A stretch of DNA of 64,000 nucleotides from an uncultured Spirochaetota bacterium (GTDB taxonomy: Bacteria; Spirochaetota; UBA4802; UBA5550). Positions 1 to 64,000 of this stretch are shown here, piece by piece (position 1 is the first letter of the stretch; each line of letters begins with the position of its first letter). Location of the stretch: positions 124,001 through 188,000 of the forward strand of contig CALMRZ010000028.1 of NCBI GenBank assembly GCA_937872225.1. Reading direction: 5' to 3'. A program made the translations under genes and the position numbers. The notes beneath the pieces were generated by a model. That model was not told the origin of the DNA. It did not search any database and worked only from the letters and a program-made list of their open reading frames with translations.

Positions 1-138
1 CATATCATCGAGCTTATTTTGACCGGCCTGAAAACCTATTCTGAAGAAGAAGCCCGGTTGATAATAGAAGTAGTCAAAAATCTTGATCGTATCCTTGGCC
101 TCAGGCAGGAACTGAAAGAAGCGGCTTATTCCGGATGA
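1..138 (+). CDS. C-terminal fragment of an unrecognised protein
   Basis: An open frame enters from the left edge and stops with TGA at 136-138, leaving 45 residues. The fragment is helical and charged (ending KEAAYSG) with the segment TYSEEEARLIIEVVKNL. A Ser-Glu-Glu start to a last helix resembles the end of MarR-type regulators, but this is too little to name a family. Reading in frame without a stop from base 1 and ending 76 bases before a well-marked start of the next gene supports a real gene. Confidence 0.5.
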   Translation, partial: HIIELILTGLKTYSEEEARLIIEVVKNLDRILGLRQELKEAAYSG

Positions 139-214
139 TGCATAATCCGTGAGTAAAAGCCTGCCGAGGCAGGGGGCCGGGAGCGACGGGAATTAACATT
201 CGGAGGTGGTGGCC

Positions 215-2194
215 ATGGCAACCAAGTATAAAGGATATATGGGAAAGATGCTGGATATTGACCTGACCACGGGTACAATAGGGGAGTACCAGGTCAGTGA
301 CACGGACCGTGAACTGTTCCTCGGGGGAAGGTATCTCAGCACCAAGATCCTCTGGGACGTGCTGAAGCCCGGCATTGACCCCCTTTCCGAGGAGAACGTC
401 CTGGTGGTCATGACGTCCCCCCTGACCGGCTCCGGGGGCCCCTGCACCAGCAGGTATGACATATCGGCAAAGAGCCCCCAGACGGGCGCCATCGGCCACT
501 CGAACAGCGGCGGCAATTTCGGCATGAACCTGAAACGCGCCGGCTGGGACGGCATGCTGGTCCGCGGAAAAGCCAAAAAACCTGTTTATATTGAAGTGGT
601 AGATGACACGGTTGAAATAAAACCTGCCGAAAAGATATGGGGCATGGACACCCAGGAGTCTCAAAAGGCCATGCTGGGCGAAAACAAGAAGGCCGGCTCC
701 ATGGCCATCGGCCCGGCGGGCGAGAACCTGGTCAAGTTCGCCGCCGTGGTCTCCCAGGAACGCTGCCACGGCAGGACCGGCATGGGCGCGGTGATGGGCT
801 CCAAAAACCTGAAAGGCATGGTCGCCAGCGGGACCAAGACCGTGCCGATCCATGATCCGGCAAAATTCAAGGAGACCATTAAAAAATGGATCAAGATGCT
901 CCAGAACCATCCGGCCACGGGCGACATAGCCCCCAAGCTGGGCACGGCCTTTTCGCTCATCCCGCTTTCGGTCCGCAACACCCTTCCGACGAAAAACTTT
1001 TCCGTCGGCACCTACGACAAGGCCTACAATATAAGCGGTGAGCTTCTCGCGGAAAAGCACCTGGTGAAAAACTTCGGCTGCATATCATGCCCCATCCGGT
1101 GCGGCCGTGTCGTCAATATCAACGGTCACGATGTCAAGGGGCCTGAATACGAGATCCTCTGCCTCATGGGGTCTAATCTCCTCGTCGACGACATCAAGGC
1201 GATCATAGACTGGAACTACGAGATCGACCTCCTCGGGATGGACACCATCAGCACCGGCACCATCCTGGGATTTGCCGCAGAACTGAATGAAAAGGGGCTC
1301 TGGAAAAACGGACTGGAATGGGGGAACAAGAAGGCGTTTTCAAAAGCGATAAAGGATATTGCCTACCGGAAAGGCATCGGCAATGACCTTGCCGAGGGAG
1401 TCAGGTTCCTGTCTAAAAAATATGGCGGTGAGGACTTTGCTCCCCATGTGAAGGGCCTGGAAATTCCTGCCTATGAGCCCCGGGGAACCGTGTCCCAGGC
1501 CCTGGGATACGCGACGGCGACGCGCGGCGCCTGTCACCTCGATGCCGGCTATGAGGTTTACATGGAAGTGACCGGTCCGGTGACCATGAACCAGCACCAG
1601 TACCGGGGCAAGCCCCCCTGGACAGTTCTGACCCAGAACCTTATGGCGGTAATAAGCGCCGGCGGAAACTGTCTCTTTACCGGGTGGACCTTCGTGCCCG
1701 GGCCGGCCTACAAGCTTCCCGGCAAGCCTATCCTATCGAAGATCGTCAACTGGATCATGAGCAACATCGGATGGGTAATAGCACTTACGGTGAAAACACC
1801 GCCATGGCTGCTCAAGATCCATCTTCCTTTCCTCCTGCCACACTCGAAAGCCCTCAAGGAAGCGACGGGGATGAAAATCGATTTTGGGAGCTGGAGCCGA
1901 ATCGGCGACAGGGGATATAACATGGAGAAGCTCTTCAATCTCCGCGAGGGAATAAGCAAGGATCAGGACAAGCTGGCGAAGAGATTTACCGATGTGCCGC
2001 TGCTGCCAGACAACAAGAAGTCGGTCGTGCGGATGGACAAAATGCTTCCAAAATATTACAGGCTGAGGGGCTGGGACAAGGACGGTATCCCGAAGAAAAG
2101 CACCCTGAAGAAGTTAAAGCTCGATTTTGTCGATCATTCGCTCATAGAAAAGACCGCCGCTGCCGGCGCCATTGACAGGATGAATAAGAATTAG
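215..2194 (+). CDS. Aldehyde:ferredoxin oxidoreductase (AOR) family, tungsten/molybdenum enzyme
   Basis: 659 residues, close to the usual 600-660 for this family, which oxidises aldehydes to acids with ferredoxin as acceptor using a bis-pterin W or Mo centre and one 4Fe-4S cluster. Cluster ligands are visible as C289-x2-C292-x3-C296 (CISCPIRCGR) with the distant fourth ligand near C486 (GGNCLFTGW). The N-terminal domain holds the pterin-binding segments (LGGRYLSTKIL; GRTGMGAVMGSKNLKG). I chose ATG 215 because GGAGGT at 202-207 is correctly spaced; GTG codons at 206 and 209 overlap that site. A terminator follows at 2260. The substrate cannot be told from sequence. A distant paralogue lies at 52099. 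Confidence 0.93.
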   Translation: MATKYKGYMGKMLDIDLTTGTIGEYQVSDTDRELFLGGRYLSTKILWDVLKPGIDPLSEENVLVVMTSPLTGSGGPCTSRYDISAKSPQTGAIGHSNSGGNFGMNLKRAGWDGMLVRGKAKKPVYIEVVDDTVEIKPAEKIWGMDTQESQKAMLGENKKAGSMAIGPAGENLVKFAAVVSQERCHGRTGMGAVMGSKNLKGMVASGTKTVPIHDPAKFKETIKKWIKMLQNHPATGDIAPKLGTAFSLIPLSVRNTLPTKNFSVGTYDKAYNISGELLAEKHLVKNFGCISCPIRCGRVVNINGHDVKGPEYEILCLMGSNLLVDDIKAIIDWNYEIDLLGMDTISTGTILGFAAELNEKGLWKNGLEWGNKKAFSKAIKDIAYRKGIGNDLAEGVRFLSKKYGGEDFAPHVKGLEIPAYEPRGTVSQALGYATATRGACHLDAGYEVYMEVTGPVTMNQHQYRGKPPWTVLTQNLMAVISAGGNCLFTGWTFVPGPAYKLPGKPILSKIVNWIMSNIGWVIALTVKTPPWLLKIHLPFLLPHSKALKEATGMKIDFGSWSRIGDRGYNMEKLFNLREGISKDQDKLAKRFTDVPLLPDNKKSVVRMDKMLPKYYRLRGWDKDGIPKKSTLKKLKLDFVDHSLIEKTAAAGAIDRMNKN

Positions 2195-2259
2195 TCTCCT
2201 GGGGGGAGCCGGCCTCCGTTTCCTCGGCAGCTGGTTCGGAACCGATAGTGCTGGTATGG

Positions 2260-2309
2260 AAAAGCCCCATGAAAATGCGGTTACGACTCCGCGCTTTCAG
2301 GGGGCTTTT
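2260..2309. terminator. Probable bidirectional terminator between convergent genes
   Basis: AAAAGCCCC (2260-2268) pairs with GGGGGCTTTT (2300-2309); an inner GCGG/CCGC stem (2277-2280 with 2289-2292) extends it. A-tract on the left and T-tract on the right allow it to act on both strands, matching its place between the AOR gene and the convergent small gene ending at 2317. Confidence 0.7.
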
Positions 2310-2316
2310 ATTCATG

Positions 2317-2541
2317 TTACGCCGCATACATGTCCACGTGTTTTACTTTTTTCAGGGGTATTTTTTTCTCCCCGTTGTTGACGTCAAAGGTGACAATCAT
2401 GTCGCCTTCAATTGATCTGTTCTTATAAAGTTCGATTTCGTTCCCATCCTCAAGAACAATGATAATATCCAATCCCTTGATATCCAGGTACTTCGCCAGC
2501 AGCTGCTTGAAGTTCTTTTTTTTCGCTTTTCTGTGTGCCAT
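2317..2541 (-). CDS. Small hypothetical protein (74 aa), basic N terminus
   Basis: ATG at 2541 is preceded on the minus strand by GAGGGGAAACC, a good ribosome binding site. The protein has a lysine-rich start (MAHRKAKKKNF) followed by alternating beta-like segments (LDIIIVLEDGNEIELYKN; GDMIVTFDVN; KKIPLKKVKHVDM). It has no signal peptide or membrane helix. Small size, basic tip and beta-rich body would fit an RNA- or protein-binding module, but I do not recognise the family. Convergent with the AOR gene and sharing its terminator. Confidence 0.65.
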   Translation of the reverse strand: MAHRKAKKKNFKQLLAKYLDIKGLDIIIVLEDGNEIELYKNRSIEGDMIVTFDVNNGEKKIPLKKVKHVDMYAA

Positions 2542-3048
2542 GGTTTCCCCTCAAGAAGATTATTTATGTCTCATTTAAATTATCGGAATTTTCATTAATA
2601 TATTAATTAATTTTTATATATATTGACAAAAATTTGTTAGTACAAATTAATTAATAGACTATCCAGCATAACTAATATGCCATCATTGAGGAAAGCGAAT
2701 ATGTCAGGTCAGTGCTGGTTTTCGAAAATGCCAGGAGCCATCCCGCTCGTCCGCCTCGTGTAAACATCCTGTTTACTCGGCGGAATCGGCAACATCCTGT
2801 TGCCTTCTCGCGGGACAGCTCCTGACACCTGTTTATATTGCTTGCTCCAGCAAATAAAGCATTCAACACCCCGACGATCATCCTTTTATCTATCACCTGA
2901 ATTTGAATTCCCGGGCTGGAAAGCCAGACAAGAAAAAATATGCCTCAACGATCTCTACGCATGTGCGTCTCTGCGAGAAAATCAAGATTTTGCTTTCCCT
3001 GTTTCAGTGTTGAATGCACATGTTTGGGAGAATTACAGATAAAACAAG
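2542..3048. other. 507-base gene-free stretch
   Basis: Divided into an AT-rich part (2560-2695, with TTGACA at 2624-2629 on the plus strand and many TTAAT tracts, likely promoter DNA for the minus-strand gene at 2541), a branched palindromic element (2701-2828, separate entry), and an unremarkable tail to 3048. Short open frames here lack ribosome binding sites and family resemblance. Confidence 0.5.
2701..2828. repeat. Branched palindromic element with twin ACATCCTGT hairpins
   Basis: Nested pairing is visible by eye. Outer stem CAGGAGC (2732-2738) with GCTCCTG (2818-2824); then TCCCGC (2741-2746) with GCGGGA (2810-2815). Inside are two arms: CCGCC (2751-2755) with GGCGG (2779-2783) enclosing GTAAACATCCTGTTTAC (2760-2776), and GGCAACATCCTGTTGCC (2788-2804). 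The two inner hairpins differ in stem sequence but share the loop ATCCT. A further hairpin with TTTTCGAAAA at its centre lies at 2715-2734, and TGTCAGG (2702-2708) could pair alternatively with CCTGACA (2821-2827). Compensating stem differences with a constant loop suggest a selected structure: a dispersed repeat or a structured RNA. Confidence 0.65.
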
Positions 3049-3990
3049 TCAGTCCTCGAAACCGATGCGCCAGAGGGCGGTGCCGGCAAGATTGTAATCG
3101 GAGGCGAGTTTCTGCAGCAGGGACCTTGTCTGTTTATCGGAGATATAAACCGTGCAGGTACGGCCGGTGTCAGAGTAAAAGAAGCGCAGGGTGCCTGAAG
3201 TATCGCGTGCCGGGGAATACTTTTCCGTAAGCCTGGCCCCCTCCCGGGCGGAGAGGGCAACTGCTTTGCCGCCGCACCACCGGTATCCATAGGCCGGAAT
3301 GCCGAGCCATATCCGCGAAGGCCTTATGCGCTCAAGGACCCTCTTGATGTTCTGTTCGGCCCATCGTATATCGGTAACCGGTCCCGGACCGGTATGGTTC
3401 CCGTGATAATCGTAGCACATGAGCACTATTTCATCCACGCGGGGCGCTATGATGTTCAGGTCATGGAACCGGTTCCATTTTTCCGGAAAACCCACCGGGG
3501 GGAACACGGCCATGGTTATCTTCCCGGAATATTCCCTGCGCAGACTTTCCAGGAAATGCCCGAGTTTTCCCGCGTCTTCCGGGGGCAGGTATTCAAAATC
3601 AAGATGGACGCCGGCGAACCCCTTTGACCGGATGAAATTTGACAATTTCACCGCTGTTTTTTCCCTCAGCGCCCGTGATGACAGGATCCTGTGTCCCTGG
3701 GCCGCGGATTTGAATGATACCAGGGGATACAGCGTCACATGGTATTTTGCTGTTATGGAGATGATTCTATTCGTGATACTGTCGGATTCGACAATAATAT
3801 CGCCTGTTTCGCCGATTTTAAACCCAGTCATCGTCAGGACCGAATAGAGCCCCATGACAGATTCAAGATAGGTATCGGTAAGGGCGGGGCCAGGCACCAG
3901 ATAACCCCATCTGGCCGGTTTTAAGTCATCGGCATAAGCCATAAACCGAAGAAGAAGGATTAACGTAATAACCTGGATTGTCAGATTCAT
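3049..3990 (-). CDS. Secreted glycoside hydrolase family 18-like protein
   Basis: 313 residues from ATG 3990, whose first residues (NLTIQVITLILLLRFMAYA) form a signal peptide with a likely cut after AYA. A longer reading from TTG 4038 would bury that signal. The body fits the GH18 TIM barrel as in YaaH-type spore and cell-wall enzymes: GVHLDFEYL carries the terminal D-x-E of the family's DxxDxDxE motif, with the catalytic Glu kept, followed by LMCYDYHGNH and later IWLGIPAYGYRW, a typical GH18 barrel strand. Expected role: hydrolysis of N-acetylglucosamine-containing polymer such as peptidoglycan or chitin outside the inner membrane. The first two Asp of the motif are not conserved (Ala/Val-His region), so activity is not assured. 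Confidence 0.75.
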   Translation of the reverse strand: MNLTIQVITLILLLRFMAYADDLKPARWGYLVPGPALTDTYLESVMGLYSVLTMTGFKIGETGDIIVESDSITNRIISITAKYHVTLYPLVSFKSAAQGHRILSSRALREKTAVKLSNFIRSKGFAGVHLDFEYLPPEDAGKLGHFLESLRREYSGKITMAVFPPVGFPEKWNRFHDLNIIAPRVDEIVLMCYDYHGNHTGPGPVTDIRWAEQNIKRVLERIRPSRIWLGIPAYGYRWCGGKAVALSAREGARLTEKYSPARDTSGTLRFFYSDTGRTCTVYISDKQTRSLLQKLASDYNLAGTALWRIGFED

Positions 3991-4103
3991 GTTGTACCTG
4001 CCGGCACCTATCCTAAACAAGAGCATGATAATATTCAAGACAATAATTCACAGTTGCGGCGTCCGGTGGGCGAAGCCCCGTGAAAAGAACCCCCCGATTT
4101 TTT

Positions 4104-4132
4104 TTGACAAATTTCATTTAAAGTATTAATTT
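4104..4132 (+). promoter_or_regulatory. Candidate sigma-70 type promoter for the lipoprotein pair
   Basis: TTGACA at 4104-4109, 17-base spacer, then TAATTT at 4127-4132 in very AT-rich DNA. The -35 is perfect, the -10 is 4 of 6. It lies 160 bases upstream of the first lipoprotein ATG, so the transcript would carry the palindromic leader. Confidence 0.35.
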
Positions 4133-4143
4133 AATATATAAAG

Positions 4144-4273
4144 TTCTAGATAATATATAATAGATTTGTTGCATAACTGCTTACAATTAATATATTCTGC
4201 TCCGCCGCCTTCGGCGGCGGAGGCAAAATTAAATAATTATTAAGTTTCGCAACAAGTCTAATATATAGAAGAA
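4144..4273. repeat. Imperfect 130-base inverted repeat with GC-rich central hairpin
   Basis: Left arm AGATTTGTTGC (4162-4172) pairs with GCAACAAGTCT (4249-4259), one G-T pair; pairing continues outward through TATATAA/ATATATAG tracts to about 4144 and 4273. The centre holds a perfect stem CTCCGCCGCC (4200-4209) with GGCGGCGGAG (4213-4222) and loop TTC. Arms are AT-rich and the core is GC-rich. It lies in the leader of the lipoprotein genes and could be a MITE-like element, an RNA hairpin or a regulatory leader. Confidence 0.6.
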
Positions 4274-4290
4274 TAAACCAGGTGCCATAT

Positions 4291-4740
4291 ATGAAATTGA
4301 AAAGTTTGCCAGCCATCGCTGTATTATTGGCCGCATTTCAGGTGTTTTCCTGCTCGAAAGTGACCGGGGATCTGGATGACCAGGCGCCGAAATTGTGGGT
4401 CACCATTGAGATTGCCAATGATCCCACCAACATTATCCAGATCAGCAGCACAAATAGGGTCTACCTTGTGTATTATTCAAACAATGACTGGACGAATCCC
4501 TGGCTCCAGCAGGGCGCAGACGGCAACATGCTTGTTAACCCCACCGTGGGTTCCCTCACACTGTATCTCATGGCCTTCTGGGACGCCAACGGCAATGGCG
4601 TCGTTGATGCCGGCGAGCCCTGCACCGGTTATCTTGATAAAACACATTCCGGGACGCCTGAGGAACTGACCAAGCTGGAACTGCTTCCTCTGGAATGGAA
4701 ATCCCTGACCATAACCCTTGATCCGGCGCGGGTGTACTGA
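4291..4740 (+). CDS. Putative lipoprotein, paralogue of the next gene
   Basis: 149 residues. ATG 4291 is used because the preceding GTG (4282) would add a tail before the signal peptide. The signal peptide ends in a lipobox with VFSC (Cys21), a spirochaete-like loose form. The mature part is beta-rich, contains NDWTNPW near residue 70, and an Asp/Asn/Gly loop DANGNGVVDAGE near residue 105 that resembles an EF-hand or dockerin-type calcium loop. The next gene has the same order of motifs (signal, NW-x-x-PW, D-x-N-G-x-G), so the pair arose by duplication. Likely membrane-anchored surface or periplasmic protein; function unknown. Confidence 0.8.
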   Translation: MKLKSLPAIAVLLAAFQVFSCSKVTGDLDDQAPKLWVTIEIANDPTNIIQISSTNRVYLVYYSNNDWTNPWLQQGADGNMLVNPTVGSLTLYLMAFWDANGNGVVDAGEPCTGYLDKTHSGTPEELTKLELLPLEWKSLTITLDPARVY

Positions 4741-4770
4741 TCGAATACGGCTTGCTAGGAGGGATAACAG

Positions 4771-5199
4771 TTGAAACGAAATCTTTTTCAGAAACTGGTT
4801 GTGGCGGCTTTCCTGGCCGCGGTTCCCATAGTGGTCAGCTGCGATACTGAACCGGATAAAGACCCCTATATCATCATCAACGTGAACTATTCAGGTACCG
4901 TGGACAACACCAATAAGCTGTATGTTATATTCTATGCCCTTCCCAACTGGACCCAGCCATGGATGATACTGCCGTACTCCGGCACGCAGATCGTCATACC
5001 GCGGCTGAATATAGGCACCACGCCCCTCTATTTTGAAATTGTTCATGATATCAACGGCGACGGGGTTGGCTCCGGTGATCTTTTCCAGGGATGGGACGGC
5101 GTCACCAGCATGGCCGCCACGCTGACGCCCCTGGTGCTTCCGAAAACGGAAATGATGATGCTCAATGTCAACCTAGACAACAACGCAGCCATACCCTGA
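4771..5199 (+). CDS. Putative lipoprotein, tandem paralogue
   Basis: 142 residues starting at TTG 4771, chosen because AGGAGGG at 4757-4763 is ideally spaced and no ATG is nearby. Signal peptide with lipobox VVSC (Cys24). Shares with the upstream gene the motif NWTQPW and the loop DINGDGVGSGD, again like a calcium-binding loop. Gap to the upstream gene is 30 bases, so the two are cotranscribed. Sequence identity to the neighbour is low apart from these motifs, suggesting an old duplication. Function unknown. Confidence 0.8.
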   Translation: MKRNLFQKLVVAAFLAAVPIVVSCDTEPDKDPYIIINVNYSGTVDNTNKLYVIFYALPNWTQPWMILPYSGTQIVIPRLNIGTTPLYFEIVHDINGDGVGSGDLFQGWDGVTSMAATLTPLVLPKTEMMMLNVNLDNNAAIP

Positions 5200-5327
5200 T
5201 GGCCACGCTGCGGGACCATGACCGTATAATCCGACTTTTACCGGCTGACTTGAAAAAACAGTTGCCATATGCGCCTGCCGATTCTTTTCTGTAAGCCTCT
5301 ACATTCAATATTCTGTCAGGAATTCAT

Positions 5328-5624
5328 ATGAAATTACTCAGCGGCAGCCAGAAGCGCTCCCTAAAATCCCAGGCCCACCATCTCAAGCCGGTGGTGCTGG
5401 TCGGCCGGAACGGCATAACCGATTCCCTGATCGAGGCGGTGGGGAAGGCCCTCGATGACCATGAGCTGATCAAGATAAAATTCTTAGAGTTCAAGGACGA
5501 GAAAAAGGACCTGATCGAGGATATCGTGTCCAGAACGGCCTCCAGCCTGGTGGCGCTGATAGGCAATATGGCCATATTATTCAGACAGAATAAAGACGTC
5601 AAAAAACGACGAATTGTTTTTTAG
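5328..5624 (+). CDS. yhbY: YhbY / CRM-domain RNA-binding protein
   Basis: 98 residues, the usual length for single-domain CRM (CRS1-YhbY) proteins that bind pre-50S ribosomal particles. The family pattern is clear: QKRSLKSQAHHLKPVVLVGRNG near the N terminus, then ALDDHELIKIKFLE, and the conserved end GNMAILFRQNK. The central VGRNG-type loop corresponds to the RNA-binding GxxG motif region. AGGAATT precedes ATG 5328. It stands alone between the lipoproteins and asd. Confidence 0.92.
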   Translation: MKLLSGSQKRSLKSQAHHLKPVVLVGRNGITDSLIEAVGKALDDHELIKIKFLEFKDEKKDLIEDIVSRTASSLVALIGNMAILFRQNKDVKKRRIVF

Positions 5625-5745
5625 TCCCGCTATTTATTGTTGACAACAGGATATACCAATTCACATTACCCAAAATCATTGCGGGGAATGATATTCCGCC
5701 TGCGGGCATGGATTACGCGCCCCCCGCGTTATCTGGAGGTCCATC

Positions 5746-6759
5746 GTGAAAAAGTACAATGTTGTCATCCTCGGCGCGACCGGCGCAGTGGGTATCGAAT
5801 TCAGGAAGATACTGCTTGAGCGGAAATTCCCCATCGATAAGATAAAGTTTCTCGGCCTGACGACCGTGGGTAAAGAGTTTGATTTCGGCGGAAAAAAAAT
5901 CAAGTCCGAAGCCGTTGTCGACGGCTGCTTCAAGGGATACGACATAGGCCTTTTTTCGGCAGGCGGCGATATCAGCAAAAAAGTCGCCAGGCGGGCCGTC
6001 GAAGAGGGCTGTATCGTTGTGGATAACAGTTCCGCGTGGCGTATGGACCCCGAAGTTCCCCTCGTTGTCCCGGAAGTGAACCCGAATGATGTTGACTGGA
6101 ACAAGGGCATCATCGCCAACCCGAACTGCTCCACCATCCAGATGGTGGTGGCGCTCAAGCCGATCCATGACGCAGCCCGGATCAAGCGGATCGTCGTCAG
6201 CACCTACCAGGCGGTGTCCGGGACCGGCCTGAAGGCGATCGAGGAGTGCCTCATCCAGACCAAGGATATCGTTAACGGGAAAGAGATATCCCAGCGCAAG
6301 GTGTATCCACACCAGATCGCCTTCAACGCGCTTCCGCAGATCGACGTTTTCCTGGAGAACGGCTATACCAAGGAAGAGATGAAAATGGTCAATGAAACCA
6401 AGAAGATCATGGGCGACGACTCCATTCAGGTGACCGCGACCACCGTAAGGGTCCCGGTCCTGTACGGCCACTCGGAATCGGTGAACATCGAAACCGAGAA
6501 AAAACTGACCCCCCGTGATGTCCGTGAACTGCTCCGGAAGGCCCCGGGCGTCACGATTGTCGACAACCCGACCAAGAGCGAATATCCCCTGGCCATCAAT
6601 GCCGCCGGCAAGGACGACGTCTTCGTCGGCCGCATCCGGGAGGACGAGTCCATCGCCAACGGCATCAACATGTGGATCGTGTCCGATAATATTCGGAAAG
6701 GGGCGGCCCTTAACGCGGTTCAGATTGCCGAATTGCTCGTTCAGAAGGGCAAGATTTAA
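5746..6759 (+). CDS. asd: Aspartate-semialdehyde dehydrogenase
   Basis: 337 residues, normal for the family. Makes aspartate semialdehyde from aspartyl phosphate with NADPH in the lysine/threonine/methionine pathway. The N-terminal Rossmann motif is GATGAVG (10-16); the catalytic Cys128 is in NPNCSTIQM; SAGGDIS and the late VGRIREDE segment are also family hallmarks. Start is GTG 5746 with TGGAGGTCC upstream. A strong terminator follows at 6788. A weak promoter (TTGACA at 5640-5645) may precede it. Confidence 0.96.
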   Translation: MKKYNVVILGATGAVGIEFRKILLERKFPIDKIKFLGLTTVGKEFDFGGKKIKSEAVVDGCFKGYDIGLFSAGGDISKKVARRAVEEGCIVVDNSSAWRMDPEVPLVVPEVNPNDVDWNKGIIANPNCSTIQMVVALKPIHDAARIKRIVVSTYQAVSGTGLKAIEECLIQTKDIVNGKEISQRKVYPHQIAFNALPQIDVFLENGYTKEEMKMVNETKKIMGDDSIQVTATTVRVPVLYGHSESVNIETEKKLTPRDVRELLRKAPGVTIVDNPTKSEYPLAINAAGKDDVFVGRIREDESIANGINMWIVSDNIRKGAALNAVQIAELLVQKGKI

Positions 6760-6787
6760 CGCTGAAAAAAAAGCTGGCGCATGGGTG

Positions 6788-6822
6788 AAAGCCTTTCCGG
6801 TGGCCGCCGGGAAGGCTTTTTT
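6788..6822 (+). terminator. Rho-independent terminator after asd
   Basis: AAAGCCTTTCCGG (6788-6800) pairs with CCGGGAAGGCTTTTTT (6807-6822), one mismatch, short loop, six-T tail. Confidence 0.85.
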
Positions 6823-6968
6823 GTTGCTAATACCGCTGATTTCCATGCTCCGCGGAGGATAGAGCAATATTAATACCTAATTTATCCAAAATATTGAATC
6901 AAATCCTCAATATTTATTATATTTATTACGAAAATAGTAGCAGCGGAACCGTTACGGTATTAGTATAC

Positions 6969-8693
6969 ATGAAAAAACTGATATTCTATTTTGATCCATC
7001 GGCCAAGAAGATGCTGACCGAAACCATTTCGGAGACCGGTGAAAAGAAGCTGGTCCTTACTTCTACTAAAAATTTTGTTTTCACCGCCGAGATTGTCGCC
7101 AGGATCATTGACATAGACGGCGACGAACAGATCCCCACGCGCCTTGATCCCGGTTATAATTACTATGTCGTGCAGGATTATTTCACCGTAAAGGCGGACC
7201 GCGGGATTTATTACGATGAATCGACCGGCGCCTACAAGGCATCCGAATACGGCTTTGTCGTCCTGGACGGCCAGAAAATCAAGCTGATATCCCCTCTTTC
7301 AGTCAGCAAGGACAAGCTCAAGGCGTTTTATTACGTGTATCCCACCAAGTTCGGAAGGATACCGGCCTATGCGGACCTTGAAGAGATCATGCACCAGTAC
7401 CGCATCCTGTCGCGCCTTGATCAGAACCAGATTGTCGAGCAGATGCAGGCAATCGATGTCAACCAGCCGAAGTTCACCAGGATCCTCATTGCCCAGGGAA
7501 AAGAACCGGTCAACGGGCACGAAGAATATTACGTCCCCCTCGTCAACCTTCAGAAAAAGGCGGGGGAGCTGAAGTCTGACGGGAGCATCGATTTCAAGGA
7601 AGTCGGGTTCATCGTGGAGGTGAAGAAGGGCCAGGACATCCTGAAACGGATACCGAAAGAAAAGTCGGTGGACGGCTACAATGTTTACGGAGACAAGGTC
7701 CCGGGGGAAATCGTAACAACCGACGGCTATAACAAGGGCGCCAACATGGAGCCGAGCAGGGACGATGAAAACATATTCGTGTCGGCGATAGACGGGTGCG
7801 TCGACGTTGACGGCAAGACAATATCGGTGCTCCCCATCGTCTATATCCAGGGGGACATCAATTACGAGACCGGCAATATTGATTTTGACGGGTCGGTCCA
7901 CATCATGGGTTCCGTGCTGCCGGGGTTTACCGTAAAGGCCCGCGGCGATATCGTTATCGAGAAGAATGTCGATGACGCCCATATCGAGGCGCAGGGCGAT
8001 ATCACGGTTAAAATGGGGGTGGTCGGCAAGGAAAACGCGAAACTTGTCGCCAACGGCAAGGTGACGGCAAAGTATCTCCTCAATTCCAAGGTGGAGGCCG
8101 TGGGCGATATCATCGTCGAGGACTCGATCATCAACTGCGACGTCTTTTCCAATTCGAAGATACGCGTCGTGGCGCGTCAGGGAAAGATAATAGGGGGGAA
8201 GGCGACGGCGCTGTATGAAATCATGGTCAACGTGTCAGGGTCGCCCAACGAGACCGAAACGCTGCTGAGCGTCGGGAGGAACCTCTTTATCGAGAAGGAA
8301 CTGGCCGATGTGCACAAGGAGATTGCAAAGTGGCGCCAGGCCGTTGATGAATCCATACGGAAGCTCAAGGGCAGCTTCGGCAATTCGGTTTTTGAGAACC
8401 CCAAGGAATATATAGCAAAACTGCCGCCGACGAAGCAGAAAAGCTGTCTCATCCTGCTCAAGGAGCTGAGCAACAACAACGCTGAAATGAAAAAGCTGAT
8501 AGAGCAGAGCAAGGAAATCCAGGACAAGCTGAAGCTGGAGCGCGAGCCGTGCATTATCATTAAAAACAAGGCGTACCCGAACACCATCATAAACATCAGG
8601 AAAAGCACCAAGCGCATTGACAGCCCCATCGATAATGTCAAATATTACGAGGATCCCGAGGATAAGATCATCCGTTTCAGCCCGGCATTATGA
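6969..8693 (+). CDS. FapA (DUF342) family protein
   Basis: 574 residues from ATG 6969; an upstream TTG (6894) has no ribosome site and adds an odd Tyr-rich tail. The N-terminal part (1-230) carries the FapA N-terminal fold, followed by the signature region near 240-300 (KSVDGYNVYGDKVPG), then a beta-helix with repeated short turns (GDINYETGNIDFDGSVHI; GDIVIEKNVDDAHIEAQGDI; GDIIVEDSIINC) and a C-terminal coiled coil (about 465-540). FapA proteins are cytoplasmic, linked to flagellar assembly control or polymer-like beta-helix scaffolds; the biochemical role is poorly defined. Single-gene unit here. Confidence 0.85.
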   Translation: MKKLIFYFDPSAKKMLTETISETGEKKLVLTSTKNFVFTAEIVARIIDIDGDEQIPTRLDPGYNYYVVQDYFTVKADRGIYYDESTGAYKASEYGFVVLDGQKIKLISPLSVSKDKLKAFYYVYPTKFGRIPAYADLEEIMHQYRILSRLDQNQIVEQMQAIDVNQPKFTRILIAQGKEPVNGHEEYYVPLVNLQKKAGELKSDGSIDFKEVGFIVEVKKGQDILKRIPKEKSVDGYNVYGDKVPGEIVTTDGYNKGANMEPSRDDENIFVSAIDGCVDVDGKTISVLPIVYIQGDINYETGNIDFDGSVHIMGSVLPGFTVKARGDIVIEKNVDDAHIEAQGDITVKMGVVGKENAKLVANGKVTAKYLLNSKVEAVGDIIVEDSIINCDVFSNSKIRVVARQGKIIGGKATALYEIMVNVSGSPNETETLLSVGRNLFIEKELADVHKEIAKWRQAVDESIRKLKGSFGNSVFENPKEYIAKLPPTKQKSCLILLKELSNNNAEMKKLIEQSKEIQDKLKLEREPCIIIKNKAYPNTIINIRKSTKRIDSPIDNVKYYEDPEDKIIRFSPAL

Positions 8694-8731
8694 TACCCCG
8701 GAAACATTTAGCCGGACCGGCAGAATTTAAT

Positions 8732-8759
8732 TTGACAAAAGTCTCCATTCAATTTTAAT
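8732..8759 (+). promoter_or_regulatory. Candidate promoter for the TatA-like gene
   Basis: TTGACA (8732-8737), 16-base spacer, TTTAAT (8754-8759). The sequence AATTTTAATG occurs twice, at 8751-8760 and 8766-8775, between this and the start codon. Confidence 0.35.
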
Positions 8760-8785
8760 GACCTAAATTTTAATGGAGGTAATCC

Positions 8786-9049
8786 ATGAATACGGGAGTG
8801 CAACTGGCCATTATTCCCAATGTGGGCCCCTGGGAACTCGCCTTGATTCTGCTGATCGTCCTTATTATTTTTGGCGCCAACAAGCTGCCCAAAATCGCGA
8901 AAGACCTCGGCAGCGGCATACGGGAATTCAAGAAGTCCATATCCGGCGAAGCAGCGGAAGAGAAAAAAGAAGAGGCCAAATGCGTAAAATGCGGCGCCAA
9001 GCTTCAGGCGGGCGCAAAATTCTGCCCATCATGCGGTGCCGAGCAGTAA
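8786..9049 (+). CDS. tatA: TatA-like translocase subunit with C-terminal zinc ribbon
   Basis: 87 residues. One membrane helix (about 16-30, ending in FG) followed by the TatA/E hinge and amphipathic helix (ANKLPKIAKDLGSGIREFKKS), the family hallmark of the Sec-independent twin-arginine export pore. After a charged linker the protein ends in a zinc ribbon: C66-x2-C69 and C80-x2-C83 (CVKCG; CPSCG). Ordinary TatA tails are acidic and unstructured, so the ribbon is unusual. GGAGG at 8775-8779 precedes ATG 8786. No tatC is nearby. Confidence 0.9.
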   Translation: MNTGVQLAIIPNVGPWELALILLIVLIIFGANKLPKIAKDLGSGIREFKKSISGEAAEEKKEEAKCVKCGAKLQAGAKFCPSCGAEQ

Positions 9050-9190
9050 TGATCATGTTTTAGAGCATCAATTAAAGCCCTGATTGTCTGACACATGCAG
9101 TCTTCATAAAGAATTATAAAGCCTGGCTGCCGGGTATTTATTATTTGACCATACGATTGATGGTATATCAGGATCAATCATCGAGAGTCC

Positions 9191-9224
9191 ATGGCGGTAT
9201 TATTGATTCCGCCATTTGTTTTTT
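9191..9224 (+). terminator. Rho-independent terminator
   Basis: ATGGCGG (9191-9197) pairs with CCGCCAT (9209-9215) around an 11-base loop, then TTGTTTTTT. It would end the tatA-like transcript 140 bases after its stop and just precedes the next gene's ATG. Confidence 0.75.
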
Positions 9225-9248
9225 ATCACCGCAGTCAACCGGCATAGT

Positions 9249-10127
9249 ATGATTATAATCCTCACTTCATTGAATAACCCGCTGTCGCCGGGACCATCCA
9301 TCCACTCCGTTCTTCAGGAGTATTGTTCATCCTCCCTCGCCGCAATAGACGACACTGCTGTGCCGTACCATGATCAGCTCAGCCGGATTTTTACCGAATA
9401 CCGGCCGAAGATAGTCATTAACTGCCATGAATATCCCGACATCGACGCGGCGGAATATGAACGTGAAGCCGCCTATGCCATAAACGGCCTGTTCCTTGCA
9501 AGCCTGTCGGCCCTGTGCCTGGACCGGGATGTCAAGCTCATACAGCTCAGCACGTCATATGTTTTCAGCGGCAGGGGAGGCGCGCCCTTCCGTGAGGAGG
9601 ACGAACCTGACCCGGTTTCGGTTTACGGCGATTCGAAGCTTCTGGGCGAGCGGATAATCCGCGAATCCGGCTGCCGCCATGTAATCGTCCGCGTCCCTGA
9701 TCTTTTCGGGGAGGGGATGCCCCTGGTAAGCAGCCGCCTGGCCCTGAAGGATGATGACGGCACGCTGCGGGTCATCAGAGGGCAGGTGACAGCGGCCGCG
9801 TATTCCGGGGACCTGGCGCGGACCATTTCCGAGCTCATCAGCAGGGACTGCCGTGGCATATATCATTTCAGCCAGGAAGGCGCGGTGGCGACCGGGGAGT
9901 TCATCACCAGGGCCCTGGATCTCTGCGTACACCGTGGCGTAACCGGGAAAAAATATACGGTTATGGAGACCGAAAAAGAGGATTTTCTTGCGCCCGGGGA
10001 ACGGCCGATGTATAATGTCCTTGATGCGGGTAAAATGAAAGGCGCCGCGGGGACCAGCGTCCGGGGCTGGGAGGAGGCCCTGAAAGATTTTATATCCCAA
10101 AACGGCAGATCAATCATTCTCACCTGA
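9249..10127 (+). CDS. RmlD-like NAD(P)-dependent sugar epimerase/reductase
   Basis: 292 residues from ATG 9249; starting further upstream would place the start inside the terminator. The extended SDR fold of dTDP-4-dehydrorhamnose reductase is seen: STSYVFSGRGGAPFREED (residues about 98-115), then the catalytic YxxxK in VYGDSKLLGE, then HVIVRVPDLFGEG and a C-terminal substrate domain. The usual N-terminal GxxGxxG loop is absent (ILTSLNNPLSPG instead), so cofactor binding may be altered. Next gene begins 14 bases downstream. Likely acts on a nucleotide sugar, but no other rhamnose gene is nearby. Confidence 0.72.
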   Translation: MIIILTSLNNPLSPGPSIHSVLQEYCSSSLAAIDDTAVPYHDQLSRIFTEYRPKIVINCHEYPDIDAAEYEREAAYAINGLFLASLSALCLDRDVKLIQLSTSYVFSGRGGAPFREEDEPDPVSVYGDSKLLGERIIRESGCRHVIVRVPDLFGEGMPLVSSRLALKDDDGTLRVIRGQVTAAAYSGDLARTISELISRDCRGIYHFSQEGAVATGEFITRALDLCVHRGVTGKKYTVMETEKEDFLAPGERPMYNVLDAGKMKGAAGTSVRGWEEALKDFISQNGRSIILT

Positions 10128-10141
10128 AAGGAGCTGGAACG

Positions 10142-10645
10142 ATGAAACCATACAAGATAGATGAAGTCGGCGATCAGATACTCGAAATCCTCTACCATGA
10201 CGCCAAGGCGGACACCGCGGACATCGCGAAGCAGGTCAACCTTCCGGAAGAGAGCGTAAAAAAGTACATCAGGAAATTCGAAAGCGACAGGATCATCCTC
10301 GGCTACCATACCGATATCAACTGGCAGAGGATACGCCTCCACGAGGTCAAGGCCCTGATAGAAGTGAAGGTCATCCCGGAGCGGAAGGTCGGATTTGATT
10401 CAGTGGCGGAGGCCATTTACCGGTATCCCGAGGTCACGTCCGTCTATCTTCTTTCCGGCGGCTATGATCTGCTGGTGCAGGTGGAAGGGGAGAGCCTGCG
10501 GGAAGTGGCGCTTTTCGTATCGGAAAAGCTCGCGACCATCCATGGCGTTCAATCCACCGTGTCGCACTTTTTGCTGAAGAAATATAAGGAGGACGGCGTC
10601 ATACTGGTCGACCAGTCGGATTCAAAGCGCCTCCCGGTGACCTGA
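10142..10645 (+). CDS. Lrp/AsnC family transcriptional regulator
   Basis: 167 residues. N-terminal winged helix (about 8-60: GDQILEILYHDAKADTADIA; VKKYIRKFESDRIILGYHTDIN) followed by a RAM ligand-binding domain (about 70-150) with VYLLSGGYDLLVQVEG, the characteristic core of this family. Such proteins sense amino acids or related metabolites as octamers. AAAGGAGC sits ahead of ATG 10142. It follows the RmlD-like gene closely and precedes the DNA glycosylase, but neither neighbour suggests a target. Confidence 0.88.
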   Translation: MKPYKIDEVGDQILEILYHDAKADTADIAKQVNLPEESVKKYIRKFESDRIILGYHTDINWQRIRLHEVKALIEVKVIPERKVGFDSVAEAIYRYPEVTSVYLLSGGYDLLVQVEGESLREVALFVSEKLATIHGVQSTVSHFLLKKYKEDGVILVDQSDSKRLPVT

Positions 10646-10687
10646 GGACCGGCCCGCCGTGACAATATTCAGCAGGCCGGACGCAGC

Positions 10688-11386
10688 ATGAACCGCATCA
10701 CGTCCGTCTATAAGCGGCTCCTCGCATTCCACGGCCCCCAGGGCTGGTGGCCCATCGTCAATGCTTCGACGCTCCGGAGCGAATACCATCTCGGGGCCCC
10801 CCGCGATGAAAAGGATTTTTTCGAGATATCGATAGGCGCGATACTGACCCAGAATATTGCCTGGAAAAATGTCGATACGGCCCTGGCAGCGATGAAGAAG
10901 CGCGGCATCCTCGATCCCCTCTCGATTCAGCGGGTGCGGCTTCAGACCCTGGGGACCATCATCCGGCCCACGGGGTATTACAACCAGAAGGCAAAAAAGA
11001 TAAAGAACTTTGTGGCGTTGTACCGCCGTCACGGTTTTGACCACCGGGCCTTCCGCGGCATTGAGCCTTCATCGCTCAGGAAGGAGCTCCTTTCCGTCAA
11101 CGGGATCGGGCCGGAGACCGCGGATTCGATCCTCCTCTATGGCCTCAACGTTAAAATTTTCGTCGTGGACGCCTATACGAGGAGAATCTTTACCCGCCTC
11201 GGCCTGCTGTCCGGCAGGGAGAGTTACCACGAGATTCAGGACGTCTTCCAGCGTCAGTTCAAGGGCACCGTTCAGGACTATAATGAATATCACGCCCTTA
11301 TCGTGGCCCATGGAAAGGATTACTGTAAAAGCAGGCCCCGGTGTGAAGAGTGCTGCCTGTCCCGCCTGTGCGATAAGAATATATGA
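10688..11386 (+). CDS. Endonuclease III-like DNA glycosylase, probably monofunctional
   Basis: 232 residues of the HhH-GPD superfamily. Helix-hairpin-helix at about 136-148 (VNGIGPETADSI), catalytic Asp161 in VVDAYTRR, and a C-terminal 4Fe-4S loop with Cys 213, 219, 222 and 228. The lysine that gives E. coli Nth its lyase activity (K120) aligns with Glu143, exactly 18 residues before the Asp as in Nth. This resembles the MagIII 3-methyladenine glycosylase subgroup. The first Cys spacing is one residue shorter than in Nth. Cytoplasmic base-excision repair role expected. Confidence 0.85.
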   Translation: MNRITSVYKRLLAFHGPQGWWPIVNASTLRSEYHLGAPRDEKDFFEISIGAILTQNIAWKNVDTALAAMKKRGILDPLSIQRVRLQTLGTIIRPTGYYNQKAKKIKNFVALYRRHGFDHRAFRGIEPSSLRKELLSVNGIGPETADSILLYGLNVKIFVVDAYTRRIFTRLGLLSGRESYHEIQDVFQRQFKGTVQDYNEYHALIVAHGKDYCKSRPRCEECCLSRLCDKNI

Positions 11387-11422
11387 AGCAATGATGGGGA
11401 TTCTTACTATCTAGTAAATTCC

Positions 11423-11451
11423 TTGACTTCCCCTGTAACTTCGTGTAGTAT
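11423..11451 (+). promoter_or_regulatory. Candidate promoter for pgi
   Basis: TTGACT (11423-11428), exact 17-base spacer, TAGTAT (11446-11451); 5 of 6 and 5 of 6 matches to the sigma-70 consensus, 30 bases ahead of ATG 11482. Confidence 0.5.
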
Positions 11452-11481
11452 CAGCTCCCTGATTATTGTTATGAGGACGCC

Positions 11482-13116
11482 ATGCAAAGAAAAAAACTGA
11501 CCGAAATGAAGGAATGGAAGGCGCTGGAGGACCATTTTAAAGAAATCAGGGACGTGACCCTGAAGACCCTCTTTGATGCCGATGCCGCACGGGCCGGGAA
11601 ATTCACCATTTCCGAGGAAGACATCCTGTTTGACTATTCCAAAAACCGTATCACTGAAAAAACAATCCGGCTTCTTATCGACCTGGCCGTTGCCTGTGAC
11701 CTGAAGGGCGAGATGGAGCGCATGTTCAGGGGGGAAAAGATCAACGCAACCGAAGGCCGCGCGGTGCTCCACACGGCCCTCAGGAACCTGTCGGGAAGCC
11801 CCGTCATGGTTGACGGGACGGACGTCATGCCCGGGATAATGGCCGTACTGGCCAAAATGAAGGATTTTTCCGACAGGGTCCGCGACGGCAGGTGGAAGGG
11901 CTATACCGGAAAGCCGATGAACCATATCGTCAATATCGGCATCGGGGGGTCGGACCTGGGGCCCTGCATGGCGACGGAGGCCCTGAAATTCTATTCCCGG
12001 CGAGACCTGAAGTCGTATTTCGTGTCGAATGTCGACGATACCCATATTATGGAGACCCTCCGGCTGTGCGACCCGGAGCAAACGCTCTTCATAATAGCGT
12101 CAAAGACCTTCACGACCCAGGAAACCATGACCAACGCCGAAACGGCCAGAAAATGGTTGGTCGATAAGCTGTCGTCAGATAAGGCCGTCCCGAACCATTT
12201 CGTGGCGCTATCGACCAACGCGGCCGAAGTGAAGCGCTTCGGCATAGACGCGGAAAATATGTTCGAGTTCTGGGATTGGGTTGGGGGCCGTTATTCACTC
12301 ACCTCCGCCATCGGGCTCTCCTTGATGATTTCCGTCGGGTATGACCACTTCATGTCCCTCCTGGAGGGCTTCCACGCGATGGATAACCATTTCAGGAGCG
12401 CGCCGTTCGAGAAAAATATCCCGGTCATCATGGCGCTTCTCGGCATCTGGTACGGAAATTTTTTCGGGGCTGAGACCCATGCGGTGCTGCCGTACGGGCA
12501 GTATCTGCACCGGTTTGCCGCCTACCTGCAGCAGGCGGACATGGAATCGAACGGCAAGTGCGTAGACCGCGGCGGTGAGAGGGTCTCCTACGGGACCGGC
12601 CCTGTAATCTGGGGCGAACCGGGGACCAACGGCCAGCATGCCTTCTACCAGCTTATCCATCAGGGGACCAGGCTCATCCCCGCCGATTTCATCGGCTTTG
12701 CGCGGTCCCTGCATAACGAAGGCGATCACCACCGGAAGCTCATGGCTAACTTCTTCGCCCAGACCGAGGCCCTGGCCTTCGGAAAAACGGCTGACGAACT
12801 GCGGCGGGAAGGCGTGGCCGAGGCCCTGGTCCCGTACCGCACGTTCGAGGGAAACCGCCCGACCAGCACCATCATGGCCCGGGAGCTCGCGCCGCGCGTC
12901 CTGGGGAAACTCATCGCGATGTATGAACACAAGATATTCGCGCAGGGTGTCATCTGGAACATTTATTCCTTTGACCAGTGGGGCGTCGAGCTCGGGAAAG
13001 CGCTGGCGAAGAACATCATGCCCGAACTGGCCGACGGGTTCAGGGGGGCCCTGAAGCATGACAGCTCAACGAACGGCCTGATACGCTATTACAGGAACAA
13101 TCAGCCCCATGAATAG
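11482..13116 (+). CDS. pgi: Glucose-6-phosphate isomerase
   Basis: 544 residues, normal for the long bacterial form. Interconverts glucose-6-phosphate and fructose-6-phosphate in the cytoplasm. Family motifs: [10 protein letters not shown] near 155, [11 protein letters not shown] near 215 (phosphate-binding), [14 protein letters not shown] near 265-278 (PGI signature), and [25 protein letters not shown] near the C terminus (split here: key is [10 protein letters not shown]). GAGGACG precedes ATG 11482. It overlaps the next gene by 8 bases. Confidence 0.97.
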
Positions 13117-14047
13117 TCATATCCCGGGCGGCGGCGAAGCGCCGAGATATCTGACGGATGAGGAACGGGAGAAGCTCCGGCAGTTCAACATCCTCACCGC
13201 CGAGGCCAACACGATCCGTGAAAAAGACAAGGTCCTCATCAAGAGCCTCTTCAGGAATTTTTACAGCAAGAAGCTCAATGTCGGCATCGGCTTCCAGCGG
13301 GCTTACGGCTCGATACTGTCGGGCGACTATTTCGACCTCATACAGCTGCCGGACGGCAATTACCTCTTTATCTTCGCGGACATGAGCGGCCACGGTCTTC
13401 CCGCCTATACCAACCTGGTGCGGCTCAGGTCCGCCATCACCATGTCGATCGGCGACGCGAAAAAGATATACGAGCATTCAGGCTCGGTTGACAGCGATTT
13501 TCTCGTAAGGAATATAACCACCAAGTTCACCGACATCATGGAAGAGGCGAATTCTCAGGATTTTGCCTGCGTCCTGTTCACCTTTATCTATAATGACGGC
13601 GACAAGTTCCATCTCAGGTTCTACAACCGGAGCATGCTGTTCCCGATAATCGTGCGCAAGTTCCAGAAAAATATAGTGGGGCTATACAACCTGAACTACG
13701 AGGAAAAAGGATGGCATCCCCTGAAGGGGAACCTCCTGAGCAGCGACGTGCGCATGATTCTCGAGGAACGCTATCTCGAATGCCCTTCGTGCGGCTTCAC
13801 CCTTTACGAGGGCGATTCCATCCTCTATTACAGCGACGGCATCGTGGAGGCCTCCCGGAAGGACCGTCAGAGCGAAGAGTTCGGGGAGGAGCGGATCATG
13901 CAGATTCTCCGGGACAATCTCAACCTGATGCCGCAGCTGGTTGTCCATGAGCTTTTCGCTGCGGTCTACCAGTTCATGGAACGGCCGGAGCAGCAGAAGG
14001 ACGACATGACGGCCGTTTTGATTGATTTTCCGCCGGTCCGGTATTAA
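13109..14047 (+). CDS. PP2C/SpoIIE-type serine phosphatase
   Basis: 312 residues. Metal-binding motifs of SpoIIE-type PP2C phosphatases are in place: [10 protein letters not shown] (about 71-80), [12 protein letters not shown] (about 90-101), [10 protein letters not shown] (about 241-250) and KDDMTAVLI near the C terminus. Such enzymes dephosphorylate anti-sigma-factor antagonists. There is no sensor domain; the first 60 residues form a charged helix. A C-x2-C pair (CPSCG, about 226-229) in the variable region is unusual and may bind metal. The start overlaps the pgi stop, implying translational coupling. Confidence 0.85.
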
Positions 14048-14105
14048 ATAAGTTGACACTGCGTGCTTCCGCCATACCGTGTGTGACGACCGCGGAGGTG
14101 TTGTC

Positions 14106-15455
14106 ATGCAAGATATACTGAAAAAAATTGAAAAGCTTACCCTGCTGAATGATTACCTCACCCCCGAGATAATACGGGAAAAGGATGTCAAGCTCGGCCT
14201 GAGGAACCCTGACGGGACCGGCGTTGTCGTGGGCATAACGACCAAGGGCAGGGTCGACGGCTACCAGAAGATACTGAAGAACGCCGAAACCAAGACCTAT
14301 GAAGTTAGACCGGTGCCCGGGAAGCTGTATTACTGCGGCTATGATGTCGAGGACATCGTAAGGGTGGCCGAGAAAACCAGGCGGTACTGTTTTGACGAGG
14401 TGGCGTACCTGCTTCTGGCAGGGGAACTTCCGAAACCGTCAGACCTTAAGAAGTTCAGCAAGGAGCTGGCGAAGCGCCGGGCCCTTTCGCGGATGGAGCG
14501 CCAGATCATCATGGGCGAGGTGCAGAACGACAACCAGATGTATGCCCTCCACAGCGTGCTGTCCCACCTGAGCCGCTGCGATGAAAACGCCGATTCCACG
14601 GACATCGACAACGTATGCCGCCAGAGCATAAACCTGATAGCGAAGTTCCCGACCATCGTCGCGGCGAACTACAACGTGCTGCGCTACACCAAGGGCTTTG
14701 ACCTGAAAATATTCAGGCCCAAGCCGGAATATTCGACCGCTCAAAACTTCCTGTACCTGCTCCATGGCGAAAAGCCGGACGATGAGGACGCCCATATATT
14801 CGACGTGGCACTGATCCTGCACGCGGACCATGGCGGCGGCAACAACTCGACCTTCACCGTGCGGTCGGTGTCGTCCAGCGGGGCCAACACCTACATGGCC
14901 ATAGCCGCCGGCATCGCGTCCCTGTCGGGGCACCTCCATGGCGGGGCGAATGAATCGGTCAAGTTGATGATGAAGGACCTGAAAAACAATGTAAAGGACT
15001 GGGGAAGCGAAAAGGAGATCAAGTCATATCTCAACAAGGTCCTCGACAAAAAGGCGGGCGACGGCTCCGGTAAATTATACGGGTTCGGCCATGCCGTGTA
15101 TACCATTTCTGATCCGAGGGCCATTATCCTCAGGGAATATGCCCGCAACATGGCGAAAAAGCATGATTATTACGACGAGTTTCTCCTCTACGAAAACGTT
15201 GAAAGAATAGGCGCTTCCCTGCTGAACAGCAGGGGGAAAAAGGTCATCTGCGCCAACGTGGACTTCTATTCAGGGTTCGTCTATGAGATGCTGGGCATCC
15301 CGCGGGAGCTGTATACGCCGATATTCGCCATGGCGCGGGTCGTCGGATGGTGCGCCCACCGCATCGAGCAGATCATGCAGGGGAAGATCCTGCGGCCCGC
15401 CTATATCCAGGTCTATTCCGATGTGAAGGATTACGTTGATCTGAAGGAGAGATAG
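14106..15455 (+). CDS. gltA: Citrate synthase
   Basis: 449 residues from ATG 14106, preceded by GGAGGTG; the longer frame from 14079 lacks that site. Condenses oxaloacetate and acetyl-CoA. Catalytic segments: LHADHGGGNNSTF (about 239-251), SLSGHLHGGANESV (about 278-291) with the first active His region, GFGHAVYT (about 330-337) with the second, and a later Asp in VDFYSGFVYEMLG. The length and GGGNNST form fit the long synthases of anaerobes and spirochaetes. It could run oxidatively or supply glutamate synthesis. Confidence 0.95.
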   Translation: MQDILKKIEKLTLLNDYLTPEIIREKDVKLGLRNPDGTGVVVGITTKGRVDGYQKILKNAETKTYEVRPVPGKLYYCGYDVEDIVRVAEKTRRYCFDEVAYLLLAGELPKPSDLKKFSKELAKRRALSRMERQIIMGEVQNDNQMYALHSVLSHLSRCDENADSTDIDNVCRQSINLIAKFPTIVAANYNVLRYTKGFDLKIFRPKPEYSTAQNFLYLLHGEKPDDEDAHIFDVALILHADHGGGNNSTFTVRSVSSSGANTYMAIAAGIASLSGHLHGGANESVKLMMKDLKNNVKDWGSEKEIKSYLNKVLDKKAGDGSGKLYGFGHAVYTISDPRAIILREYARNMAKKHDYYDEFLLYENVERIGASLLNSRGKKVICANVDFYSGFVYEMLGIPRELYTPIFAMARVVGWCAHRIEQIMQGKILRPAYIQVYSDVKDYVDLKER

Positions 15456-15470
15456 GCTGACGGGCGCCGG

Positions 15471-17528
15471 TCATGGCGCCTTGCTTTCCTTTTTCCCGCC
15501 CAGAATCCGCTCGTAATATGCGTCTTTATAGGTCCTTGCCCTGAGGACAAAGCGGCGGTATCGTTCGGCAACGTCCGGATGCCTGGCCGCGATATTATTT
15601 CTTTCTTCCGGGTCTTCCCTGATATTGTAAAGCTCCTCCATGCGGTCTTCGGTTCTGAGTATGTATTTCCACTGCCGGTCGGCAACTCCCATGAAATCGT
15701 CCTTCCATGACGTGTGGAGGAGGGCCATCTGTTCGCGGCGGGGCGTGAACACCGATACGCCTTCCTGCTCGGGTGACGGCGGGATGCCCAGGATGTCGAG
15801 TATGGTGGGCAGGATGTCGATGTGCCTGGTTATGCTGTCATAATATTCGGGGGACGGGAAAAGTTTCCTGTTGTATATCAGGAAGGGCACATGGACATTT
15901 TCCTCATAGAGAAAGAACGGGTGGTTGTAGTTCATCCTGTGCTGATAGAAGGCCTCCCCGTGGTCGGCAAAGAGGAAGAGGAGCGTGTCCTCCATGAGGT
16001 TGTTCCGCTCGAGTTCGTCGACCAGCATGCCCAGGGAGGCGTCCGCGTAATGGAGCGAATTGAGGTAGTTGGACCAGTTTCTCTTCCGGTAGTCTTCTTC
16101 GCCGGCGCCGGCGCCGGTTATCTTGAATTCTTCGCCCGGGATCGCGTAGGGGTGGTGCGGGTTGACCGGCAGCAGGACCAGGAGGCAGGGCGTTTCCGGG
16201 TCGCGCTTCAGGTAATCGACCGCCGGCTTTATCATGGCCCGTTCATCGATGCCCCAGCCGACCTGCCTGTTATAGGGCGGAATCTTTATCAGTTCGTTGT
16301 ATTCCAGGATTTCATCAAACTTTCTGTTCTTCAAAAACCGTTTCTGCCCGGCATAGCCGAGCCCCCCGGTATGGATGAGGCAGGTGCGGTACCGCCGGTC
16401 TTTGAGTATTTCCGATATGGTGCGGAGGCCGATGTCTGGGTATTTCTGTATCACCATGTCCTTGGAGTTGAGATCATAGGCTGAGGTGAAGACGGTGAGC
16501 AGCGCGTTCGCCGACAGGGGATAATTCACGTAGTGGTTGCGGAAATTAAGGCTGTTCCGCTCAAGGCGGTGCCAGGTGTCTATGACGTAGCGGCCGTTTA
16601 TCCTGATGTCATAATACCTGCGCGGTGTCGATTCAAAGAAATAGAGTATGATGTTGTAACGCTTCCGGCGGGGCATAAGGTCCTGCCGGGAATACCGGTC
16701 CCCGGTTTCAAGGGAATCCGTGTTGAGCCTGAAGGCAAAGGGCGCACCGCCCTTTGCACCCGGAGCTTCCGTGCCGCCGGGGCCACCGGGGGCCGCCCTC
16801 ACCAGGTTGCAGACCGGGTTCATGGAAAACTCGCGGAGCAGCGACAGGTACCGGGCGGTATCGTTCCGGTAGCGCATTTCATGGGATCTGACCGCCGCCG
16901 AGGCGTCGGTTGCCAGTGCTATTCCCAGGCTGAGGACGCACGCGGCCGGCATGAGGAGCCGCAGAACCCTGAAGATGAGCAGGTCAGAATGGAATTCCAC
17001 GACCTCCTGCAGGTCGGTATTTTTTTCCCAGCGGTACAGTGCGATATTCATGGCGACAGCCAGGGCGGAAAAAAAGAAAAACAGGATATAAAACTCGACG
17101 GAGAATTCCGCCAGGGCCGAATCGATTATATTGCCCAGGGCGGAAAAGTGCTCCCTGCCGGCATAGTTTTTCTGGAATGACGTTTCATAGACCCTGAAGA
17201 ATTCCATGGAGAAGAGCAGGAAGAAGACAAGAATGACGGAATATCCGGTCATGATGCAATAGCGTGTTTTCCGGTGCCCGGCGGTTATGAAAAGCATGAG
17301 AAACATACATGCCATCGTTACGCAGAGGGCGGCGCTGTCATGATGGAGGGAAAGATAAAGGAAATCGGCGAATCCCTTCAGCTTGATATCGGGGTACAGG
17401 GCCTGTATGTATCGGTAGATCCTGAGTCGGTAGAACACGAAAAGCATCATCGCGACAAGGCCATCGGCCAGGAACAGGTGAAAAATCGAATTATACCGGG
17501 TTTCTATTCTTGTCCAGATTCTATTCAT
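15471..17528 (-). CDS. Membrane sulfatase / LtaS-like phosphoglycerol-transferase family protein
   Basis: 685 residues. Five N-terminal membrane helices (within about 17-220) precede a periplasmic alkaline-phosphatase-superfamily domain (about 280-670), the architecture of LtaS, OpgB and EptA-type enzymes. The nucleophile region is SANALLTVFTSAYD; metal ligands include FADHGEAFYQ and HPFFLYEENVHVPF. Likely transfers a phospho-alcohol group onto a surface glycan or lipid. Last gene of a four-gene minus-strand set starting at 20473, after a 176-base gap that holds nothing I recognise. Confidence 0.82.
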   Translation of the reverse strand: MNRIWTRIETRYNSIFHLFLADGLVAMMLFVFYRLRIYRYIQALYPDIKLKGFADFLYLSLHHDSAALCVTMACMFLMLFITAGHRKTRYCIMTGYSVILVFFLLFSMEFFRVYETSFQKNYAGREHFSALGNIIDSALAEFSVEFYILFFFFSALAVAMNIALYRWEKNTDLQEVVEFHSDLLIFRVLRLLMPAACVLSLGIALATDASAAVRSHEMRYRNDTARYLSLLREFSMNPVCNLVRAAPGGPGGTEAPGAKGGAPFAFRLNTDSLETGDRYSRQDLMPRRKRYNIILYFFESTPRRYYDIRINGRYVIDTWHRLERNSLNFRNHYVNYPLSANALLTVFTSAYDLNSKDMVIQKYPDIGLRTISEILKDRRYRTCLIHTGGLGYAGQKRFLKNRKFDEILEYNELIKIPPYNRQVGWGIDERAMIKPAVDYLKRDPETPCLLVLLPVNPHHPYAIPGEEFKITGAGAGEEDYRKRNWSNYLNSLHYADASLGMLVDELERNNLMEDTLLFLFADHGEAFYQHRMNYNHPFFLYEENVHVPFLIYNRKLFPSPEYYDSITRHIDILPTILDILGIPPSPEQEGVSVFTPRREQMALLHTSWKDDFMGVADRQWKYILRTEDRMEELYNIREDPEERNNIAARHPDVAERYRRFVLRARTYKDAYYERILGGKKESKAP

Positions 17529-17704
17529 CTTGTATCGTCACTATGCACGAATGGAATACGGGCCTGCGTCGCGGGGCGGCACAGGGCACGGATGTACCAT
17601 GAGAACAGTTGGGGCGGCGGGTCAAGCATTTTGTATAACAGAATATTCCATGCCAGATCCAATTAATAATACCAATGCGCCGGGAGCCAGCCATCGCATC
17701 AGAG

Positions 17705-18586
17705 TCACTTGAAGGCGTACATGACCATGGAGCTGGTGGCTGCGAAATCGCCGAAATGGACCTTGCTGATGAGGTGGTACGCGGAGATCCTGAGCCAGTG
17801 ACGGTAGTCCCGGGCCGACCTGAACGCGTACCGGGATTTTTTAAGCTTCGGCAGCAGTCCGAATTCCACGGGGTAAAAGACCTTGGTCCTGCCGAAGCCG
17901 GCCCCGGCGAGGGCGCCGGCAAGGTTTTTCCTGCTGAAATAGGAGAGGTGGCCCGGCATGAAATAGGCATAATCGCCGCCCTTCAGCCGTGCCTGGAGCC
18001 CGTCCATATTGGCCGTCTGTATCATGAGGAGGCCCCCCTTGCGGAGCAGGCGGCGGCATTCCTCCAGAGCGGAGACCGGATCAGGGAGATGCTCGATCAC
18101 CTCGATCATGGTGATTACGGAAAAATAATCGTGGTCAAAGGGATGGTCGGCGAGGGTGCCGATGTGGATTTTTCCGACGGTGGCGGACCGCGAATATCCC
18201 CCGGCATAGGGGGAGACTTCGATGCCGTGGGGGTTGTAATACCGTGAGGCCGCCTTCAGAAAGCCCCCGAAGGAGGAACCCACGTCAAGAATATTGCCCC
18301 CGGGGACATGGCGGTGGAGGACTTCGACCCGTTTGTTCCACACGTGTGCCGAGAATTTCTCGGCTTCCCGCTCGTCATAATAGGAGTATTCGGACCTGCC
18401 GGAATAATAATCTTCGCCGTAGAGGCCCCGGATCGACTCGTCGTCCAGGGGAGGGTTCATGAACATGAAGCCGCAGGATCCGCACCGGTCGACGGTGAAG
18501 GCCGGGGTGTAGCGGTCGATGCGGTAGCGGGGCCTGATACTGCCGCTTCCGCAGAGGGGACAGGCATACAGCGGTGTGTCAAACAT
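17705..18586 (-). CDS. SAM-dependent methyltransferase with N-terminal zinc ribbon
   Basis: 293 residues. The first 45 hold a four-Cys zinc ribbon (CPLCG and CGSCGF), followed by class I methyltransferase motif I ILDVGSSFGGFLKAA (near 99), the acidic ribose-binding region HGIEVSPYAG, and motif IV-like VITMIEVIEHLPDP (near 157). Such ribbon-plus-methyltransferase proteins commonly act on nucleotide-linked sugars or surface carbohydrates. It lies between another methyltransferase and the LtaS-like gene. Confidence 0.82.
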   Translation of the reverse strand: MFDTPLYACPLCGSGSIRPRYRIDRYTPAFTVDRCGSCGFMFMNPPLDDESIRGLYGEDYYSGRSEYSYYDEREAEKFSAHVWNKRVEVLHRHVPGGNILDVGSSFGGFLKAASRYYNPHGIEVSPYAGGYSRSATVGKIHIGTLADHPFDHDYFSVITMIEVIEHLPDPVSALEECRRLLRKGGLLMIQTANMDGLQARLKGGDYAYFMPGHLSYFSRKNLAGALAGAGFGRTKVFYPVEFGLLPKLKKSRYAFRSARDYRHWLRISAYHLISKVHFGDFAATSSMVMYAFK

Positions 18587-18622
18587 ACCAGGGATGGCCC
18601 GGGACCCGGGTCCCTTCCTCCT

Positions 18623-19264
18623 TTACTTGCGGGCCTCGATGACCCAGTGTGATATCAATTTGGTGATATCCCCCATGATGGTGCGCTCCATGAGGCCGTA
18701 CGCGAATTCGCTGAAAATCGAGAATGACACCTTCAACTCTTCCTCGCTGTAAAATGAGGCCGTCGAACCGGTGATGTCGTCAAGGTCCGTGATCCAGGTG
18801 TCATTGCCGAGGTGCTTCCCTCGTTTAAGGTAGGTATCACGGCCGGACCGGAGGGTCGCGAAGAGGTACCCGCCGGGCTTCAGTATTCTCAGGATCTCCT
18901 CCAGCATGGCTATCAGGTCATACTTGTTGTTGTAATGGAGCGACCCCCAGGCGATGACGATGTCCGCCGAGCCGCTCTTCAGGGGGAGGTGCAGGTTGTT
19001 TCCCTGCAGCAGGGGGCCGGGGCACTGCCGTCGGGAGATCGCCAGGGCGTTGAAGCTCGCGTCCAGCCCGACGATCATTGAGATTCCCATGTCGGCAAGG
19101 AGCTTGAGGTGCCTCCCGCTCCCGCAGCCGAGGTCCACCGCGGTGAGTTCCCCGGTGCTGCCGAGGAGGGGGTTTTTTCTCAAGAGCCGGACAAGGTTTT
19201 CATCGGGGTACAGCAGTTCTGATTTACCCGCGGTATAATGGGTTTCCCAGGAGGCCTCTTTCAT
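18623..19264 (-). CDS. Class I SAM-dependent methyltransferase
   Basis: 213 residues with motif I VDLGCGSGRHLKLLADMG (near 44-61), acidic residue after beta-2 in VGLDASF, motif II-III IVIAWGSLHYNNKYD (near 108) and ILKPGGYLFATLRSG. Substrate unknown. The start is 3 bases after the ATP-grasp stop, so the two genes are coupled. The C-terminal third (GSTASFYSEEELKVSF) matches methyltransferase substrate lids. Confidence 0.82.
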   Translation of the reverse strand: MKEASWETHYTAGKSELLYPDENLVRLLRKNPLLGSTGELTAVDLGCGSGRHLKLLADMGISMIVGLDASFNALAISRRQCPGPLLQGNNLHLPLKSGSADIVIAWGSLHYNNKYDLIAMLEEILRILKPGGYLFATLRSGRDTYLKRGKHLGNDTWITDLDDITGSTASFYSEEELKVSFSIFSEFAYGLMERTIMGDITKLISHWVIEARK

Positions 19265-19267
19265 TGC

Positions 19268-20473
19268 TCATTTAATCCGGATATTAAAGTTCGACGCCGC
19301 GGTTTCGGACAGCGCCAGGGCTTCCTCCCTGGTGGCGGCCGACACGACCACAACGCCGATGCGGTCATGGTTGGTTACCGGGTCGTTGATGGGAGATCCG
19401 ATTTCCTTGAATATGCGCGAAAAAATGGTACCCTCCACGTCCCGGGGCCCTTCGGGGTTGCATGACGCCAGGACGCCCTTCTGGCCGTTGACATAGCGGA
19501 CGACGACGGCATTTCTTTTTTTCTGGGGCTGCGGCGGCCTGAACCCGCCATTCGTCATTGACCTGATGGCCTCGCCGATCAGGTTGTAGTTGACGCTGGC
19601 GGGCACCAGGACATCGGGGATGAATTCGCCGCCGAATTCGGGGACCGCCTCGATGAGAAACGCCTCTTCGTCGGCGTTGATGACCAGTTCCATGATCAGG
19701 GGGGACCGGGATATCCGGAACGCCCCGGCGACCTGCTGGCCTATGGCCTCGATTTTTTTCGACAGGTGCCGGTATTGCGACGGCGCGATATGGACCATGT
19801 CGATGAAGTAAGGCGGATATGACGTCTGCTTGTCGGTGATTTCCACAAGGTGGTACGTCCCGTCATGGATTATGCCGGCCACGATAATCTCGTCGCCCTC
19901 GATGAACTTCTCAAGAATATAGTCTTCCTCGCTCTGGTAATGCGCAGCGCAGATCTTTTTCAATTCGGCGCTGTCGGCCGCCAGCCGCACGTTTGTTTTC
20001 GCGTGGCCCACGTTAGGCTTGACGACCACCGGGAAGCCGCCGGCTGTCTTCGATCGGGAATTCTGGTGGATGATATACGGTGTCAGGATGTTGTGCTCGA
20101 TAAAACGGGACTTCATTTTTTTTTTATCTATGAAACATTCGCTTGCGGAGAAGGGGATGAACGGTATGTTAAATTTATCCGTCAAATAGCTGGTTGTAAC
20201 GATCGCCGGTCCGTATGACTTGGTCATCACGCCGTGTATATCGCCGTCAACAAGGAGCTCGATGAGTTTCTTGTAAATGATATCGTAGTTTTCCACGGAT
20301 TCCTGGATCTTCAGGTCGCACTGGTAAAAACCGGGCGCGGACACATTGGCGTCAACGCCGATGACGTGAAACCCCAGCTTTTTCGCCTCGGCGATAAGGG
20401 GGATCTGGTTCAACCCGGAACCGATTGATACAAAAAATTTCAGTTGCTGTCTTTTTCTTTTATGGAAAAGCAT
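19268..20473 (-). CDS. ATP-grasp family ligase
   Basis: 401 residues from ATG 20473 (MLFHKRKRQQ). An N-terminal Rossmann-like pre-ATP-grasp domain (FVSIGSGLNQIPLIAEAKKLG) is followed by ATP-grasp core elements: FPVVVKPNVGHAKTNVRL (lysine on the nucleotide), YILEKFIEGDEIIVAGII, and metal ligands in IMELVINADEEAFLIEAVPEFGGE. These enzymes join a carboxylate to an amine or thiol via acyl phosphate, as in carbamoyl-phosphate or biotin carboxylase. A longer frame reaches 20872 but translates an island of Pro/Gly-rich, non-protein-like sequence. No clear ribosome site; start uncertain. Confidence 0.78.
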   Translation of the reverse strand: MLFHKRKRQQLKFFVSIGSGLNQIPLIAEAKKLGFHVIGVDANVSAPGFYQCDLKIQESVENYDIIYKKLIELLVDGDIHGVMTKSYGPAIVTTSYLTDKFNIPFIPFSASECFIDKKKMKSRFIEHNILTPYIIHQNSRSKTAGGFPVVVKPNVGHAKTNVRLAADSAELKKICAAHYQSEEDYILEKFIEGDEIIVAGIIHDGTYHLVEITDKQTSYPPYFIDMVHIAPSQYRHLSKKIEAIGQQVAGAFRISRSPLIMELVINADEEAFLIEAVPEFGGEFIPDVLVPASVNYNLIGEAIRSMTNGGFRPPQPQKKRNAVVVRYVNGQKGVLASCNPEGPRDVEGTIFSRIFKEIGSPINDPVTNHDRIGVVVVSAATREEALALSETAASNFNIRIK

Positions 20474-20558
20474 GGGATTAATTCTGAATTTTTTATTGAT
20501 ACCGTCAACAAGATTATCGTGCGTCGTTGGCAATAATGCACGTATTGTCGTACGGGAA

Positions 20559-20616
20559 CCGCCCGGCCAGGCGGGGGCGACACGGCCCATGCCGCCCCTT
20601 CTCCCATCTGTGATGG
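20559..20616. repeat. GC-rich hairpin cluster in the ATP-grasp leader
   Basis: Three hairpins in a row: CCGCC (20559-20563) with GGCGG (20570-20574); GGGGCG (20574-20579) with CGCCCC (20593-20598); CCATC (20604-20608) with GATGG (20612-20616). The surrounding 120 bases are sharply richer in G and C than the flanks. Either an imported repeat or a structured leader of the minus-strand transcript. Confidence 0.45.
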
Positions 20617-20866
20617 AATCCCCTCGCTGCTGCGCGGGAGGCGGTAAGAATCCCTGCGATGCTACAGGTGGTAATAGTTGGAAAAATTTTGTATCATAGC
20701 GGGTATACGCTGTCTCATCAGTAGTGGGCCGCTTAACATTTTTTTTACCATATATCGGGTCTAATAGTATTGTATTTTTTTGAAAGATTCTAAAATATGG
20801 TAAAATCACTGGATCGTTGATATTGTAAAAAAAATATACACAATTATGAATTTGACAAATAATAGC

Positions 20867-20895
20867 TTGCATATAATTTTGAATATTGATATACT
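20867..20895 (+). promoter_or_regulatory. Candidate promoter for mcsA-mcsB-clpC
   Basis: TTGCAT (20867-20872), exact 17-base spacer, TATACT (20890-20895). A competing pair TTGACA (20852-20857) and TATAAT (20872-20877) has only 14 bases between. The implied leader is about 115 bases. I do not see the tandem heptads expected for a CtsR operator. Confidence 0.4.
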
Positions 20896-21016
20896 AGACT
20901 CAATATGTTACCGGGAAATATGAGGGAAAATATTGCTTGAATGTTAAAAATTGCATTTTGAGCAACGGTTGTGCGTAATATTTATGTATATTATAAGCAG
21001 GTAACAGATAGGCGAT

Positions 21017-21538
21017 ATGTTCTGCGAACGATGTAAAAACATTGAAGCCACGATTCACCTGACCGAGATCATTAAGGATGTCAAATCGGAGCTTCACCTG
21101 TGTGAAAACTGCGCCAGGGAAATAGGCCTGAACTCTAAGCTTTCGAATTTCTCCCTGTCGATTCCGGAAATGCTCTCCTTTCTCGATATCGACGAGGTAG
21201 ACGAATACGCCGGCGGGAGCGCCTGCAAGAGCTGCGGTCTTACCTTTGCGGATTACAGTCGCGAAAGCAAGCTCGGCTGTCCTGACTGCTACCGCTACTT
21301 GGGAGAGTCTTTGAAGTCAGTGATTGCCGGATATCACGGCGCTTCCCGGCACGCGGGAAAACACCCGAACAATCATTCCGGCATCAACAGTATAACCTAT
21401 GAGAAGCCGGCGGTCCAGGTCAGTCCGAAGAAGTCCATGGAGGAATTGAAGACCATGCTGAACCGGGCCGTGAACGATGAACGATACGAGGAAGCGGCCC
21501 TGCTGCGCGACAAGATACGGGAGCTGGAATCATTATGA
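21017..21538 (+). CDS. mcsA: McsA, zinc-binding activator of the arginine kinase McsB
   Basis: 173 residues. Zinc ligands come in CxxC pairs: FCERCKN at the start, LCENCAR near 35, CKSCG near 72 and CPDCYR near 91. A C-terminal UVR motif (about 137-172, MEELKTMLNRAVNDERYEEA) mediates contact with ClpC. Length and domain order match Bacillus McsA. Known role: stimulates McsB, which marks damaged proteins with phosphoarginine for ClpCP. Gene order mcsA-mcsB-clpC is as in Firmicutes, but no ctsR precedes it. Confidence 0.92.
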   Translation: MFCERCKNIEATIHLTEIIKDVKSELHLCENCAREIGLNSKLSNFSLSIPEMLSFLDIDEVDEYAGGSACKSCGLTFADYSRESKLGCPDCYRYLGESLKSVIAGYHGASRHAGKHPNNHSGINSITYEKPAVQVSPKKSMEELKTMLNRAVNDERYEEAALLRDKIRELESL

Positions 21539-21556
21539 CCGCGAGGGGAAAAGCCA

Positions 21557-22611
21557 TTGTTTGAGGAAGTATTACAGAAGTCCGCATTCTGGACATCCAC
21601 GGGGCCCTTCAGCCATATTGTGCTTTCAAGCAGGCTCAGGCTGGCCCGCAACATGCAGTCCGTCCCCTTTCCCGGCAGGATGACCGCCGACGATTCATAT
21701 CCGATACGGGGCGCCATCGAGCGGTTTGCCGCAGAATCAAGGTACCGCGGCCACATCAGCGTCATTGACCTTCGGGACATCGACGCCAACGAAAAGCGGT
21801 TTCTGCGCGAGCGGAACATCATAACCTACGAGATGGAGGTCGCGGACAATACCCTGGTGGTCGTGAACAACAGCGACGATTTCAGCATCCTGGTGAATGA
21901 AGAGGACCATTTTCGGATCCAGGTGATCAGGCCGGGACTGCAGCTTATGGATGTTTACAAAACGGCCGATGCCGTCGACTCCGAGCTTAACCGCTTCGTT
22001 CCCTATGCATTTTCTGAAGAGCTGGGATTCCTGACCGCGTGCACGTCTAACCTGGGCACCGGCCTCCGTGTTTCCGTGCTGCTGCACCTGCCGGTGATCA
22101 CCATGAAGAACGGCGTCCAGGAGCTTATCCCGGAGGACCGGAGGAACACGATCGAGATAAAGGGCACCATAGGCAAGTCGAGCAAGACCCTGGGCTGTCT
22201 CTACCAGCTGTCCAACAGGGTTTCCCTGGGGCCTTCGGAAGTCGATATCATCGAGTCCGTCGACGAGGTCATAGGACGCATCCTCGAAAAAGAGGATAAC
22301 CGGCGCGACGAGTATTATACCGAGTCCCGCACGGAGCTCGAGGACATGGTATGGCGCTCCTACGGCATCCTCCGCTACTCGCGGCGCATCAGTTATATCG
22401 AAGCCATGGACCATCTCTCGAACGTGCGGCTCGGGATAGTCCTGGCGATCATCAAGAATATGGATGTCAAGACCGTGAACGACATCATGGTCAATATACA
22501 GTGGGCCCATCTCCAGCGGCATTACGCGCTGCTCTTCAAGAGTACCGGGGAATGCGATGAATACCGGGCCGACTACATGCGGAAATTATTTCAATCGTCC
22601 GAGGTCAAGTG

Positions 22612-22612
<1 letters not shown>
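21557..22612 (+). CDS. mcsB: Protein arginine kinase McsB
   Basis: 351 residues, starting at TTG 21557 with GAGGGGAA well placed. It belongs to the ATP:guanido phosphotransferase family: SHIVLSSRLRLARNM near 15, YEMEVADNTLVVVNNSDDF-type loop near 95 (key NEEDHFRIQ near 115), and the nucleotide loop LTACTSNLGTGLRVSVLLHLP near 155 with its catalytic Cys-Thr-Ser. Phosphorylates arginines of client proteins for ClpC. Its stop overlaps the clpC start (TGATG). Confidence 0.95.
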
Positions 22613-25113
<2,501 letters not shown>

Positions 25114-26406
25114 ATGGGATATACGATAGCGGAAAAAATATTCAATTCACATCGCATTGACAATCCAACCCCGACCATACATGTCCTTGCCCTTGACGCG
25201 GTTTTCTGCCATGAGATAACCACGCCGATCGCGATCAATGACCTGATCGCGAAGGGCAAGGACAGGGTCTTCGATGCGAAGAAGATCAAGGCGGTGATCG
25301 ACCATGTCACCCCCGCCAAGGACTCGAAAACGGCGGAGCAGGGGAAGATACTGCGCGAATGGGCGAGGCGCCACGGCATCCAGGACTATTTCGACATCGG
25401 CCGCAACGGCGTGTGCCACGCCCTGTTCCCGGAAAAGGGCTTCGTGCGCCCCGGCTACACCGTCATCATGGGCGATTCCCACACCTGCACCCATGGGGCC
25501 TTCGGTGCCTTCGCGGCCGGCGTGGGATCGACGGACCTTGAAGTGGCCATCCTGAAGGGGGTATGCGCCTTCAATTCGCCCCGTACCATGAAGATAAACG
25601 TCACCGGCGACCTGCCCGGGGGCGTCTACGCCAAGGACGTCATCCTTTCCATCATCGCGAAAATCGGCGTGAACGGCGCCACCAACATGGTCATCGAATT
25701 CACCGGGCCGGTCATTGCCGCCCTGTCAATGGAATCGCGGATGACCCTCTGCAACATGGCCGTGGAGGCCGGCGCCACCAGCGGGATATGCTATCCCGAC
25801 AGGACCACGGTGGACTACCTCTGGGAATTCATCAGGGGAGACTACGCATCGCCGGACGAGGCGGTCAGTGATTACGCGAAGTGGATCTCCGATCCCGACG
25901 CGAGGTACGAAAGGGTCATCGACCTTGACGTTTCCACCTTCGAGCCGGTAGTCACCTTCGACTACAAGCCGGACCATGTGAAGCCGGTCAGGCTCATGGA
26001 GGGGACCCCCATCGACCAGGTATACATCGGGTCGTGCACCAACGGCCGCATCGAGGACCTCAGGATCGCGGCAAAGGTGCTGAAAGGTAAGAAGATCAGC
26101 GACCGCGTCAGGGCCATCGTGTCCCCGGCGACGCCGAAGATATACCAGATGGCCCTCGACGAGGGGATCATAAAGATTTTCATGGACGCGGGCTTCTGCG
26201 TCACCAATCCGACCTGCGGCGCATGCCTGGGCATGAGCAACGGCGTGCTGGCCCCCGGCGAAGTGTGCGCCTCCACCACCAACAGGAACTTCCAGGGGAG
26301 GATGGGGGCCGGCGGCATGGTCCACCTCATGAGCCCGGCCACGGCGGCGGCCTCGGCGATAGCCGGCGCCATTGCCAATTCAGAACTCTACCGGGGACGC
26401 AACTAA
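25114..26406 (+). CDS. leuC: 3-isopropylmalate dehydratase large subunit (LeuC/homoaconitase type)
   Basis: 430 residues; this shorter archaeal/anaerobe type pairs with a separate small subunit. It isomerises 2- to 3-isopropylmalate in leucine synthesis. Cluster Cys lie in IGSCTNGR (near 307) and NPTCGACLG (near 367). GDSHTCTHGAFGAFAAGVGSTD (here GDSHTCTHGAFG) is a hallmark near 126-137. The start codon directly abuts the clpC stop at 25113, so it is read from the clp transcript unless it has an internal promoter. Homoaconitase or citraconate variants of the family cannot be excluded. Confidence 0.9.
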   Translation: MGYTIAEKIFNSHRIDNPTPTIHVLALDAVFCHEITTPIAINDLIAKGKDRVFDAKKIKAVIDHVTPAKDSKTAEQGKILREWARRHGIQDYFDIGRNGVCHALFPEKGFVRPGYTVIMGDSHTCTHGAFGAFAAGVGSTDLEVAILKGVCAFNSPRTMKINVTGDLPGGVYAKDVILSIIAKIGVNGATNMVIEFTGPVIAALSMESRMTLCNMAVEAGATSGICYPDRTTVDYLWEFIRGDYASPDEAVSDYAKWISDPDARYERVIDLDVSTFEPVVTFDYKPDHVKPVRLMEGTPIDQVYIGSCTNGRIEDLRIAAKVLKGKKISDRVRAIVSPATPKIYQMALDEGIIKIFMDAGFCVTNPTCGACLGMSNGVLAPGEVCASTTNRNFQGRMGAGGMVHLMSPATAAASAIAGAIANSELYRGRN

Positions 26407-26407
26407 G

Positions 26408-26932
26408 ATGAAGAATTTCAACGGAACAGTGCTCTTCCTCGACAGGGCCGATATCAACACCGACGAGATCATACCCGCCCACTATCTCACCGAGATCACC
26501 AAGGAGGCGCTGAAGCCCCATGCCCTCGAAGGCCTGAAGCTGGAGGGCTTCGACCACCGACGGGACGTGCCGGGGAAAAGCGTCATCATCGCGCGGTCCA
26601 ATTTCGGATGCGGTTCCTCGCGGGAGCACGCCCCGTGGGCCCTGGAGATGAACGGCATCAACATGGTGATCGCCGAAAGCTTTGCAAGGATCTTCCGGCA
26701 GAACATGTACAACGGCGGCATGATGGCGGTGGAGCTCCCCCGGGAGACCATCGACCAGCTCTTCAGGGCCGCCTCGGGCAAGGATGCCGAAATCGAGACC
26801 GATTTCGCCAAGGGCCAGTTCATCATACGGATAAACGGGGAGGAGGAGAGGATCAACTTTTCCATTTCCGATTTCGACCGGGAACTTGTCCGGGCCGGGG
26901 GCTGGCTGGAATACGCGGATAAAAAATATTGA
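26408..26932 (+). CDS. leuD: 3-isopropylmalate dehydratase small subunit
   Basis: 174 residues, typical of the short small subunit. Motifs: NTDEIIPAHYL near the N terminus (swivel-domain loop) and NFGCGSSREHAPWAL (about 64-78), which binds substrate. ATG 26408 lies one base after the leuC stop codon; no distinct ribosome site, so coupled translation is likely. Forms the heterodimer with the upstream product. No leuA or leuB is in the window. Confidence 0.92.
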   Translation: MKNFNGTVLFLDRADINTDEIIPAHYLTEITKEALKPHALEGLKLEGFDHRRDVPGKSVIIARSNFGCGSSREHAPWALEMNGINMVIAESFARIFRQNMYNGGMMAVELPRETIDQLFRAASGKDAEIETDFAKGQFIIRINGEEERINFSISDFDRELVRAGGWLEYADKKY

Positions 26933-26961
26933 TGCAGATCGTGCCCGCCGGGGCGCGCTTT

Positions 26962-29019
26962 TCAGTTTACCCTTCTCACGTTGCTTCCGTTCATCATGTC
27001 GCCCGACATGGTGAAGGGCATGATGTACCATTCTCCCCGCAGGTACTTGTTCAGTCCGATGGTTATCAGGCCGGGAAGGTCCTGGATGAAGGCCCGGGTG
27101 AATTCCAGGGTGATGTTGAGGGGACTCGCCACCAGCTTATCGTTGAAAACCCCGGTGATCTTGAGGCGGACATTGTTGGAATTGAAGATGAAGGAGTTGA
27201 CCAGGTAGGTCGTGCCCTTTATGTCCATGTTGCCGTAGATCTTGTTGAACTCGAGGTCCCGCAGCTTGTACTTGAGCTCGGACAGGAGGAGGCCCAGGCC
27301 GTTCTGGATGCCGGTGTCAACGAGCTTTCCGCTGTCGATGGTGAACTCGATGTTGCCCCGGGCCGTTTCAAGGATTTTGTCGCTCAGCTCGAAGTCGAAC
27401 TTCGATGTGCCGTTCGCCACGCCGAAGATCCTGTTCCGTATCTTATCATTGGTGTCGATGGCTTTCTGCGTCATGATCCTGCCGAAGTTCAGCGACAGGG
27501 AGGCCCGTGGCGCGCCCTGCCCCATGGTGATCGCGCCGCTCCCGGATACGGTCCCCTCGGCGAAATTGAACTGGAACCCCGGTATGCCGGCGGTGCTCCC
27601 CGCGAGCTGGTACTGGAGCTGTATGTTGCTGACGCGGTACCGGCCGTATTTCAGCTGGCCCACGTTGACGATGCCGCTGATCTCCTTGGGAATGCTGATC
27701 GGCGCGTCCCCCCGGGAGAACCTGTTTTTTTCCGGATCGATCACGATTGTTTCGGCACCCACGTTGATGAAGAGCTTCGAGAAGGAAGCATCGGTCGATG
27801 CAATGGAGAGGGAGCAGGAGTTCCCGTAGAACTTGAAGGGGATCCCCGTCTGCTTGAACCTGTTATCGGTGATTGACAGCGAGGCATGGAGATCGCTGAC
27901 CAGGCCGGACTCGGGGTCGTAGCCGCAATTGGTCAGCCTGAGGTTCCCGTTGTACAGGCCGCCGCTGTAATTAAGGTCGCCCTCGACCCTGCCGAATAGT
28001 TTGGCCGGCAGGAACCTCAGGACGGCGGCGGCGTCCTGGACGGCTGAATTGATGTTCCTAAAGCCGAACCGTATAAGGTTCCCGTCGAACGTAAAGAGCA
28101 GATTATCAATATAAAAAGAGGACTTGTCAATGCCGCCCTGGGTGCGGCCTATGAAAACCGTCCTGCCGGGAATGTCGACCCTGCAGAAGCCGGCGGCGCT
28201 GATCAGCTTTTTCGCGGTGAGCAGGGTCGACGTGGCAATGACGTCGCCCTGAACATGGGTTTTGGTAATAACAAGGTTTTTGACAGTGCCATTGACGACG
28301 TTGTAGGGCAGCCTGACATCCTTGCCCCACCGGTATACCCACAGGAGCGAGGCGTTTTCCAGCTTCACGGCGCCTGATATTTTAAAATCGCCCGTCCCGG
28401 TCTCGATATCAAGTTCAGGCTGAAGGCTTCCCCGGCCCTGGGGCAGTCTGACCGAACAGTCGCTGATTTCGACATTCTTCCGGATCCGTATGGTTGCGTC
28501 TGCGGTATAGGTTCCTGCAAGGGGGGCCAGGTAGGGCGGCGGGTTTGTCAGCGTCACGGTCGCGTCGATAAGCCTGATTTTTGATATTTTTGCCGATACC
28601 CCCGAACCGCCTCCTTTTGTGAGGCCGGTCACGAGCTTTCCGATGTTTGACTCATTGTTGTCGTCAAAGACAATATTGCAGCGCGCTTTCTTGAGGGTTA
28701 TGGAGCTGAAATCGATCTCCATCTGCAGCAGGGAAAGCAGCGAGATGCGGAGGTCCGCCTTTTCGACGCCGGCCAGGACAGGGGATCTCTCGTCCGATTC
28801 GTACACGGTGACATCATCAAGCACTATGCCGCCGATCCCGTAGCCGATATTCTTTATGAGGACCTTTCTTCCCAGGGCGCTTTCGGCCTTTTCGGTCACC
28901 AGCGCCAGTATCCGTTCTGCCGGGTAGAAGGTAACCAGGAGTGTGACGGCTGCGGACAGGACGAGAACAAGGGCGGCAAGAACAATGAAAAAAATTTTAA
29001 ACGTTTTTGCTGGCTTCAC
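26962..29019 (-). CDS. AsmA-like / DUF748-type envelope protein
   Basis: 685 residues from GTG 29019. One N-terminal membrane anchor (IFFIVLAALVLVLSAAVTLLV), then a long beta-rich periplasmic body typical of AsmA/YhdP-type proteins (ALGRKVLIKNIGYGIGGIVL early; repeated short strands such as VSNIQLQYQLAG and ISGAVKLENASL). AsmA-family proteins bridge inner and outer membranes and move phospholipids. Its start overlaps the end of the cNMP gene upstream by 23 bases, so they form one operon. Convergent with leuD, 29 bases between, no terminator seen. Confidence 0.72.
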   Translation of the reverse strand: MKPAKTFKIFFIVLAALVLVLSAAVTLLVTFYPAERILALVTEKAESALGRKVLIKNIGYGIGGIVLDDVTVYESDERSPVLAGVEKADLRISLLSLLQMEIDFSSITLKKARCNIVFDDNNESNIGKLVTGLTKGGGSGVSAKISKIRLIDATVTLTNPPPYLAPLAGTYTADATIRIRKNVEISDCSVRLPQGRGSLQPELDIETGTGDFKISGAVKLENASLLWVYRWGKDVRLPYNVVNGTVKNLVITKTHVQGDVIATSTLLTAKKLISAAGFCRVDIPGRTVFIGRTQGGIDKSSFYIDNLLFTFDGNLIRFGFRNINSAVQDAAAVLRFLPAKLFGRVEGDLNYSGGLYNGNLRLTNCGYDPESGLVSDLHASLSITDNRFKQTGIPFKFYGNSCSLSIASTDASFSKLFINVGAETIVIDPEKNRFSRGDAPISIPKEISGIVNVGQLKYGRYRVSNIQLQYQLAGSTAGIPGFQFNFAEGTVSGSGAITMGQGAPRASLSLNFGRIMTQKAIDTNDKIRNRIFGVANGTSKFDFELSDKILETARGNIEFTIDSGKLVDTGIQNGLGLLLSELKYKLRDLEFNKIYGNMDIKGTTYLVNSFIFNSNNVRLKITGVFNDKLVASPLNITLEFTRAFIQDLPGLITIGLNKYLRGEWYIMPFTMSGDMMNGSNVRRVN

Positions 29020-30217
29020 GTTTTCTTTCCATGGCGGACTTTTTCTTGAAGAATTGCACGTTTTTTTCCAGCTCCAGGATGTCCGTGCAGACTATCTTTC
29101 CTTCAACCAGCTGGAAGTGCTTGTCTTCAAGGAGCTGTACGACGTACATGTCCCCCTTTTCCGGGGGGAGGCCCACCATGTTGATGAGTTCCTTTGTGCC
29201 GAATTCAAAGTTATGGGGCTGCTTGGCTTCGATCCTGATTTTCTGCTTTTCAAGCTGAATGAGAAGGGTATCGTAGATGCGGCCCAGGGGGTCATGGATC
29301 ATCAGGTTTTCGAGCTGGCGGTAGGCCGTCCAGATGCGTTCGCTCAGGAGCTGGATGAGGCGCGTCGCCAGCTGGGGCTGAGCCTGTACCATGCTTTCAA
29401 AGTTGGACTTGTTGATTGCCAGGACTTCCACGTCGCCGAAGGTGATGGCCGAGGCGCTGCGCGGCTTGTTGTCCAGGATGGCCATTTCGCCGAATATGTC
29501 CCCCTGCTTGAGCACCGCCAGGAGCACTTCCTCGTTGACTATCTTGGTGATTTTTACCTTGCCCGCCTGGATGATAAAGAGTTCCTCGCCAGGTTCGTAC
29601 TCGCAGAATATCATGGTGTTGTCGCGGTACTTGCGGTTCATGCCCGCGCGCTGGCCCACTTCCGGCGATTTAAGCGGCGCTTTCATGGACTGGAGCCGCT
29701 GGATTGCGGTGTCGCGGTTCTCCCCGGTCGGCCGGTACTGAAGGTATTTCTGGTACGCGTATACGGCATGGTTGAAGACTTTCTTCTTCACGTAATACTC
29801 CCCGATGTTGAAGAGGTGCGAAGGGTCCTCGGTGGCGACGTTCTTGAAGGTCAGGTTGGTTATGGCCTGGTCGAAATCGCGGAGCTGCCGGCTGAAAAAC
29901 CTGATGATCTTCATGGCCACGGTCGGGTTCTTCTGGATCAGGAGCCCGAACTTTTCCCGTTCGACCGATATGAGGGAGACGTTTTCAAGGGCAACTGCCG
30001 ACTCTATCCTGGCGTGGGCGCTCATGCACGATACGACGCCGAAAAAGTCGCCGGGGCCCAGTATGGAATACGGTTCGGTCGACATCACCGGGTTTTCCTT
30101 GGCAACCTTAACCTTTCCCTTGAGGATAATATAGAAATTGTTGGCGTTCTTTTTCCCTTCTACAATGACAAAGGAATTGGCGAGGTAATTTTCGACTTTA
30201 AACTGTATATCAGCCAT
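28997..30217 (-). CDS. Tandem cyclic-nucleotide-binding protein
   Basis: 406 residues. Two cNMP-binding beta-barrels: residues about 5-120 (GPGDFFGVVSCMSAHARIES) and about 205-325 (GDIFGEMAILDNKPRSASAI, a good phosphate-binding cassette). They are joined by a helical linker with a TPR-like stretch (FNIGEYYVKKKVFNHAVYAY). The C-terminal 80 residues resemble a Crp-type winged helix (FGTKELINMVGLPPEKGDMY). The first barrel has lost the usual Arg in the cassette, the second keeps it. AAGAGGAAC precedes ATG 30217. Probably a second-messenger-responsive regulator. Confidence 0.8.
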   Translation of the reverse strand: MADIQFKVENYLANSFVIVEGKKNANNFYIILKGKVKVAKENPVMSTEPYSILGPGDFFGVVSCMSAHARIESAVALENVSLISVEREKFGLLIQKNPTVAMKIIRFFSRQLRDFDQAITNLTFKNVATEDPSHLFNIGEYYVKKKVFNHAVYAYQKYLQYRPTGENRDTAIQRLQSMKAPLKSPEVGQRAGMNRKYRDNTMIFCEYEPGEELFIIQAGKVKITKIVNEEVLLAVLKQGDIFGEMAILDNKPRSASAITFGDVEVLAINKSNFESMVQAQPQLATRLIQLLSERIWTAYRQLENLMIHDPLGRIYDTLLIQLEKQKIRIEAKQPHNFEFGTKELINMVGLPPEKGDMYVVQLLEDKHFQLVEGKIVCTDILELEKNVQFFKKKSAMERKREASKNV

Positions 30218-30349
30218 TGTTCCTCTTGGTTAAACAATGATATTTTAACACTATGTATAAAATCGGCAAAAAATCAAGTAATTTCTATTATTTTTATCTG
30301 ACCTCTGACTTTAAACACGGCAGCCGGGCGGAATGTGACCGTATTTGAT

Positions 30350-32926
30350 CTATTCGATAAGTTTTTTAAGACGGTGAAGCTCGTTCAGGGCTTCAATGGG
30401 GGTCAGGGAGTCGGTATCGATGTTTTTTATCGCCTGGATGACCAGGTGGTTGGAGGCGTTGAATATTTCGAGCTGATCCGAGTGCTCTTCCTCGTCCGTG
30501 TTCAGGGGCCTGATGTTTTTCCTGCCCTTCTCGAGGCGCTGGAGTATCTGCTCGGCCTTGCCTATGATCGGCTTCGGTATCCCGGCCAGGTTGGCGACGT
30601 GGATGCCGTAGGACTTGTCCGCGGCCCCGCGCACCACTTTGTGCAGAAAGTCGACGCCGTTCAGGTGCTCTTTGACGATGACGGTGTAGTTGACGATTCC
30701 CCGGCGGCTGCCGAGCTTGGTGAGCTCGTGGTAGTGCGTGGCGAAGAGGGTCCGCGCCCGGAGGTAGCGCTGGATGTATTCCACCACGGCCCAGGCTATG
30801 GAGAGGCCGTCGTAGGTGCTGGTCCCGCGGCCGATCTCGTCCATGATGATCAGGCTCCGGGACGTCGCGTTGTTGAGGATGCCGGCTGTCTCGTTCATCT
30901 CGACCAGGAAGGTCGACTCTCCCCGGGAGATGTTATCGGAGGCCCCGATCCTGGTGAAAATCCGGTCGACGATGGAAAGACGGGCTTCCCGGGCCGGCAC
31001 GAAGGACCCGATCTGGGCCATGAGCTGGAGTATCGCGGCCATGCGGATATACGTGGACTTGCCGGACATGTTGGGGCCGGTGATGATCTTTATGATGTTC
31101 TCGTCGGCGTCCAGGTTGATGTCGTTGGGGATGAAGACTTCCCTGGCGTAGAATTTTTCCACGACCGGGTGCCGCCCCTCCCTGATGTGGGTGATGCCGT
31201 CGTCGCTGAAGGCCGGCCTGACATAGCGGTTTTCCACGGCCGAACGGGCAAGGGAGCAGCAGCAGTCGAGGTCGCCGATGATTTCCGCCATCGCCTGGAG
31301 CTCGCCGCGCGCGGCCAGGACCGCCTTCGTCAGCCGGTCGATCTCGTCGTTTTCGATCTGCTGTATTTTTTCGGAAGCGGAGAGGATTTCGGTCTCGAAG
31401 GCCTGCAGCTTTTCCGTCGTAAACCGCTCCGAGCCGACCAGGGTCTGCTTGCGGTAATATGTTTCCGGCATGCCCGGGGCCTGGCCCTTGCTCACCTCGA
31501 TGTAATAGCCCAGGATCTTGTTGTAGCGGATCTTCAGGGTGGACATGCCGAGGTTTTTCTTTTCCTCTTCCTGGTACTCGACGATCCAGTTCTTCGCGTT
31601 GGTCTTCAGCTCGTAGATGCGGTCAAGCTCGGCGTTGAAGCCCTTGCGGATCACCCTGCCGTGCTCCGGGGAAAGGGCGGGGTCGTCGTCGATGGCGTCC
31701 CAGATCATGTCCGCCAGGACGGTAAGGTCAGGCATGCGGACGGCGATCTCCCTGATAAGGTCGTGGGGCTGTTCCGCGAGGAGTGCGCGGACCTGCGCGG
31801 CGGCCCGGGCCGAGTTCATGATGGCGATGAAGTTCCGGGGAAATGCCCGCCCTATGATGAAGCGGGAGATCAGCCGCTCGATGTCGTGGATGCCGGACAG
31901 GAGGTCGGCGACCTGGCCGGTGAGCTGGTGGAACTCGTGAAAATACTGAACCACGTCAAGTCTCTTCTCTATTGCATTGATGTCCAGGAGTGGCTGCAGG
32001 ATGTTCCGTTCAAGGGCGCGCCTGCCCATGGCGGTGCGGGTATAGTCAAGGACGGCGAAGAGGGTGCGGTTTTTCGTCCCGTCCTGCAGGTTCCGTGCCA
32101 GCTCCAGGTTGGAGATGGTCGCGTCGTCCAGGGTCATGATGTCGCCGGACAGAATCTTCCGCGGAAACTTGAGGTGGTCGAAGCTCTTCTTGTGGGTCTC
32201 CTTCAGGTACTGGAGGATGGACCCGGCGGTCATGATGTCCAGGCCGTCGGTAATGCCCAGTCCCTTGGTGCCGGCGATTCTGAAGGTCTCGCATATGATG
32301 TTCGTCATGTAGTCAGCATCATAGAGCCATTCGTTGATGCGGTAGACGGGGATGCCCCTGGTCCGGATGAAGTCGGCGTACGCGCCGTTATCCGGGGAAT
32401 CGCCCTCGTAAAGAACGGCCTCGCGCGGGTTGAACTTGATGATCTCGCTGCGGAACAGGTCCAGGGATTTGTCTATGGGTGACAGGAAGAAGTCCCCCGT
32501 CGATATGTCCACGAAGGCGAGGCCGATGGCCTTCCTGTCGATGATGACCGAGGCGAGAAAGTTGTTTTCGTCCGATGGGAGGAGGTTCGCCTCCACCACG
32601 GTGCCCGGGGTGACGACCCGCACCACCTCGCGCTTCACGACCGGGCCGCTGGAAGGGACCGTTTCCATCTGCTCGCAGATGGCCACGCGCTTTCCCGCCT
32701 TAATGAGGCGCGCGATGTAGCTTTCCGCGGCATGGTAGGGGATGCCGCACATGGGGATGTCGTTCTGCCGCGAGGTAAGGGCGATGTCCAGTATCTTGGA
32801 GGCTATGCGGGCGTCCTCGAAGAACATCTCGTAGAAATCGCCCATGCGGAAAAAGAGCACCTCCTCGGGGTACTGTTTTTTCATGTCCAGGTACTGCTTC
32901 ATGGCAGGGGTGATCTTCGAATCCAT
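30350..32926 (-). CDS. mutS: DNA mismatch repair protein MutS
   Basis: 858 residues, full length. The mismatch-binding motif is near the start (FFRMGDFYEMFFEDA with the Phe-x-Glu) and TPAMKQYLDMKKQYP precedes it. Connector, lever and clamp domains follow. The ATPase has Walker A TGPNMSGKSTYIRM (near 604), Walker B SLIIMDEIGRGTSTYDG (near 680) and FATHYHELTKL. Starts 2 bases after the preceding gene's stop, so it is the last gene of a miaB-SPOR-mutS operon. A long open frame on the opposite strand is a shadow. Confidence 0.97.
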   Translation of the reverse strand: MDSKITPAMKQYLDMKKQYPEEVLFFRMGDFYEMFFEDARIASKILDIALTSRQNDIPMCGIPYHAAESYIARLIKAGKRVAICEQMETVPSSGPVVKREVVRVVTPGTVVEANLLPSDENNFLASVIIDRKAIGLAFVDISTGDFFLSPIDKSLDLFRSEIIKFNPREAVLYEGDSPDNGAYADFIRTRGIPVYRINEWLYDADYMTNIICETFRIAGTKGLGITDGLDIMTAGSILQYLKETHKKSFDHLKFPRKILSGDIMTLDDATISNLELARNLQDGTKNRTLFAVLDYTRTAMGRRALERNILQPLLDINAIEKRLDVVQYFHEFHQLTGQVADLLSGIHDIERLISRFIIGRAFPRNFIAIMNSARAAAQVRALLAEQPHDLIREIAVRMPDLTVLADMIWDAIDDDPALSPEHGRVIRKGFNAELDRIYELKTNAKNWIVEYQEEEKKNLGMSTLKIRYNKILGYYIEVSKGQAPGMPETYYRKQTLVGSERFTTEKLQAFETEILSASEKIQQIENDEIDRLTKAVLAARGELQAMAEIIGDLDCCCSLARSAVENRYVRPAFSDDGITHIREGRHPVVEKFYAREVFIPNDINLDADENIIKIITGPNMSGKSTYIRMAAILQLMAQIGSFVPAREARLSIVDRIFTRIGASDNISRGESTFLVEMNETAGILNNATSRSLIIMDEIGRGTSTYDGLSIAWAVVEYIQRYLRARTLFATHYHELTKLGSRRGIVNYTVIVKEHLNGVDFLHKVVRGAADKSYGIHVANLAGIPKPIIGKAEQILQRLEKGRKNIRPLNTDEEEHSDQLEIFNASNHLVIQAIKNIDTDSLTPIEALNELHRLKKLIE

Positions 32927-32928
32927 CG

Positions 32929-34077
32929 CTATTCCCCGTAAATATAGGAGCGCTCGCCGTCGCCGGAAATGCGCACGATGCGGCCATTGATGCCGTATTC
33001 TTCCGCGAGACGGACCTTCATCTTCAAGGCCGACTCTTCATCGGGGCCCTTTCCCACGTACAGTGTGAACCCGTCCCTGAGCTTCACCGTCCTGAGAAAA
33101 TCGAACTCTTTCAGGAGGCCCTTCAGTTCAGCGGCCTTCTTCGATGAAGGGAGGGGCCCCACCGAAATGGAGTAGAATGCCGTCGAGGCGTCTTCCTCCG
33201 GCAGTTTCTTCTCAGGATGTATGTCTATCTTCTCGGTGGTATCAAGTATTTTTTTCCCCGGCAGGTAGGAGACGCGGCGCGGGTTGTGCTTCATGAGCCC
33301 TTTCATCCGCCGGGACGCCTCGGCCGCCTCGGGGGACCCGGGGTATTTTGAAACAAGGTCGAAATAGGCGGAATAGGATTCATCATACATCTGCCTGTTC
33401 TCGTAAAATTCGCCAAGGAGGTAGAGGACCGCCTGTATGGCGTCGGAGTCTGCATAGCCGAGTGCCATGTCCCTGATGGTGGCGATGTATTCCCGGGAAA
33501 ACCCTGAAGCCGACCGGAGTATATGGGCCAGCAGCAGCAGCGACCGGGCCATGGCGCCGTATTCGTGGTCGGTGTCGATGAGGCGCCGGCATTCGCGCTC
33601 GGCGCCGGCGTAATCGCCGGTGTGGATGAGGGCGATGACCAGGAAGCGGCCGAACATGCCGTCATAGGCGCTTTTCCCCATGCGCTGCCCCTCGCGGGCC
33701 TCCCGCGCCAGGGCGTCCCACTTCGACTGGAGGAATGTTATCTCGCAGATCCGGTGCTGGGCATAGTGACGCCTGCCGTAATGGCGGTACTTGGCTGCGA
33801 CGGTCCGGTATTTTGAGATCGCAGCGTCGGGGGACGATTCGATCTCAGCCAGGATGAGGCGCACGTCGGGGACAAGAGGACTTTCGGAATGGGCCTTGAA
33901 AAAAAGGGAGGATTTATTTTTAACGTCGCCGTATTTTTTTTCAGCCGCCAGCTTCTGCATGGCCCTGAAGTCCTGTTTGTCGGAGCCGGCGGACGTTCGG
34001 GCCGCGGAAAGGCGGTGAGGCTGATAGGCGGCGATGGCCAGCAGGCACGCCGCGGCTATGGCCGGGGCGCTACGCAA
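32929..34077 (-). CDS. Exported TPR-like protein with C-terminal SPOR domain
   Basis: 382 residues from TTG 34077, chosen because AGGGGAC is well placed and the frame overlaps the miaB stop. A signal peptide (AIAAACLLAIAAYQPHRLSAA) is followed by helical TPR-like repeats (about 40-260) and a SPOR domain (about 305-375, FYSISVGPLPSSKKAAELKG and GFTLYVGKGPDEESALKMK). SPOR domains bind denuded peptidoglycan at division sites. An envelope or division role is probable although miaB and mutS give no help. Confidence 0.75.
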   Translation of the reverse strand: MRSAPAIAAACLLAIAAYQPHRLSAARTSAGSDKQDFRAMQKLAAEKKYGDVKNKSSLFFKAHSESPLVPDVRLILAEIESSPDAAISKYRTVAAKYRHYGRRHYAQHRICEITFLQSKWDALAREAREGQRMGKSAYDGMFGRFLVIALIHTGDYAGAERECRRLIDTDHEYGAMARSLLLLAHILRSASGFSREYIATIRDMALGYADSDAIQAVLYLLGEFYENRQMYDESYSAYFDLVSKYPGSPEAAEASRRMKGLMKHNPRRVSYLPGKKILDTTEKIDIHPEKKLPEEDASTAFYSISVGPLPSSKKAAELKGLLKEFDFLRTVKLRDGFTLYVGKGPDEESALKMKVRLAEEYGINGRIVRISGDGERSYIYGE

Positions 34078-35443
34078 TTCTTGTCCCCTGCAGCGTCGAG
34101 CCGAGAACGCCGGAGATCTTTATCTTTATCCTTTTTCCGATATCGTCCCGCGTCCCGGCGGTGATCACCACGTGGTTCAGGTAGGTCTTCCCCATGACCC
34201 GGTCCGGCGATTTCTTGCTGAAGCGCTCGATGATGGCCTCTTCAACGCTGTCTATCCGCTCTTTCAGCTTCTGTTTCGAGATGCCACGCTGAAAGGCGAT
34301 GAGCTTTTCGAGACGGGCGTTTTTTTCCTCGCGGGTGAGGGACTCGGCCAGTGACGCCGCCGGCGTTCCCCGGCGTGATGAATAGGCATAGGTGAAGGCG
34401 TCGTCGAAGCGTATCGTTTCCACGGCGCGCAGGGTGTCTTTGAATTCATCCTCGCTTTCGCCGGGAAAGCCGACGATGAGGTCCGTCGATATCGAGCTGC
34501 GGTCCAGTACGCTCCGTATCTTCCCGATGATCGCCAGGTAATCAGAGATTGTGTAGCCGCGGTTCATCAGCCCGAGAATGCGGTCCGAGCCGCTCTGGAG
34601 CGGCAGGTGGATCGACCGCGATATGTTCGGATTGTCCCGGATGACCAGGAGGATGTCATCGGAAAAGTCTTTCGGATGTGACGTTATGAAGTTTATCCGC
34701 TCGATGCCGCCGATGCGGGCCGAAGCTTCGAGGAGCCGGTAAAAGGGGATATCGGCGCTGTCCGATCCGTACTGGTTCACGTTCTGGCCGAGGAGGGTTA
34801 TCTCCCGTATCCCGCCGTCCGCGAGGGTGCGGATGTATTCGAGGACCTGCGCCGACGGGAAGGATATGAGCCTGCCCCGCACGGCGGGGACTACGCAGTA
34901 GGAACAGAAGTTCTCGCATCCGTGTGTTATGGTCACCCATTTATGCCATTCGGGAGTGTCGTTCACTTTATACAGGTCGTGCTTGATCCTCCCGGAAAAG
35001 TCGCTTATATCCTGGGAAAGGAAGCTCCTGGCCGCGCGGTCCTCAAGGTGCAGGCGCAGCAGCCTGCCTATGTCAGGGGACTGGTACGGCCCAATCACCA
35101 TGTCGGCAACGCCGGTATCGATGAGCTCACGGCCGAGGCGCTGGGCCATGCATCCGGCCACGACGATGATACCGTCCCGGTCGCGCAGCCTGTTACGGTG
35201 GGACCGTATGCGCGAGAGCACCCTGTTCTCGGCATGTTCGCGGACCGAACAGGTGTTGTAAATGGTGATGTCTGCCGCTGCTCCGCCGGGGGCGCTCTGG
35301 AAGCCGTGATCGGACAGTGAAAGGGCCATCAGCTCAGAATCATTCTTGTTCATCTGGCACCCGAAGGTTTCTATGTGATAGGTACGTTTCAAATCGATAT
35401 CCGAGTCGGTGGAAATGCCCCGTCTGTCCGGGCGGTAACCCAT
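34070..35443 (-). CDS. miaB: tRNA-2-methylthio-N6-dimethylallyladenosine synthase MiaB
   Basis: 457 residues. Adds the methylthio group to i6A37 of tRNA. First cluster: C29 (TFGCQMN), C65 (NTCSVREHAE), C98 (AGCMAQ). Radical-SAM cluster: C176-x3-C180-x2-C183 in HGCENFCSYC. A C-terminal TRAM domain follows (about 395-457). The start is uncertain: ATG 35443 and TTG 35470 both lack a Shine-Dalgarno; the real protein probably begins near the LKRTYHIETFGCQ segment. Confidence 0.93.
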   Translation of the reverse strand: MGYRPDRRGISTDSDIDLKRTYHIETFGCQMNKNDSELMALSLSDHGFQSAPGGAAADITIYNTCSVREHAENRVLSRIRSHRNRLRDRDGIIVVAGCMAQRLGRELIDTGVADMVIGPYQSPDIGRLLRLHLEDRAARSFLSQDISDFSGRIKHDLYKVNDTPEWHKWVTITHGCENFCSYCVVPAVRGRLISFPSAQVLEYIRTLADGGIREITLLGQNVNQYGSDSADIPFYRLLEASARIGGIERINFITSHPKDFSDDILLVIRDNPNISRSIHLPLQSGSDRILGLMNRGYTISDYLAIIGKIRSVLDRSSISTDLIVGFPGESEDEFKDTLRAVETIRFDDAFTYAYSSRRGTPAASLAESLTREEKNARLEKLIAFQRGISKQKLKERIDSVEEAIIERFSKKSPDRVMGKTYLNHVVITAGTRDDIGKRIKIKISGVLGSTLQGTRIA

Positions 35444-35508
35444 AATGGCACGATATTGCTGTGTAATCAAACAATTTTTATGCCGTAATTAATCAACTCT
35501 ATTTTCCA

Positions 35509-35545
35509 TCCCGGTGCTCAAATCGCCGGGATTTTTCCTTTTTTC
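35509..35545 (+). terminator. Terminator-like hairpin with no gene in front of it
   Basis: ATCCCGG (35509-35515) pairs with CCGGGAT (35527-35533), followed by TTTTCCTTTTTT. On the plus strand nothing upstream ends here, since miaB starts leftward at 35443. It might end a short antisense or attenuated RNA. Confidence 0.5.
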
Positions 35546-35707
35546 ATAACGGGATTACAGGGGAAAAATCATGCCCGGCAGAGTTTTTTTCTTGAATAGT
35601 AGGGGGGCTGTCGTTACATTATTATTCAAACGGATTTACCGGTTGCAGCGAGGGACAAAAGCCTGCGTGGGCGCGCAGGGAACTGCAGCATATAAAGGGA
35701 GGTTTAT

Positions 35708-35872
35708 ATGGCGATACAAAAGGTTAACGATAGTTCCATTTCCCGCGGTTTGATCGAGAGCATGAAGCAGCAGGGGCAGGAGACGGCGAAACCTGAGGCG
35801 TTGAAGAAATCATCAAAAATGCAGAGTTTCAAAGAGGCCGCCAAGGGTTTCAAGATCGACACCAAGGCATGA
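35708..35872 (+). CDS. Small hypothetical protein (54 aa)
   Basis: ATG 35708 is preceded by GGGAGGTT (35698-35705) and the frame ends with TGA at 35870. The product is hydrophilic and lysine-rich (MAIQKVNDSSISRGLIESMK ... KGFKIDTKA), with no signal or membrane part and likely two helices. A clean terminator follows at 35894 and a structured-looking 150-base leader precedes it, so it appears to be an independent unit just before a PilZ gene. Function unknown; size and charge would fit a small regulator or flagellar/anti-sigma-type peptide. Confidence 0.68.
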   Translation: MAIQKVNDSSISRGLIESMKQQGQETAKPEALKKSSKMQSFKEAAKGFKIDTKA

Positions 35873-35893
35873 TGTATCCGGCGTGAAGGATGG

Positions 35894-35925
35894 AAAAATG
35901 GATACGGCGCGCATCCATTTTTTTT
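35894..35925 (+). terminator. Rho-independent terminator after the 54-aa gene
   Basis: AAAAATGGAT (35894-35903) pairs with ATCCATTTTTTTT (35913-35925) with a 9-base loop and an 8-T tail. Confidence 0.8.
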
Positions 35926-35967
35926 AATGCCGAAATCGTCCGGCAATAACCGAGGAGGGCAAGCCAG

Positions 35968-36324
35968 ATGTCCCGGGATGAATGCAAAAGGGATTTTGTC
36001 CGCATCAACAACCAGTTCAACGTGAGGATCGTTGCGAAGGATGAATCAGCCCGGTACGGTACCCGCGAGATAAATACCTCCCGGTCGATCAACGTGAGCG
36101 CCAGCGGATTGCTGGTAAATGCCGCCGAGCGGATCGATAAGGACTCTATCGTGAACATTACGTTCATGAAGCCCAATACCTTTGATTTCTTCAAGGGGCC
36201 AGGAAAGGTCGTGCGCATCGATGATAACACCGACGGGACCTATAAAATAGCCATCAATTTTATCAACCTGTCCCATGACGACAAACAGATGCTCGATTAT
36301 TACATTCAGCTCGGGGCTCGCTAG
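35968..36324 (+). CDS. PilZ-domain protein (predicted c-di-GMP receptor)
   Basis: 118 residues, one PilZ domain. The two ligand-binding motifs are present: RDFVR (RxxxR, near 8-12) and NVSASG (D/NxSxxG, near 42-47), followed by the beta-barrel (SIVNITFMKP; GKVVRIDDN; YKIAINFINLS). GAGGAGGGC precedes ATG 35968. Alone on the plus strand behind a terminator. Its partner is unknown; flagellar, adhesion or polysaccharide control are the usual targets. Confidence 0.88.
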   Translation: MSRDECKRDFVRINNQFNVRIVAKDESARYGTREINTSRSINVSASGLLVNAAERIDKDSIVNITFMKPNTFDFFKGPGKVVRIDDNTDGTYKIAINFINLSHDDKQMLDYYIQLGAR

Positions 36325-36362
36325 GCCCGCTTCAGAAAGCACTCCTGTCTTATGGCATTTCG

Positions 36363-36968
36363 TTAAAATTGCACGGTGAACTCAATCAGGGGAACCGGCA
36401 GGATTATCCTGTTGCCCTTTTTCTTCCTCATGGTGTACGTGGAAACGACCCCGTAGTCATAGTTCAGCCACAGGTTTATGCCGACCTTGAAGCGGTCCGC
36501 GAACTTGAAGAGAAAACCGATCCCGGCGCCGAAGGTAACATCATGCAGGTTGCCTTCCCTGACGGTGCGGCTGCCGCCCACTCCCGGGTGGCTTGCCTTT
36601 GATTCCCAGTGATGATACGAATAGACTAATCCAAGCATGAGAACCGTATCCAGTATCTTCAGTTCCGGGCCCAGGTGAAGGACAGGGGTGACGATGGCGG
36701 ACAGGATGTATTCATCCCTGTTCATGGAGTTGAAGCCGGCCCCGAATATTGCAAGTCCAACGGCCCTGATCCCAACGTGGGGGACAAAGGTGTACTCTCC
36801 CTGCACGCCGGCCATGGTAATTCCTCCCATGATGCTGGCGGAGCCTTTATAGGGTTTCCGTCCGGCAGGCTGTGCCTGTTCCTGTTGCGCAGGATTGACC
36901 TCTTCGGCCGCCGCGGCAGGGCCGGATAGAACCGCCATGAAGGTGATGATCAGTACTATATTTTTCAT
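36363..36968 (-). CDS. Putative outer-membrane beta-barrel protein
   Basis: 201 residues from ATG 36968, whose signal peptide (MKNIVLIITFMAVLSGPAAAA) has a classic AxA cut. The rest alternates short amphipathic strands (GGITMAGVQGEYTFVPHVGI; LKILDTVLMLGLVYSYHHW; FKVGINLWLNYDYG) and ends in a C-terminal aromatic (EFTVQF), as do BAM-assembled barrels. A Gln/Pro-rich linker follows the signal. No ligand can be assigned. Confidence 0.72.
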   Translation of the reverse strand: MKNIVLIITFMAVLSGPAAAAEEVNPAQQEQAQPAGRKPYKGSASIMGGITMAGVQGEYTFVPHVGIRAVGLAIFGAGFNSMNRDEYILSAIVTPVLHLGPELKILDTVLMLGLVYSYHHWESKASHPGVGGSRTVREGNLHDVTFGAGIGFLFKFADRFKVGINLWLNYDYGVVSTYTMRKKKGNRIILPVPLIEFTVQF

Positions 36969-37043
36969 GCTGTGGTGGCCGGGGTCCGATGATGGAGAAA
37001 CCATGACAGGGACGGGGCTGGTCCGGGCCGCTGCGCGCGATTA

Positions 37044-37877
37044 TTATTTCTCAGCCCCGATGTTAACGCGCTCGTTGATGCGTCCCATGATGTCCTGTAT
37101 GGCTTCCTCAACGTTGTCCACGGTAATAGCGATGACTTTTTCCGGACAGACCGTGGCGCAGTGTCCGCACCCCTTGCAGAGGCTTTCGTCCCAGACTACG
37201 CCGTTATCGCCGAGGGAAAGGGCCCGGGTGAAGCACTCGTCGACGCAGATGCCGCACCGGGTGCATCCTTCGTTGTTGATGGATGCCCGCAGGCCCTTCA
37301 GGCGCACCAGGGAATCCTTCACGTCATCGGGAAAATATCGGGTGGACTTGAAGATGGTGCAGCAGCAGGGGCAGCAGAAGCAGATCGTGAGGGACCTCCC
37401 GGTGTTGGGGGTGCCATAGAAAAAATCGTCCAGCCGCACCCTCCCGATCATCGGAATGAGGCCGAGCCCGATCATCTTGCGCATGTGGGCGATGGCGCCT
37501 TCAACGGACCTCGGCGTCGCGATATGCGGATCGAGGTGACTGGTGCCCTCGCCGAGGTGCAGGCACGCGTCCTCGATCGGGTAATGCTTGCAATGCTCCG
37601 AATCGCGGCAGTGGCAGCGGTTGATGGTGATCCGGTGGGCGGACCGGCGGATCAGTTCCTCCAGGACGCGTTCCGGGATATGGGTGCTGCCGGCGCCTTT
37701 CACGTTCAGGTTCACCGGTATGTGGGTGACATGGAAATTTTTCCCGGTGACAAGGGGACGGGCCAGCGATGCGACGATCCGCCCGATCACGGGCCACCGG
37801 GTCATTCGCGCGCTCAGGGTCGTGATCGGCCATGTTATTCTCAGGAATGAAAACCACCAGGTCGGACGTTTATTCAT
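37044..37877 (-). CDS. Cysteine-rich ferredoxin-like iron-sulfur protein
   Basis: 277 residues. Three Cys clusters: CHCRDSEHCKHYPIEDAC (about 89-106), the unusual CFCCPCCC (about 167-174), and two classical 4Fe-4S ferredoxin motifs near the C terminus (CTRCGICVDECFTRAL, CKGCGHCATVCPEKVI). The N-terminal 45 residues are aromatic and basic (WWFSFLRITWPITTL), perhaps membrane-associating. Classical clusters suggest electron transfer; the CFCCPCCC run could hold a further cluster or metal. The specific partner is unknown. Promoter with an embedded palindrome lies upstream. Confidence 0.8.
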   Translation of the reverse strand: MNKRPTWWFSFLRITWPITTLSARMTRWPVIGRIVASLARPLVTGKNFHVTHIPVNLNVKGAGSTHIPERVLEELIRRSAHRITINRCHCRDSEHCKHYPIEDACLHLGEGTSHLDPHIATPRSVEGAIAHMRKMIGLGLIPMIGRVRLDDFFYGTPNTGRSLTICFCCPCCCTIFKSTRYFPDDVKDSLVRLKGLRASINNEGCTRCGICVDECFTRALSLGDNGVVWDESLCKGCGHCATVCPEKVIAITVDNVEEAIQDIMGRINERVNIGAEK

Positions 37878-37955
37878 CAGGGGCTCCTTGATTGTTCAAA
37901 TCATTGTACCTTGGCTGAAGCGCTGCGGAACGGGCCGCGGTTTTTCTCACCGGTA

Positions 37956-37984
37956 AATACTTGCAAAATGCAAGAATTTGTCAA
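37956..37984 (-). promoter_or_regulatory. Candidate promoter with embedded operator for the iron-sulfur protein
   Basis: On the minus strand TTGACA (37979-37984), exact 17-base spacer, AGTATT (37956-37961). Between the two boxes lies the 15-base palindrome CTTGCATTTTGCAAG (37960-37974). A dimeric repressor or MerR-type activator bound in the spacer would control RNA polymerase directly. Confidence 0.45.
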
Positions 37985-38008
37985 TATGAATATCCCGTCC
38001 CCAGTAAA

Positions 38009-39400
38009 TTAAATCTGCTCGAAGTACCGCGACCGTTCCCAGTCCGTTACCGCCTGGTCGTAGCACCGCTGCTCGGTTTTATAAAAATGAAGATAGTGCT
38101 CTATGACGTCCTGGCCGAAGGCCTCCCTCGCGAAGGAGCTTCCCTCGAGGGCGGTTATGGCGTCGCGAAGCGTGGCGGGGACGCGGGGGAGGGATGACGC
38201 GGAATACATGTCCCCCTCGAAAAGGGGCGGCGGCTCGATCCTGTTCCTGATGCCGTCAAGGCCGGAGGCCAGGGCGGCTGCAAAGCCGAGGTAGGGGTTG
38301 ATGTCGGCGCCGGGTATGCGCGACTCGATGCGCAGGGACTCCCCGCTGCCGACGATCCGGAAGCCGGCTGTCCTGTTGTCGTAGCTCCAGGCCAGGGCTG
38401 TGGGCGCCCACGAGCCGGCCTGGTACCGCTTGTAGGAGTTTACCGTCGGAGCGTAGAAGGGCATCATCTCAACTGCGCGGGCTATCCATCCCCCCAGGAA
38501 CCACCGGAAGGTGTCTGACCCCGCAACGGGTCCGATTTTCTCATTGCCGGCAAACATGCTCTTTTTGCCTGCCGCGTCCCAGAGGCTCAGGTGCATGTGG
38601 CAGCTCGATCCGGCGAGGCGTTCGTCGAACTTGGCCATGAAGGTGACCGAATACCCCAGGGCGTCAGCCACCTCCTTGAAGCACTGCTTGTACACGAGCT
38701 GGTTGTCGGCCATGGTGAGCACGTCGGAGTACCGCGTGTTCAATTCGTGCTGGCCGGGGCCCCATTCGCCCTTGCTGAATTCGACGGGCACGCCGCTTTC
38801 GGCGAGATGCCTGCGCACCGCGGCGTTCAGGGGCTCCTCCCGGGTGCCCTGGAGAACGTGATAGTCCTCGATGTAGGATCCAAAGGGCGTGAGATCATGG
38901 TAACGCTTCGACCGGGCGTTTTCGTAGCTGTCCTTGAAAATGTAGTATTCAAGCTCCGCCGCTCCCATGGGAAGGAACCCCATGGCGGCCGCGGCATCGA
39001 CCTGCTTCTTAAGCATGGTCCGCGGAGAAATCGGCGTGAGCGTGTCGCCGTGCTCGTCATAGATGTCGCAGATTACCAGGGCGGTCCTGTCGAGCCAGGC
39101 GGCGCGGCGAAGCGTGGCCATGTCCGGGACGCAGTGGAAGTCGCCGTAGCCCGTGTTCCAGTTGGCGTAGCGGTAGCCCGGGACCGGGTTCATTTCCATG
39201 TCAACGGTGAAAAGGTAGTTGCACGCGTGCATGCCTGACTTTGCCACCTGTTCGAGAAAAAAATCGGGGGCGATGCGCTTGCCGAAGAGGCGCCCGTACA
39301 GGTCGGGGAATGCGGCTATGACGGTTTCAATTTCCCCGGTGCGTATTTTCTCCTCCAGCTGCGAAAGTGTAAGCATCCCTTTGATTTCTTTCTGTTTCAT
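38009..39400 (-). CDS. Glutamine synthetase-like ligase (PuuA/GlnT-like)
   Basis: 463 residues of the glutamine synthetase superfamily. Metal and substrate motifs: AAELEYYIFKDSYE (near 143), KGEWGPGQHELNTRYSD (near 210), SCHMHLSLWD (near 265) and RIVGSGESLRIESRIPGADINPYL (keys IESRIPGAD, NPY; near 350). A glutamine synthetase tail with an adenylylation Tyr is not evident. The fold and sequence are closest to gamma-glutamylpolyamine and related amine ligases rather than GlnA. GAGGCGGT precedes ATG 39400. Cotranscribed with the RCK_C gene 33 bases upstream. Confidence 0.82.
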   Translation of the reverse strand: MKQKEIKGMLTLSQLEEKIRTGEIETVIAAFPDLYGRLFGKRIAPDFFLEQVAKSGMHACNYLFTVDMEMNPVPGYRYANWNTGYGDFHCVPDMATLRRAAWLDRTALVICDIYDEHGDTLTPISPRTMLKKQVDAAAAMGFLPMGAAELEYYIFKDSYENARSKRYHDLTPFGSYIEDYHVLQGTREEPLNAAVRRHLAESGVPVEFSKGEWGPGQHELNTRYSDVLTMADNQLVYKQCFKEVADALGYSVTFMAKFDERLAGSSCHMHLSLWDAAGKKSMFAGNEKIGPVAGSDTFRWFLGGWIARAVEMMPFYAPTVNSYKRYQAGSWAPTALAWSYDNRTAGFRIVGSGESLRIESRIPGADINPYLGFAAALASGLDGIRNRIEPPPLFEGDMYSASSLPRVPATLRDAITALEGSSFAREAFGQDVIEHYLHFYKTEQRCYDQAVTDWERSRYFEQI

Positions 39401-39433
39401 GGTGACCGCCTCTGTCGTGGAATGGGCCCTCCG

Positions 39434-39766
39434 TCAGCCGAGCTCCCGGATGCGGAGCAGGTCGGGCTTGCGGCCCAGGAAGAGGAGCTCCGAATTATCG
39501 GGAATAATGTCGTTCGCAGTGGGGGCGATCCTCATGTTTTCCCAACCGGGAGATGCCGCCTTCCATTTATCGTTTCCTTCGAGATACCTGATGCAGAGGA
39601 TCTGGCACTGGAAGCGCGCCCCGATCTGCAGGTCCCTGATGCTGCTGCCGATGAAGCTTTTCGGGGGGCGGATAGTCATGATCATGTAGTCGCCGCCATA
39701 ATCCTTCAGCGATGTTGCCATTTGCGATCCGAAGCTGCCAAGACTGATGACATCGTTCTTAGTCAT
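39434..39766 (-). CDS. Stand-alone RCK_C (TrkA-C) domain protein
   Basis: 110 residues. After a short N-terminal strand (VISLGSFGSQMAT) the sequence follows the RCK C-terminal domain pattern of TrkA and K+ channel regulators: PKSFIGSSIRDLQIGARFQC, ILCIRY, then ANDIIPDNSELLFLGRKPDLLRI, where the IPDNSELL region matches the usual turn. It lacks the NAD-binding RCK_N half. GGAGGGAC precedes ATG 39766. RCK_C domains bind c-di-AMP or other ligands, so this could be an orphan ligand-sensing domain for the adjacent glutamine-synthetase-like enzyme. Confidence 0.65.
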   Translation of the reverse strand: MTKNDVISLGSFGSQMATSLKDYGGDYMIMTIRPPKSFIGSSIRDLQIGARFQCQILCIRYLEGNDKWKAASPGWENMRIAPTANDIIPDNSELLFLGRKPDLLRIRELG

Positions 39767-40078
39767 GATAGTCCCTCCAGGGAAGTTTTCTTATGGTGAT
39801 GCACTAACGGATACGGGGCAGGCTGTGCTGAAAAAATACGGGATTCTAATTGGTGGATATCTCCCTTTCATGCAAGGTAGGATATCCCCTGAAATGGACC
39901 TGTCAAGCGGAAAACGAGACGTAATTGACCCAGGTCAATGCGCTGTTTTCTTTCCTGTGATACCTGTGTTGCGGTGAAGCTGTTGCCGGACTATCCAGGA
40001 ATCATGATTTTCCGGGCTAAGATCAATATATTCATTTAACAGCGTCATCTATCTATATTAATATAAAAGGAAGGAGTT
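39767..40078. other. 312-base divergent intergenic region
   Basis: Between the leftward RCK_C gene and the rightward oxidase unit. It holds the FNR/DNR-like palindrome at 39924-39939 and a possible -10-like TGATAC at 39958-39963. The final 60 bases before the start are AT-rich. No gene is seen. Confidence 0.5.
39924..39939. promoter_or_regulatory. Perfect FNR/DNR-type palindrome
   Basis: ATTGACCCAGGTCAAT is a perfect 16-base palindrome with 2-base centre. FNR half-sites are TTGAT; DNR and NNR-type NO sensors of the CRP/FNR family bind the close variant TTGAC-N4-GTCAA seen here. Its centre is about 40 bases before a possible start set by TGATAC (39958-39963), near the class II activator position for the oxidase genes. 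Confidence 0.55.
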
Positions 40079-40627
40079 ATGGTGGATTCTAGCTTGGTTC
40101 TTTTCGGACAGACCCTTGCCTATACCCTCTATGCCCTCGCGATCATGGCTGTCATGGGGTGGTTCGGGTACAGGGTAACTAAACAGGGAAAGGGCAGGGA
40201 TATCAAACCCGCGCTCTTTTACACGTTTGTCGGATTCCTGGTCCTGGCCGGGGTGTCGCTGCATATCATCACCCATGAAACAATTCCATGGAAGCCGATG
40301 GATCTTAACCGGTCGGCCATCAAGGCCGATAAGACATTCTCGATCAACATCGCTAACCAGAAATTCATCCTGCCGGCGGAAAAAATGGTGATCAAGAAAG
40401 GGGAAACGGTCCGGTTCAACGTCACGTCGGATGACCTGACCTACGGTTTCGGCCTCTTCCGCACGGATAATTCGATGGTTTTCCAGATGCAGGTGCTGCC
40501 CGGGTATGTGAATGATATTCTCTGGCGCTTCGACAAGGCCGGCGCGTATACCATACGGTCTACAGAGTATTCCGGGCCGAAGGGCATAGGGATGATTGAG
40601 AAGAATGCGGTCGAAGTCGTCGAGTAA
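40079..40627 (+). CDS. Heme-copper oxidase subunit II-like protein without CuA
   Basis: 182 residues. Two N-terminal membrane helices (about 10-30 and 47-65) and a cupredoxin domain (about 85-182). The CuA motif C-x-E-x-C-G-x-x-H-x-x-M aligns with STEYSGPKGIGM (161-172): both Cys are Ser (S161, S165) and the His is Gly (G169), while Glu163 and Met172 remain; the first His ligand region is DDLTYGF. So no CuA centre is possible, as in quinol oxidases. AAGGAAGGAG precedes ATG 40079. Paired with subunit I 45 bases downstream. Confidence 0.82.
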   Translation: MVDSSLVLFGQTLAYTLYALAIMAVMGWFGYRVTKQGKGRDIKPALFYTFVGFLVLAGVSLHIITHETIPWKPMDLNRSAIKADKTFSINIANQKFILPAEKMVIKKGETVRFNVTSDDLTYGFGLFRTDNSMVFQMQVLPGYVNDILWRFDKAGAYTIRSTEYSGPKGIGMIEKNAVEVVE

Positions 40628-40671
40628 GACCGGCCGCCGCATAACTATTACATGTAATAAGGAACGTAACA

Positions 40672-42294
40672 ATGAACTTGATACATACATTCTTAAAAGG
40701 CGAGGAGGGATTGTTCAGGCCTGATTCCCTGACGCCGATGCAGAAAATGACGTTGCGGTTTGTCGTGGTGGGTCTTCTCTATTATGGCCTCGTGGCGCTT
40801 GAGGGCATGATCATGAGAACGTACCTGGTGAAACCCGTGGTTGATCTTATACCTCCCACCCAGTATTACGCGATTTTAACGGCGCACCCGCTGGTTGGGA
40901 TTTTCGGATCGACCTATTCGATCGTGTTCGGCGCATTCCTCTTCCTGGTGCCGTACCTGATGAAGAAGCCCCTCTGGAGCATCAAGATCGGCAACTGGAT
41001 CTGCGGGCTGGTCGGCGGCGGGACCTTCGTGTTCTGGCTTTCCGGCTTCATCACCCATTACGCGCCTCTGTACACGCTCTACTGGCCCCTTCCCGCGGAT
41101 TTCACCCAGTTCAGCCTCTGGGGCGGTATTTTCTTCATTACCGGCATTGCGCTGGTCATGGTGGGGACCGTCCTGTTCGTCATTAACATCTTCAAGACCA
41201 TAACCTACACGCCGGAAGGCATGGCGAAACAGCCCGTGGGAGCGCTCCTCGGATCGGCCCTGGGCCTGAGCGGCTTCAGGAATCTTTTCAGCAAAGACAA
41301 GAAAGAACACCTGGTGTCGCTGCCGGTTGCAGCCATTGCCCGCGGCACCATTGACACGGCCCTCAATTCAGGGATCATCCTTTTTACCGGCGTGCTGATC
41401 CTGGTCTACATGATCGCCGCCGTGTTCGGCGTCAACCTGAAGCATTCCGCTGTCGACGCCCTGCTGTACAAGAACTGGTTCTGGTGGGGCCTTGACCTGA
41501 TCGCGGACGGCCTGGTGCTGATCTTTGTCGCCGGGACCTGGTATCTCCTCGCGACGCTCATAACCGGGAAAAAGCTCTTCATGGAGAACATTGCCCGCGC
41601 GGCTCTCTTCGTTGAGATGGTCGTGTCATGGACCGTCTGGTCGCACCACCTGATGTCTGACCAGGCCCAGCCGGGCATCCTGAAGGTCGTATCGGGCGAA
41701 ATGGTCACGGCCTTTGAGCTCATAACCCAGGGCCTGGCCTTCTTCATAACCCTGGTGACGCTCTGGAGCGCGCGTCCCCTCAGGATGACCAATCCCCTTA
41801 AGTTCCTGCTGGGCGGTCTCCTCGGCTTCGGCCTCGCGGTGCCGGCAGGCATCATCCAGGCGGACCTGGGGCTCAACAGGATCCTTCATAACACCCAGTG
41901 GATCGTGGGCCCCCACGTGCACGTCGCGGTCCTCGTCGGACTGACCATGACGCTTTATTCGGCGGTCTATTATCTCTTCCCGGTCCTCACGAACGGCGCC
42001 AAGCTCTACAGCGAGAAACTGGCGAATGTCCATTTCTGGTGCCACCTTCTCGGCGGCATCGGCATGGGGGCCTTCATGGGCATGGCCGGCCTGCAGGGAA
42101 TGCTGCGGCGGACGATCTATTTTGAAGGGGAGTTCCTTCCTTTTATGATTCTGGCGGCGCTGGCGGGCTCGCTGATCCTCGTTGGCTTTGCCGCTTTCTT
42201 CTTCAACATCGTCATGAGCGTGGGATTGAACGGCGTTATCGGGATTTTCATGCCGTCAAAATTGAAGACGAAAGACCCGCTGCCCGGAAAATAA
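40672..42294 (+). CDS. Divergent heme-copper oxidase catalytic subunit, NO-reductase-like
   Basis: 540 residues, about 12-14 membrane helices. Low-spin heme ligands H72 (TAHPLVG) and H417, high-spin heme ligand H415 (VGPHVHVAV) and the double His of helix VII, H325-H326 (VWSHHLMSD), are present. In helix VI the expected His is Asp: WWGLDLIADG has D275 where cytochrome c NO reductases have WWVVHLWVEG (His, then Glu at the next turn, here D279). The helix VI Tyr cross-linked to His in oxygen reductases is absent. This favours NO reduction or another reaction over proton-pumping O2 reduction. A terminator follows. Confidence 0.82.
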   Translation: MNLIHTFLKGEEGLFRPDSLTPMQKMTLRFVVVGLLYYGLVALEGMIMRTYLVKPVVDLIPPTQYYAILTAHPLVGIFGSTYSIVFGAFLFLVPYLMKKPLWSIKIGNWICGLVGGGTFVFWLSGFITHYAPLYTLYWPLPADFTQFSLWGGIFFITGIALVMVGTVLFVINIFKTITYTPEGMAKQPVGALLGSALGLSGFRNLFSKDKKEHLVSLPVAAIARGTIDTALNSGIILFTGVLILVYMIAAVFGVNLKHSAVDALLYKNWFWWGLDLIADGLVLIFVAGTWYLLATLITGKKLFMENIARAALFVEMVVSWTVWSHHLMSDQAQPGILKVVSGEMVTAFELITQGLAFFITLVTLWSARPLRMTNPLKFLLGGLLGFGLAVPAGIIQADLGLNRILHNTQWIVGPHVHVAVLVGLTMTLYSAVYYLFPVLTNGAKLYSEKLANVHFWCHLLGGIGMGAFMGMAGLQGMLRRTIYFEGEFLPFMILAALAGSLILVGFAAFFFNIVMSVGLNGVIGIFMPSKLKTKDPLPGK

Positions 42295-42322
42295 TGCAGA
42301 TTCCTGACTTGAACTTTCCAGA

Positions 42323-42356
42323 CCCGTTCCCTGCACGACTGGGAACGGGTTTTTTA
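42323..42356 (+). terminator. Rho-independent terminator after the oxidase unit
   Basis: Perfect stem CCCGTTCCC (42323-42331) with GGGAACGGG (42341-42349), 9-base loop, then seven T. Confidence 0.9.
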
Positions 42357-42503
42357 TTGCATACGCATGGGCGTCATCCACAAAAAAATTTATAGGACAT
42401 AAAATTTTAACTTGTATTTTAATATTATGCATAGTTTGATATTAAACACGGCCGTGCTGTTGTAATACCGAAGCAATGCCATATTCATTAACAGGGTGAT
42501 AAG

Positions 42504-43046
42504 ATGAGTTCGTATATCGTTCTCACCGCAGTCGGAACGGACCGGCCAGGGCTGGTGGATGAAATAAGCTCATTCCTGGCTGCCCGGAAGATCAACATCG
42601 AGGACAGCCGCATGGCGGTCCTGGGCGGCGAGTTCGCCGTGGTCCTCCTTGCGTCCGGCGCCGCGAACATAGTGGAAAAGCTGGGCGGCGAGCTGGGTGT
42701 CCTGGAAAAAAGCACCGGTCTCGCCATACAGGTCAAGGGCACCCTGGCGCCGCACCAGAGGAAGGTCGCGCCGTCAATCCCTCACCGCCTTGCCGCCACC
42801 AGCATGGACCACCCGGGGATTGTCCACGAGATAACCCGCATCCTGCATAAAAGGAACATCAATATCGAATCGATGGAAACCCGCGTGTCCAACGCCCCCC
42901 TGAGCGGCGCCCCGATCTTCCATATGAAGTGCGTTATCAATATTCCCGTGGGGGAAAAGGCTTCCTCGATCCGGAAAGAACTTGAAAAGCTGGGCGATAA
43001 AATAGATATAGACATTGAGATAGAGGCTATCGAGTCTTTTCAATAA
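42504..43046 (+). CDS. Double-ACT domain protein, GcvR-like regulator
   Basis: 180 residues with two ACT domains: about 4-80 (VLTAVGTDRPGLVDEISSFL) and about 93-175 (LAATSMDHPGIVHEITRILH, RNINIESMETRVS). ACT domains bind amino acids, often glycine, serine or threonine. GcvR, the repressor partner of GcvA, has this arrangement, and gcvT starts 27 bases downstream. It probably senses glycine to tune the operon post-translationally. AGGGTGATAAG precedes ATG 42504. No glycine riboswitch is visible in the leader. Confidence 0.8.
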   Translation: MSSYIVLTAVGTDRPGLVDEISSFLAARKINIEDSRMAVLGGEFAVVLLASGAANIVEKLGGELGVLEKSTGLAIQVKGTLAPHQRKVAPSIPHRLAATSMDHPGIVHEITRILHKRNINIESMETRVSNAPLSGAPIFHMKCVINIPVGEKASSIRKELEKLGDKIDIDIEIEAIESFQ

Positions 43047-43073
43047 AAGAAACGGTTAAAGAGCGTCATACGA

Positions 43074-44168
43074 ATGGATAAAAACACGCCACTGCATCAG
43101 GAGCATGTCAATCTGAAGGCCCTCATGGCCCCCTTTGCCGGGTGGAACATGCCGATCCATTACGGCAGCATCCTGGATGAAGCCAAACATGCCAGGACAG
43201 CGGTTTCTCTTTTTGACATATCGCACATGGGCGAGTTCATCATACGGGAAAACCCGTCGAAGTCGTCGCTGGACGCCATCGTCACCAATCCTGTCGTCAA
43301 GATGAAGACGCAGCGGTGCAGGTACGGCTTTCTGCTCAATGATGACGGGAAGATCCTGGATGACCTGATCGCCTACCGCATCGCGGCCGATGAATGGATG
43401 CTGGTCGTAAACGCCGCCAATGAACAGAAGGACATGGACGCGATCCGCCGGCAGCTTTCCACCGACGCGTCATTCGAGAACATCTCCTCGAGGATTGTCA
43501 AGCTGGACCTGCAGGGGCCGGGCTCCCTGGCCGTTCTCAAGGCCATCGTCGGCGATGAGGTGAAAAGGCTCACCTATTACGGGTTCCAGTTTTTCAGCCT
43601 TCTCGGCGGCAACTTCATAATCAGCCGTACCGGCTATACCGGCGAGCTCGGTTTCGAGATCTATGTCGATTCCAGCAGGGGCGTGGAGCTCTGGCAGACC
43701 CTGCTGAAGAACCCGGCGGTAAAGCCGGCCGGCCTGGGGGCCCGCGACATACTCAGGCTGGAAATGGGCCTTCCCCTCTACGGCAATGAATTTAACGAGG
43801 ACCTGACCCCTCTTGACGCCGGCATGGAGCGTTTCCTCGACATGGAAAAGGAATTTACCGGCAGGAAGGCCCTGCTGGAGCAGCAAAAGCGCGGCGTTCC
43901 GCGCAGGCTGGTCGGGTTTGCCGCGGACGGCAGGCGGACGCCGCGCCATGAAAACAGGATTCTATCCGGGGACAGGGATGCCGGCTTCGTCACCAGCGGC
44001 GTATTTTCCCCCCATTTGAATAAAGGCATAGGGATGGGCTACGTAGACGCCGCACTGGGCGCCGAAGGCACCGCCATCGGCATAGATACCGGCAAGGGTG
44101 TCATCAACGCGTCAGTCGAAAAAATCCCCTTTCTGAAAAACACGTCAATCAAATATTCGGAGGTTTAA
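43074..44168 (+). CDS. gcvT: Glycine cleavage T protein (aminomethyltransferase)
   Basis: 364 residues, normal length. Transfers the aminomethyl group from the lipoyl arm to tetrahydrofolate, releasing ammonia. Hallmarks: FAGWNMPIHYGSILDEAKHA near 23 (folate site), SLFDISHMGEF near 44, LVVNAAN near 106, RTGYTGELGFEIY near 185, and FMGRKALL-type TGRKALLEQQ near 265. Ends six bases before gcvH. First structural gene of the glycine cleavage operon. Confidence 0.95.
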   Translation: MDKNTPLHQEHVNLKALMAPFAGWNMPIHYGSILDEAKHARTAVSLFDISHMGEFIIRENPSKSSLDAIVTNPVVKMKTQRCRYGFLLNDDGKILDDLIAYRIAADEWMLVVNAANEQKDMDAIRRQLSTDASFENISSRIVKLDLQGPGSLAVLKAIVGDEVKRLTYYGFQFFSLLGGNFIISRTGYTGELGFEIYVDSSRGVELWQTLLKNPAVKPAGLGARDILRLEMGLPLYGNEFNEDLTPLDAGMERFLDMEKEFTGRKALLEQQKRGVPRRLVGFAADGRRTPRHENRILSGDRDAGFVTSGVFSPHLNKGIGMGYVDAALGAEGTAIGIDTGKGVINASVEKIPFLKNTSIKYSEV

Positions 44169-44173
44169 CGGGC

Positions 44174-44566
44174 ATGGATATCACTATCCTCGAGGGATAC
44201 TTGTATACCAAGGAACATGAGTGGGTCAGGATCGAGGGTCCCAAGGCAAAGATTGGCATCAGCGATTACGCGCAGCAGAAGCTGGGAGACATCACCTACA
44301 TTGATCCGACCGAACCGGGCAAAAAGGTGAAGCAGTTCGAGTTCCTCACCGGTGTCGAGTCGGTGAAGGCGGCCAGCGACATCTACGCGCCACTGTCGGG
44401 GACCATTACCGCCTTCAACACGGACCTGGACGACGCCCCGGAGCTGGTGAACAAGGCGTGTTACACCGACGGCTGGATCGCCGAGATCGAGGTCGCGGAC
44501 CCGGGTGAGACTAAGAACCTCATGGATGCCGCAGCGTATAAAAATTACACGGCGGGCCTGGAGTAG
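44174..44566 (+). CDS. gcvH: Glycine cleavage H protein
   Basis: 130 residues. The lipoylated lysine is K65 in GVESVKAASDIY; the fold continues with APLSG and the end segment GWIAEIEVADPGE. Shuttles the aminomethyl intermediate between P, T and L proteins as a lipoyl arm. GGAGG at about 44159 lies 11 bases before ATG 44174. Its lipoylation needs the lipoate genes at 47333 and 48138. Confidence 0.95.
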   Translation: MDITILEGYLYTKEHEWVRIEGPKAKIGISDYAQQKLGDITYIDPTEPGKKVKQFEFLTGVESVKAASDIYAPLSGTITAFNTDLDDAPELVNKACYTDGWIAEIEVADPGETKNLMDAAAYKNYTAGLE

Positions 44567-44568
44567 CC

Positions 44569-45903
44569 ATGGCTCGGTTCACCCCCCATACCGACCGTGA
44601 CGTCAGGGAGATGCTTGACGTCATCGGCGCAGATTCCGTTGATAAGCTCTTTAACGATATACCGAAGAACCTCCGGCCGAAGTCCTTCGACCTGCCCGCG
44701 GGCAGGAGCGAGAACGAAACCGTCGGGGAATTCACCAGAATGGCTCGCCGCAACAGGACCGACCTTATTTACTTCCTGGGGGGCGGCTACTACGACCACT
44801 TTATCCCCGCTGCGGTGGATGCCGTGTCGTCGCGGTCTGAATTCTTCACCGCCTACACGCCGTACCAGCCGGAAGCTTCCCAGGGGACCCTCCGGGCCAT
44901 TTTTGAATACCAGACCATGATCGCGGGTATCGCCGGGCTCGACTACGCCAACGCGTCCCTCTATGACGGCGGCACGGCCCTCTACGAGGCCATCGCCATG
45001 GCGGTGAGGGCCAACAACCGGAAAAAAATCATCATCGACGCGGGCGTCAATCCCCTGTTCAAAAAGATCATCAGGACCTACGTGCTAAATATTGACGTCG
45101 ACATCGTGGAGGTGGACCTGAAGGAAGTCCATACCGATACCGAAAAGCTTGAGTCTCACCTTGACGAGAACACCGCCGCCCTGGTGGTGCAGAACCCGAA
45201 TTTTTTCGGCATGGTCGATGATTATGAAAAACTCTTCGAAGAGGCCCGCGCCATCGGGGTCGTGAGCATCCTTGTGTTCTATCCGCTTTCGCTGGGGATA
45301 GTTAAAACGCCGGGAGAAATGAAGGCCGATATCGCCGTCGGCGAGGGGCAGTCCCTGGGGATGCCCCTGTCCTTCGGCGGGCCCTACCTGGGGCTCATGG
45401 CCGTGGACAGGAAGTTCGTCCGCAAGATGCCGGGGCGCATCGTCGGGGAAACAGTGGACCGGACCGGCCGGCAGTCCTTCGTGCTTACCCTCCAGGCGCG
45501 GGAACAGCATATCCGCAGGGAAAAGGCCACGTCGAACATCTGTTCAAACCAGGCCCTCTGCGCCCTTCGCGCCGTGGTCTACCTCTCACTCCTGGGCAGG
45601 GAGGGGTTCCGTAACACCGCGCTTCTCTGCATGGAACGGGCGCAGCGACTTAAGGATGAACTGAAAAAGATACCCGGCGTCACGGTGCCGGACGGTCAGA
45701 CCTTCAATGAATTTACCGCCGTGCTGCCGGTGCCGGCCGCTGATTTCGTTGAGCGCATGTTTGCGGGCGGATTTGCGGCGGGCCTGCCGGCTTCGGTCTT
45801 TTACAAAGACAAGCCGAACCACCTGATCATAGCCGTCACCGAGAAAAGATCGGTACAGGAAATAGATGATTACGCGGCGGCGGCCCGGAAGGTGTTGTCA
45901 TGA
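44569..45903 (+). CDS. gcvPA: Glycine dehydrogenase (decarboxylating) subunit 1
   Basis: 444 residues, the N-terminal half of the two-subunit P protein. Key features: FLGGGYYDHFIPAAVDAV near 65, TPYQPEASQGTLRAIFEYQT (keys YQPEASQGTL) near 103, YDGGTALYEAIAMAVRA near 134, and GRIVGETVDRTGRQSFVLTL late. It has no PLP lysine. ATG 44569 is two bases after the gcvH stop; it overlaps gcvPB by 4 bases (ATGA). Operates as a heterotetramer with the next product. Confidence 0.95.
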   Translation: MARFTPHTDRDVREMLDVIGADSVDKLFNDIPKNLRPKSFDLPAGRSENETVGEFTRMARRNRTDLIYFLGGGYYDHFIPAAVDAVSSRSEFFTAYTPYQPEASQGTLRAIFEYQTMIAGIAGLDYANASLYDGGTALYEAIAMAVRANNRKKIIIDAGVNPLFKKIIRTYVLNIDVDIVEVDLKEVHTDTEKLESHLDENTAALVVQNPNFFGMVDDYEKLFEEARAIGVVSILVFYPLSLGIVKTPGEMKADIAVGEGQSLGMPLSFGGPYLGLMAVDRKFVRKMPGRIVGETVDRTGRQSFVLTLQAREQHIRREKATSNICSNQALCALRAVVYLSLLGREGFRNTALLCMERAQRLKDELKKIPGVTVPDGQTFNEFTAVLPVPAADFVERMFAGGFAAGLPASVFYKDKPNHLIIAVTEKRSVQEIDDYAAAARKVLS

Positions 45904-47345
45904 AGCATATTTTCGAAAAGAGCGTCCCCGGCAGGACGGGCGTTGATGTCGGCGCGGCAAGCGCCGGAGCTGCCGGCCTTCTTGACGAGCGGTTCAGGAG
46001 AACAACGGACAGCAGGCTCCCGGAGGTGTCAGAGCTGGACGTGATGCGCCATTACATACGGCTCTCCCAGCTCAATTTCTCAGTTGATACGCATTTCTAT
46101 CCCCTGGGATCGTGCACCATGAAGTACAACCCCAAGGTGAACGAGGCCGTTTCGGCGATGCCCGGGTTTGCCGGGATACATCCCCTCATGGCCTACATCG
46201 GCGAGGAGCATGTCCAGGGGTGCCTTCAACTCATCCATGATCTTTCCTTCCTGCTGGCGGAGATAACCGGCATGAAGGGCGTGACAACGCAGCCCTATGC
46301 GGGGGCCCACGGCGAGCTGACGGGGATACTTCTCATGGCGGCCTATCATAAAAGCAGGGGCAATGACAAGAAATACGTCATAGTCCCGGACGAGGCCCAC
46401 GGCACCAACCCCGCGAGCGCGGCCATGGGCGGCTACACGGTCATATCCATCCCGGTGGACAGGGACGGCGGCATGGACGTGGACCTCTTCAGGGAAAAGA
46501 TGAACGACGAAGTGGCCGGCGTCATGCTGACGCTTCCCAACACCCTGGGGGTGTTCCACCGGGGAATCTGCGATATTGTCGAGATAGCGCGGAAGCATGA
46601 CGCCATCCTGTACAATGACGGCGCGAATCTGAACGCGATCCTGGGGAAGGCCAGGCCGGGAGACATCGGCTTTGATATCGTCCACATGAACCTGCACAAG
46701 ACCTTTTCAACGCCCCACGGCGGTGGCGGTCCCGGCGCCGGCGTGGTGGCCGTTTCGGAAAAGCTCGTGGATTTCCTCCCGGTGCCGACCGTGGCCAGGA
46801 CGCCGCAGGGGCGATACCGGCTGGATTTTGGCCATGAAAAAAGCATCGGCCCCATGGCGTCCTTCTTCGGCAATTTCGGGGTCCTGGTGCGGGCCGCGGT
46901 CTACATCATGATGCTCGGCAGGGAAGGGCTGATTGATGTTTCCGAAAAGGCGGTTCTGAACGCCAACTATATCAGGGTAAAGCTCAAGGAATATTTCGAC
47001 CTTGCCGTAGACCGCACCTGCATGCATGAATGCGTGTTCTCGGCAAAGCGGCAGGCGCAGAAAAGCGGCGTCCACGCCATCGACATAGCCAAGGCGCTCA
47101 TCGAGCGGGGCTTCCACCCGCCCACGATATATTTCCCGCTGGTGGTGGACGAGGCGCTGATGATCGAGCCCACGGAAACGGAATCAAAGGAAACGATCGA
47201 CGGCTTCATCGAGGCGATGATAGAGATCGCCAGGCTTTCGGAAACCGATCCCGCCCGCATCAAGAACGCGCCGAACAACACACCGGTTTCGCGCCCCGAC
47301 GAGACGCGGGCCGCCAGAGAGCTGAAGCTGACATGCAACTTGTAA
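45900..47345 (+). CDS. gcvPB: Glycine dehydrogenase (decarboxylating) subunit 2
   Basis: 481 residues, PLP-dependent half of the P protein. The PLP lysine is K267 in HMNLHKTFSTPHGGGGPG, with the glycine-rich loop after it. Upstream features: FYPLGSCTMKYNPKVNE near 67, EAHGTNPASAA near 165 and GVFHRGICDIVEIA. It releases CO2 from glycine and passes the rest to H-protein. Start ATGA overlap with gcvPA and GGAAGG eight bases before indicate coupled translation. Confidence 0.96.
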   Translation: MKHIFEKSVPGRTGVDVGAASAGAAGLLDERFRRTTDSRLPEVSELDVMRHYIRLSQLNFSVDTHFYPLGSCTMKYNPKVNEAVSAMPGFAGIHPLMAYIGEEHVQGCLQLIHDLSFLLAEITGMKGVTTQPYAGAHGELTGILLMAAYHKSRGNDKKYVIVPDEAHGTNPASAAMGGYTVISIPVDRDGGMDVDLFREKMNDEVAGVMLTLPNTLGVFHRGICDIVEIARKHDAILYNDGANLNAILGKARPGDIGFDIVHMNLHKTFSTPHGGGGPGAGVVAVSEKLVDFLPVPTVARTPQGRYRLDFGHEKSIGPMASFFGNFGVLVRAAVYIMMLGREGLIDVSEKAVLNANYIRVKLKEYFDLAVDRTCMHECVFSAKRQAQKSGVHAIDIAKALIERGFHPPTIYFPLVVDEALMIEPTETESKETIDGFIEAMIEIARLSETDPARIKNAPNNTPVSRPDETRAARELKLTCNL

Positions 47346-48166
47346 GGGTGCGGCTCATACCCCACATGCCCCGCAGCGGACCGGAAAACATGGCGCTGGA
47401 CGAATACCTGGTGTCATGGCACCGTAGCACGGGGCGCCCCGTGTTCAGGCTCTATGCCTGGAACCCGCCGGCCATATCGCTGGGAAGATACCAGAACATC
47501 GAGTGCATCGACCGCGAAGCGTGCCGGGCCGACGGCGTTGACATGGTCCGCCGCATCACCGGCGGCGGCGCGATCTATCATGACCGGGAGCTGACCTATT
47601 CCCTGGCGTGCACCGCCGATGACCTGGACCGGAAACCGACCACCATCCCCGAATATTACGAGATCATCAACCGCTTCCTCATCGTGTTTTACCAGTGGCT
47701 GGGCTTCCGCGCGGTATACGCGAAAGACAGCGACGGGCGGAGCGGAACCGTACAGCACGCCGCCTTCTGCTTTTCCAGCAATGAGAAGTATGACATCATG
47801 ATAAACGGCAAAAAGATCGGGGGCAACGCCCAGCGCAGGATAGGGAAGACGGTGCTCCAGCACGGTTCGATACCTCTTTTCATTGACCGGGAGCGGATAA
47901 ACCGCTATTTCAGGGGAGAGATGGACGGGTCCCGTTTCACCTCCCTGTCCGAGATTATCGGCAGGGAGCCGGATACCGCCATGAAAATACGCCTCCTGGC
48001 GGAGAGCTTCTCCGAAACCACGGGAATGCGGATGTACCAGGAGGATATCACTCCGGAGGAAATGATCGTGGTACACTCCATTATGAACAGGAAGTACCTG
48101 GACCACCGGTGGACCATGGAGGGCAGGACGGAGGGAGATGAGATCGCAGCGGCCGGCATGGCTTGA
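47333..48166 (+). CDS. Octanoyl/lipoyl transferase of the LipM/LplA family
   Basis: 277 residues from ATG 47333, which overlaps the gcvPB end by 13 bases. BPL/LplA fold: RRITGGGAIYHDRELTYSLA (near 73-92), the KIGGNAQRR motif (near 161-169) with the lysine that holds the acyl group, and AAFCFSSNEKYDI (near 142) where a Cys sits as the LipM nucleophile does. It either transfers octanoate from ACP (LipM) or ligates free lipoate. Sitting between gcvPB and lipA, it likely modifies H protein. Confidence 0.82.
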   Translation: MQLVRVRLIPHMPRSGPENMALDEYLVSWHRSTGRPVFRLYAWNPPAISLGRYQNIECIDREACRADGVDMVRRITGGGAIYHDRELTYSLACTADDLDRKPTTIPEYYEIINRFLIVFYQWLGFRAVYAKDSDGRSGTVQHAAFCFSSNEKYDIMINGKKIGGNAQRRIGKTVLQHGSIPLFIDRERINRYFRGEMDGSRFTSLSEIIGREPDTAMKIRLLAESFSETTGMRMYQEDITPEEMIVVHSIMNRKYLDHRWTMEGRTEGDEIAAAGMA

Positions 48167-48977
48167 CAAAAAGATAGATTTCCGCGCCTTGCACGGAACG
48201 GAGCACAGGCTACGGGACCTGGGCCTTCACACGGTGTGCCACCAGGCGCGGTGCCCCAATATATCCGAGTGCTTTTCCCGCGGGACGGCCACCTTCCTCA
48301 TCTTGGGAGATACCTGCACCAGGCACTGCCCATTCTGCGCCGTGAAGCACGGGTCGCCGCTCCCACCCGATCCGGGAGAGCCCGCGAGGGCAGCTGAGGC
48401 GGTGCGGCGCATGGATATCCGCCACGCGGTCATAACCTCGGTCACGCGGGACGACCTGCCAGACGGCGGAGCAGGCGCCTTTGCCGCGGTCATCGCCGAG
48501 CTCAGAAAGCCGGACGGACCGGCAACCATCGAGGTACTGGTCCCCGACTTCCGGGGAGACGAAAATTCCATTCGGACTGTTGCTGTCGCCGGTCCGGACA
48601 TCTTCGGCCATAACATGGAAACCGTTCCGTCGCTCTACGGCGCGCGCGGGAACTGCGATTACCGCCGTAGCCTGGACGTCCTGGGGTGCGCGAAGAGACA
48701 TTCTCCGGCGATGAAGACAAAATCGGCCATCATGGTTGGCCTTGGCGAAACCGAGGACGAGGTCTTCGCTGTCATGGGTGATCTGCGAAGCGTCAAGTGC
48801 GATTACCTGAGCATCGGCCAGTACCTTCGGCCGGGAAAGGGCAACCTGCCGGTCAGGGAGTATGTGGCGCCGGAACAGTTTGAACGATATAAGGATACAG
48901 CCCTGGAACTTGGGTTCCTTCATGTGGAAAGCGGGGCATACGTGAGGAGCTCCTACATGGCAGATAGATATCGGTAA
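48138..48977 (+). CDS. lipA: Lipoyl synthase
   Basis: 279 residues. Inserts two sulfurs into protein-bound octanoate using radical SAM chemistry. Auxiliary cluster Cys are C34, C39 and C45 (VCHQARCPNISECF); radical-SAM cluster Cys are C60, C64 and C67 (CTRHCPFC). The conserved C-terminal Ser ligand is in VRSSYMADRYR. ATG 48138 overlaps the preceding gene by 29 bases with GGAGGGAG just ahead. Confidence 0.96.
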   Translation: MRSQRPAWLDKKIDFRALHGTEHRLRDLGLHTVCHQARCPNISECFSRGTATFLILGDTCTRHCPFCAVKHGSPLPPDPGEPARAAEAVRRMDIRHAVITSVTRDDLPDGGAGAFAAVIAELRKPDGPATIEVLVPDFRGDENSIRTVAVAGPDIFGHNMETVPSLYGARGNCDYRRSLDVLGCAKRHSPAMKTKSAIMVGLGETEDEVFAVMGDLRSVKCDYLSIGQYLRPGKGNLPVREYVAPEQFERYKDTALELGFLHVESGAYVRSSYMADRYR

Positions 48978-49036
48978 GCAATTCCTGTAACCCCCCCGGC
49001 CCCCTGAGGGGGCGTTGATAATAAAAGGAGTATGAA

Positions 49037-50332
49037 TTGAAAGAATACGACATTGTCATCATCGGATCCGGGCCTGCGGGGTACACCGCAGCCTTCGAGG
49101 CGGTAAAGCACAACATGAAAACCGCTATAATCGAGCGTGATCCTGCCCGTCTCGGGGGAGTATGCCTGGGCGAAGGCTGCATCCCCCTGAAGGGACTGCT
49201 GAAATTATCAGAAACCGTGAAGGATTACGCGGCAATCCGCGATACCGTGATGAAGCGTGTGGAGCGGATACGGGCAGGCCTCGCGTCGCGCATCAGGACC
49301 CAGGGCATCGAGGTCATGGAGGGATCGGCGAAATTTGCCTCCGCCGGCGAGATCAGGGTCGACGGCGCGCCCGTGAAGGCAAAGCATTTCATCATTGCAA
49401 CCGGATCGTCCCCGAAAAGACTGTTTGATCAGCCCAACGTGCATACATCGGAAGTCATCTTTACCATGGAAAAGGCCCCGGGATCGGTCCTGATTATAGG
49501 CGGCGGCGTGGTCGGGTGCGAGTACGCGTCGTTTCTGAACAATATCGGCGTGAAGGTCGATATCGTTGAAGTCATGGACTCACTCCTTTTCGGCGAGGAC
49601 GAGGAATCCGTCCGCGCCCTTGCCAGGGAATTCAGGAAAAAGGGGATCCAGGTATTCGCGAAGACGAAAGTTTCCGCTATCGGCCGGGACGGGGAGGTGG
49701 TCATGACTGGCGAAAAGGAGATGCGGCAGAAATACGACCTGGTTATCGAGGCCACGGGCCGCAGACCCGGTACCGCCGGCCTCGGCCTGGATTCTGCCGG
49801 GGTCTCCCTCACGGACAGGGGGTTCATCAGGGTCAATGAATCAATGCAGACCTCGGCCCCGACCATCTACGCCGCCGGAGACTGCATTGACTCGCCGATG
49901 CTCGCCTACACGGCTTACAAGGAGGCTGAAACCGCCGTCCGCCACTGCGCGACGGGAGCAAGAGGCGGGATCGACTATGGCACGATGCCGCGCCTTGTGT
50001 TCTCCATGCCACAGGTGGGAAGCGTCGGTCTCAATGAAAAAGCCGCCGCCGAACGGAAGATCAATTACCGGGTCTACCGGTACTTCTTCAAGGCCCTGGG
50101 CAAGGCGGTCATGGAAGGGAAGGACACCGGTTTCGTGAAGCTGGTGTCCGACGAGGACCGGGGCACGATTGCGGGCGCCGTAGCCGTCGGCGATGACATA
50201 GCGGACATCTTGAACCAGCTGGCCCTGATCGTATCCGGGGGTGTTCCCATGTCCGCCATCAGGGACTGCATGTTCGTGCATCCGTCATATTCGGAGATTA
50301 TCCTGGAAGCGCTCCAGTACGGGAAGATGTAG
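49037..50332 (+). CDS. lpd: Dihydrolipoyl dehydrogenase (L protein)
   Basis: 431 residues, slightly short. Starts at TTG 49037 with AAAAGGAG at 49023-49030; the nearby ATG at 49032 runs into a stop at once. Motifs: FAD site IIGSGPAGYTAA, redox disulfide GGVCLGEGCIPLKGLL (the pair C-x4-C intact), NAD site IIGGGVVGCEYASF, and a C-terminal His-Glu dyad in MFVHPSYSEIILEAL. Reoxidises the H-protein lipoyl arm. Closes the glycine cleavage and lipoate cluster. Confidence 0.93.
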   Translation: MKEYDIVIIGSGPAGYTAAFEAVKHNMKTAIIERDPARLGGVCLGEGCIPLKGLLKLSETVKDYAAIRDTVMKRVERIRAGLASRIRTQGIEVMEGSAKFASAGEIRVDGAPVKAKHFIIATGSSPKRLFDQPNVHTSEVIFTMEKAPGSVLIIGGGVVGCEYASFLNNIGVKVDIVEVMDSLLFGEDEESVRALAREFRKKGIQVFAKTKVSAIGRDGEVVMTGEKEMRQKYDLVIEATGRRPGTAGLGLDSAGVSLTDRGFIRVNESMQTSAPTIYAAGDCIDSPMLAYTAYKEAETAVRHCATGARGGIDYGTMPRLVFSMPQVGSVGLNEKAAAERKINYRVYRYFFKALGKAVMEGKDTGFVKLVSDEDRGTIAGAVAVGDDIADILNQLALIVSGGVPMSAIRDCMFVHPSYSEIILEALQYGKM

Positions 50333-50447
50333 CTTCCGCTTTCTTGCTGTTTCGGACGATAGGGTACCAAAAATAACTTGCAATAATTCATGCTGGAAGA
50401 TTCCACTATTACCATGCAACATTGCCAATAGACCGGGGAGGCTGCGA

Positions 50448-52073
50448 ATGAATCTTCAGGAATCGATCAACAATATATTTCCCGATGAGAAGGGCGTCCC
50501 GGCCGAGTTCATGCTGCCGTTCCCGATCATCCAGAAGGAATACCTCGTCAACGGCGAGATACGCCACTGGAACGGCGAAATGCAGGACGTGCTTTCCCCG
50601 GTGTGCTTCAGGACTGCGAAGGGCCCCGAGCAGAAGCTTATCGGCCACTATCCCACGCTTACCGAAAAAGAATCCCTGGAAGCGCTGGAGGCCGCTTCGG
50701 CCGCGTACAACAGCGGCAAGGGCGAGTGGCCCTCGATGCCGGTGGAGGAGAGGATCAGGCGCGTCGAGAAGCTCGCCTTCCTCATGAAGGAGAAGCGCAC
50801 CGAGATCATAAGTCTCCTGATGTGGGAGATCGGGAAATCGTACAATGACAGCGCCAAGGAATTCGACCGAACCATAGAATACATGGCGGACACCATCAAT
50901 GCCCTGAAAGACCTTGACCGTGCCGGTTCCCGCTTCGAGATCAAGGAAGGGATCATCGGCCAGGTCCGCCGGGCGCCCCTGGGCGTGGTCCTCTGCATGG
51001 GTCCCTTCAATTATCCGCTGAACGAGACCTTCACCACCCTGATCCCGGCACTTATCATGGGCAATACCGTCATCTTCAAGCCTCCGAAGATCGGGGTCCT
51101 CCTCCATCGCCCGCTGCTGCAGGCCTTCAAAGAGGCCTTCCCGAAGGGTGTGGTGAACACCGTCTACGGCGACGGCGCGAAGGTCATTACCCCGATGATG
51201 GCCTCGGGCAAGGTCGACGTCCTGGCCTTCATCGGGTCCAGCCGGGTCGCGGACATCATCAAGAAACAGCACCCCAAACCGCACCGTCTCCGGTCGGTCC
51301 TGGGCCTCGACGCCAAGAACGCGGGCATCATCCTGAAGGACGCGGACATCGCCCAGACCGTCAAGGAGTGCGTCCTCGGGTCGCTGTCCTATAACGGCCA
51401 GCGCTGCACGGCCCTCAAGATCATCTATGTCCACAAAGACATCACCGACGAGTTCCTGAAGCAGTTCGGCGCGGCCATAGCGGCGCTGAAACCGGGAATG
51501 CCCTGGGACAAGGACGTGAACCTGACGCCGCTGCCGGAGGCCAACAAGACGCAGTTCATGACGGATTATATCGAGGACGCGAAGAAGAACGGCGCAAAGG
51601 TCGTGAACGAAGGCGGCGGCGCCGTGAACGGAACCTTCATGTTTCCGGCGGTGCTCTATCCCGTGAATGATAAGATGAAGGTATTCCACGAGGAACAGTT
51701 CGGGCCGGTCATTCCGGTGGTGCCTTTTGCCGACGTCAGCGAGCCGATGGACTACGTGGTCAATTCCAATTTCGGACAGCAGGTATCCATATTCGGCAGG
51801 GATTCGGGGACCATCGCCACATTGATCGACACCCTGGTGAACCAGGTCTGCCGGGTCAACATCAACAGCCAGTGCCAGCGCGGTCCCGATTCATTCCCCT
51901 TTACCGGACGGAAGGACAGCGCCGAGGGGACCCTGTCCGTTACGGACGCCCTGCGGGTGTTCACCATCCGCACCCTGGTGGCGGTGAAGGGGACCGACAC
52001 GAACAAGCAGATCATCACGGAAATCCTGCGGGACAAGAAGTCGAATTTCCTGTCGACTGATTTTATATTCTGA
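50448..52073 (+). CDS. NADP-type glyceraldehyde-3-phosphate dehydrogenase-like aldehyde dehydrogenase (GAPN-like)
   Basis: 541 residues of the aldehyde dehydrogenase superfamily, longer than the usual 480-500 as in GAPN relatives from protists and anaerobes. Catalytic Cys320 is in NGQRCTALK and the oxyanion Asn188 in GPFNYPL. The general-base Glu (E268 in standard numbering) should lie exactly 34 residues before Cys; here that residue is Gly286 in VLGLDAKN instead of LELGGKN. Neighbours (AOR, organophosphate antiporter, GlgX) fit phospho-triose use. GGGGAGG precedes ATG 50448. Confidence 0.82.
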   Translation: MNLQESINNIFPDEKGVPAEFMLPFPIIQKEYLVNGEIRHWNGEMQDVLSPVCFRTAKGPEQKLIGHYPTLTEKESLEALEAASAAYNSGKGEWPSMPVEERIRRVEKLAFLMKEKRTEIISLLMWEIGKSYNDSAKEFDRTIEYMADTINALKDLDRAGSRFEIKEGIIGQVRRAPLGVVLCMGPFNYPLNETFTTLIPALIMGNTVIFKPPKIGVLLHRPLLQAFKEAFPKGVVNTVYGDGAKVITPMMASGKVDVLAFIGSSRVADIIKKQHPKPHRLRSVLGLDAKNAGIILKDADIAQTVKECVLGSLSYNGQRCTALKIIYVHKDITDEFLKQFGAAIAALKPGMPWDKDVNLTPLPEANKTQFMTDYIEDAKKNGAKVVNEGGGAVNGTFMFPAVLYPVNDKMKVFHEEQFGPVIPVVPFADVSEPMDYVVNSNFGQQVSIFGRDSGTIATLIDTLVNQVCRVNINSQCQRGPDSFPFTGRKDSAEGTLSVTDALRVFTIRTLVAVKGTDTNKQIITEILRDKKSNFLSTDFIF

Positions 52074-52098
52074 TATCTATTCGTCGAAGAGGTCCATC

Positions 52099-53970
52099 AT
52101 GTGCAACGGTTTTTGCGATAGTATACTGCGTGTTGATTTAAGCGCCGGTTCAATTGAAACAGTACATCCCGGGGCGGATTTTTTCAGGATGTACCTGGGA
52201 GGCGGGACAGTGGGGTCTTATTTCCTGCTTAAAGAAACCGGTCATGATACGGATCCCCTTTCAAAAGATAATATTTTAACCATAGCACCGGGCATCGCGA
52301 CCGGCGCAGCGGTGTCCGGCGTGAGCCGCTGCAGCGTAACGGCGCTCTCGCCCCTCACGAACATGGTGGCCGACAGCCAGGCCGGCGGGAACATCGGTCC
52401 CATGATCAAGCGGGCGGGTTTCGATGCAATTGTCATAAAGGGCAAGGCGGCCAGCCTTTCATACATACTCATTGACGGCGGCACTGTCTCAATTGCTGAC
52501 GCCTCCGTCCTTTCAGGAAAAAACGTGCTGGAAGCTCGGGAAGTCCTCCGGCAAAAGCATGGGAATAAAAACGTCAGTATAATCCAGTGCGGACCCGCAG
52601 GGGAAAAAATGGTACGCTTCGCCAACATCATGGCCGACGGCAACGATGCCTTCGGGAGGACCGGCCTCGGCGCGGTCATGGGGAGCAAGAATCTCAGGGC
52701 GGTTGTGGTCAAAGGGGCCGGCGACGTGACCTTCGCAGACCCGGACGCCCTCAAGGAACTGGGCAAGGCGGGGGCCAAGCGGCTTTCCGGATCAGGGTTC
52801 CCGGAAACTCTACGCAAATACGGCACGCCCGGCGTCGTGAAGTTCCAGGCCGAAGGCGGCAATTTCGCCACGCACAACTATTCCCGGGGGTCACATCCTG
52901 ATTACATGAAACTGGACGGGTCTACTTTTGAGCCGCAGATCGGCGCCGGCACCACGACCTGCTACGGCTGCGTTGTTTCGTGCCGCAAGCGGGTCAAGGC
53001 ATCGGCGCCCTATGAGCTGACCGATGCCCTTGGCGGACCTGAATTTGAGACACTGGGGCTTCTGGGCTCCAACCTCGATGTAACCGACGCGGCCGCCGTG
53101 GCAAAGGCGAACGAGCTGTGCAACAAGTACGGCATAGATACCATCACCATGGGGTGTATAGCCGGTTATCTTTTCGAATGCCTTGAAAAAGGACTGATCA
53201 GCCAGGCCGATACGGACGGGAAGGCAATTGGTTTTGGCGATCCGGATGGGCTGTTCTGGCTGATTGAGGCAGTGGCGCAGAGAAGGGGGATAGGCGATCT
53301 TTGCGCCGAAGGCTTTGAGGCGCTGATCAGGAAATTCGGCGAACATACAAGGCCCTTCGCTGTCCATGTGAAGGGTTCCGGGCTTGCGGTCCACATGCCC
53401 CAGGTCAAGCCGAGCCTGGCCATCATGTACGCGGTTTGTCCCATAGGACCGGACCACATGTCATCGGAACATGACTGGCTCCTGGCCAGCAAATCTGAAG
53501 CCTCCATGGGCCTCGGCATCATGGGGCAGGAAGACGCTCCATCCACCAGTTCAAACAAGGTGCGTATGACGGCATATTCTCAGATATACTACAGCATACT
53601 TGATTCACTCGCGCTTTGCATGTTTCCCTGGGGACCGGGCAGCCTGTTCACCTACCGGGACCTTGAGGACCTGGTCCGCTTTTCCACGGGATGGCAGATG
53701 ACCCTGTGGGAACTCATGAAGGTCGGCGAGCGCAGGATCAACATGATGCGCCGCATCAACGCGAAACGGGGTTTCACGAAAGAGCATGACGTCCTGCCTG
53801 AACGGCTGTTTGAACCTTTTGTGGACGGGCCCAGCAAGGGACGCCATGTCGACCGTGAGGCCTTCATCCGCATGAGGGAAGAGTATTACGGCTTCATGGG
53901 GTGGGATGAAAGGGATGGAAATCCCACAAGGGGAAAACTGATCGAGCTTGGTCTTGATTGGACATTATAA
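52099..53970 (+). CDS. Second aldehyde:ferredoxin oxidoreductase family protein
   Basis: 623 residues. Cluster ligands C288-x2-C291-x3-C295 (CYGCVVSCRK) and the fourth near C507 (ALCMFPWGPG). The pterin-domain segments NDAFGRTGLGAVMGSKNLRA and GGGTVGSYFLL are in place. It is only distantly similar to the AOR at 215, so different substrates are likely. Located between a GAPN-like gene and an organophosphate antiporter, it may be a glyceraldehyde-3-phosphate:ferredoxin oxidoreductase, but other aldehydes are possible. GAAGAGGTC precedes ATG 52099. Confidence 0.9.
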   Translation: MCNGFCDSILRVDLSAGSIETVHPGADFFRMYLGGGTVGSYFLLKETGHDTDPLSKDNILTIAPGIATGAAVSGVSRCSVTALSPLTNMVADSQAGGNIGPMIKRAGFDAIVIKGKAASLSYILIDGGTVSIADASVLSGKNVLEAREVLRQKHGNKNVSIIQCGPAGEKMVRFANIMADGNDAFGRTGLGAVMGSKNLRAVVVKGAGDVTFADPDALKELGKAGAKRLSGSGFPETLRKYGTPGVVKFQAEGGNFATHNYSRGSHPDYMKLDGSTFEPQIGAGTTTCYGCVVSCRKRVKASAPYELTDALGGPEFETLGLLGSNLDVTDAAAVAKANELCNKYGIDTITMGCIAGYLFECLEKGLISQADTDGKAIGFGDPDGLFWLIEAVAQRRGIGDLCAEGFEALIRKFGEHTRPFAVHVKGSGLAVHMPQVKPSLAIMYAVCPIGPDHMSSEHDWLLASKSEASMGLGIMGQEDAPSTSSNKVRMTAYSQIYYSILDSLALCMFPWGPGSLFTYRDLEDLVRFSTGWQMTLWELMKVGERRINMMRRINAKRGFTKEHDVLPERLFEPFVDGPSKGRHVDREAFIRMREEYYGFMGWDERDGNPTRGKLIELGLDWTL

Positions 53971-53973
53971 TAC

Positions 53974-55254
53974 ATGGCCTCTGCCGATAGAAAGCAGAAC
54001 GATTCCCTCTACCGCCCCTGGCAGATAAAGATACTGCTGGCGACCTGGCTTGCCTACGCGGGATATTATTTCTGCCGCAAGCCCTTCTATGTGGCCAAGG
54101 TGAGCATCTCCGGCGCCCTGGGCATCGACTCCTTCGGCCTGGCCCAGCTGGGTACCGCGTACCTGGTCGCCTACATGGTCGGACAGTTCTCCAGCGCCTT
54201 TTTCGGCCGCACGCTGGGCCCCAGGCTCCTCCTCCTGGCCGGCATCATGATATCCATCGTCAGCACCTTCCTCTTCGGCGTATCCAACAGCCTCTGGACC
54301 ATCATGCTCTTCATGAGCCTGAACGGCCTGGCCCAGGGTACCGGCTGGCCCGGGTGCATCGGCAGCCTGGCCTTCTGGTTCAGGCGCAAGCAGCGGGGCA
54401 GCGTCCTGGGCCTCTGGTCCACCTGCTACCAGCTCGGCCCCGTGCTGGCCACGCTCCTGGCGTCCTATCTGCTGGGCAATGCCGGATGGCGGTGGTCCTT
54501 TTTCGGCGGGTCCATGGTGCTCCTGGTTGTATGGTTCACCGTGCTCCTCGTCCATCCCAATCGTCCCGAGGACGCGGGCCTTGAGCCGCTCCATGACGAG
54601 GATGAACTGCCTGATACGCCTCCGGCCGGGAGCGGGAAAAAGCTGGGATGGGACAGGGAAGTCGTCCTTACCATCATGATGATGGGCCTCATTTATTTCT
54701 GCATCAAGTTCCTCCGCTATGCCCTCTGGAGCTGGCTTCCCTGGTTCCTGAACAGGAATTTTTACCTCTCGGAAGCCGAAGCCGGTTACCTTTCCACGGT
54801 ATTCGATGTCTGCGGATTTGCCGGGGTCATTGCCGCCGGTTTTCTCTCCGACAGGATATTCAAGGGGAAGCGGGCCATGCTCTCTTTCGTGATGCTTGCC
54901 CTGATGACAGGGTCTTTTTTCATACTCTATTTCCTCGGATCGGCGAACCTGACTGTCTTCACCGTGTCCATCGCCGTAGCCGGGTTCATGCTCTTCGGGC
55001 CTGATTCGCTCCTGTCCGGGGTCGGGGCCATTGACGTGGGCTCAAAGGAGGGCGCCCTGTCTGCCGCCGGCATCATCAACGGCATGGGGTCCATCGGCCC
55101 CATATTCCAGGAGCAGTTGGTGGGATGGATGTACCGGCGATATAATCATGACCTCCTGCCGATCCTTGTCATGCTGGTGGCCGTTGCGGCGGTGAGCGCG
55201 GTGCTGACGCTCATGTTGTGGATCAGATCGCGCAGGGGATTGGCCAACGTGTGA
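53974..55254 (+). CDS. Organophosphate:phosphate antiporter family (GlpT/UhpC) transporter
   Basis: 426 residues, major facilitator fold with about 12 membrane helices. OPA-family signs: YYFCRKPFYVAKVSISGALG in the first loop region (includes the conserved Arg of the phosphate site) and GLAQGTGWPGCIGSLAFWF near 112. The start is 3 bases after the AOR stop with no ribosome site, pointing to coupling. Likely moves glycerol-3-phosphate, hexose phosphate or phosphoglycerate across the inner membrane in exchange for phosphate. Confidence 0.88.
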   Translation: MASADRKQNDSLYRPWQIKILLATWLAYAGYYFCRKPFYVAKVSISGALGIDSFGLAQLGTAYLVAYMVGQFSSAFFGRTLGPRLLLLAGIMISIVSTFLFGVSNSLWTIMLFMSLNGLAQGTGWPGCIGSLAFWFRRKQRGSVLGLWSTCYQLGPVLATLLASYLLGNAGWRWSFFGGSMVLLVVWFTVLLVHPNRPEDAGLEPLHDEDELPDTPPAGSGKKLGWDREVVLTIMMMGLIYFCIKFLRYALWSWLPWFLNRNFYLSEAEAGYLSTVFDVCGFAGVIAAGFLSDRIFKGKRAMLSFVMLALMTGSFFILYFLGSANLTVFTVSIAVAGFMLFGPDSLLSGVGAIDVGSKEGALSAAGIINGMGSIGPIFQEQLVGWMYRRYNHDLLPILVMLVAVAAVSAVLTLMLWIRSRRGLANV

Positions 55255-55255
55255 T

Positions 55256-55301
55256 GCCTTTCTGATAGGGTGGGGTTTAAACCCCACCCTATCAGAAAGG
55301 C
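55256..55301. terminator. 46-base perfect palindrome after the transporter gene
   Basis: GCCTTTCTGATAGGGTGGGG... to its mirror at 55301: 23 bases are followed immediately by their exact reverse complement, centre TTTAAA. It starts two bases after the transporter stop. Downstream comes GATTATAAAAAAATT rather than a T-run, so termination on the plus strand is only possible, not certain. Confidence 0.55.
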
Positions 55302-55317
55302 GATTATAAAAAAATTA

Positions 55318-55344
55318 TTGAATAATTATATATACAGGTATACT
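55318..55344 (+). promoter_or_regulatory. Candidate promoter for the iron alcohol dehydrogenase
   Basis: TTGAAT (55318-55323), 15-base spacer, TATACT (55339-55344), in AT-rich DNA 31 bases before ATG 55375. The spacer is shorter than ideal. Confidence 0.3.
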
Positions 55345-55374
55345 ATAAGATAAATTTCATATAGAGGACAATAC

Positions 55375-56526
55375 ATGGTACAATACAATTATCCCACAAC
55401 AATACTCCTGGGACAGGGAGCGCTGGCCGAATTCGGTACGCGTCTCAAAGCCAAAAAACATTCAAAAATACTGATAGTAACCGATAAGACCCTGGAACAG
55501 ATGGGGATAGTCAAAAAGCTGACGGATGTACTCTCGTCACAGGGCATCGCTTATGACATATACACCGACATCCATCCCAATCCGATCGAAGAAGACGTGG
55601 AGAAGGGCGTGATCGCCTACAAATCGGGGGACTGCGACAGCATCATCGGTCTCGGCGGGGGGAGCCCCATTGATGTTGCCAAGGTCATCAAGGTCATGGT
55701 CTCCAATCCGCCGCCCATGGCGCAGTACGATGACGCCAAGGGCGGCGACGCCCTCATCAAGGGCCCGATGCCGGCCCTGTACGCGATACCGACCACGTCC
55801 GGCACCGGGAGCGAAGTGGGCCGCTCCGGCGTCATCATCCTGCGCGATACGGGGCGAAAGACCATCATATTCCACCCGGAACTGCTGCCGTCCATAGCGG
55901 TGCTGGAGCCGGAGCTGACCGCCGGCATGCCTCCGTTCCTGACCGCCGCCACCGGCATGGACGCCTTTGTCCATTGCCTCGAGGCGTATTTCGTCAACAT
56001 GTTCCACCCCATGGCGGACGGCATCGCCCTGCAGGGAATGGAACTGGTTCTGAAGTGGCTCCCGATAGCCTGCAGGAACGGCAAGGATCTCGACGCCAGG
56101 GAAAAGATGCAGATTGCGTCTTCCATGGGGGCCGTTGCTTTCCAGAAGGGCCTCGGCATGGTCCATTCCATGGCGCACCCCCTGTCGAGCCTCTACGGCC
56201 TTCACCATGGTTTGGCAAACGCCCTGGTGCTGCCCGATTCCATTCTTCACCTGGAGCAATCCCACCTGAACACGGAGCAGATGGCGAAGATACAGAAGGT
56301 GCGCGCCATCTTCGCTGAATGCGGCCTGGCCAGGGCCAGCCTGTCCGAGAGCTGCAGGGCCTTCTGCGAGATGGTGGGAATACCGATGGGCCTGTCGAAG
56401 AACAAGGTTCCCGCCGACGGCCTGGCCGCGTTGAGCGTTGAAGCATTCAAGGACGGCTGTCATGGCAGCAACATGGTGCCGGTCAAGGAGAGCGATTTTC
56501 TGAAGGTGCTCAAGGCCGCGATGTAA
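55375..56526 (+). CDS. Iron-containing alcohol dehydrogenase
   Basis: 383 residues, standard for the group III family. Interconverts aldehydes or ketones and alcohols with NAD(P)H. GGGSPIDVAKVIKV near 96 binds the cofactor and TTSGTGSEVGRSGVI near 138 lies next to it; metal ligands are in GMDAFVHCLEAYF (near 195) and MVHSMAHPLSSLYGLHHGLAN (keys HSMAHPL, HHG; near 262-277). AGAGGACAA precedes ATG 55375. Next to AOR and GAPN-like genes it may dispose of aldehydes. Confidence 0.92.
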   Translation: MVQYNYPTTILLGQGALAEFGTRLKAKKHSKILIVTDKTLEQMGIVKKLTDVLSSQGIAYDIYTDIHPNPIEEDVEKGVIAYKSGDCDSIIGLGGGSPIDVAKVIKVMVSNPPPMAQYDDAKGGDALIKGPMPALYAIPTTSGTGSEVGRSGVIILRDTGRKTIIFHPELLPSIAVLEPELTAGMPPFLTAATGMDAFVHCLEAYFVNMFHPMADGIALQGMELVLKWLPIACRNGKDLDAREKMQIASSMGAVAFQKGLGMVHSMAHPLSSLYGLHHGLANALVLPDSILHLEQSHLNTEQMAKIQKVRAIFAECGLARASLSESCRAFCEMVGIPMGLSKNKVPADGLAALSVEAFKDGCHGSNMVPVKESDFLKVLKAAM

Positions 56527-56553
56527 TGCGAAAAAAAAACGGGAGGCGTCGCC

Positions 56554-58686
56554 ATGGCAGCGCCGTTATCGCATAGCACGAACAGAAAGCTTTCACCCGG
56601 AAAATTTTATCCCCTGGGAGCGACGCTCCGGGAAAATGGCGTAAACTTCGCCCTCTTTTCCCAGGACGCCAGGGAAGTGTTTCTCCTTCTCTTCGACAGC
56701 CCGGACGGGGATCCCACGGATATCATAAAAATCGAAAACAGGGACCGGTTCATATGGCACGTCCATGTCCATGGCGTGAAGGAAGGCCAGCTCTACGGCT
56801 ACAAGGTGAGGGGGGAGTTCAACCCCGGATGGGGCTTCCGCTTCAACGAGAACAAGCTTCTCCTTGATCCCTACGCAAAGGCCGTCAGCGGGAAGTGCCG
56901 CAATGACGACAATCTCCTCCTTGCCTACGACCCCAATGCGCCGGGGAAAGATCTCACCATGGACACCCGGGACAGCGCCAGGGTCATGGCGAAGAGCATT
57001 GTCGTCAGCGATGACTTCGACTGGCAGGGGGACCGGCAGCCGGACGTACCCCTGGACAATCTCATAATATACGAAGCGCACGCCAAGGGGTTTACCGCGC
57101 ATACAAGCTCGCGGGTAAAAAACCCCGGGACCTACCTCGGTTTTATCGAAAAAATACCGTATCTCAAGGATCTGGGGATCAACGCCGTCGAGCTTCTTCC
57201 GGTTCATGAGTATTACGTGGAGGATTTTCTGATACAGAAGGGACTTACCAATTACTGGGGATACAACACCATCGGCTTTTTTGCCCCGGAATCGTCCTAC
57301 GGCACAGGATCGTCACCGGGGTGCCAGGTGCGCGAATTCAAGACCATGGTGCGGGAACTGCACCGGGCGGGCATAGAGGTGATCCTGGACGTGGTGTATA
57401 ACCACACGGCCGAGGGGAACGAGATGGGGCCCACCATAAGCTTCAAGGGCATCGATAACAGGAACTATTACGTCCTCACCGGCGTCCACGGCGCGCCCGG
57501 CCGCTACTACATGAATTACACCGGGTGCGGCAACAGCATGAACCTGGCCAGCATGCCGGTGATACGCTTCGTCCTCGATTCCCTCCGGTACTGGGTGGAA
57601 GTGATGCACGTCGACGGCTTCCGCTTCGACCTGGCGTCGGTGCTGGGCCGTGAGGAAGGGTTTTTCCGCGCGGGAGCCTCATTCTTCGACGCCGTTTCCC
57701 AGGACCCGGTGCTGAACCGGGTCAAACTCATCGCGGAGCCGTGGGACATCGGCACCTACCAGGTGGGGAACTTCCCCGTGGACTGGTCCGAATGGAACGG
57801 CAGGTTCCGCGACACGGTGCGGAAATTCGTCAAGGGCGACGCGGGACAGCTGCGGGAGCTTGGGTGGCGCATCACCGGTTCCGCGGACATGTATGGCGAC
57901 GACGGCAGGACGGCGTACAACTCGGTCAACTTCGTGACCTGCCATGACGGGTTCACCATGAACGACCTGGTTTCGTATAACGCCAAGCACAACGAGGCAA
58001 ACCTTGAAAACAACAGCGACGGGTCCAACGACAACAACTCATGGAACTGCGGCTGGGAGGGAGAGACGGACAATCCGGATATCATCGCGCTGCGCAGGCG
58101 GCAGGCAAAGAACTTCTTCTGCCACCTTCTCTTTTCCCAGGGCACGCCGATGCTCCTGGGGGGCGACGAGTTCATGAGGACGCAGAAGGGGAGCAATAAC
58201 GCCTATTGCCAGGACAACGACATCAGCTGGTATAACTGGGACCTTGCGGAGCGAAACGGCGATATCCTCAACTTCGCGAAAAAAGCCATCGCGTTCCGCC
58301 ACCGGTATCCCATTCTCAGGAGCCGCAAGTACCTATCCGGCACGGACTCCGACACGGACGGCATGCCTGACATATCCTGGTTCGGCGTCAACCTCGACCG
58401 TCCCGGGTGGGACGACCCCGAGGCCCGCATCATCTGTTACCTGCTGGACGGGGGCGAGGTGAAGTCCGATCTTGGCGACTATCTCCTCTTCTTTATCCTG
58501 AATGCGGACTACAATTCCCACAGCGTCATGGTCCCGCGGGTCACGGGCAGGGACTGGAAGAGGGTTGTTGATACCAGCCTGAAGGCGGGTGCTGACTTTC
58601 TCGATCCCGGATCGGAGGTGCGGATCGATCCTCAGGACCATTATATCGTGAATGCCCGGAGCACGGTGGTGCTGCTGGCGAAGTAG
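56554..58686 (+). CDS. glgX: Glycogen debranching enzyme GlgX
   Basis: 710 residues. N-terminal CBM48 domain (about 15-130, LGATLRENGVNFALFS) then the GH13 catalytic barrel. GH13 motifs: DVVYNHTAEGN, DGFRFDLASVLGRE (Asp nucleophile, near 354), LIAEPWDIGTYQVGNF (Glu acid/base, near 392) and FVTCHDGFTMNDLVSYN (near 463). Hydrolyses 1,6-branches of limit dextrins from glycogen. GGGAGGCGT precedes ATG 56554. Isoamylase or TreX variants share this architecture. Confidence 0.94.
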   Translation: MAAPLSHSTNRKLSPGKFYPLGATLRENGVNFALFSQDAREVFLLLFDSPDGDPTDIIKIENRDRFIWHVHVHGVKEGQLYGYKVRGEFNPGWGFRFNENKLLLDPYAKAVSGKCRNDDNLLLAYDPNAPGKDLTMDTRDSARVMAKSIVVSDDFDWQGDRQPDVPLDNLIIYEAHAKGFTAHTSSRVKNPGTYLGFIEKIPYLKDLGINAVELLPVHEYYVEDFLIQKGLTNYWGYNTIGFFAPESSYGTGSSPGCQVREFKTMVRELHRAGIEVILDVVYNHTAEGNEMGPTISFKGIDNRNYYVLTGVHGAPGRYYMNYTGCGNSMNLASMPVIRFVLDSLRYWVEVMHVDGFRFDLASVLGREEGFFRAGASFFDAVSQDPVLNRVKLIAEPWDIGTYQVGNFPVDWSEWNGRFRDTVRKFVKGDAGQLRELGWRITGSADMYGDDGRTAYNSVNFVTCHDGFTMNDLVSYNAKHNEANLENNSDGSNDNNSWNCGWEGETDNPDIIALRRRQAKNFFCHLLFSQGTPMLLGGDEFMRTQKGSNNAYCQDNDISWYNWDLAERNGDILNFAKKAIAFRHRYPILRSRKYLSGTDSDTDGMPDISWFGVNLDRPGWDDPEARIICYLLDGGEVKSDLGDYLLFFILNADYNSHSVMVPRVTGRDWKRVVDTSLKAGADFLDPGSEVRIDPQDHYIVNARSTVVLLAK

Positions 58687-58688
58687 GC

Positions 58689-59621
58689 CTACTCGATCTT
58701 CCCGCAGTTTTCCAGGCACTCCTCGGTGCAGGTGGCATCGCACGGCTCGACATGGATGACCACCTTTGCGTCCGGATAATGCTCCTTGACCTTTGCGACG
58801 ATGCGGTCTCCGATCTCATGGGACTCCTGCACGCTCATCTCCGGGGCTACCACGAGATGGAATTCATAGAAGCGCTGGGAACCGGATTTCCTGGTCCTGA
58901 GCTTGTGATAGCTCAGGACCCTGGGGTGCTGCTCGGTGACGTAGCGGTCGATCAGGTCTTCATCGGACTTTGAGAGGCGGGCGTCAAGAAGGTCCCGCAC
59001 GGATTCACGGGTAAGATCAAAGGCCGCCTTGATTATCAGGAAGGCCACGATGATGGCCGCAACCGGGTCGATCCATGAAAGATTGACTTGCGGGAAGAGG
59101 AACCTGCCTCCCCAGTACATGATGAGGCCTGCCATGACGCCGAAGGAGGTCCACACGTCGGTGCGCAGGTGCCACGCGTCGGCCTTGAGGGCGATGGAGT
59201 CGGTTTCCGTGCCGACCTTGAAGAGCATGTGGGATACAAAAAAATTCGCCGCCACCGAAACTGACATGACGATGATGCCCCAGCCGGCCTGCTCCATGTG
59301 CTGCGGATTTTTCAGCTTTTCAACTGCCTCGTAGATGATCCAGCCCGCCGCGAAAAAAATAAGAACAGCCTCGATGGTCCCGGAAATGTTTTCTATCTTG
59401 CCATGACCGAAGGCATGACGGTGGTCCTCCGGTTTGGCGGATTTGCGGACGGCGAAGAACGCTATTACGGCAGCGACCAGGTCAACCGCCGAGTGGATGG
59501 CCTCTGATATGACCGATACGGAATTGATCAGTATGCCGATGGCCAGCTTCAGGGCGACCAGGGAACTGTTTGAGGCTACTGAAAGCAGCGCGACGCGCGA
59601 TTTTTTCTTATTATTGTCCAT
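58689..59621 (-). CDS. Cation diffusion facilitator with Cys-rich tail
   Basis: 310 residues with six membrane helices. Transport-site residues: H and D in AIHSAVDLVAAV (TM2) and in DAWHLRTDVW (TM5). A cytosolic metallochaperone-like domain (about 210-290) follows. The last 18 residues are unusual, with Cys spaced C-x3-C-x3-C-x3-C (CDATCTEECLENC), which could bind Zn, Cu or an iron-sulfur cluster. Convergent with glgX, two bases apart. Confidence 0.9.
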   Translation of the reverse strand: MDNNKKKSRVALLSVASNSSLVALKLAIGILINSVSVISEAIHSAVDLVAAVIAFFAVRKSAKPEDHRHAFGHGKIENISGTIEAVLIFFAAGWIIYEAVEKLKNPQHMEQAGWGIIVMSVSVAANFFVSHMLFKVGTETDSIALKADAWHLRTDVWTSFGVMAGLIMYWGGRFLFPQVNLSWIDPVAAIIVAFLIIKAAFDLTRESVRDLLDARLSKSDEDLIDRYVTEQHPRVLSYHKLRTRKSGSQRFYEFHLVVAPEMSVQESHEIGDRIVAKVKEHYPDAKVVIHVEPCDATCTEECLENCGKIE

Positions 59622-59890
59622 ATAAATACTGTTTCTGGCGCATGGGAATATTTTAAACCGTGTCCAAATAAAATTATATATCCAACCATGTCACGTCTAC
59701 ATTGCGATTGTGGCCTGGATGCGCAAAGAACTGCTTTTTTATTTGAAGCTGAGCCGGAGTATTTTTCAACCGTTTTTTTATTGAAAAATATCAGGGGCCT
59801 TGCATGTATTGTTTTTTTACACATATAAAATATTTTTCACGATGGACCGGCTTCGGTCCCGGTAACGACCAGAACAGCTTAATAAGCGCA

Positions 59891-61090
59891 ATGAGTGATA
59901 CATACGATGCCATAATTATCGGCGCCGGTCCCGGCGGCTGTAGCGCCGCGGCCTTCCTGTCCGGGGCCGGCCGCGACGTGCTCCTGGTTGACAGGGCGCG
60001 CTTCCCCCGCGACAAGACCTGCGGTGACGGCCTCTCGGTTACGGCTCTTCCGGTCCTGGAACGCATGGGCGTCCTCGAAAAGGTTGAGGCGCACAATCCG
60101 TGGAAATGCGACGGGGTCATCCTTTCGTCGCCGAACGATGTCGTGATGAGGGGGCGGGCGACGCAGGTGGGAGGCGTGTATAATTACGGCTATGTGATTC
60201 CTCGGAAAATCTTCGACACCGCTCTCTTCGAGCATGTCAGGGACCTTCCCCATGTGACCGTCAGGGAGGAATGCGCCTTCAGGGATTTTATCCATGAGGG
60301 CAATGCCATATGCGGTATCCGGGCCAGAAGCGGAAACAACGAGGAGTTCGAGGTCCGCGGTCGGTTCATCATCGGCGCTGACGGCGTGCATTCGGCCGTT
60401 GCCAGGAAGCTGGGAAACCACGCGAGCGGCTCGATAAAGAAGGCCTTTGCCGTGCGCGCCTACTTCGAAAATGTCGACGGCCTTGAGCACCTCATAGCGC
60501 TGCATTATGAAAAAACCATACTCCCCGGTTATGCCTGGATCTTCCCCACCGGGGAGCGGAGCGCCAACGTCGGGGTCGGCATGATCTGCCAGGGCAAGCC
60601 TCCCCATAACATGAAGGACCTGTTCGAGATGTTCATAACGAGAAACAGGTTCGCGCGGGAAAAGCTTGGCCGCGCCACGATGGTCGAAGGGTCCTTCAAG
60701 GGGGCCCACCTTGCTACGGGCACCATGGGGGTAAGACGTTCCTTCGGCAACGTCCTCCTGGTGGGAGACGCCGGCGGCTTTGTCGACGCTTTGACCGGAG
60801 AAGGCATCTACTACGCCCTCCGGAGCGGCGAGCAGGCGGCCTCGGCCATAATTGAGGTCCTTGCCCGAAAAGAAGCGACGGGCGATGTCGGAGCCATCTA
60901 CGATGGCAGCTGGCGCAGGGATTTCAGGCGGGACATCATCTTCGGGAACCTCTTTCAGAAGGCGCTGACAAAAAAGAGCCTGATGAACCTGATTGTCTGG
61001 CGCTCCAGCAGGAACCAGGCCAAGGCGGATATACTGAGCGGCGTTATACAGCATGCCCTGCCCAAGACCAGGCTTTTCCGCGTGATCTGA
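59891..61090 (+). CDS. Geranylgeranyl reductase family flavoprotein
   Basis: 399 residues. ADP-binding loop IIGAGPGGCSAAAFLSGAG at the N terminus, then PRDKTCGDGLS near 39 (hallmark of the geranylgeranyl reductase and 2,3-digeranylgeranylglycerophospholipid reductase group), and GDAGGFVDALTGEGIYYALRSG (keys VGDAGGFVDALTGEG, near 300) which binds FAD. Substrate may be an isoprenoid, menaquinone or other alkene. ATG 59891 has no clear ribosome site. Not the usual partner of CoA genes. Confidence 0.85.
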   Translation: MSDTYDAIIIGAGPGGCSAAAFLSGAGRDVLLVDRARFPRDKTCGDGLSVTALPVLERMGVLEKVEAHNPWKCDGVILSSPNDVVMRGRATQVGGVYNYGYVIPRKIFDTALFEHVRDLPHVTVREECAFRDFIHEGNAICGIRARSGNNEEFEVRGRFIIGADGVHSAVARKLGNHASGSIKKAFAVRAYFENVDGLEHLIALHYEKTILPGYAWIFPTGERSANVGVGMICQGKPPHNMKDLFEMFITRNRFAREKLGRATMVEGSFKGAHLATGTMGVRRSFGNVLLVGDAGGFVDALTGEGIYYALRSGEQAASAIIEVLARKEATGDVGAIYDGSWRRDFRRDIIFGNLFQKALTKKSLMNLIVWRSSRNQAKADILSGVIQHALPKTRLFRVI

Positions 61091-61118
61091 ATCCCACTGA
61101 AACATTACAAAAATAGGA

Positions 61119-62597
61119 ATGACAGAGAAACGGCCCGGTAGTACCATTGTTCCTGTCATGGAACGTTTCTTTCATCCCCGGTCAATCGTGCTTTTTGGCG
61201 CCAGCTCCAATCCGAAAAAGGGCGGCAACCAGGTGCTGCAGAACTTCAAACAATACATGGAGCGGCAGCATTACCCGGATCTCTTCATCGTCCATCCCCG
61301 TGCCGGGGCCATCGAGGGCGTGCCATGCTTTAATAGCCTCGATGACGTGCCCGACAATGCCAGCGGGACGGACCGGATCGACCTGGCGGTCATCGTTCTT
61401 CCCGTGCGGGAAGTGATGCCCGTGGTCAGGGCGTGCATAGACCGCAACGTCCGCGGCATTTTAATTGAATCGGGCAATCTCTCCAACGACGATAAGGAGG
61501 CGGCCGCCTTCGCGAAGGAGATCCTGTCGCTGATACGGGGAAAAGACATCCGCATCGTGGGACCCAATTCGATCGGCTTCAATGTGCCCGACCTGCGCTA
61601 CTGCACCCCCATTAAACACTACAGCGAATTCCTTGAGACCCGGGAACGGAATGTTTCCATCGTGGGGCAGTCGGGGCTCTTCGTGACCGGCTTCGTGGAA
61701 TGGTTTTTCGATACCACCGGTCACGGGCAGCCCTTCGGGGTTTCAAACATAGCAGCCATCGGGAACAAGCTGGACGTGAACGAATGCGACCTCCTGGAGT
61801 ATTACCTCCATGACGACAGGACCCACGCCATCGGCATGTACCTCGAGGACATCCGCGACGGCAACCGTTTCATGTCCCTCCTCAAGGAGAACCGCGAGCG
61901 CCACCGCAAGCCGGTTGTAGTCCTCAAGGCCGGCAAGAGCGAGAAGGGGAAACAGGCCGTGTCGTCACACACCGGATCGATGGCGGGAAGCTACACCGCC
62001 GTCGAAGCGGTCGCGAAGCAGTTCGGCATGATCCTGGTGGAGACCTATGACGAGCTCTTCGAGATGCTTTCAATAGTCTGCCAGTATCCGGTCCTCCGTT
62101 CAAACCGTGTCGGCGTGATATCGGTGTCGGGGTCGGGATGCGTGCTGTCATCCGATTTTGCGGAGAAATTCGGGATGGAACTCCCGGAACTGGACGACGC
62201 GGCGCTGGCGAGGCTCAGGCCCCTGTTTCCGGACTGGGCGCCCATACACAACCCCATCGACACCTGGGCGTCAGTCGAAAAGGTCGGCCCTCAGGAAAGC
62301 TTCAACCGGATCCTTGAGGTCTTTCTCGAATCGGGCCTTTTCGATTCCATCGTTCTCATGACGATCAGCTCTCCCTTCGCAACCTTTGACTGGAAGTTCC
62401 TGGGTGAAATGCAGCGGAAGTATCACGACACGCCCCTGGTGGTACACTTCTTCGGGGGCCAGTCCATCCTCGAACACACGGCCCTGGCAAAGGAGTACCG
62501 GATCCCTGTCATTGGAAGCTTTGACCGCATTTTCAAGCTCCTCGAGCTGGCATGGGATTTTTCCAGAAGGATGTCCCGTGTCCATCCCGGGTCTTGA
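61119..62597 (+). CDS. NDP-forming acyl-CoA synthetase, alpha-subunit type
   Basis: 492 residues. CoA-binding domain (about 16-140, FFHPRSIVLFGASSNPKKGG) followed by a succinyl-CoA ligase-like flavodoxin domain, with the catalytic His region SSHTGSMAGSYTAV (near 288). This is the alpha half of acetate-CoA ligase (ADP-forming); the ATP-grasp beta half is absent from the window. Position between a flavoprotein and a CoA-transferase suggests a role in thioester exchange. ATAGGA precedes ATG 61119. Confidence 0.85.
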   Translation: MTEKRPGSTIVPVMERFFHPRSIVLFGASSNPKKGGNQVLQNFKQYMERQHYPDLFIVHPRAGAIEGVPCFNSLDDVPDNASGTDRIDLAVIVLPVREVMPVVRACIDRNVRGILIESGNLSNDDKEAAAFAKEILSLIRGKDIRIVGPNSIGFNVPDLRYCTPIKHYSEFLETRERNVSIVGQSGLFVTGFVEWFFDTTGHGQPFGVSNIAAIGNKLDVNECDLLEYYLHDDRTHAIGMYLEDIRDGNRFMSLLKENRERHRKPVVVLKAGKSEKGKQAVSSHTGSMAGSYTAVEAVAKQFGMILVETYDELFEMLSIVCQYPVLRSNRVGVISVSGSGCVLSSDFAEKFGMELPELDDAALARLRPLFPDWAPIHNPIDTWASVEKVGPQESFNRILEVFLESGLFDSIVLMTISSPFATFDWKFLGEMQRKYHDTPLVVHFFGGQSILEHTALAKEYRIPVIGSFDRIFKLLELAWDFSRRMSRVHPGS

Positions 62598-62697
62598 GCG
62601 GAGATTTCATCCTCCGGACCAGGGTCCTTCCCGCTTTATCTCTTGACATGACGCTTATGACGTTGCAGTATTTATCCGGCCAGGACAGGGCACCGAA

Positions 62698-64000
62698 ATG
62701 AAACGGCAGGACACAAGACACCTCGACAGGCTCAGGGAACTGTACCCGGGGAAATTCGCGCCCCTGGAAGACATCTTCGGCCTGATACACCGCGGCACCA
62801 GCATATTCATCGGCTCCTCCTGCGGGGAACCGCAGTTTCTCGTCCAGTCCCTCGTCGACCATGTTGAGTCCAGGACCCACCGGATCTACGGGTCGCGGGT
62901 GATACACGTCTGGACCCTGGGGGTGGCCCCCTACGCCCAGAAGAAGTTCGAGGAAAATTTCAGGCACAATTCCTTTTTCATTAGCGACAGCTCACGCGAT
63001 GTCATCAACCGGGGCCTGGGAGACTACACGCCGGCCCATCTGTCCGACATCCCCCGGCTGTTCCGCCAGGGGAAACTGCAGGTGGACGTGGCCCTTATAC
63101 AGGTTTCTCTTCCCGATGAAAACGGCGACATGAGCCTCGGCGTCAGCGTGGACATCGTCAGGTCGGCCGTGGAACATGCGAAGATAGCCGTGGCCCAGGT
63201 CAATTCCTTCATGCCTTACGTGTGCGGCGAATCCCTGGTCGGCGCGGCGGAGATAGATTACCTGGTTCCCCATGACGAGGCGCTCCTCGAATACCGGCTG
63301 GACCCGCCGGACGAGACGGCCCGGGAGATCGGCCGGTACGTGGCCCGCATCGTCAGGGACGGGGACACCCTCCAGGTCGGCTACGGCGCTATCCCCAACG
63401 CGATCCTTTCCAGCCTCAGCGGGAAGAGGGACCTGGGCATCCATACCGAGCTCCTCACGGACGGCGTCGTGGACCTGATCCGCGGCGGCGCCGTGACCAA
63501 CGCGAAGAAGAGCCTCGACCGGGGAAAAACAGTCGCCTCCTTCTGCATGGGGACGGCGGACACCTACGCATTCATAGACAACAATCCCGCTGTCGAGTTC
63601 AGACCGATTGACTACACCAACAGCCCCTTTGTCATCAGCCGGCAGGACTCCATGACGGCCATCAACACCACGCTCCAGATCGATCTATGCGGACAGTCCA
63701 CGGCGGAATCCCTGGGCACGACCCTCTACAGCGGCGTCGGCGGCCAGGCGGATTTCATGCGCGGCGCCGCCCTTTCGGCGGGGGGAAAGACCATCCTCAC
63801 CATGCGCTCCACCTCCAATGACGGGAAACGCTCACGGATCGTTCCGGTCCTCGATAGCGGGGCGAGCACCACCCTGACGAGGGCGGACGTCCAGTACGTC
63901 GTCACCGAGCACGGCATCGCCTATCTTCACGGAAAGAACATCCGGGACCGAGCTTTGTCCCTCATCACCATAGCCCATCCGAAATTCAGGGAATGGCTCC
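62698..64000 (+). CDS. Acetyl-CoA hydrolase/transferase family protein, cut by the window end
   Basis: At least 434 residues from ATG 62698, running open to the right edge. Family marks: GSSCGEPQFLVQSLVDHVE near 40, DNGDMSLGVSVDIVRSA region (NGDMSLG), GYGAIPNAILSSLSGKRDLGI near 225, TELLTDGVVDLIRGG near 246 and GGQADFMRGAALSAGGKTIL near 345, all typical of 4-hydroxybutyrate or acetate CoA-transferases. From memory, this N-terminal form (YPGKFAPLEDIF) is found in proteins with a C-terminal GNAT domain, which would lie beyond the window. Cytoplasmic. Confidence 0.9.
   Translation, partial: MKRQDTRHLDRLRELYPGKFAPLEDIFGLIHRGTSIFIGSSCGEPQFLVQSLVDHVESRTHRIYGSRVIHVWTLGVAPYAQKKFEENFRHNSFFISDSSRDVINRGLGDYTPAHLSDIPRLFRQGKLQVDVALIQVSLPDENGDMSLGVSVDIVRSAVEHAKIAVAQVNSFMPYVCGESLVGAAEIDYLVPHDEALLEYRLDPPDETAREIGRYVARIVRDGDTLQVGYGAIPNAILSSLSGKRDLGIHTELLTDGVVDLIRGGAVTNAKKSLDRGKTVASFCMGTADTYAFIDNNPAVEFRPIDYTNSPFVISRQDSMTAINTTLQIDLCGQSTAESLGTTLYSGVGGQADFMRGAALSAGGKTILTMRSTSNDGKRSRIVPVLDSGASTTLTRADVQYVVTEHGIAYLHGKNIRDRALSLITIAHPKFREWL

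Follow-up and report, generated by a model that had tools for sequence, protein, structure and literature searches.

A small Y-shaped, probably mobile DNA repeat with paired, covarying hairpins in a group of uncultured spirochaetes

The palindromic element at positions 2702-2827 of the window (the whole 64,000-nucleotide stretch of DNA analysed, from an uncultured Spirochaetota bacterium) is a Y-shaped copy of a small mobile DNA repeat built of nested hairpins, and its hosts are a group of uncultured spirochaetes. The repeat consists of a long palindrome, P1, tipped by a conserved Y core whose apices mostly read TCC; it is present in many copies and its stems covary. It is probably best understood as a dispersed, non-autonomous mobile DNA repeat of this spirochaete lineage, with a hairpin-pair core that is portable. 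A limited literature search found no paper on the element among the entries listed. The parts of the window copy and the genes bounding its site are as follows.

2317-2541, minus strand: gene of 74 aa, no Pfam match
2702-2708, plus strand: distal part of the P1 5' arm, TGTCAGG, partner 2821-2827
2709-2735, plus strand: 27-nt insertion in the 5' arm, containing TTTTCGAAAA (read directly)
2736-2745, plus strand: proximal part of the P1 5' arm, partner 2811-2820 except for two mismatches
2746-2749, plus strand: unpaired 5' junction CTCG, mostly conserved in alignments A1 and A2
2750-2784, plus strand: hairpin P2, base and inner stems, apex TCC at 2767-2769 (fold; A4 covariation helices 2 and 3)
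2788-2804, plus strand: hairpin P3, GGCAACA/TGTTGCC, apex TCC at 2795-2797 (fold; A4 covariation helix 4)
2807-2810, plus strand: unpaired 3' junction CTCG, mostly conserved in alignments A1 and A2
2811-2827, plus strand: P1 3' arm (fold; A4 covariation helix 1)
3049-4026, minus strand: GH18-domain gene, the other boundary of the site (PF00704, E 2.7e-17)

The long outer stem P1 closes a three-way junction of the hairpins P2 and P3. Direct reading places the inner P2 hairpin, GTAAACA-TCC-TGTTTAC, at 2760-2776 above a base stem TCCGCC/GGCGGA (2750-2755/2779-2784), and P3, GGCAACA-TCC-TGTTGCC, at 2788-2804; the two share the apex ACA-TCC-TGT on different stem sequences, which confirms the original prediction of two hairpins with one loop and different stems inside further nested stems. 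The 5' arm of P1, composed of TGTCAGG (2702-2708) and AGCCATCCCG (2736-2745), pairs with the 3' arm CGGGACAGCTCCTGACA (2811-2827) with two mismatches. It is broken by the 27 nt at 2709-2735, flanked by CAGG on both sides and absent, by eye, from the other copies compared; the covariance-model match at the window element spans 2726-2831. The RNA folding that had been proposed as a check gave -57.4 kcal/mol for 2690-2840, well beyond the shuffled sequences (z -4.67, with 0 of 200 shuffles equally good).

The repeat is dispersed and mostly intergenic. A BLAST search with a 141-base query returned 18 matches in the window's own genome (G000) at E <=0.01, of which two belong to a single copy, and located copies in four of the five sister genomes. 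A covariance model was built on 18 copies of one bulge class, picked by hand from the 44 then available because MAFFT misaligned the P1 3' arm, and the model then aligned the remaining copies. Applied to 59 genomes (own included), with up to 65 candidates scored in each, it yielded 106 matches in 12 genomes: within the genus 20 in G000, 5 in G001, 15 in G003, 34 in G004 and 8 in G005, and elsewhere 1 in G011, 4 in G015, 6 in G020, 2 in G023, 9 in G033, 1 in G042 and 1, partial, in G052. G002, with 0 model matches, is the only one of the six genus genomes in which no copy was found. The element is far from the single copy missing from all relatives that the original prediction had named among the grounds for giving it up; the search of genome and relatives that it called for found 20 copies at home and copies in 5 of 6 genus genomes. 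A scan across the phylum at E 1e-4 found the element in at least 11 of 392 genomes, a lower bound as up to nine candidates were scored per genome and G011 was missed; G199 was the sole addition. That genome, from a distant family, holds a lone Y-like element (L234) with a long perfect outer stem, which by eye adjoins an apparent tRNA end. Another copy starts 669 bases past the end of the window. Phages and plasmids gave no match to a 106-base query. An exact 18-mer search of genome contigs also matched three records labelled as other phyla, in which model R1 found no convincing element, the one weak match (L108) having an E of 0.015.

The fold is preserved across copies. Alignment A4 comprises 88 matches at 80 selected loci, some overlapping, and has 87 distinct rows; 92.9% of its cells are paired, compared with 37-55% when the partners are slid, and changes on both sides occur in 36 of 38 pairs. 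Double-change cells number 759, against 184.9 in shuffles (0 of 500) and at most 159 with partners slid; as A4 was fitted to the covariance model it leans towards that model, and related rows are non-independent. A2, the MAFFT alignment underlying the model, contains 58 such cells against 18.8 shuffled. P1 arms pair better with their own than with foreign partners (mean -38.7 vs -22.4 kcal/mol), and in 21 of 37 cases no foreign partner does better. In G033 and G020, which belong to other families of the order, the P1 sequence is different, reaches about 24-26 bp in L116, L117 and L127, and by eye varies in both arms between copies. The earlier proposal of a maintained fold is supported, the copies showing numerous compensating changes in their stems.

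Gene calls came from a simple codon-usage script and positions were sampled from fetched loci. Among the 78 copies with both neighbours called, those in tandem gaps are co-oriented in 34 cases and opposite in 13 (p 0.003), while divergent gaps hold 28 and convergent gaps 3; for genus copies only, the corresponding counts are 30, 8, 23 and 1. Element-free background gaps at genus loci comprise 53 tandem, 20 divergent and 9 convergent; measured against this genus background, the shortage of convergent gaps among all 78 copies is non-significant (p 0.13). The median distance from the end of the match to the next start is 113 bp in co-oriented tandem gaps. Promoter-like sites (score >=10, within 120 bases of 66 genus copies) point outward in 17 cases against 3.4 expected from single-base shuffles, and inward in 9 against 3.6.

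Selection on RNA should leave G-U intermediates in excess of A-C. Among the 1560 P1 cells, 1408 are Watson-Crick, 34 are G-T, 52 are A-C and 66 are other mispairs; lacking an excess of G-T over A-C, P1 is probably maintained at the DNA level rather than as RNA. P2 and P3 have G-T to A-C ratios of 63:13 and 25:8, with 66 of their 88 G-T cells at three pairs (44 at one conserved pair and 22 at loop-adjacent pairs). Ordinary hairpins, taken as a G-U control, gave 3 G-T and 1 A-C, too few mispairs for a comparison. Folding energies favour the minus strand in 28 of 37 copies. A comparison of 2400-3100 with Rfam 15 gave no match (the best hit, E 0.78, scored 17.1 bits where the gathering score is 50.2).

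An RNA gene or leader is opposed by the Rfam result, by promoter position and by the P1 G-U count, and is not supported. The functional RNA offered as one option in the original prediction finds no backing for the same reasons: there is no Rfam match and no P1 G-U excess, and promoter-like sites are mostly outward. The G-T surplus in P2 and P3 and the existence of some inward promoter-like sites are still compatible with RNA. A structured RNA (terminator, 3'-UTR or leader) under selection for its folding would account for that surplus, for the folding z-score, for the co-orientation in tandem gaps and for the start of co-oriented tandem copies a median of 36 bp past the upstream stop; we nevertheless regard it as very improbable, given that the 28 copies in divergent gaps would receive no readthrough from either neighbour, that a T tract is missing, by eye, after most copies, and that neither the P1 mispairs nor Rfam speak for it.

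At the site of the window element, nothing of the repeat lies between the GH18 and 74-aa genes in G002, G004 and G005, the three relatives that retain both neighbours, and the region upstream of the 74-aa gene (about 2542-2657) is conserved in G004, whose site is empty; G001, with no GH18 match in the locus, and G003, whose contig ends there, are uninformative. The empty sites may reflect insertion in G000; loss instead is also possible from these alone. Three gaps with orthologous neighbours on both sides are occupied by an element in G000 as well as in one or more of G003, G004 and G005. At one of them (G000 L173/G003 L178) the core is well conserved, with a paired change in P1; at the other two the outer arms are very different and each self-complementary, the G005 element is inverted, and one site has a perfect 9-bp duplication in G004 (L062). 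Chance predicts, on a rough estimate, well under one shared gap, which implicates ancestry, hot spots or local function. The shared sites may stem from common ancestry with arm replacement or from repeated hot-spot insertion; both fit. Upstream of the element, L173 and L178 also contain a second long palindrome, probably a terminator, whose arms by eye differ between G000 and G003 at the same site, each self-complementary. Such arm turnover may be a common property of long palindromes in these genomes.

As to mobility, the core in G004 lies inside MITE-like elements with ends GGTAGCAGTCGTAAATT. The 21-base end pattern (up to 3 mismatches) occurs at 28 sites in G004 and at none in the five other genus genomes, with 0-1 per genome for the reversed-pattern control; with no site in G000, no own-genome copy, the window's included, has G004 ends at the 3-mismatch threshold. 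Among 26 two-ended elements, 8 are flanked by perfect 9-bp target duplications and 14 by duplications identical at 8 or more of 9 positions. Mean identity of the 9-bp flanks is 6.19/9 against 2.53 shuffled (largest shuffle 3.46); at flank lengths of 7, 10 and 11 identity falls within the shuffles, and at 8 it lies just above them (3.04, largest shuffle 2.92), none being perfect. One of the 26, the 60-bp L101, is probably a chance 3' end within a core-bearing element. The G004 elements span 54-258 bp overall, and their lengths rise in steps, from 139-149 to 194-202 to 248-258 bp, with the addition of hairpin modules. The four elements L081, L085, L093 and L095 (54-67 bp) have both ends and no core, L081 with a perfect 9-bp duplication, and the core is therefore unnecessary for movement. 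In one copy, L097 (G004), the core by eye lies in inverted orientation with respect to the ends.

In G033 and G020 the same core sits inside elements with terminal repeats GAGCCTATTTCAGTAGG, unlike the G004 ends. Their flanks read TTA or TAA, with an identity of 2.31/3 against 1.91 shuffled, equal to the largest shuffle (2.31), so that a duplication is not established. L146 (G033) is by eye apparently a further element type. Extra hairpin modules occur within P2 or P3 at L015, L020, L048, L059, L075-L079, L211 and L219; by eye the P3 modules of G004 and G020 resemble each other despite the different families, and L012 (G000) and L101 (G004) have a different hairpin insert in P2, beginning TCCCGATACC.

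Bacterial MITEs, the subject of a review (PMC10969869), share with the repeat short length, non-coding sequence, multiple copies, terminal inverted repeats and, for G004, target duplications. The element works like a MITE: it is short and multi-copy with no room for a transposase gene, terminal inverted repeats are present in G004, G033 and G020, and the G004 copies, with their 9-bp target-site duplication, have the MITE features tested. It differs from MITEs in that a conserved Y core outlasts recognisable ends, that one core occurs in elements with unrelated ends, and that hairpin modules are added stepwise. Several findings weigh against the main reading. An autonomous element with G004 or second-type ends was found neither by end patterns nor by PF01609 in these draft assemblies; the ends of such a transposon would read GGTAGCAGT or GAGCCTATTTCAGTAGG. 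PF01609 had no match in G000, G004 or G020. Its single G033 match is an IS4/IS701-like frame that reaches no NCBIfam cut-off, and the second-type ends are absent from the locus of that frame. Further, the tandem-gap orientation bias is a property that plain MITEs need not show, and the three shared gaps, the G-T excess of P2 and P3 and the inward promoter-like sites likewise fit less well.

Regarding the enzyme that would move the repeat, its hairpins raise the case of a REP/REPIN-type element that travels in single-stranded form through a hairpin-reading RAYT (Y1 transposase). The element is hairpin-based, its palindromes are mostly intergenic, tandem copies show an orientation bias, and the genus is rich in RAYT-sized Y1 genes. 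PMC3733652 describes REP dimers nested in long palindromes and reports CGTC-tagged REPs from several phyla, Spirochaetes included. Most genus copies have the letters CGTC at the foot of P2, with TC paired. The nearest printed case found, REP dimers in long palindromes (GTAG-15 of A. variabilis and CGTC-1 of H. neapolitanus; PMC3733652), shares with our element a hairpin pair within a longer palindrome and the CGTC letters at the P2 foot, and differs in that the hairpins here have the same orientation. A CGTC-tagged REP, as the same paper describes it, has an unpaired CGTC at one end, an 8-9 bp stem beginning AT and a CCA-type tail (PMC3733652); by eye, CGTC is here half paired, the stem begins TCCGCC and the CCA tail is absent, and the G033 and G020 copies differ from CGTC repeats further in having no CGTC at the P2 foot.

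Genomic context and target duplications make a RAYT origin quite improbable. Of 20 Y1 loci inspected in six genomes, L048 alone has copies, at distances of 1.7 and 2.7 kb from its Y1 gene, and in G000 no copy was found around the four RAYT-sized genes (about 3 kb each side; one side only 0.7 kb). The exact P3 pattern has 44 matches in 59 genomes, 9 of them outside the elements listed by R1, and none of the six inspected has the Y fold. These six (L180, L184, L192, L193, L198 and L208) show no REP-like family either and are probably due to chance; L182 and L183 gave no central match, and G000:C78:49612 lay outside the inspected set. Stand-alone, high-copy hairpin units of 20-40 bp were not encountered with the exact P3 pattern, the sole basis of that search. 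The G004 copies have 9-bp duplications, which are typical of DDE transposition and not of Y1. The Y1 loci were searched for copies and for ATCC hairpins, and a RAYT/REP origin was rejected on the tests of membership made. The RAYT genes at L042 and L053 by eye have GGGTCAGAG near their ends instead, and they lie near genes whose G000 counterparts (L014, L016) adjoin a Y element. Of the alternatives in the original prediction, repeat or RNA, the dispersed, multi-copy mobile repeat is upheld; REP-like membership in the RAYT sense fails the tests made, with no copies in the stretches around the genome's own RAYT-sized genes and no REP-like family at the six stray P3 matches inspected, and the functional RNA is not supported.

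The SELEX consensus of CsrA is given as RUACARGGAUGU in PMC7652899, and the minus-strand apex, ACA(N)GGATGT, resembles it in loop and closing stem. Among 191 predicted loops in 84 copies, GGA occurs on the minus strand only in 155, on the plus strand only in 9, on both in 3 and on neither in 24. The gene csrA was found in 6 of 6 genus genomes. FliW, a protein that antagonises CsrA elsewhere, has a gene in 8 of 8 genomes tested. On the window's contig, fliW and csrA are adjacent, about 53 kb before the window (G000:C28:70790-71345). CsrB/RsmZ-type RNAs consist of repeated hairpins with GGA at the apex. If transcribed, the minus-strand apices might titrate CsrA in the manner of CsrB-type repeats and so form an RNA decoy or binding site, a proposal with which the strand bias of GGA, the presence of csrA in all six genus genomes, the greater stability of minus-strand folds, the downstream inward promoter-like sites (score >=10; 5 against 2.5 shuffled) and the further GGA apices brought by extra modules (by eye) are all consistent. 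The likeness to CsrB/RsmZ-type RNAs lies in the repeated hairpins and GGA apices; the copies here are, in contrast, dispersed, and most have no neighbour transcribing the GGA strand. Since readthrough from neighbours would yield the minus strand in at most 13 tandem copies of opposite orientation and 3 copies in convergent gaps, out of 78, we rank a role with CsrA low and consider it unlikely; the preponderance of outward promoter-like sites, the weak lean of P1 towards minus-strand G-U (52:34), the presence of FliW and a module 3 that by eye bears GGA on the opposite strand weigh on the same side.

Returning to the mobile DNA repeat as the preferred reading, we envisage that a transposase from another element would act on the terminal repeats and so spread the repeat, whose outer ends would decay after insertion while the palindrome is retained at the DNA level. 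The palindrome could be kept through arm-to-arm copying in replication, through selection on the DNA hairpin, or both; template switching in hairpins would be the mechanism of such copying. The Y core would be a portable passenger in elements with at least two unrelated ends, and the apices may be the part recognised by something. A more far-reaching version, to which we attach a tentative and rather low probability, is that a hairpin cassette enters palindrome apices, has crossed between unrelated MITE families of different spirochaete families, grows as it nests more hairpin modules with GGA apices, and is read at these apices by a single-strand-binding enzyme or CsrA.

Lastly, the repeat is of interest as a natural archive of palindrome maintenance in bacteria, in that arms which vary between species at shared sites, each self-complementary, surround a kept core. 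Such a repeat allows selection on RNA to be told apart from arm correction at the DNA level. That the same core lies between unrelated element ends prompts the question of whether short hairpin cassettes can move between transposons, and the CsrA-like apices allow a direct binding test.

Follow-up and report, generated by a model that had tools for sequence, protein, structure and literature searches.

A predicted gNOR-type nitric oxide reductase operon behind an HcpR-type promoter site in an uncultured Spirochaetota bacterium

Two adjacent genes of an uncultured Spirochaetota bacterium, hereafter norGH, very likely (we would put it at roughly 80%) form an operon for a gNOR-type NO reductase that is probably fed by quinol, placed under HcpR-type control and used to clear NO from nitrite ammonification. 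They lie in a window of 64,000 nucleotides, the whole stretch of DNA that was analysed. The gNOR family was already known; the present analysis adds the family-wide conservation of its unusual active site and the HcpR-type regulatory link. The matter reaches beyond this host, as gNOR genes occur widely, in Bacteroidota and Ignavibacteria as in other lineages, and generic profiles call them cytochrome oxidases. By linking gNOR to nitrite ammonification, the HcpR-type site suggests that N2O may arise from detoxification in a genome without a recognised denitrification nitrite reductase or N2O reductase.

Results

Layout of the operon

The genes for subunit II and subunit I are co-directional, with 44 bases between them (Table 1). 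Since a hairpin with a T run follows subunit I, norGH is probably a two-gene transcript that stops 5' of the glycine-cleavage genes. This hairpin, whose loop is beyond the limit of our pattern scan, was missed by the scan and found by reading the sequence.

Table 1 Features of the norGH region (positions in the window)
Feature	Position	Strand	Description
HcpR-type palindrome TTGACCCAGGTCAA	39925..39938	+	154 bases 5' of the subunit II start; matches the FNR-like HcpR consensus ATTTGACCNNGGTCAAAT
Ribosome-binding site GGAAGGAG of subunit II	40069..40076	+	Sequence reading
norH-like subunit II gene	40079..40627	+	182 aa; two transmembrane helices and a cupredoxin domain without CuA ligands
Lost CuA site, subunit II codons 122-172	40442..40594	+	Y122, S161, S165, G169 for His, Cys, Cys, His; E163, M172 kept
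norG-like subunit I gene	40672..42294	+	540 aa; catalytic subunit of the heme-copper superfamily
Helix VI codons D275 to D279, subunit I	41494..41508	+	Asp for the metal-ligand His; Asp at the Tyr/Glu position
H325-H326, subunit I	41644..41649	+	Helix VII metal-ligand pair
Probable terminator	42323..42355	+	9-bp perfect stem, 9-base loop, six T; sequence reading

Aspartates at the active site of subunit I

Subunit I matches the Pfam family COX1 (E=6.5e-55), and its score lies far under all curated oxidase cut-offs. Its AlphaFold model (mean pLDDT 79.4, pTM 0.84) is of low confidence in helix VI and in the heme-ligand regions; among solved structures it best matches A-type oxidases and bo3, with a TM of about 0.7. 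The active site was aligned with sequences of A-type, bo3, ba3, cbb3, cNOR and qNOR enzymes. All heme ligands and the helix VII pair are retained (H72, H415, H417 and H325, H326), in agreement with the preliminary description. At column 275, the CuB/FeB ligand of helix VI, subunit I has an aspartate (D275) whereas every other sequence aligned has a histidine. Four residues further on, D279 stands where cNOR and qNOR have a glutamate. This residue is a tyrosine in most A- and B-type oxidases, as is also visible in the ctaD, cyoB and ba3 rows of the alignment. In subunit I, the active-site tyrosine of oxygen reductases is found neither at the helix VI position nor at the helix VII position, where S319 aligns with the cbb3 tyrosine. 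The His-to-Asp and Glu-to-Asp changes and the missing cross-linked tyrosine, all proposed from the sequence at the outset, are thus borne out.

D275, D279, H325 and H326 are invariant in 81/81 homologues, and S161, T162, E163 and G166 of subunit II in 74/74 sequences, so these states are not due to chance or to a sequencing error. Other acids of subunit I that are invariant in the family alignment include E44, E349 and D398.

A cupredoxin subunit without CuA

Subunit II has no match to a Pfam domain and only weak ones in the PDB, to CuA/cox2 domains (E~1e-4). Its AlphaFold model (pLDDT 89.5) places a cupredoxin domain after two helices, and matches CuA domains as well as subunit II of ba3 and bo3. 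The serines and the glycine described earlier at CuA ligand positions are indeed present, and Y122 completes the set; of the site, only E163 and M172 are left. The subunit II sequence also contains no heme c motif CXXCH. Because CuA and heme c are both missing, the electron donor is probably the quinol pool. Hence an enzyme first described as quinol- or cytochrome-linked is probably quinol-linked. E44 of subunit I aligns with Asp75 of the bo3 quinol site and is kept in every sequence that covers the position. The remaining bo3 quinol-site residues are not kept in the alignment of subunit I to bo3, so the quinol donor is something that we infer.

A large and uniform family

Scanning GTDB genome contigs gave 80 loci that are 65-85% identical to subunit I. 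Their hosts are mostly uncultured Bacteroidota and Ignavibacteria, with Acidobacteriota, Actinobacteria, a Campylobacterales MAG (L083, 66% identical) and others. The subunit II gene lies directly upstream of subunit I in 75 of the 80 loci. As read from these sequences, the whole family has D275 and D279 and has lost CuA. The earlier suggestion of a possible new subtype is not upheld, since some 80 close homologues share every feature and make up a large uniform family.

In the tree, cNOR/qNOR and cbb3 fall outside the single clade (100/99) that subunit I forms with the sampled relatives. This clade joins the A/B-type oxidases weakly (83/54) and with long branches, so that its deep placement is uncertain. 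Another genome of the host's phylum encodes a divergent heme-copper subunit I (L004, genome G057), which has the longest branch of the tree; its helix VI reads GHSAQQ, with glutamine, the eNOR marker, at +4.

The tree neighbour of the host subunit I is from an Ignavibacteriaceae genome (L020). As a close homologue occurs in 0/296 sampled genomes of the host's phylum, the distribution points to acquisition of norGH by horizontal transfer. No close homologue was found on plasmid records. GC and GC3 of the region are like those of the host; composition thus does not support recent foreign DNA, and any transfer in the host lineage would therefore not be recent.

Several relatives have peculiarities of their own. 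In a Bacteroidales MAG, subunit I is matched in two pieces (L099:10001-11778), possibly through an insertion or duplication near residue 384-401. In several Ignavibacteria, a small membrane protein of ~154 aa with a conserved histidine is encoded directly upstream of gNOR (L033:8864-9328, similarly in L027, L034, L037 and L039) and could be an accessory protein. Two MAGs labelled Bacillota and Bacteroidales (L089 and L090) carry an identical subunit I; probably one label or bin is wrong, the other explanation being recent transfer.

An HcpR-type site upstream of norGH

The palindrome upstream of subunit II is an exact match to the HcpR consensus TTGACCNNGGTCAA. It had been described as a DNR-like site; DNR sites, however, read TTGAT-N4-ATCAA, as against the FNR-like HcpR motif of Table 1 (Rodionov et al. 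2004, 2005). The DNR/FNR reading was rejected, as TTGAT-N4-ATCAA is absent and its loose version occurs at chance level in the window. Among the known members of HcpR regulons in delta-proteobacteria and cyanobacteria are hcp and ferredoxin genes, joined in Synechocystis by norB (Rodionov et al. 2004, 2005).

The whole host genome holds one other exact copy, at 2940-2953 of locus L115 (G000:C4:44500-51500), between divergent nrfHA, encoding cytochrome c nitrite reductase, and a gene with a ferredoxin domain. A copy with one mismatch lies in a divergent hemB/hemC intergenic region (L116, G000:C46:50768-50781). Exact copies also occur elsewhere in the host's family, at nrfHA/ferredoxin (L140, L142), at a ferredoxin homologue (L138), at DUF438-hemerythrin genes (L141, L145), at hemB/hemC (L143, G004:C4:236183-236196) and before hcp (L144; hcp at NCBIfam E=3e-210); L139 is the sole one of L138-L145 with a seemingly unrelated context. 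The names hemB and hemC are our own reading of the proteins, and these sites suggest that heme synthesis may be under NO control in this bacterial family. Total genome-wide counts of the motif are about those of a reversed control, so its weight rests on location. Upstream of the relatives' gNOR genes the motif is not conserved: TTGAY-N4-RTCAA is present in 3/75 entries, two of which are the host genome itself, and a promoter motif common to all gNOR loci was rejected.

A Crp/Fnr gene of the host (L122, G000:C4), with the recognition helix PETFSR, is a candidate regulator of the norGH site. It adjoins a DUF438-hemerythrin gene that has the site TTGACTTGCGTCAA (TTGAC-N4-GTCAA) upstream, at 2328-2341 of the locus. 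The recognition helix of another Crp/Fnr protein (L121) reads PESFSR, and neither protein has an NCBIfam assignment. HcpR proteins that read the FNR-like motif have Ser or Pro before the recognition-helix Glu (PMC1274295). DUF438-hemerythrin genes with an upstream HcpR-type site occur in three genomes (L122, L141, L145), with a PAS domain in L145; their product is a candidate NO sensor or scavenger. Among the relatives, 34 of about 72 loci have an Rrf2-family gene directly upstream of the enzyme; an NsrR identity could not be assigned to these genes. Crp/Fnr and DUF6448 or hemerythrin-like genes are near the enzyme in about 10.

Physiology of the host

Neither NirS, NirK nor NosZ was detected in the host genome. 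Cytochrome bd is present, and the norG-like subunit I is the genome's sole COX1-family gene. An hcp gene was considered and rejected: the only prismane-family match is a CODH-type protein in a CODH/acetyl-CoA synthase gene cluster (L120, G000:C21:22000-33500), and this cluster makes it probable that the host uses the Wood-Ljungdahl pathway.

Discussion

Proposed function

We build the following model on observed sequence features, their family-wide conservation, gene order and motif placement. Subunit I would bind a low-spin heme through H72 and H417 and a high-spin heme through H415. A non-heme metal, probably iron, would be held by H325, H326, the carboxylate of D275 and perhaps that of D279. 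Two molecules of the presumed substrate, NO, would be coupled to N2O at this site, with electrons probably coming from the quinol pool, CuA and heme c being absent from subunit II. An NO-responsive Crp/Fnr regulator of HcpR type would bind the palindrome and induce norGH together with nrfHA, the ferredoxin gene and the hemerythrin gene, and toxic NO arising in this anaerobe during nitrite ammonification by NrfHA would be removed by the norGH enzyme.

Alternative readings

The fold and the tree leave some room for a quinol oxidase that serves at low oxygen, reducing O2 with neither the cross-linked His-Tyr pair nor CuA: subunit I is closest in fold to A-type oxidases and bo3, and its clade joins the A/B-type oxidases, if weakly. 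The active site nevertheless has no tyrosine at helix VI or VII and its helix VI metal histidine is replaced, the promoter motif accompanies nrfHA and, in relatives of the host, hcp, and cytochrome bd is already there for O2, which makes O2 reduction distinctly improbable. An N-oxide-type regulation would also suit a different N-oxide reaction at a metal site rich in carboxylates: dismutation of NO, for instance, or its reduction past N2O. In NOD, the putative NO dismutase, the metal-ligand His is likewise changed, to Asn, and the catalytic Glu to Gln (PMC3413370). Yet NODs belong to the qNOR branch, from which the norGH clade stands apart, and here the substitutions are aspartates; we consider this chemistry unlikely. 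If it did take place at an Asp-ligated, possibly two-carboxylate site, gNOR would stand as a branch of the superfamily with a function of its own.

Could norGH be a new subtype of NO reductase that merely shares gNOR features? The comparison with gNOR was made by description, and the relatives' records are MAGs without gene names. Against this, norGH shows every testable feature listed for gNOR, and its Campylobacterales relative comes from a lineage with reported gNOR, so that such a subtype is very improbable. Since one metal-ligand His and every CuA cysteine have gone, norGH might also be taken for a decayed, non-catalytic relative of heme-copper enzymes. That is scarcely credible, as homologues from many phyla, 65-85% identical, show no variation in the substituting residues, and both open reading frames are intact. 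NO reduction by a gNOR-type enzyme remains our reading: the clade is tight and apart from the oxygen-reducing and the cNOR/qNOR families, and the regulation is of the N-oxide type, both consistent with the NO reductase first suggested for this locus.

Assignment to gNOR

The gNOR family was reportedly proposed by Hemp and Gennis and by Sievert and co-workers in 2008 and revisited by Murali and co-workers in 2024; the helix VI His-to-Asp change is said to be given as a gNOR trait by Hemp and Gennis and by Murali and co-workers. We know of no gNOR that has been purified. The active-site residue is described as Tyr in oxygen reductases, Glu in cNOR/qNOR, Asn in sNOR and CuANOR, Gln in eNOR and Asp in gNOR (PMC8756737, Table A4). 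Carriers of gNOR include Sulfurimonas, Sulfurovum and Persephonella (PMC8756737), and genomes of 'Ca. Methylomirabilis' also have it (PMC6094997). The enzyme is described as two subunits, one of them a cupredoxin, without a conserved proton channel (PMC8756737), contrary to a prediction of proton translocation (PMC6349771). As to such a channel, subunit I lacks the helix VI Tyr but has the invariant acids E44, E349 and D398. It has been equated with norGH and called quinone-oxidising and non-electrogenic (PMC8906906), and is listed among families proposed without biochemical characterisation (PMC11388526). In norGH, D279 is the Asp at +4 from the helix VI ligand, and a separate gene for a cupredoxin subunit II adjoins that for subunit I. 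The gNOR lead offered in the preliminary description is strengthened by this marker, by the lack of CuA in the cupredoxin and by the N-oxide-type regulation. Matched by published markers, with a tree that contains no named gNOR sequences, the norGH family is most likely gNOR.

Comparison with known systems

Although bo3 and A-type oxidases give the best fold match for subunit I, their helix VI His-Tyr pair is absent from it. Oxygen reductases have a Tyr cross-linked to the metal-ligand His, and subunit I has neither that Tyr nor the helix VI His. The subunit II of bo3, like the norH-like one, combines two helices with a CuA-less cupredoxin.

With cNOR and qNOR, subunit I shares an acid four positions past the helix VI ligand, the heme ligands and the helix VII His pair. 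Unlike subunit I, these enzymes keep the helix VI His, giving three His ligands, and have Glu at +4. In addition, cNOR has a heme c subunit and qNOR a fused N-terminal extension, whereas norGH has no CXXCH in subunit II and no extension on the 540-aa subunit I. The +4 residue is Gln in eNOR and Asn in sNOR/CuANOR, in contrast to Asp in 81/81 sequences here. NOD resembles subunit I in that metal-ligand His and catalytic acid are both substituted (PMC3413370), but the protein is of qNOR type and the new residues are Asn and Gln instead of Asp and Asp.

The host motif is identical to the FNR-like HcpR consensus but precedes gNOR and nrfHA, in a genome without an hcp match. For gNOR, the literature cited here makes no mention of an HcpR-type site or of a host genome lacking NirS, NirK and NosZ. 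No difference was found between gNOR and norGH, which share the Asp at +4, the two-subunit operon, the cupredoxin subunit II and the absence of CuA, gNOR being described as quinol-oxidising.
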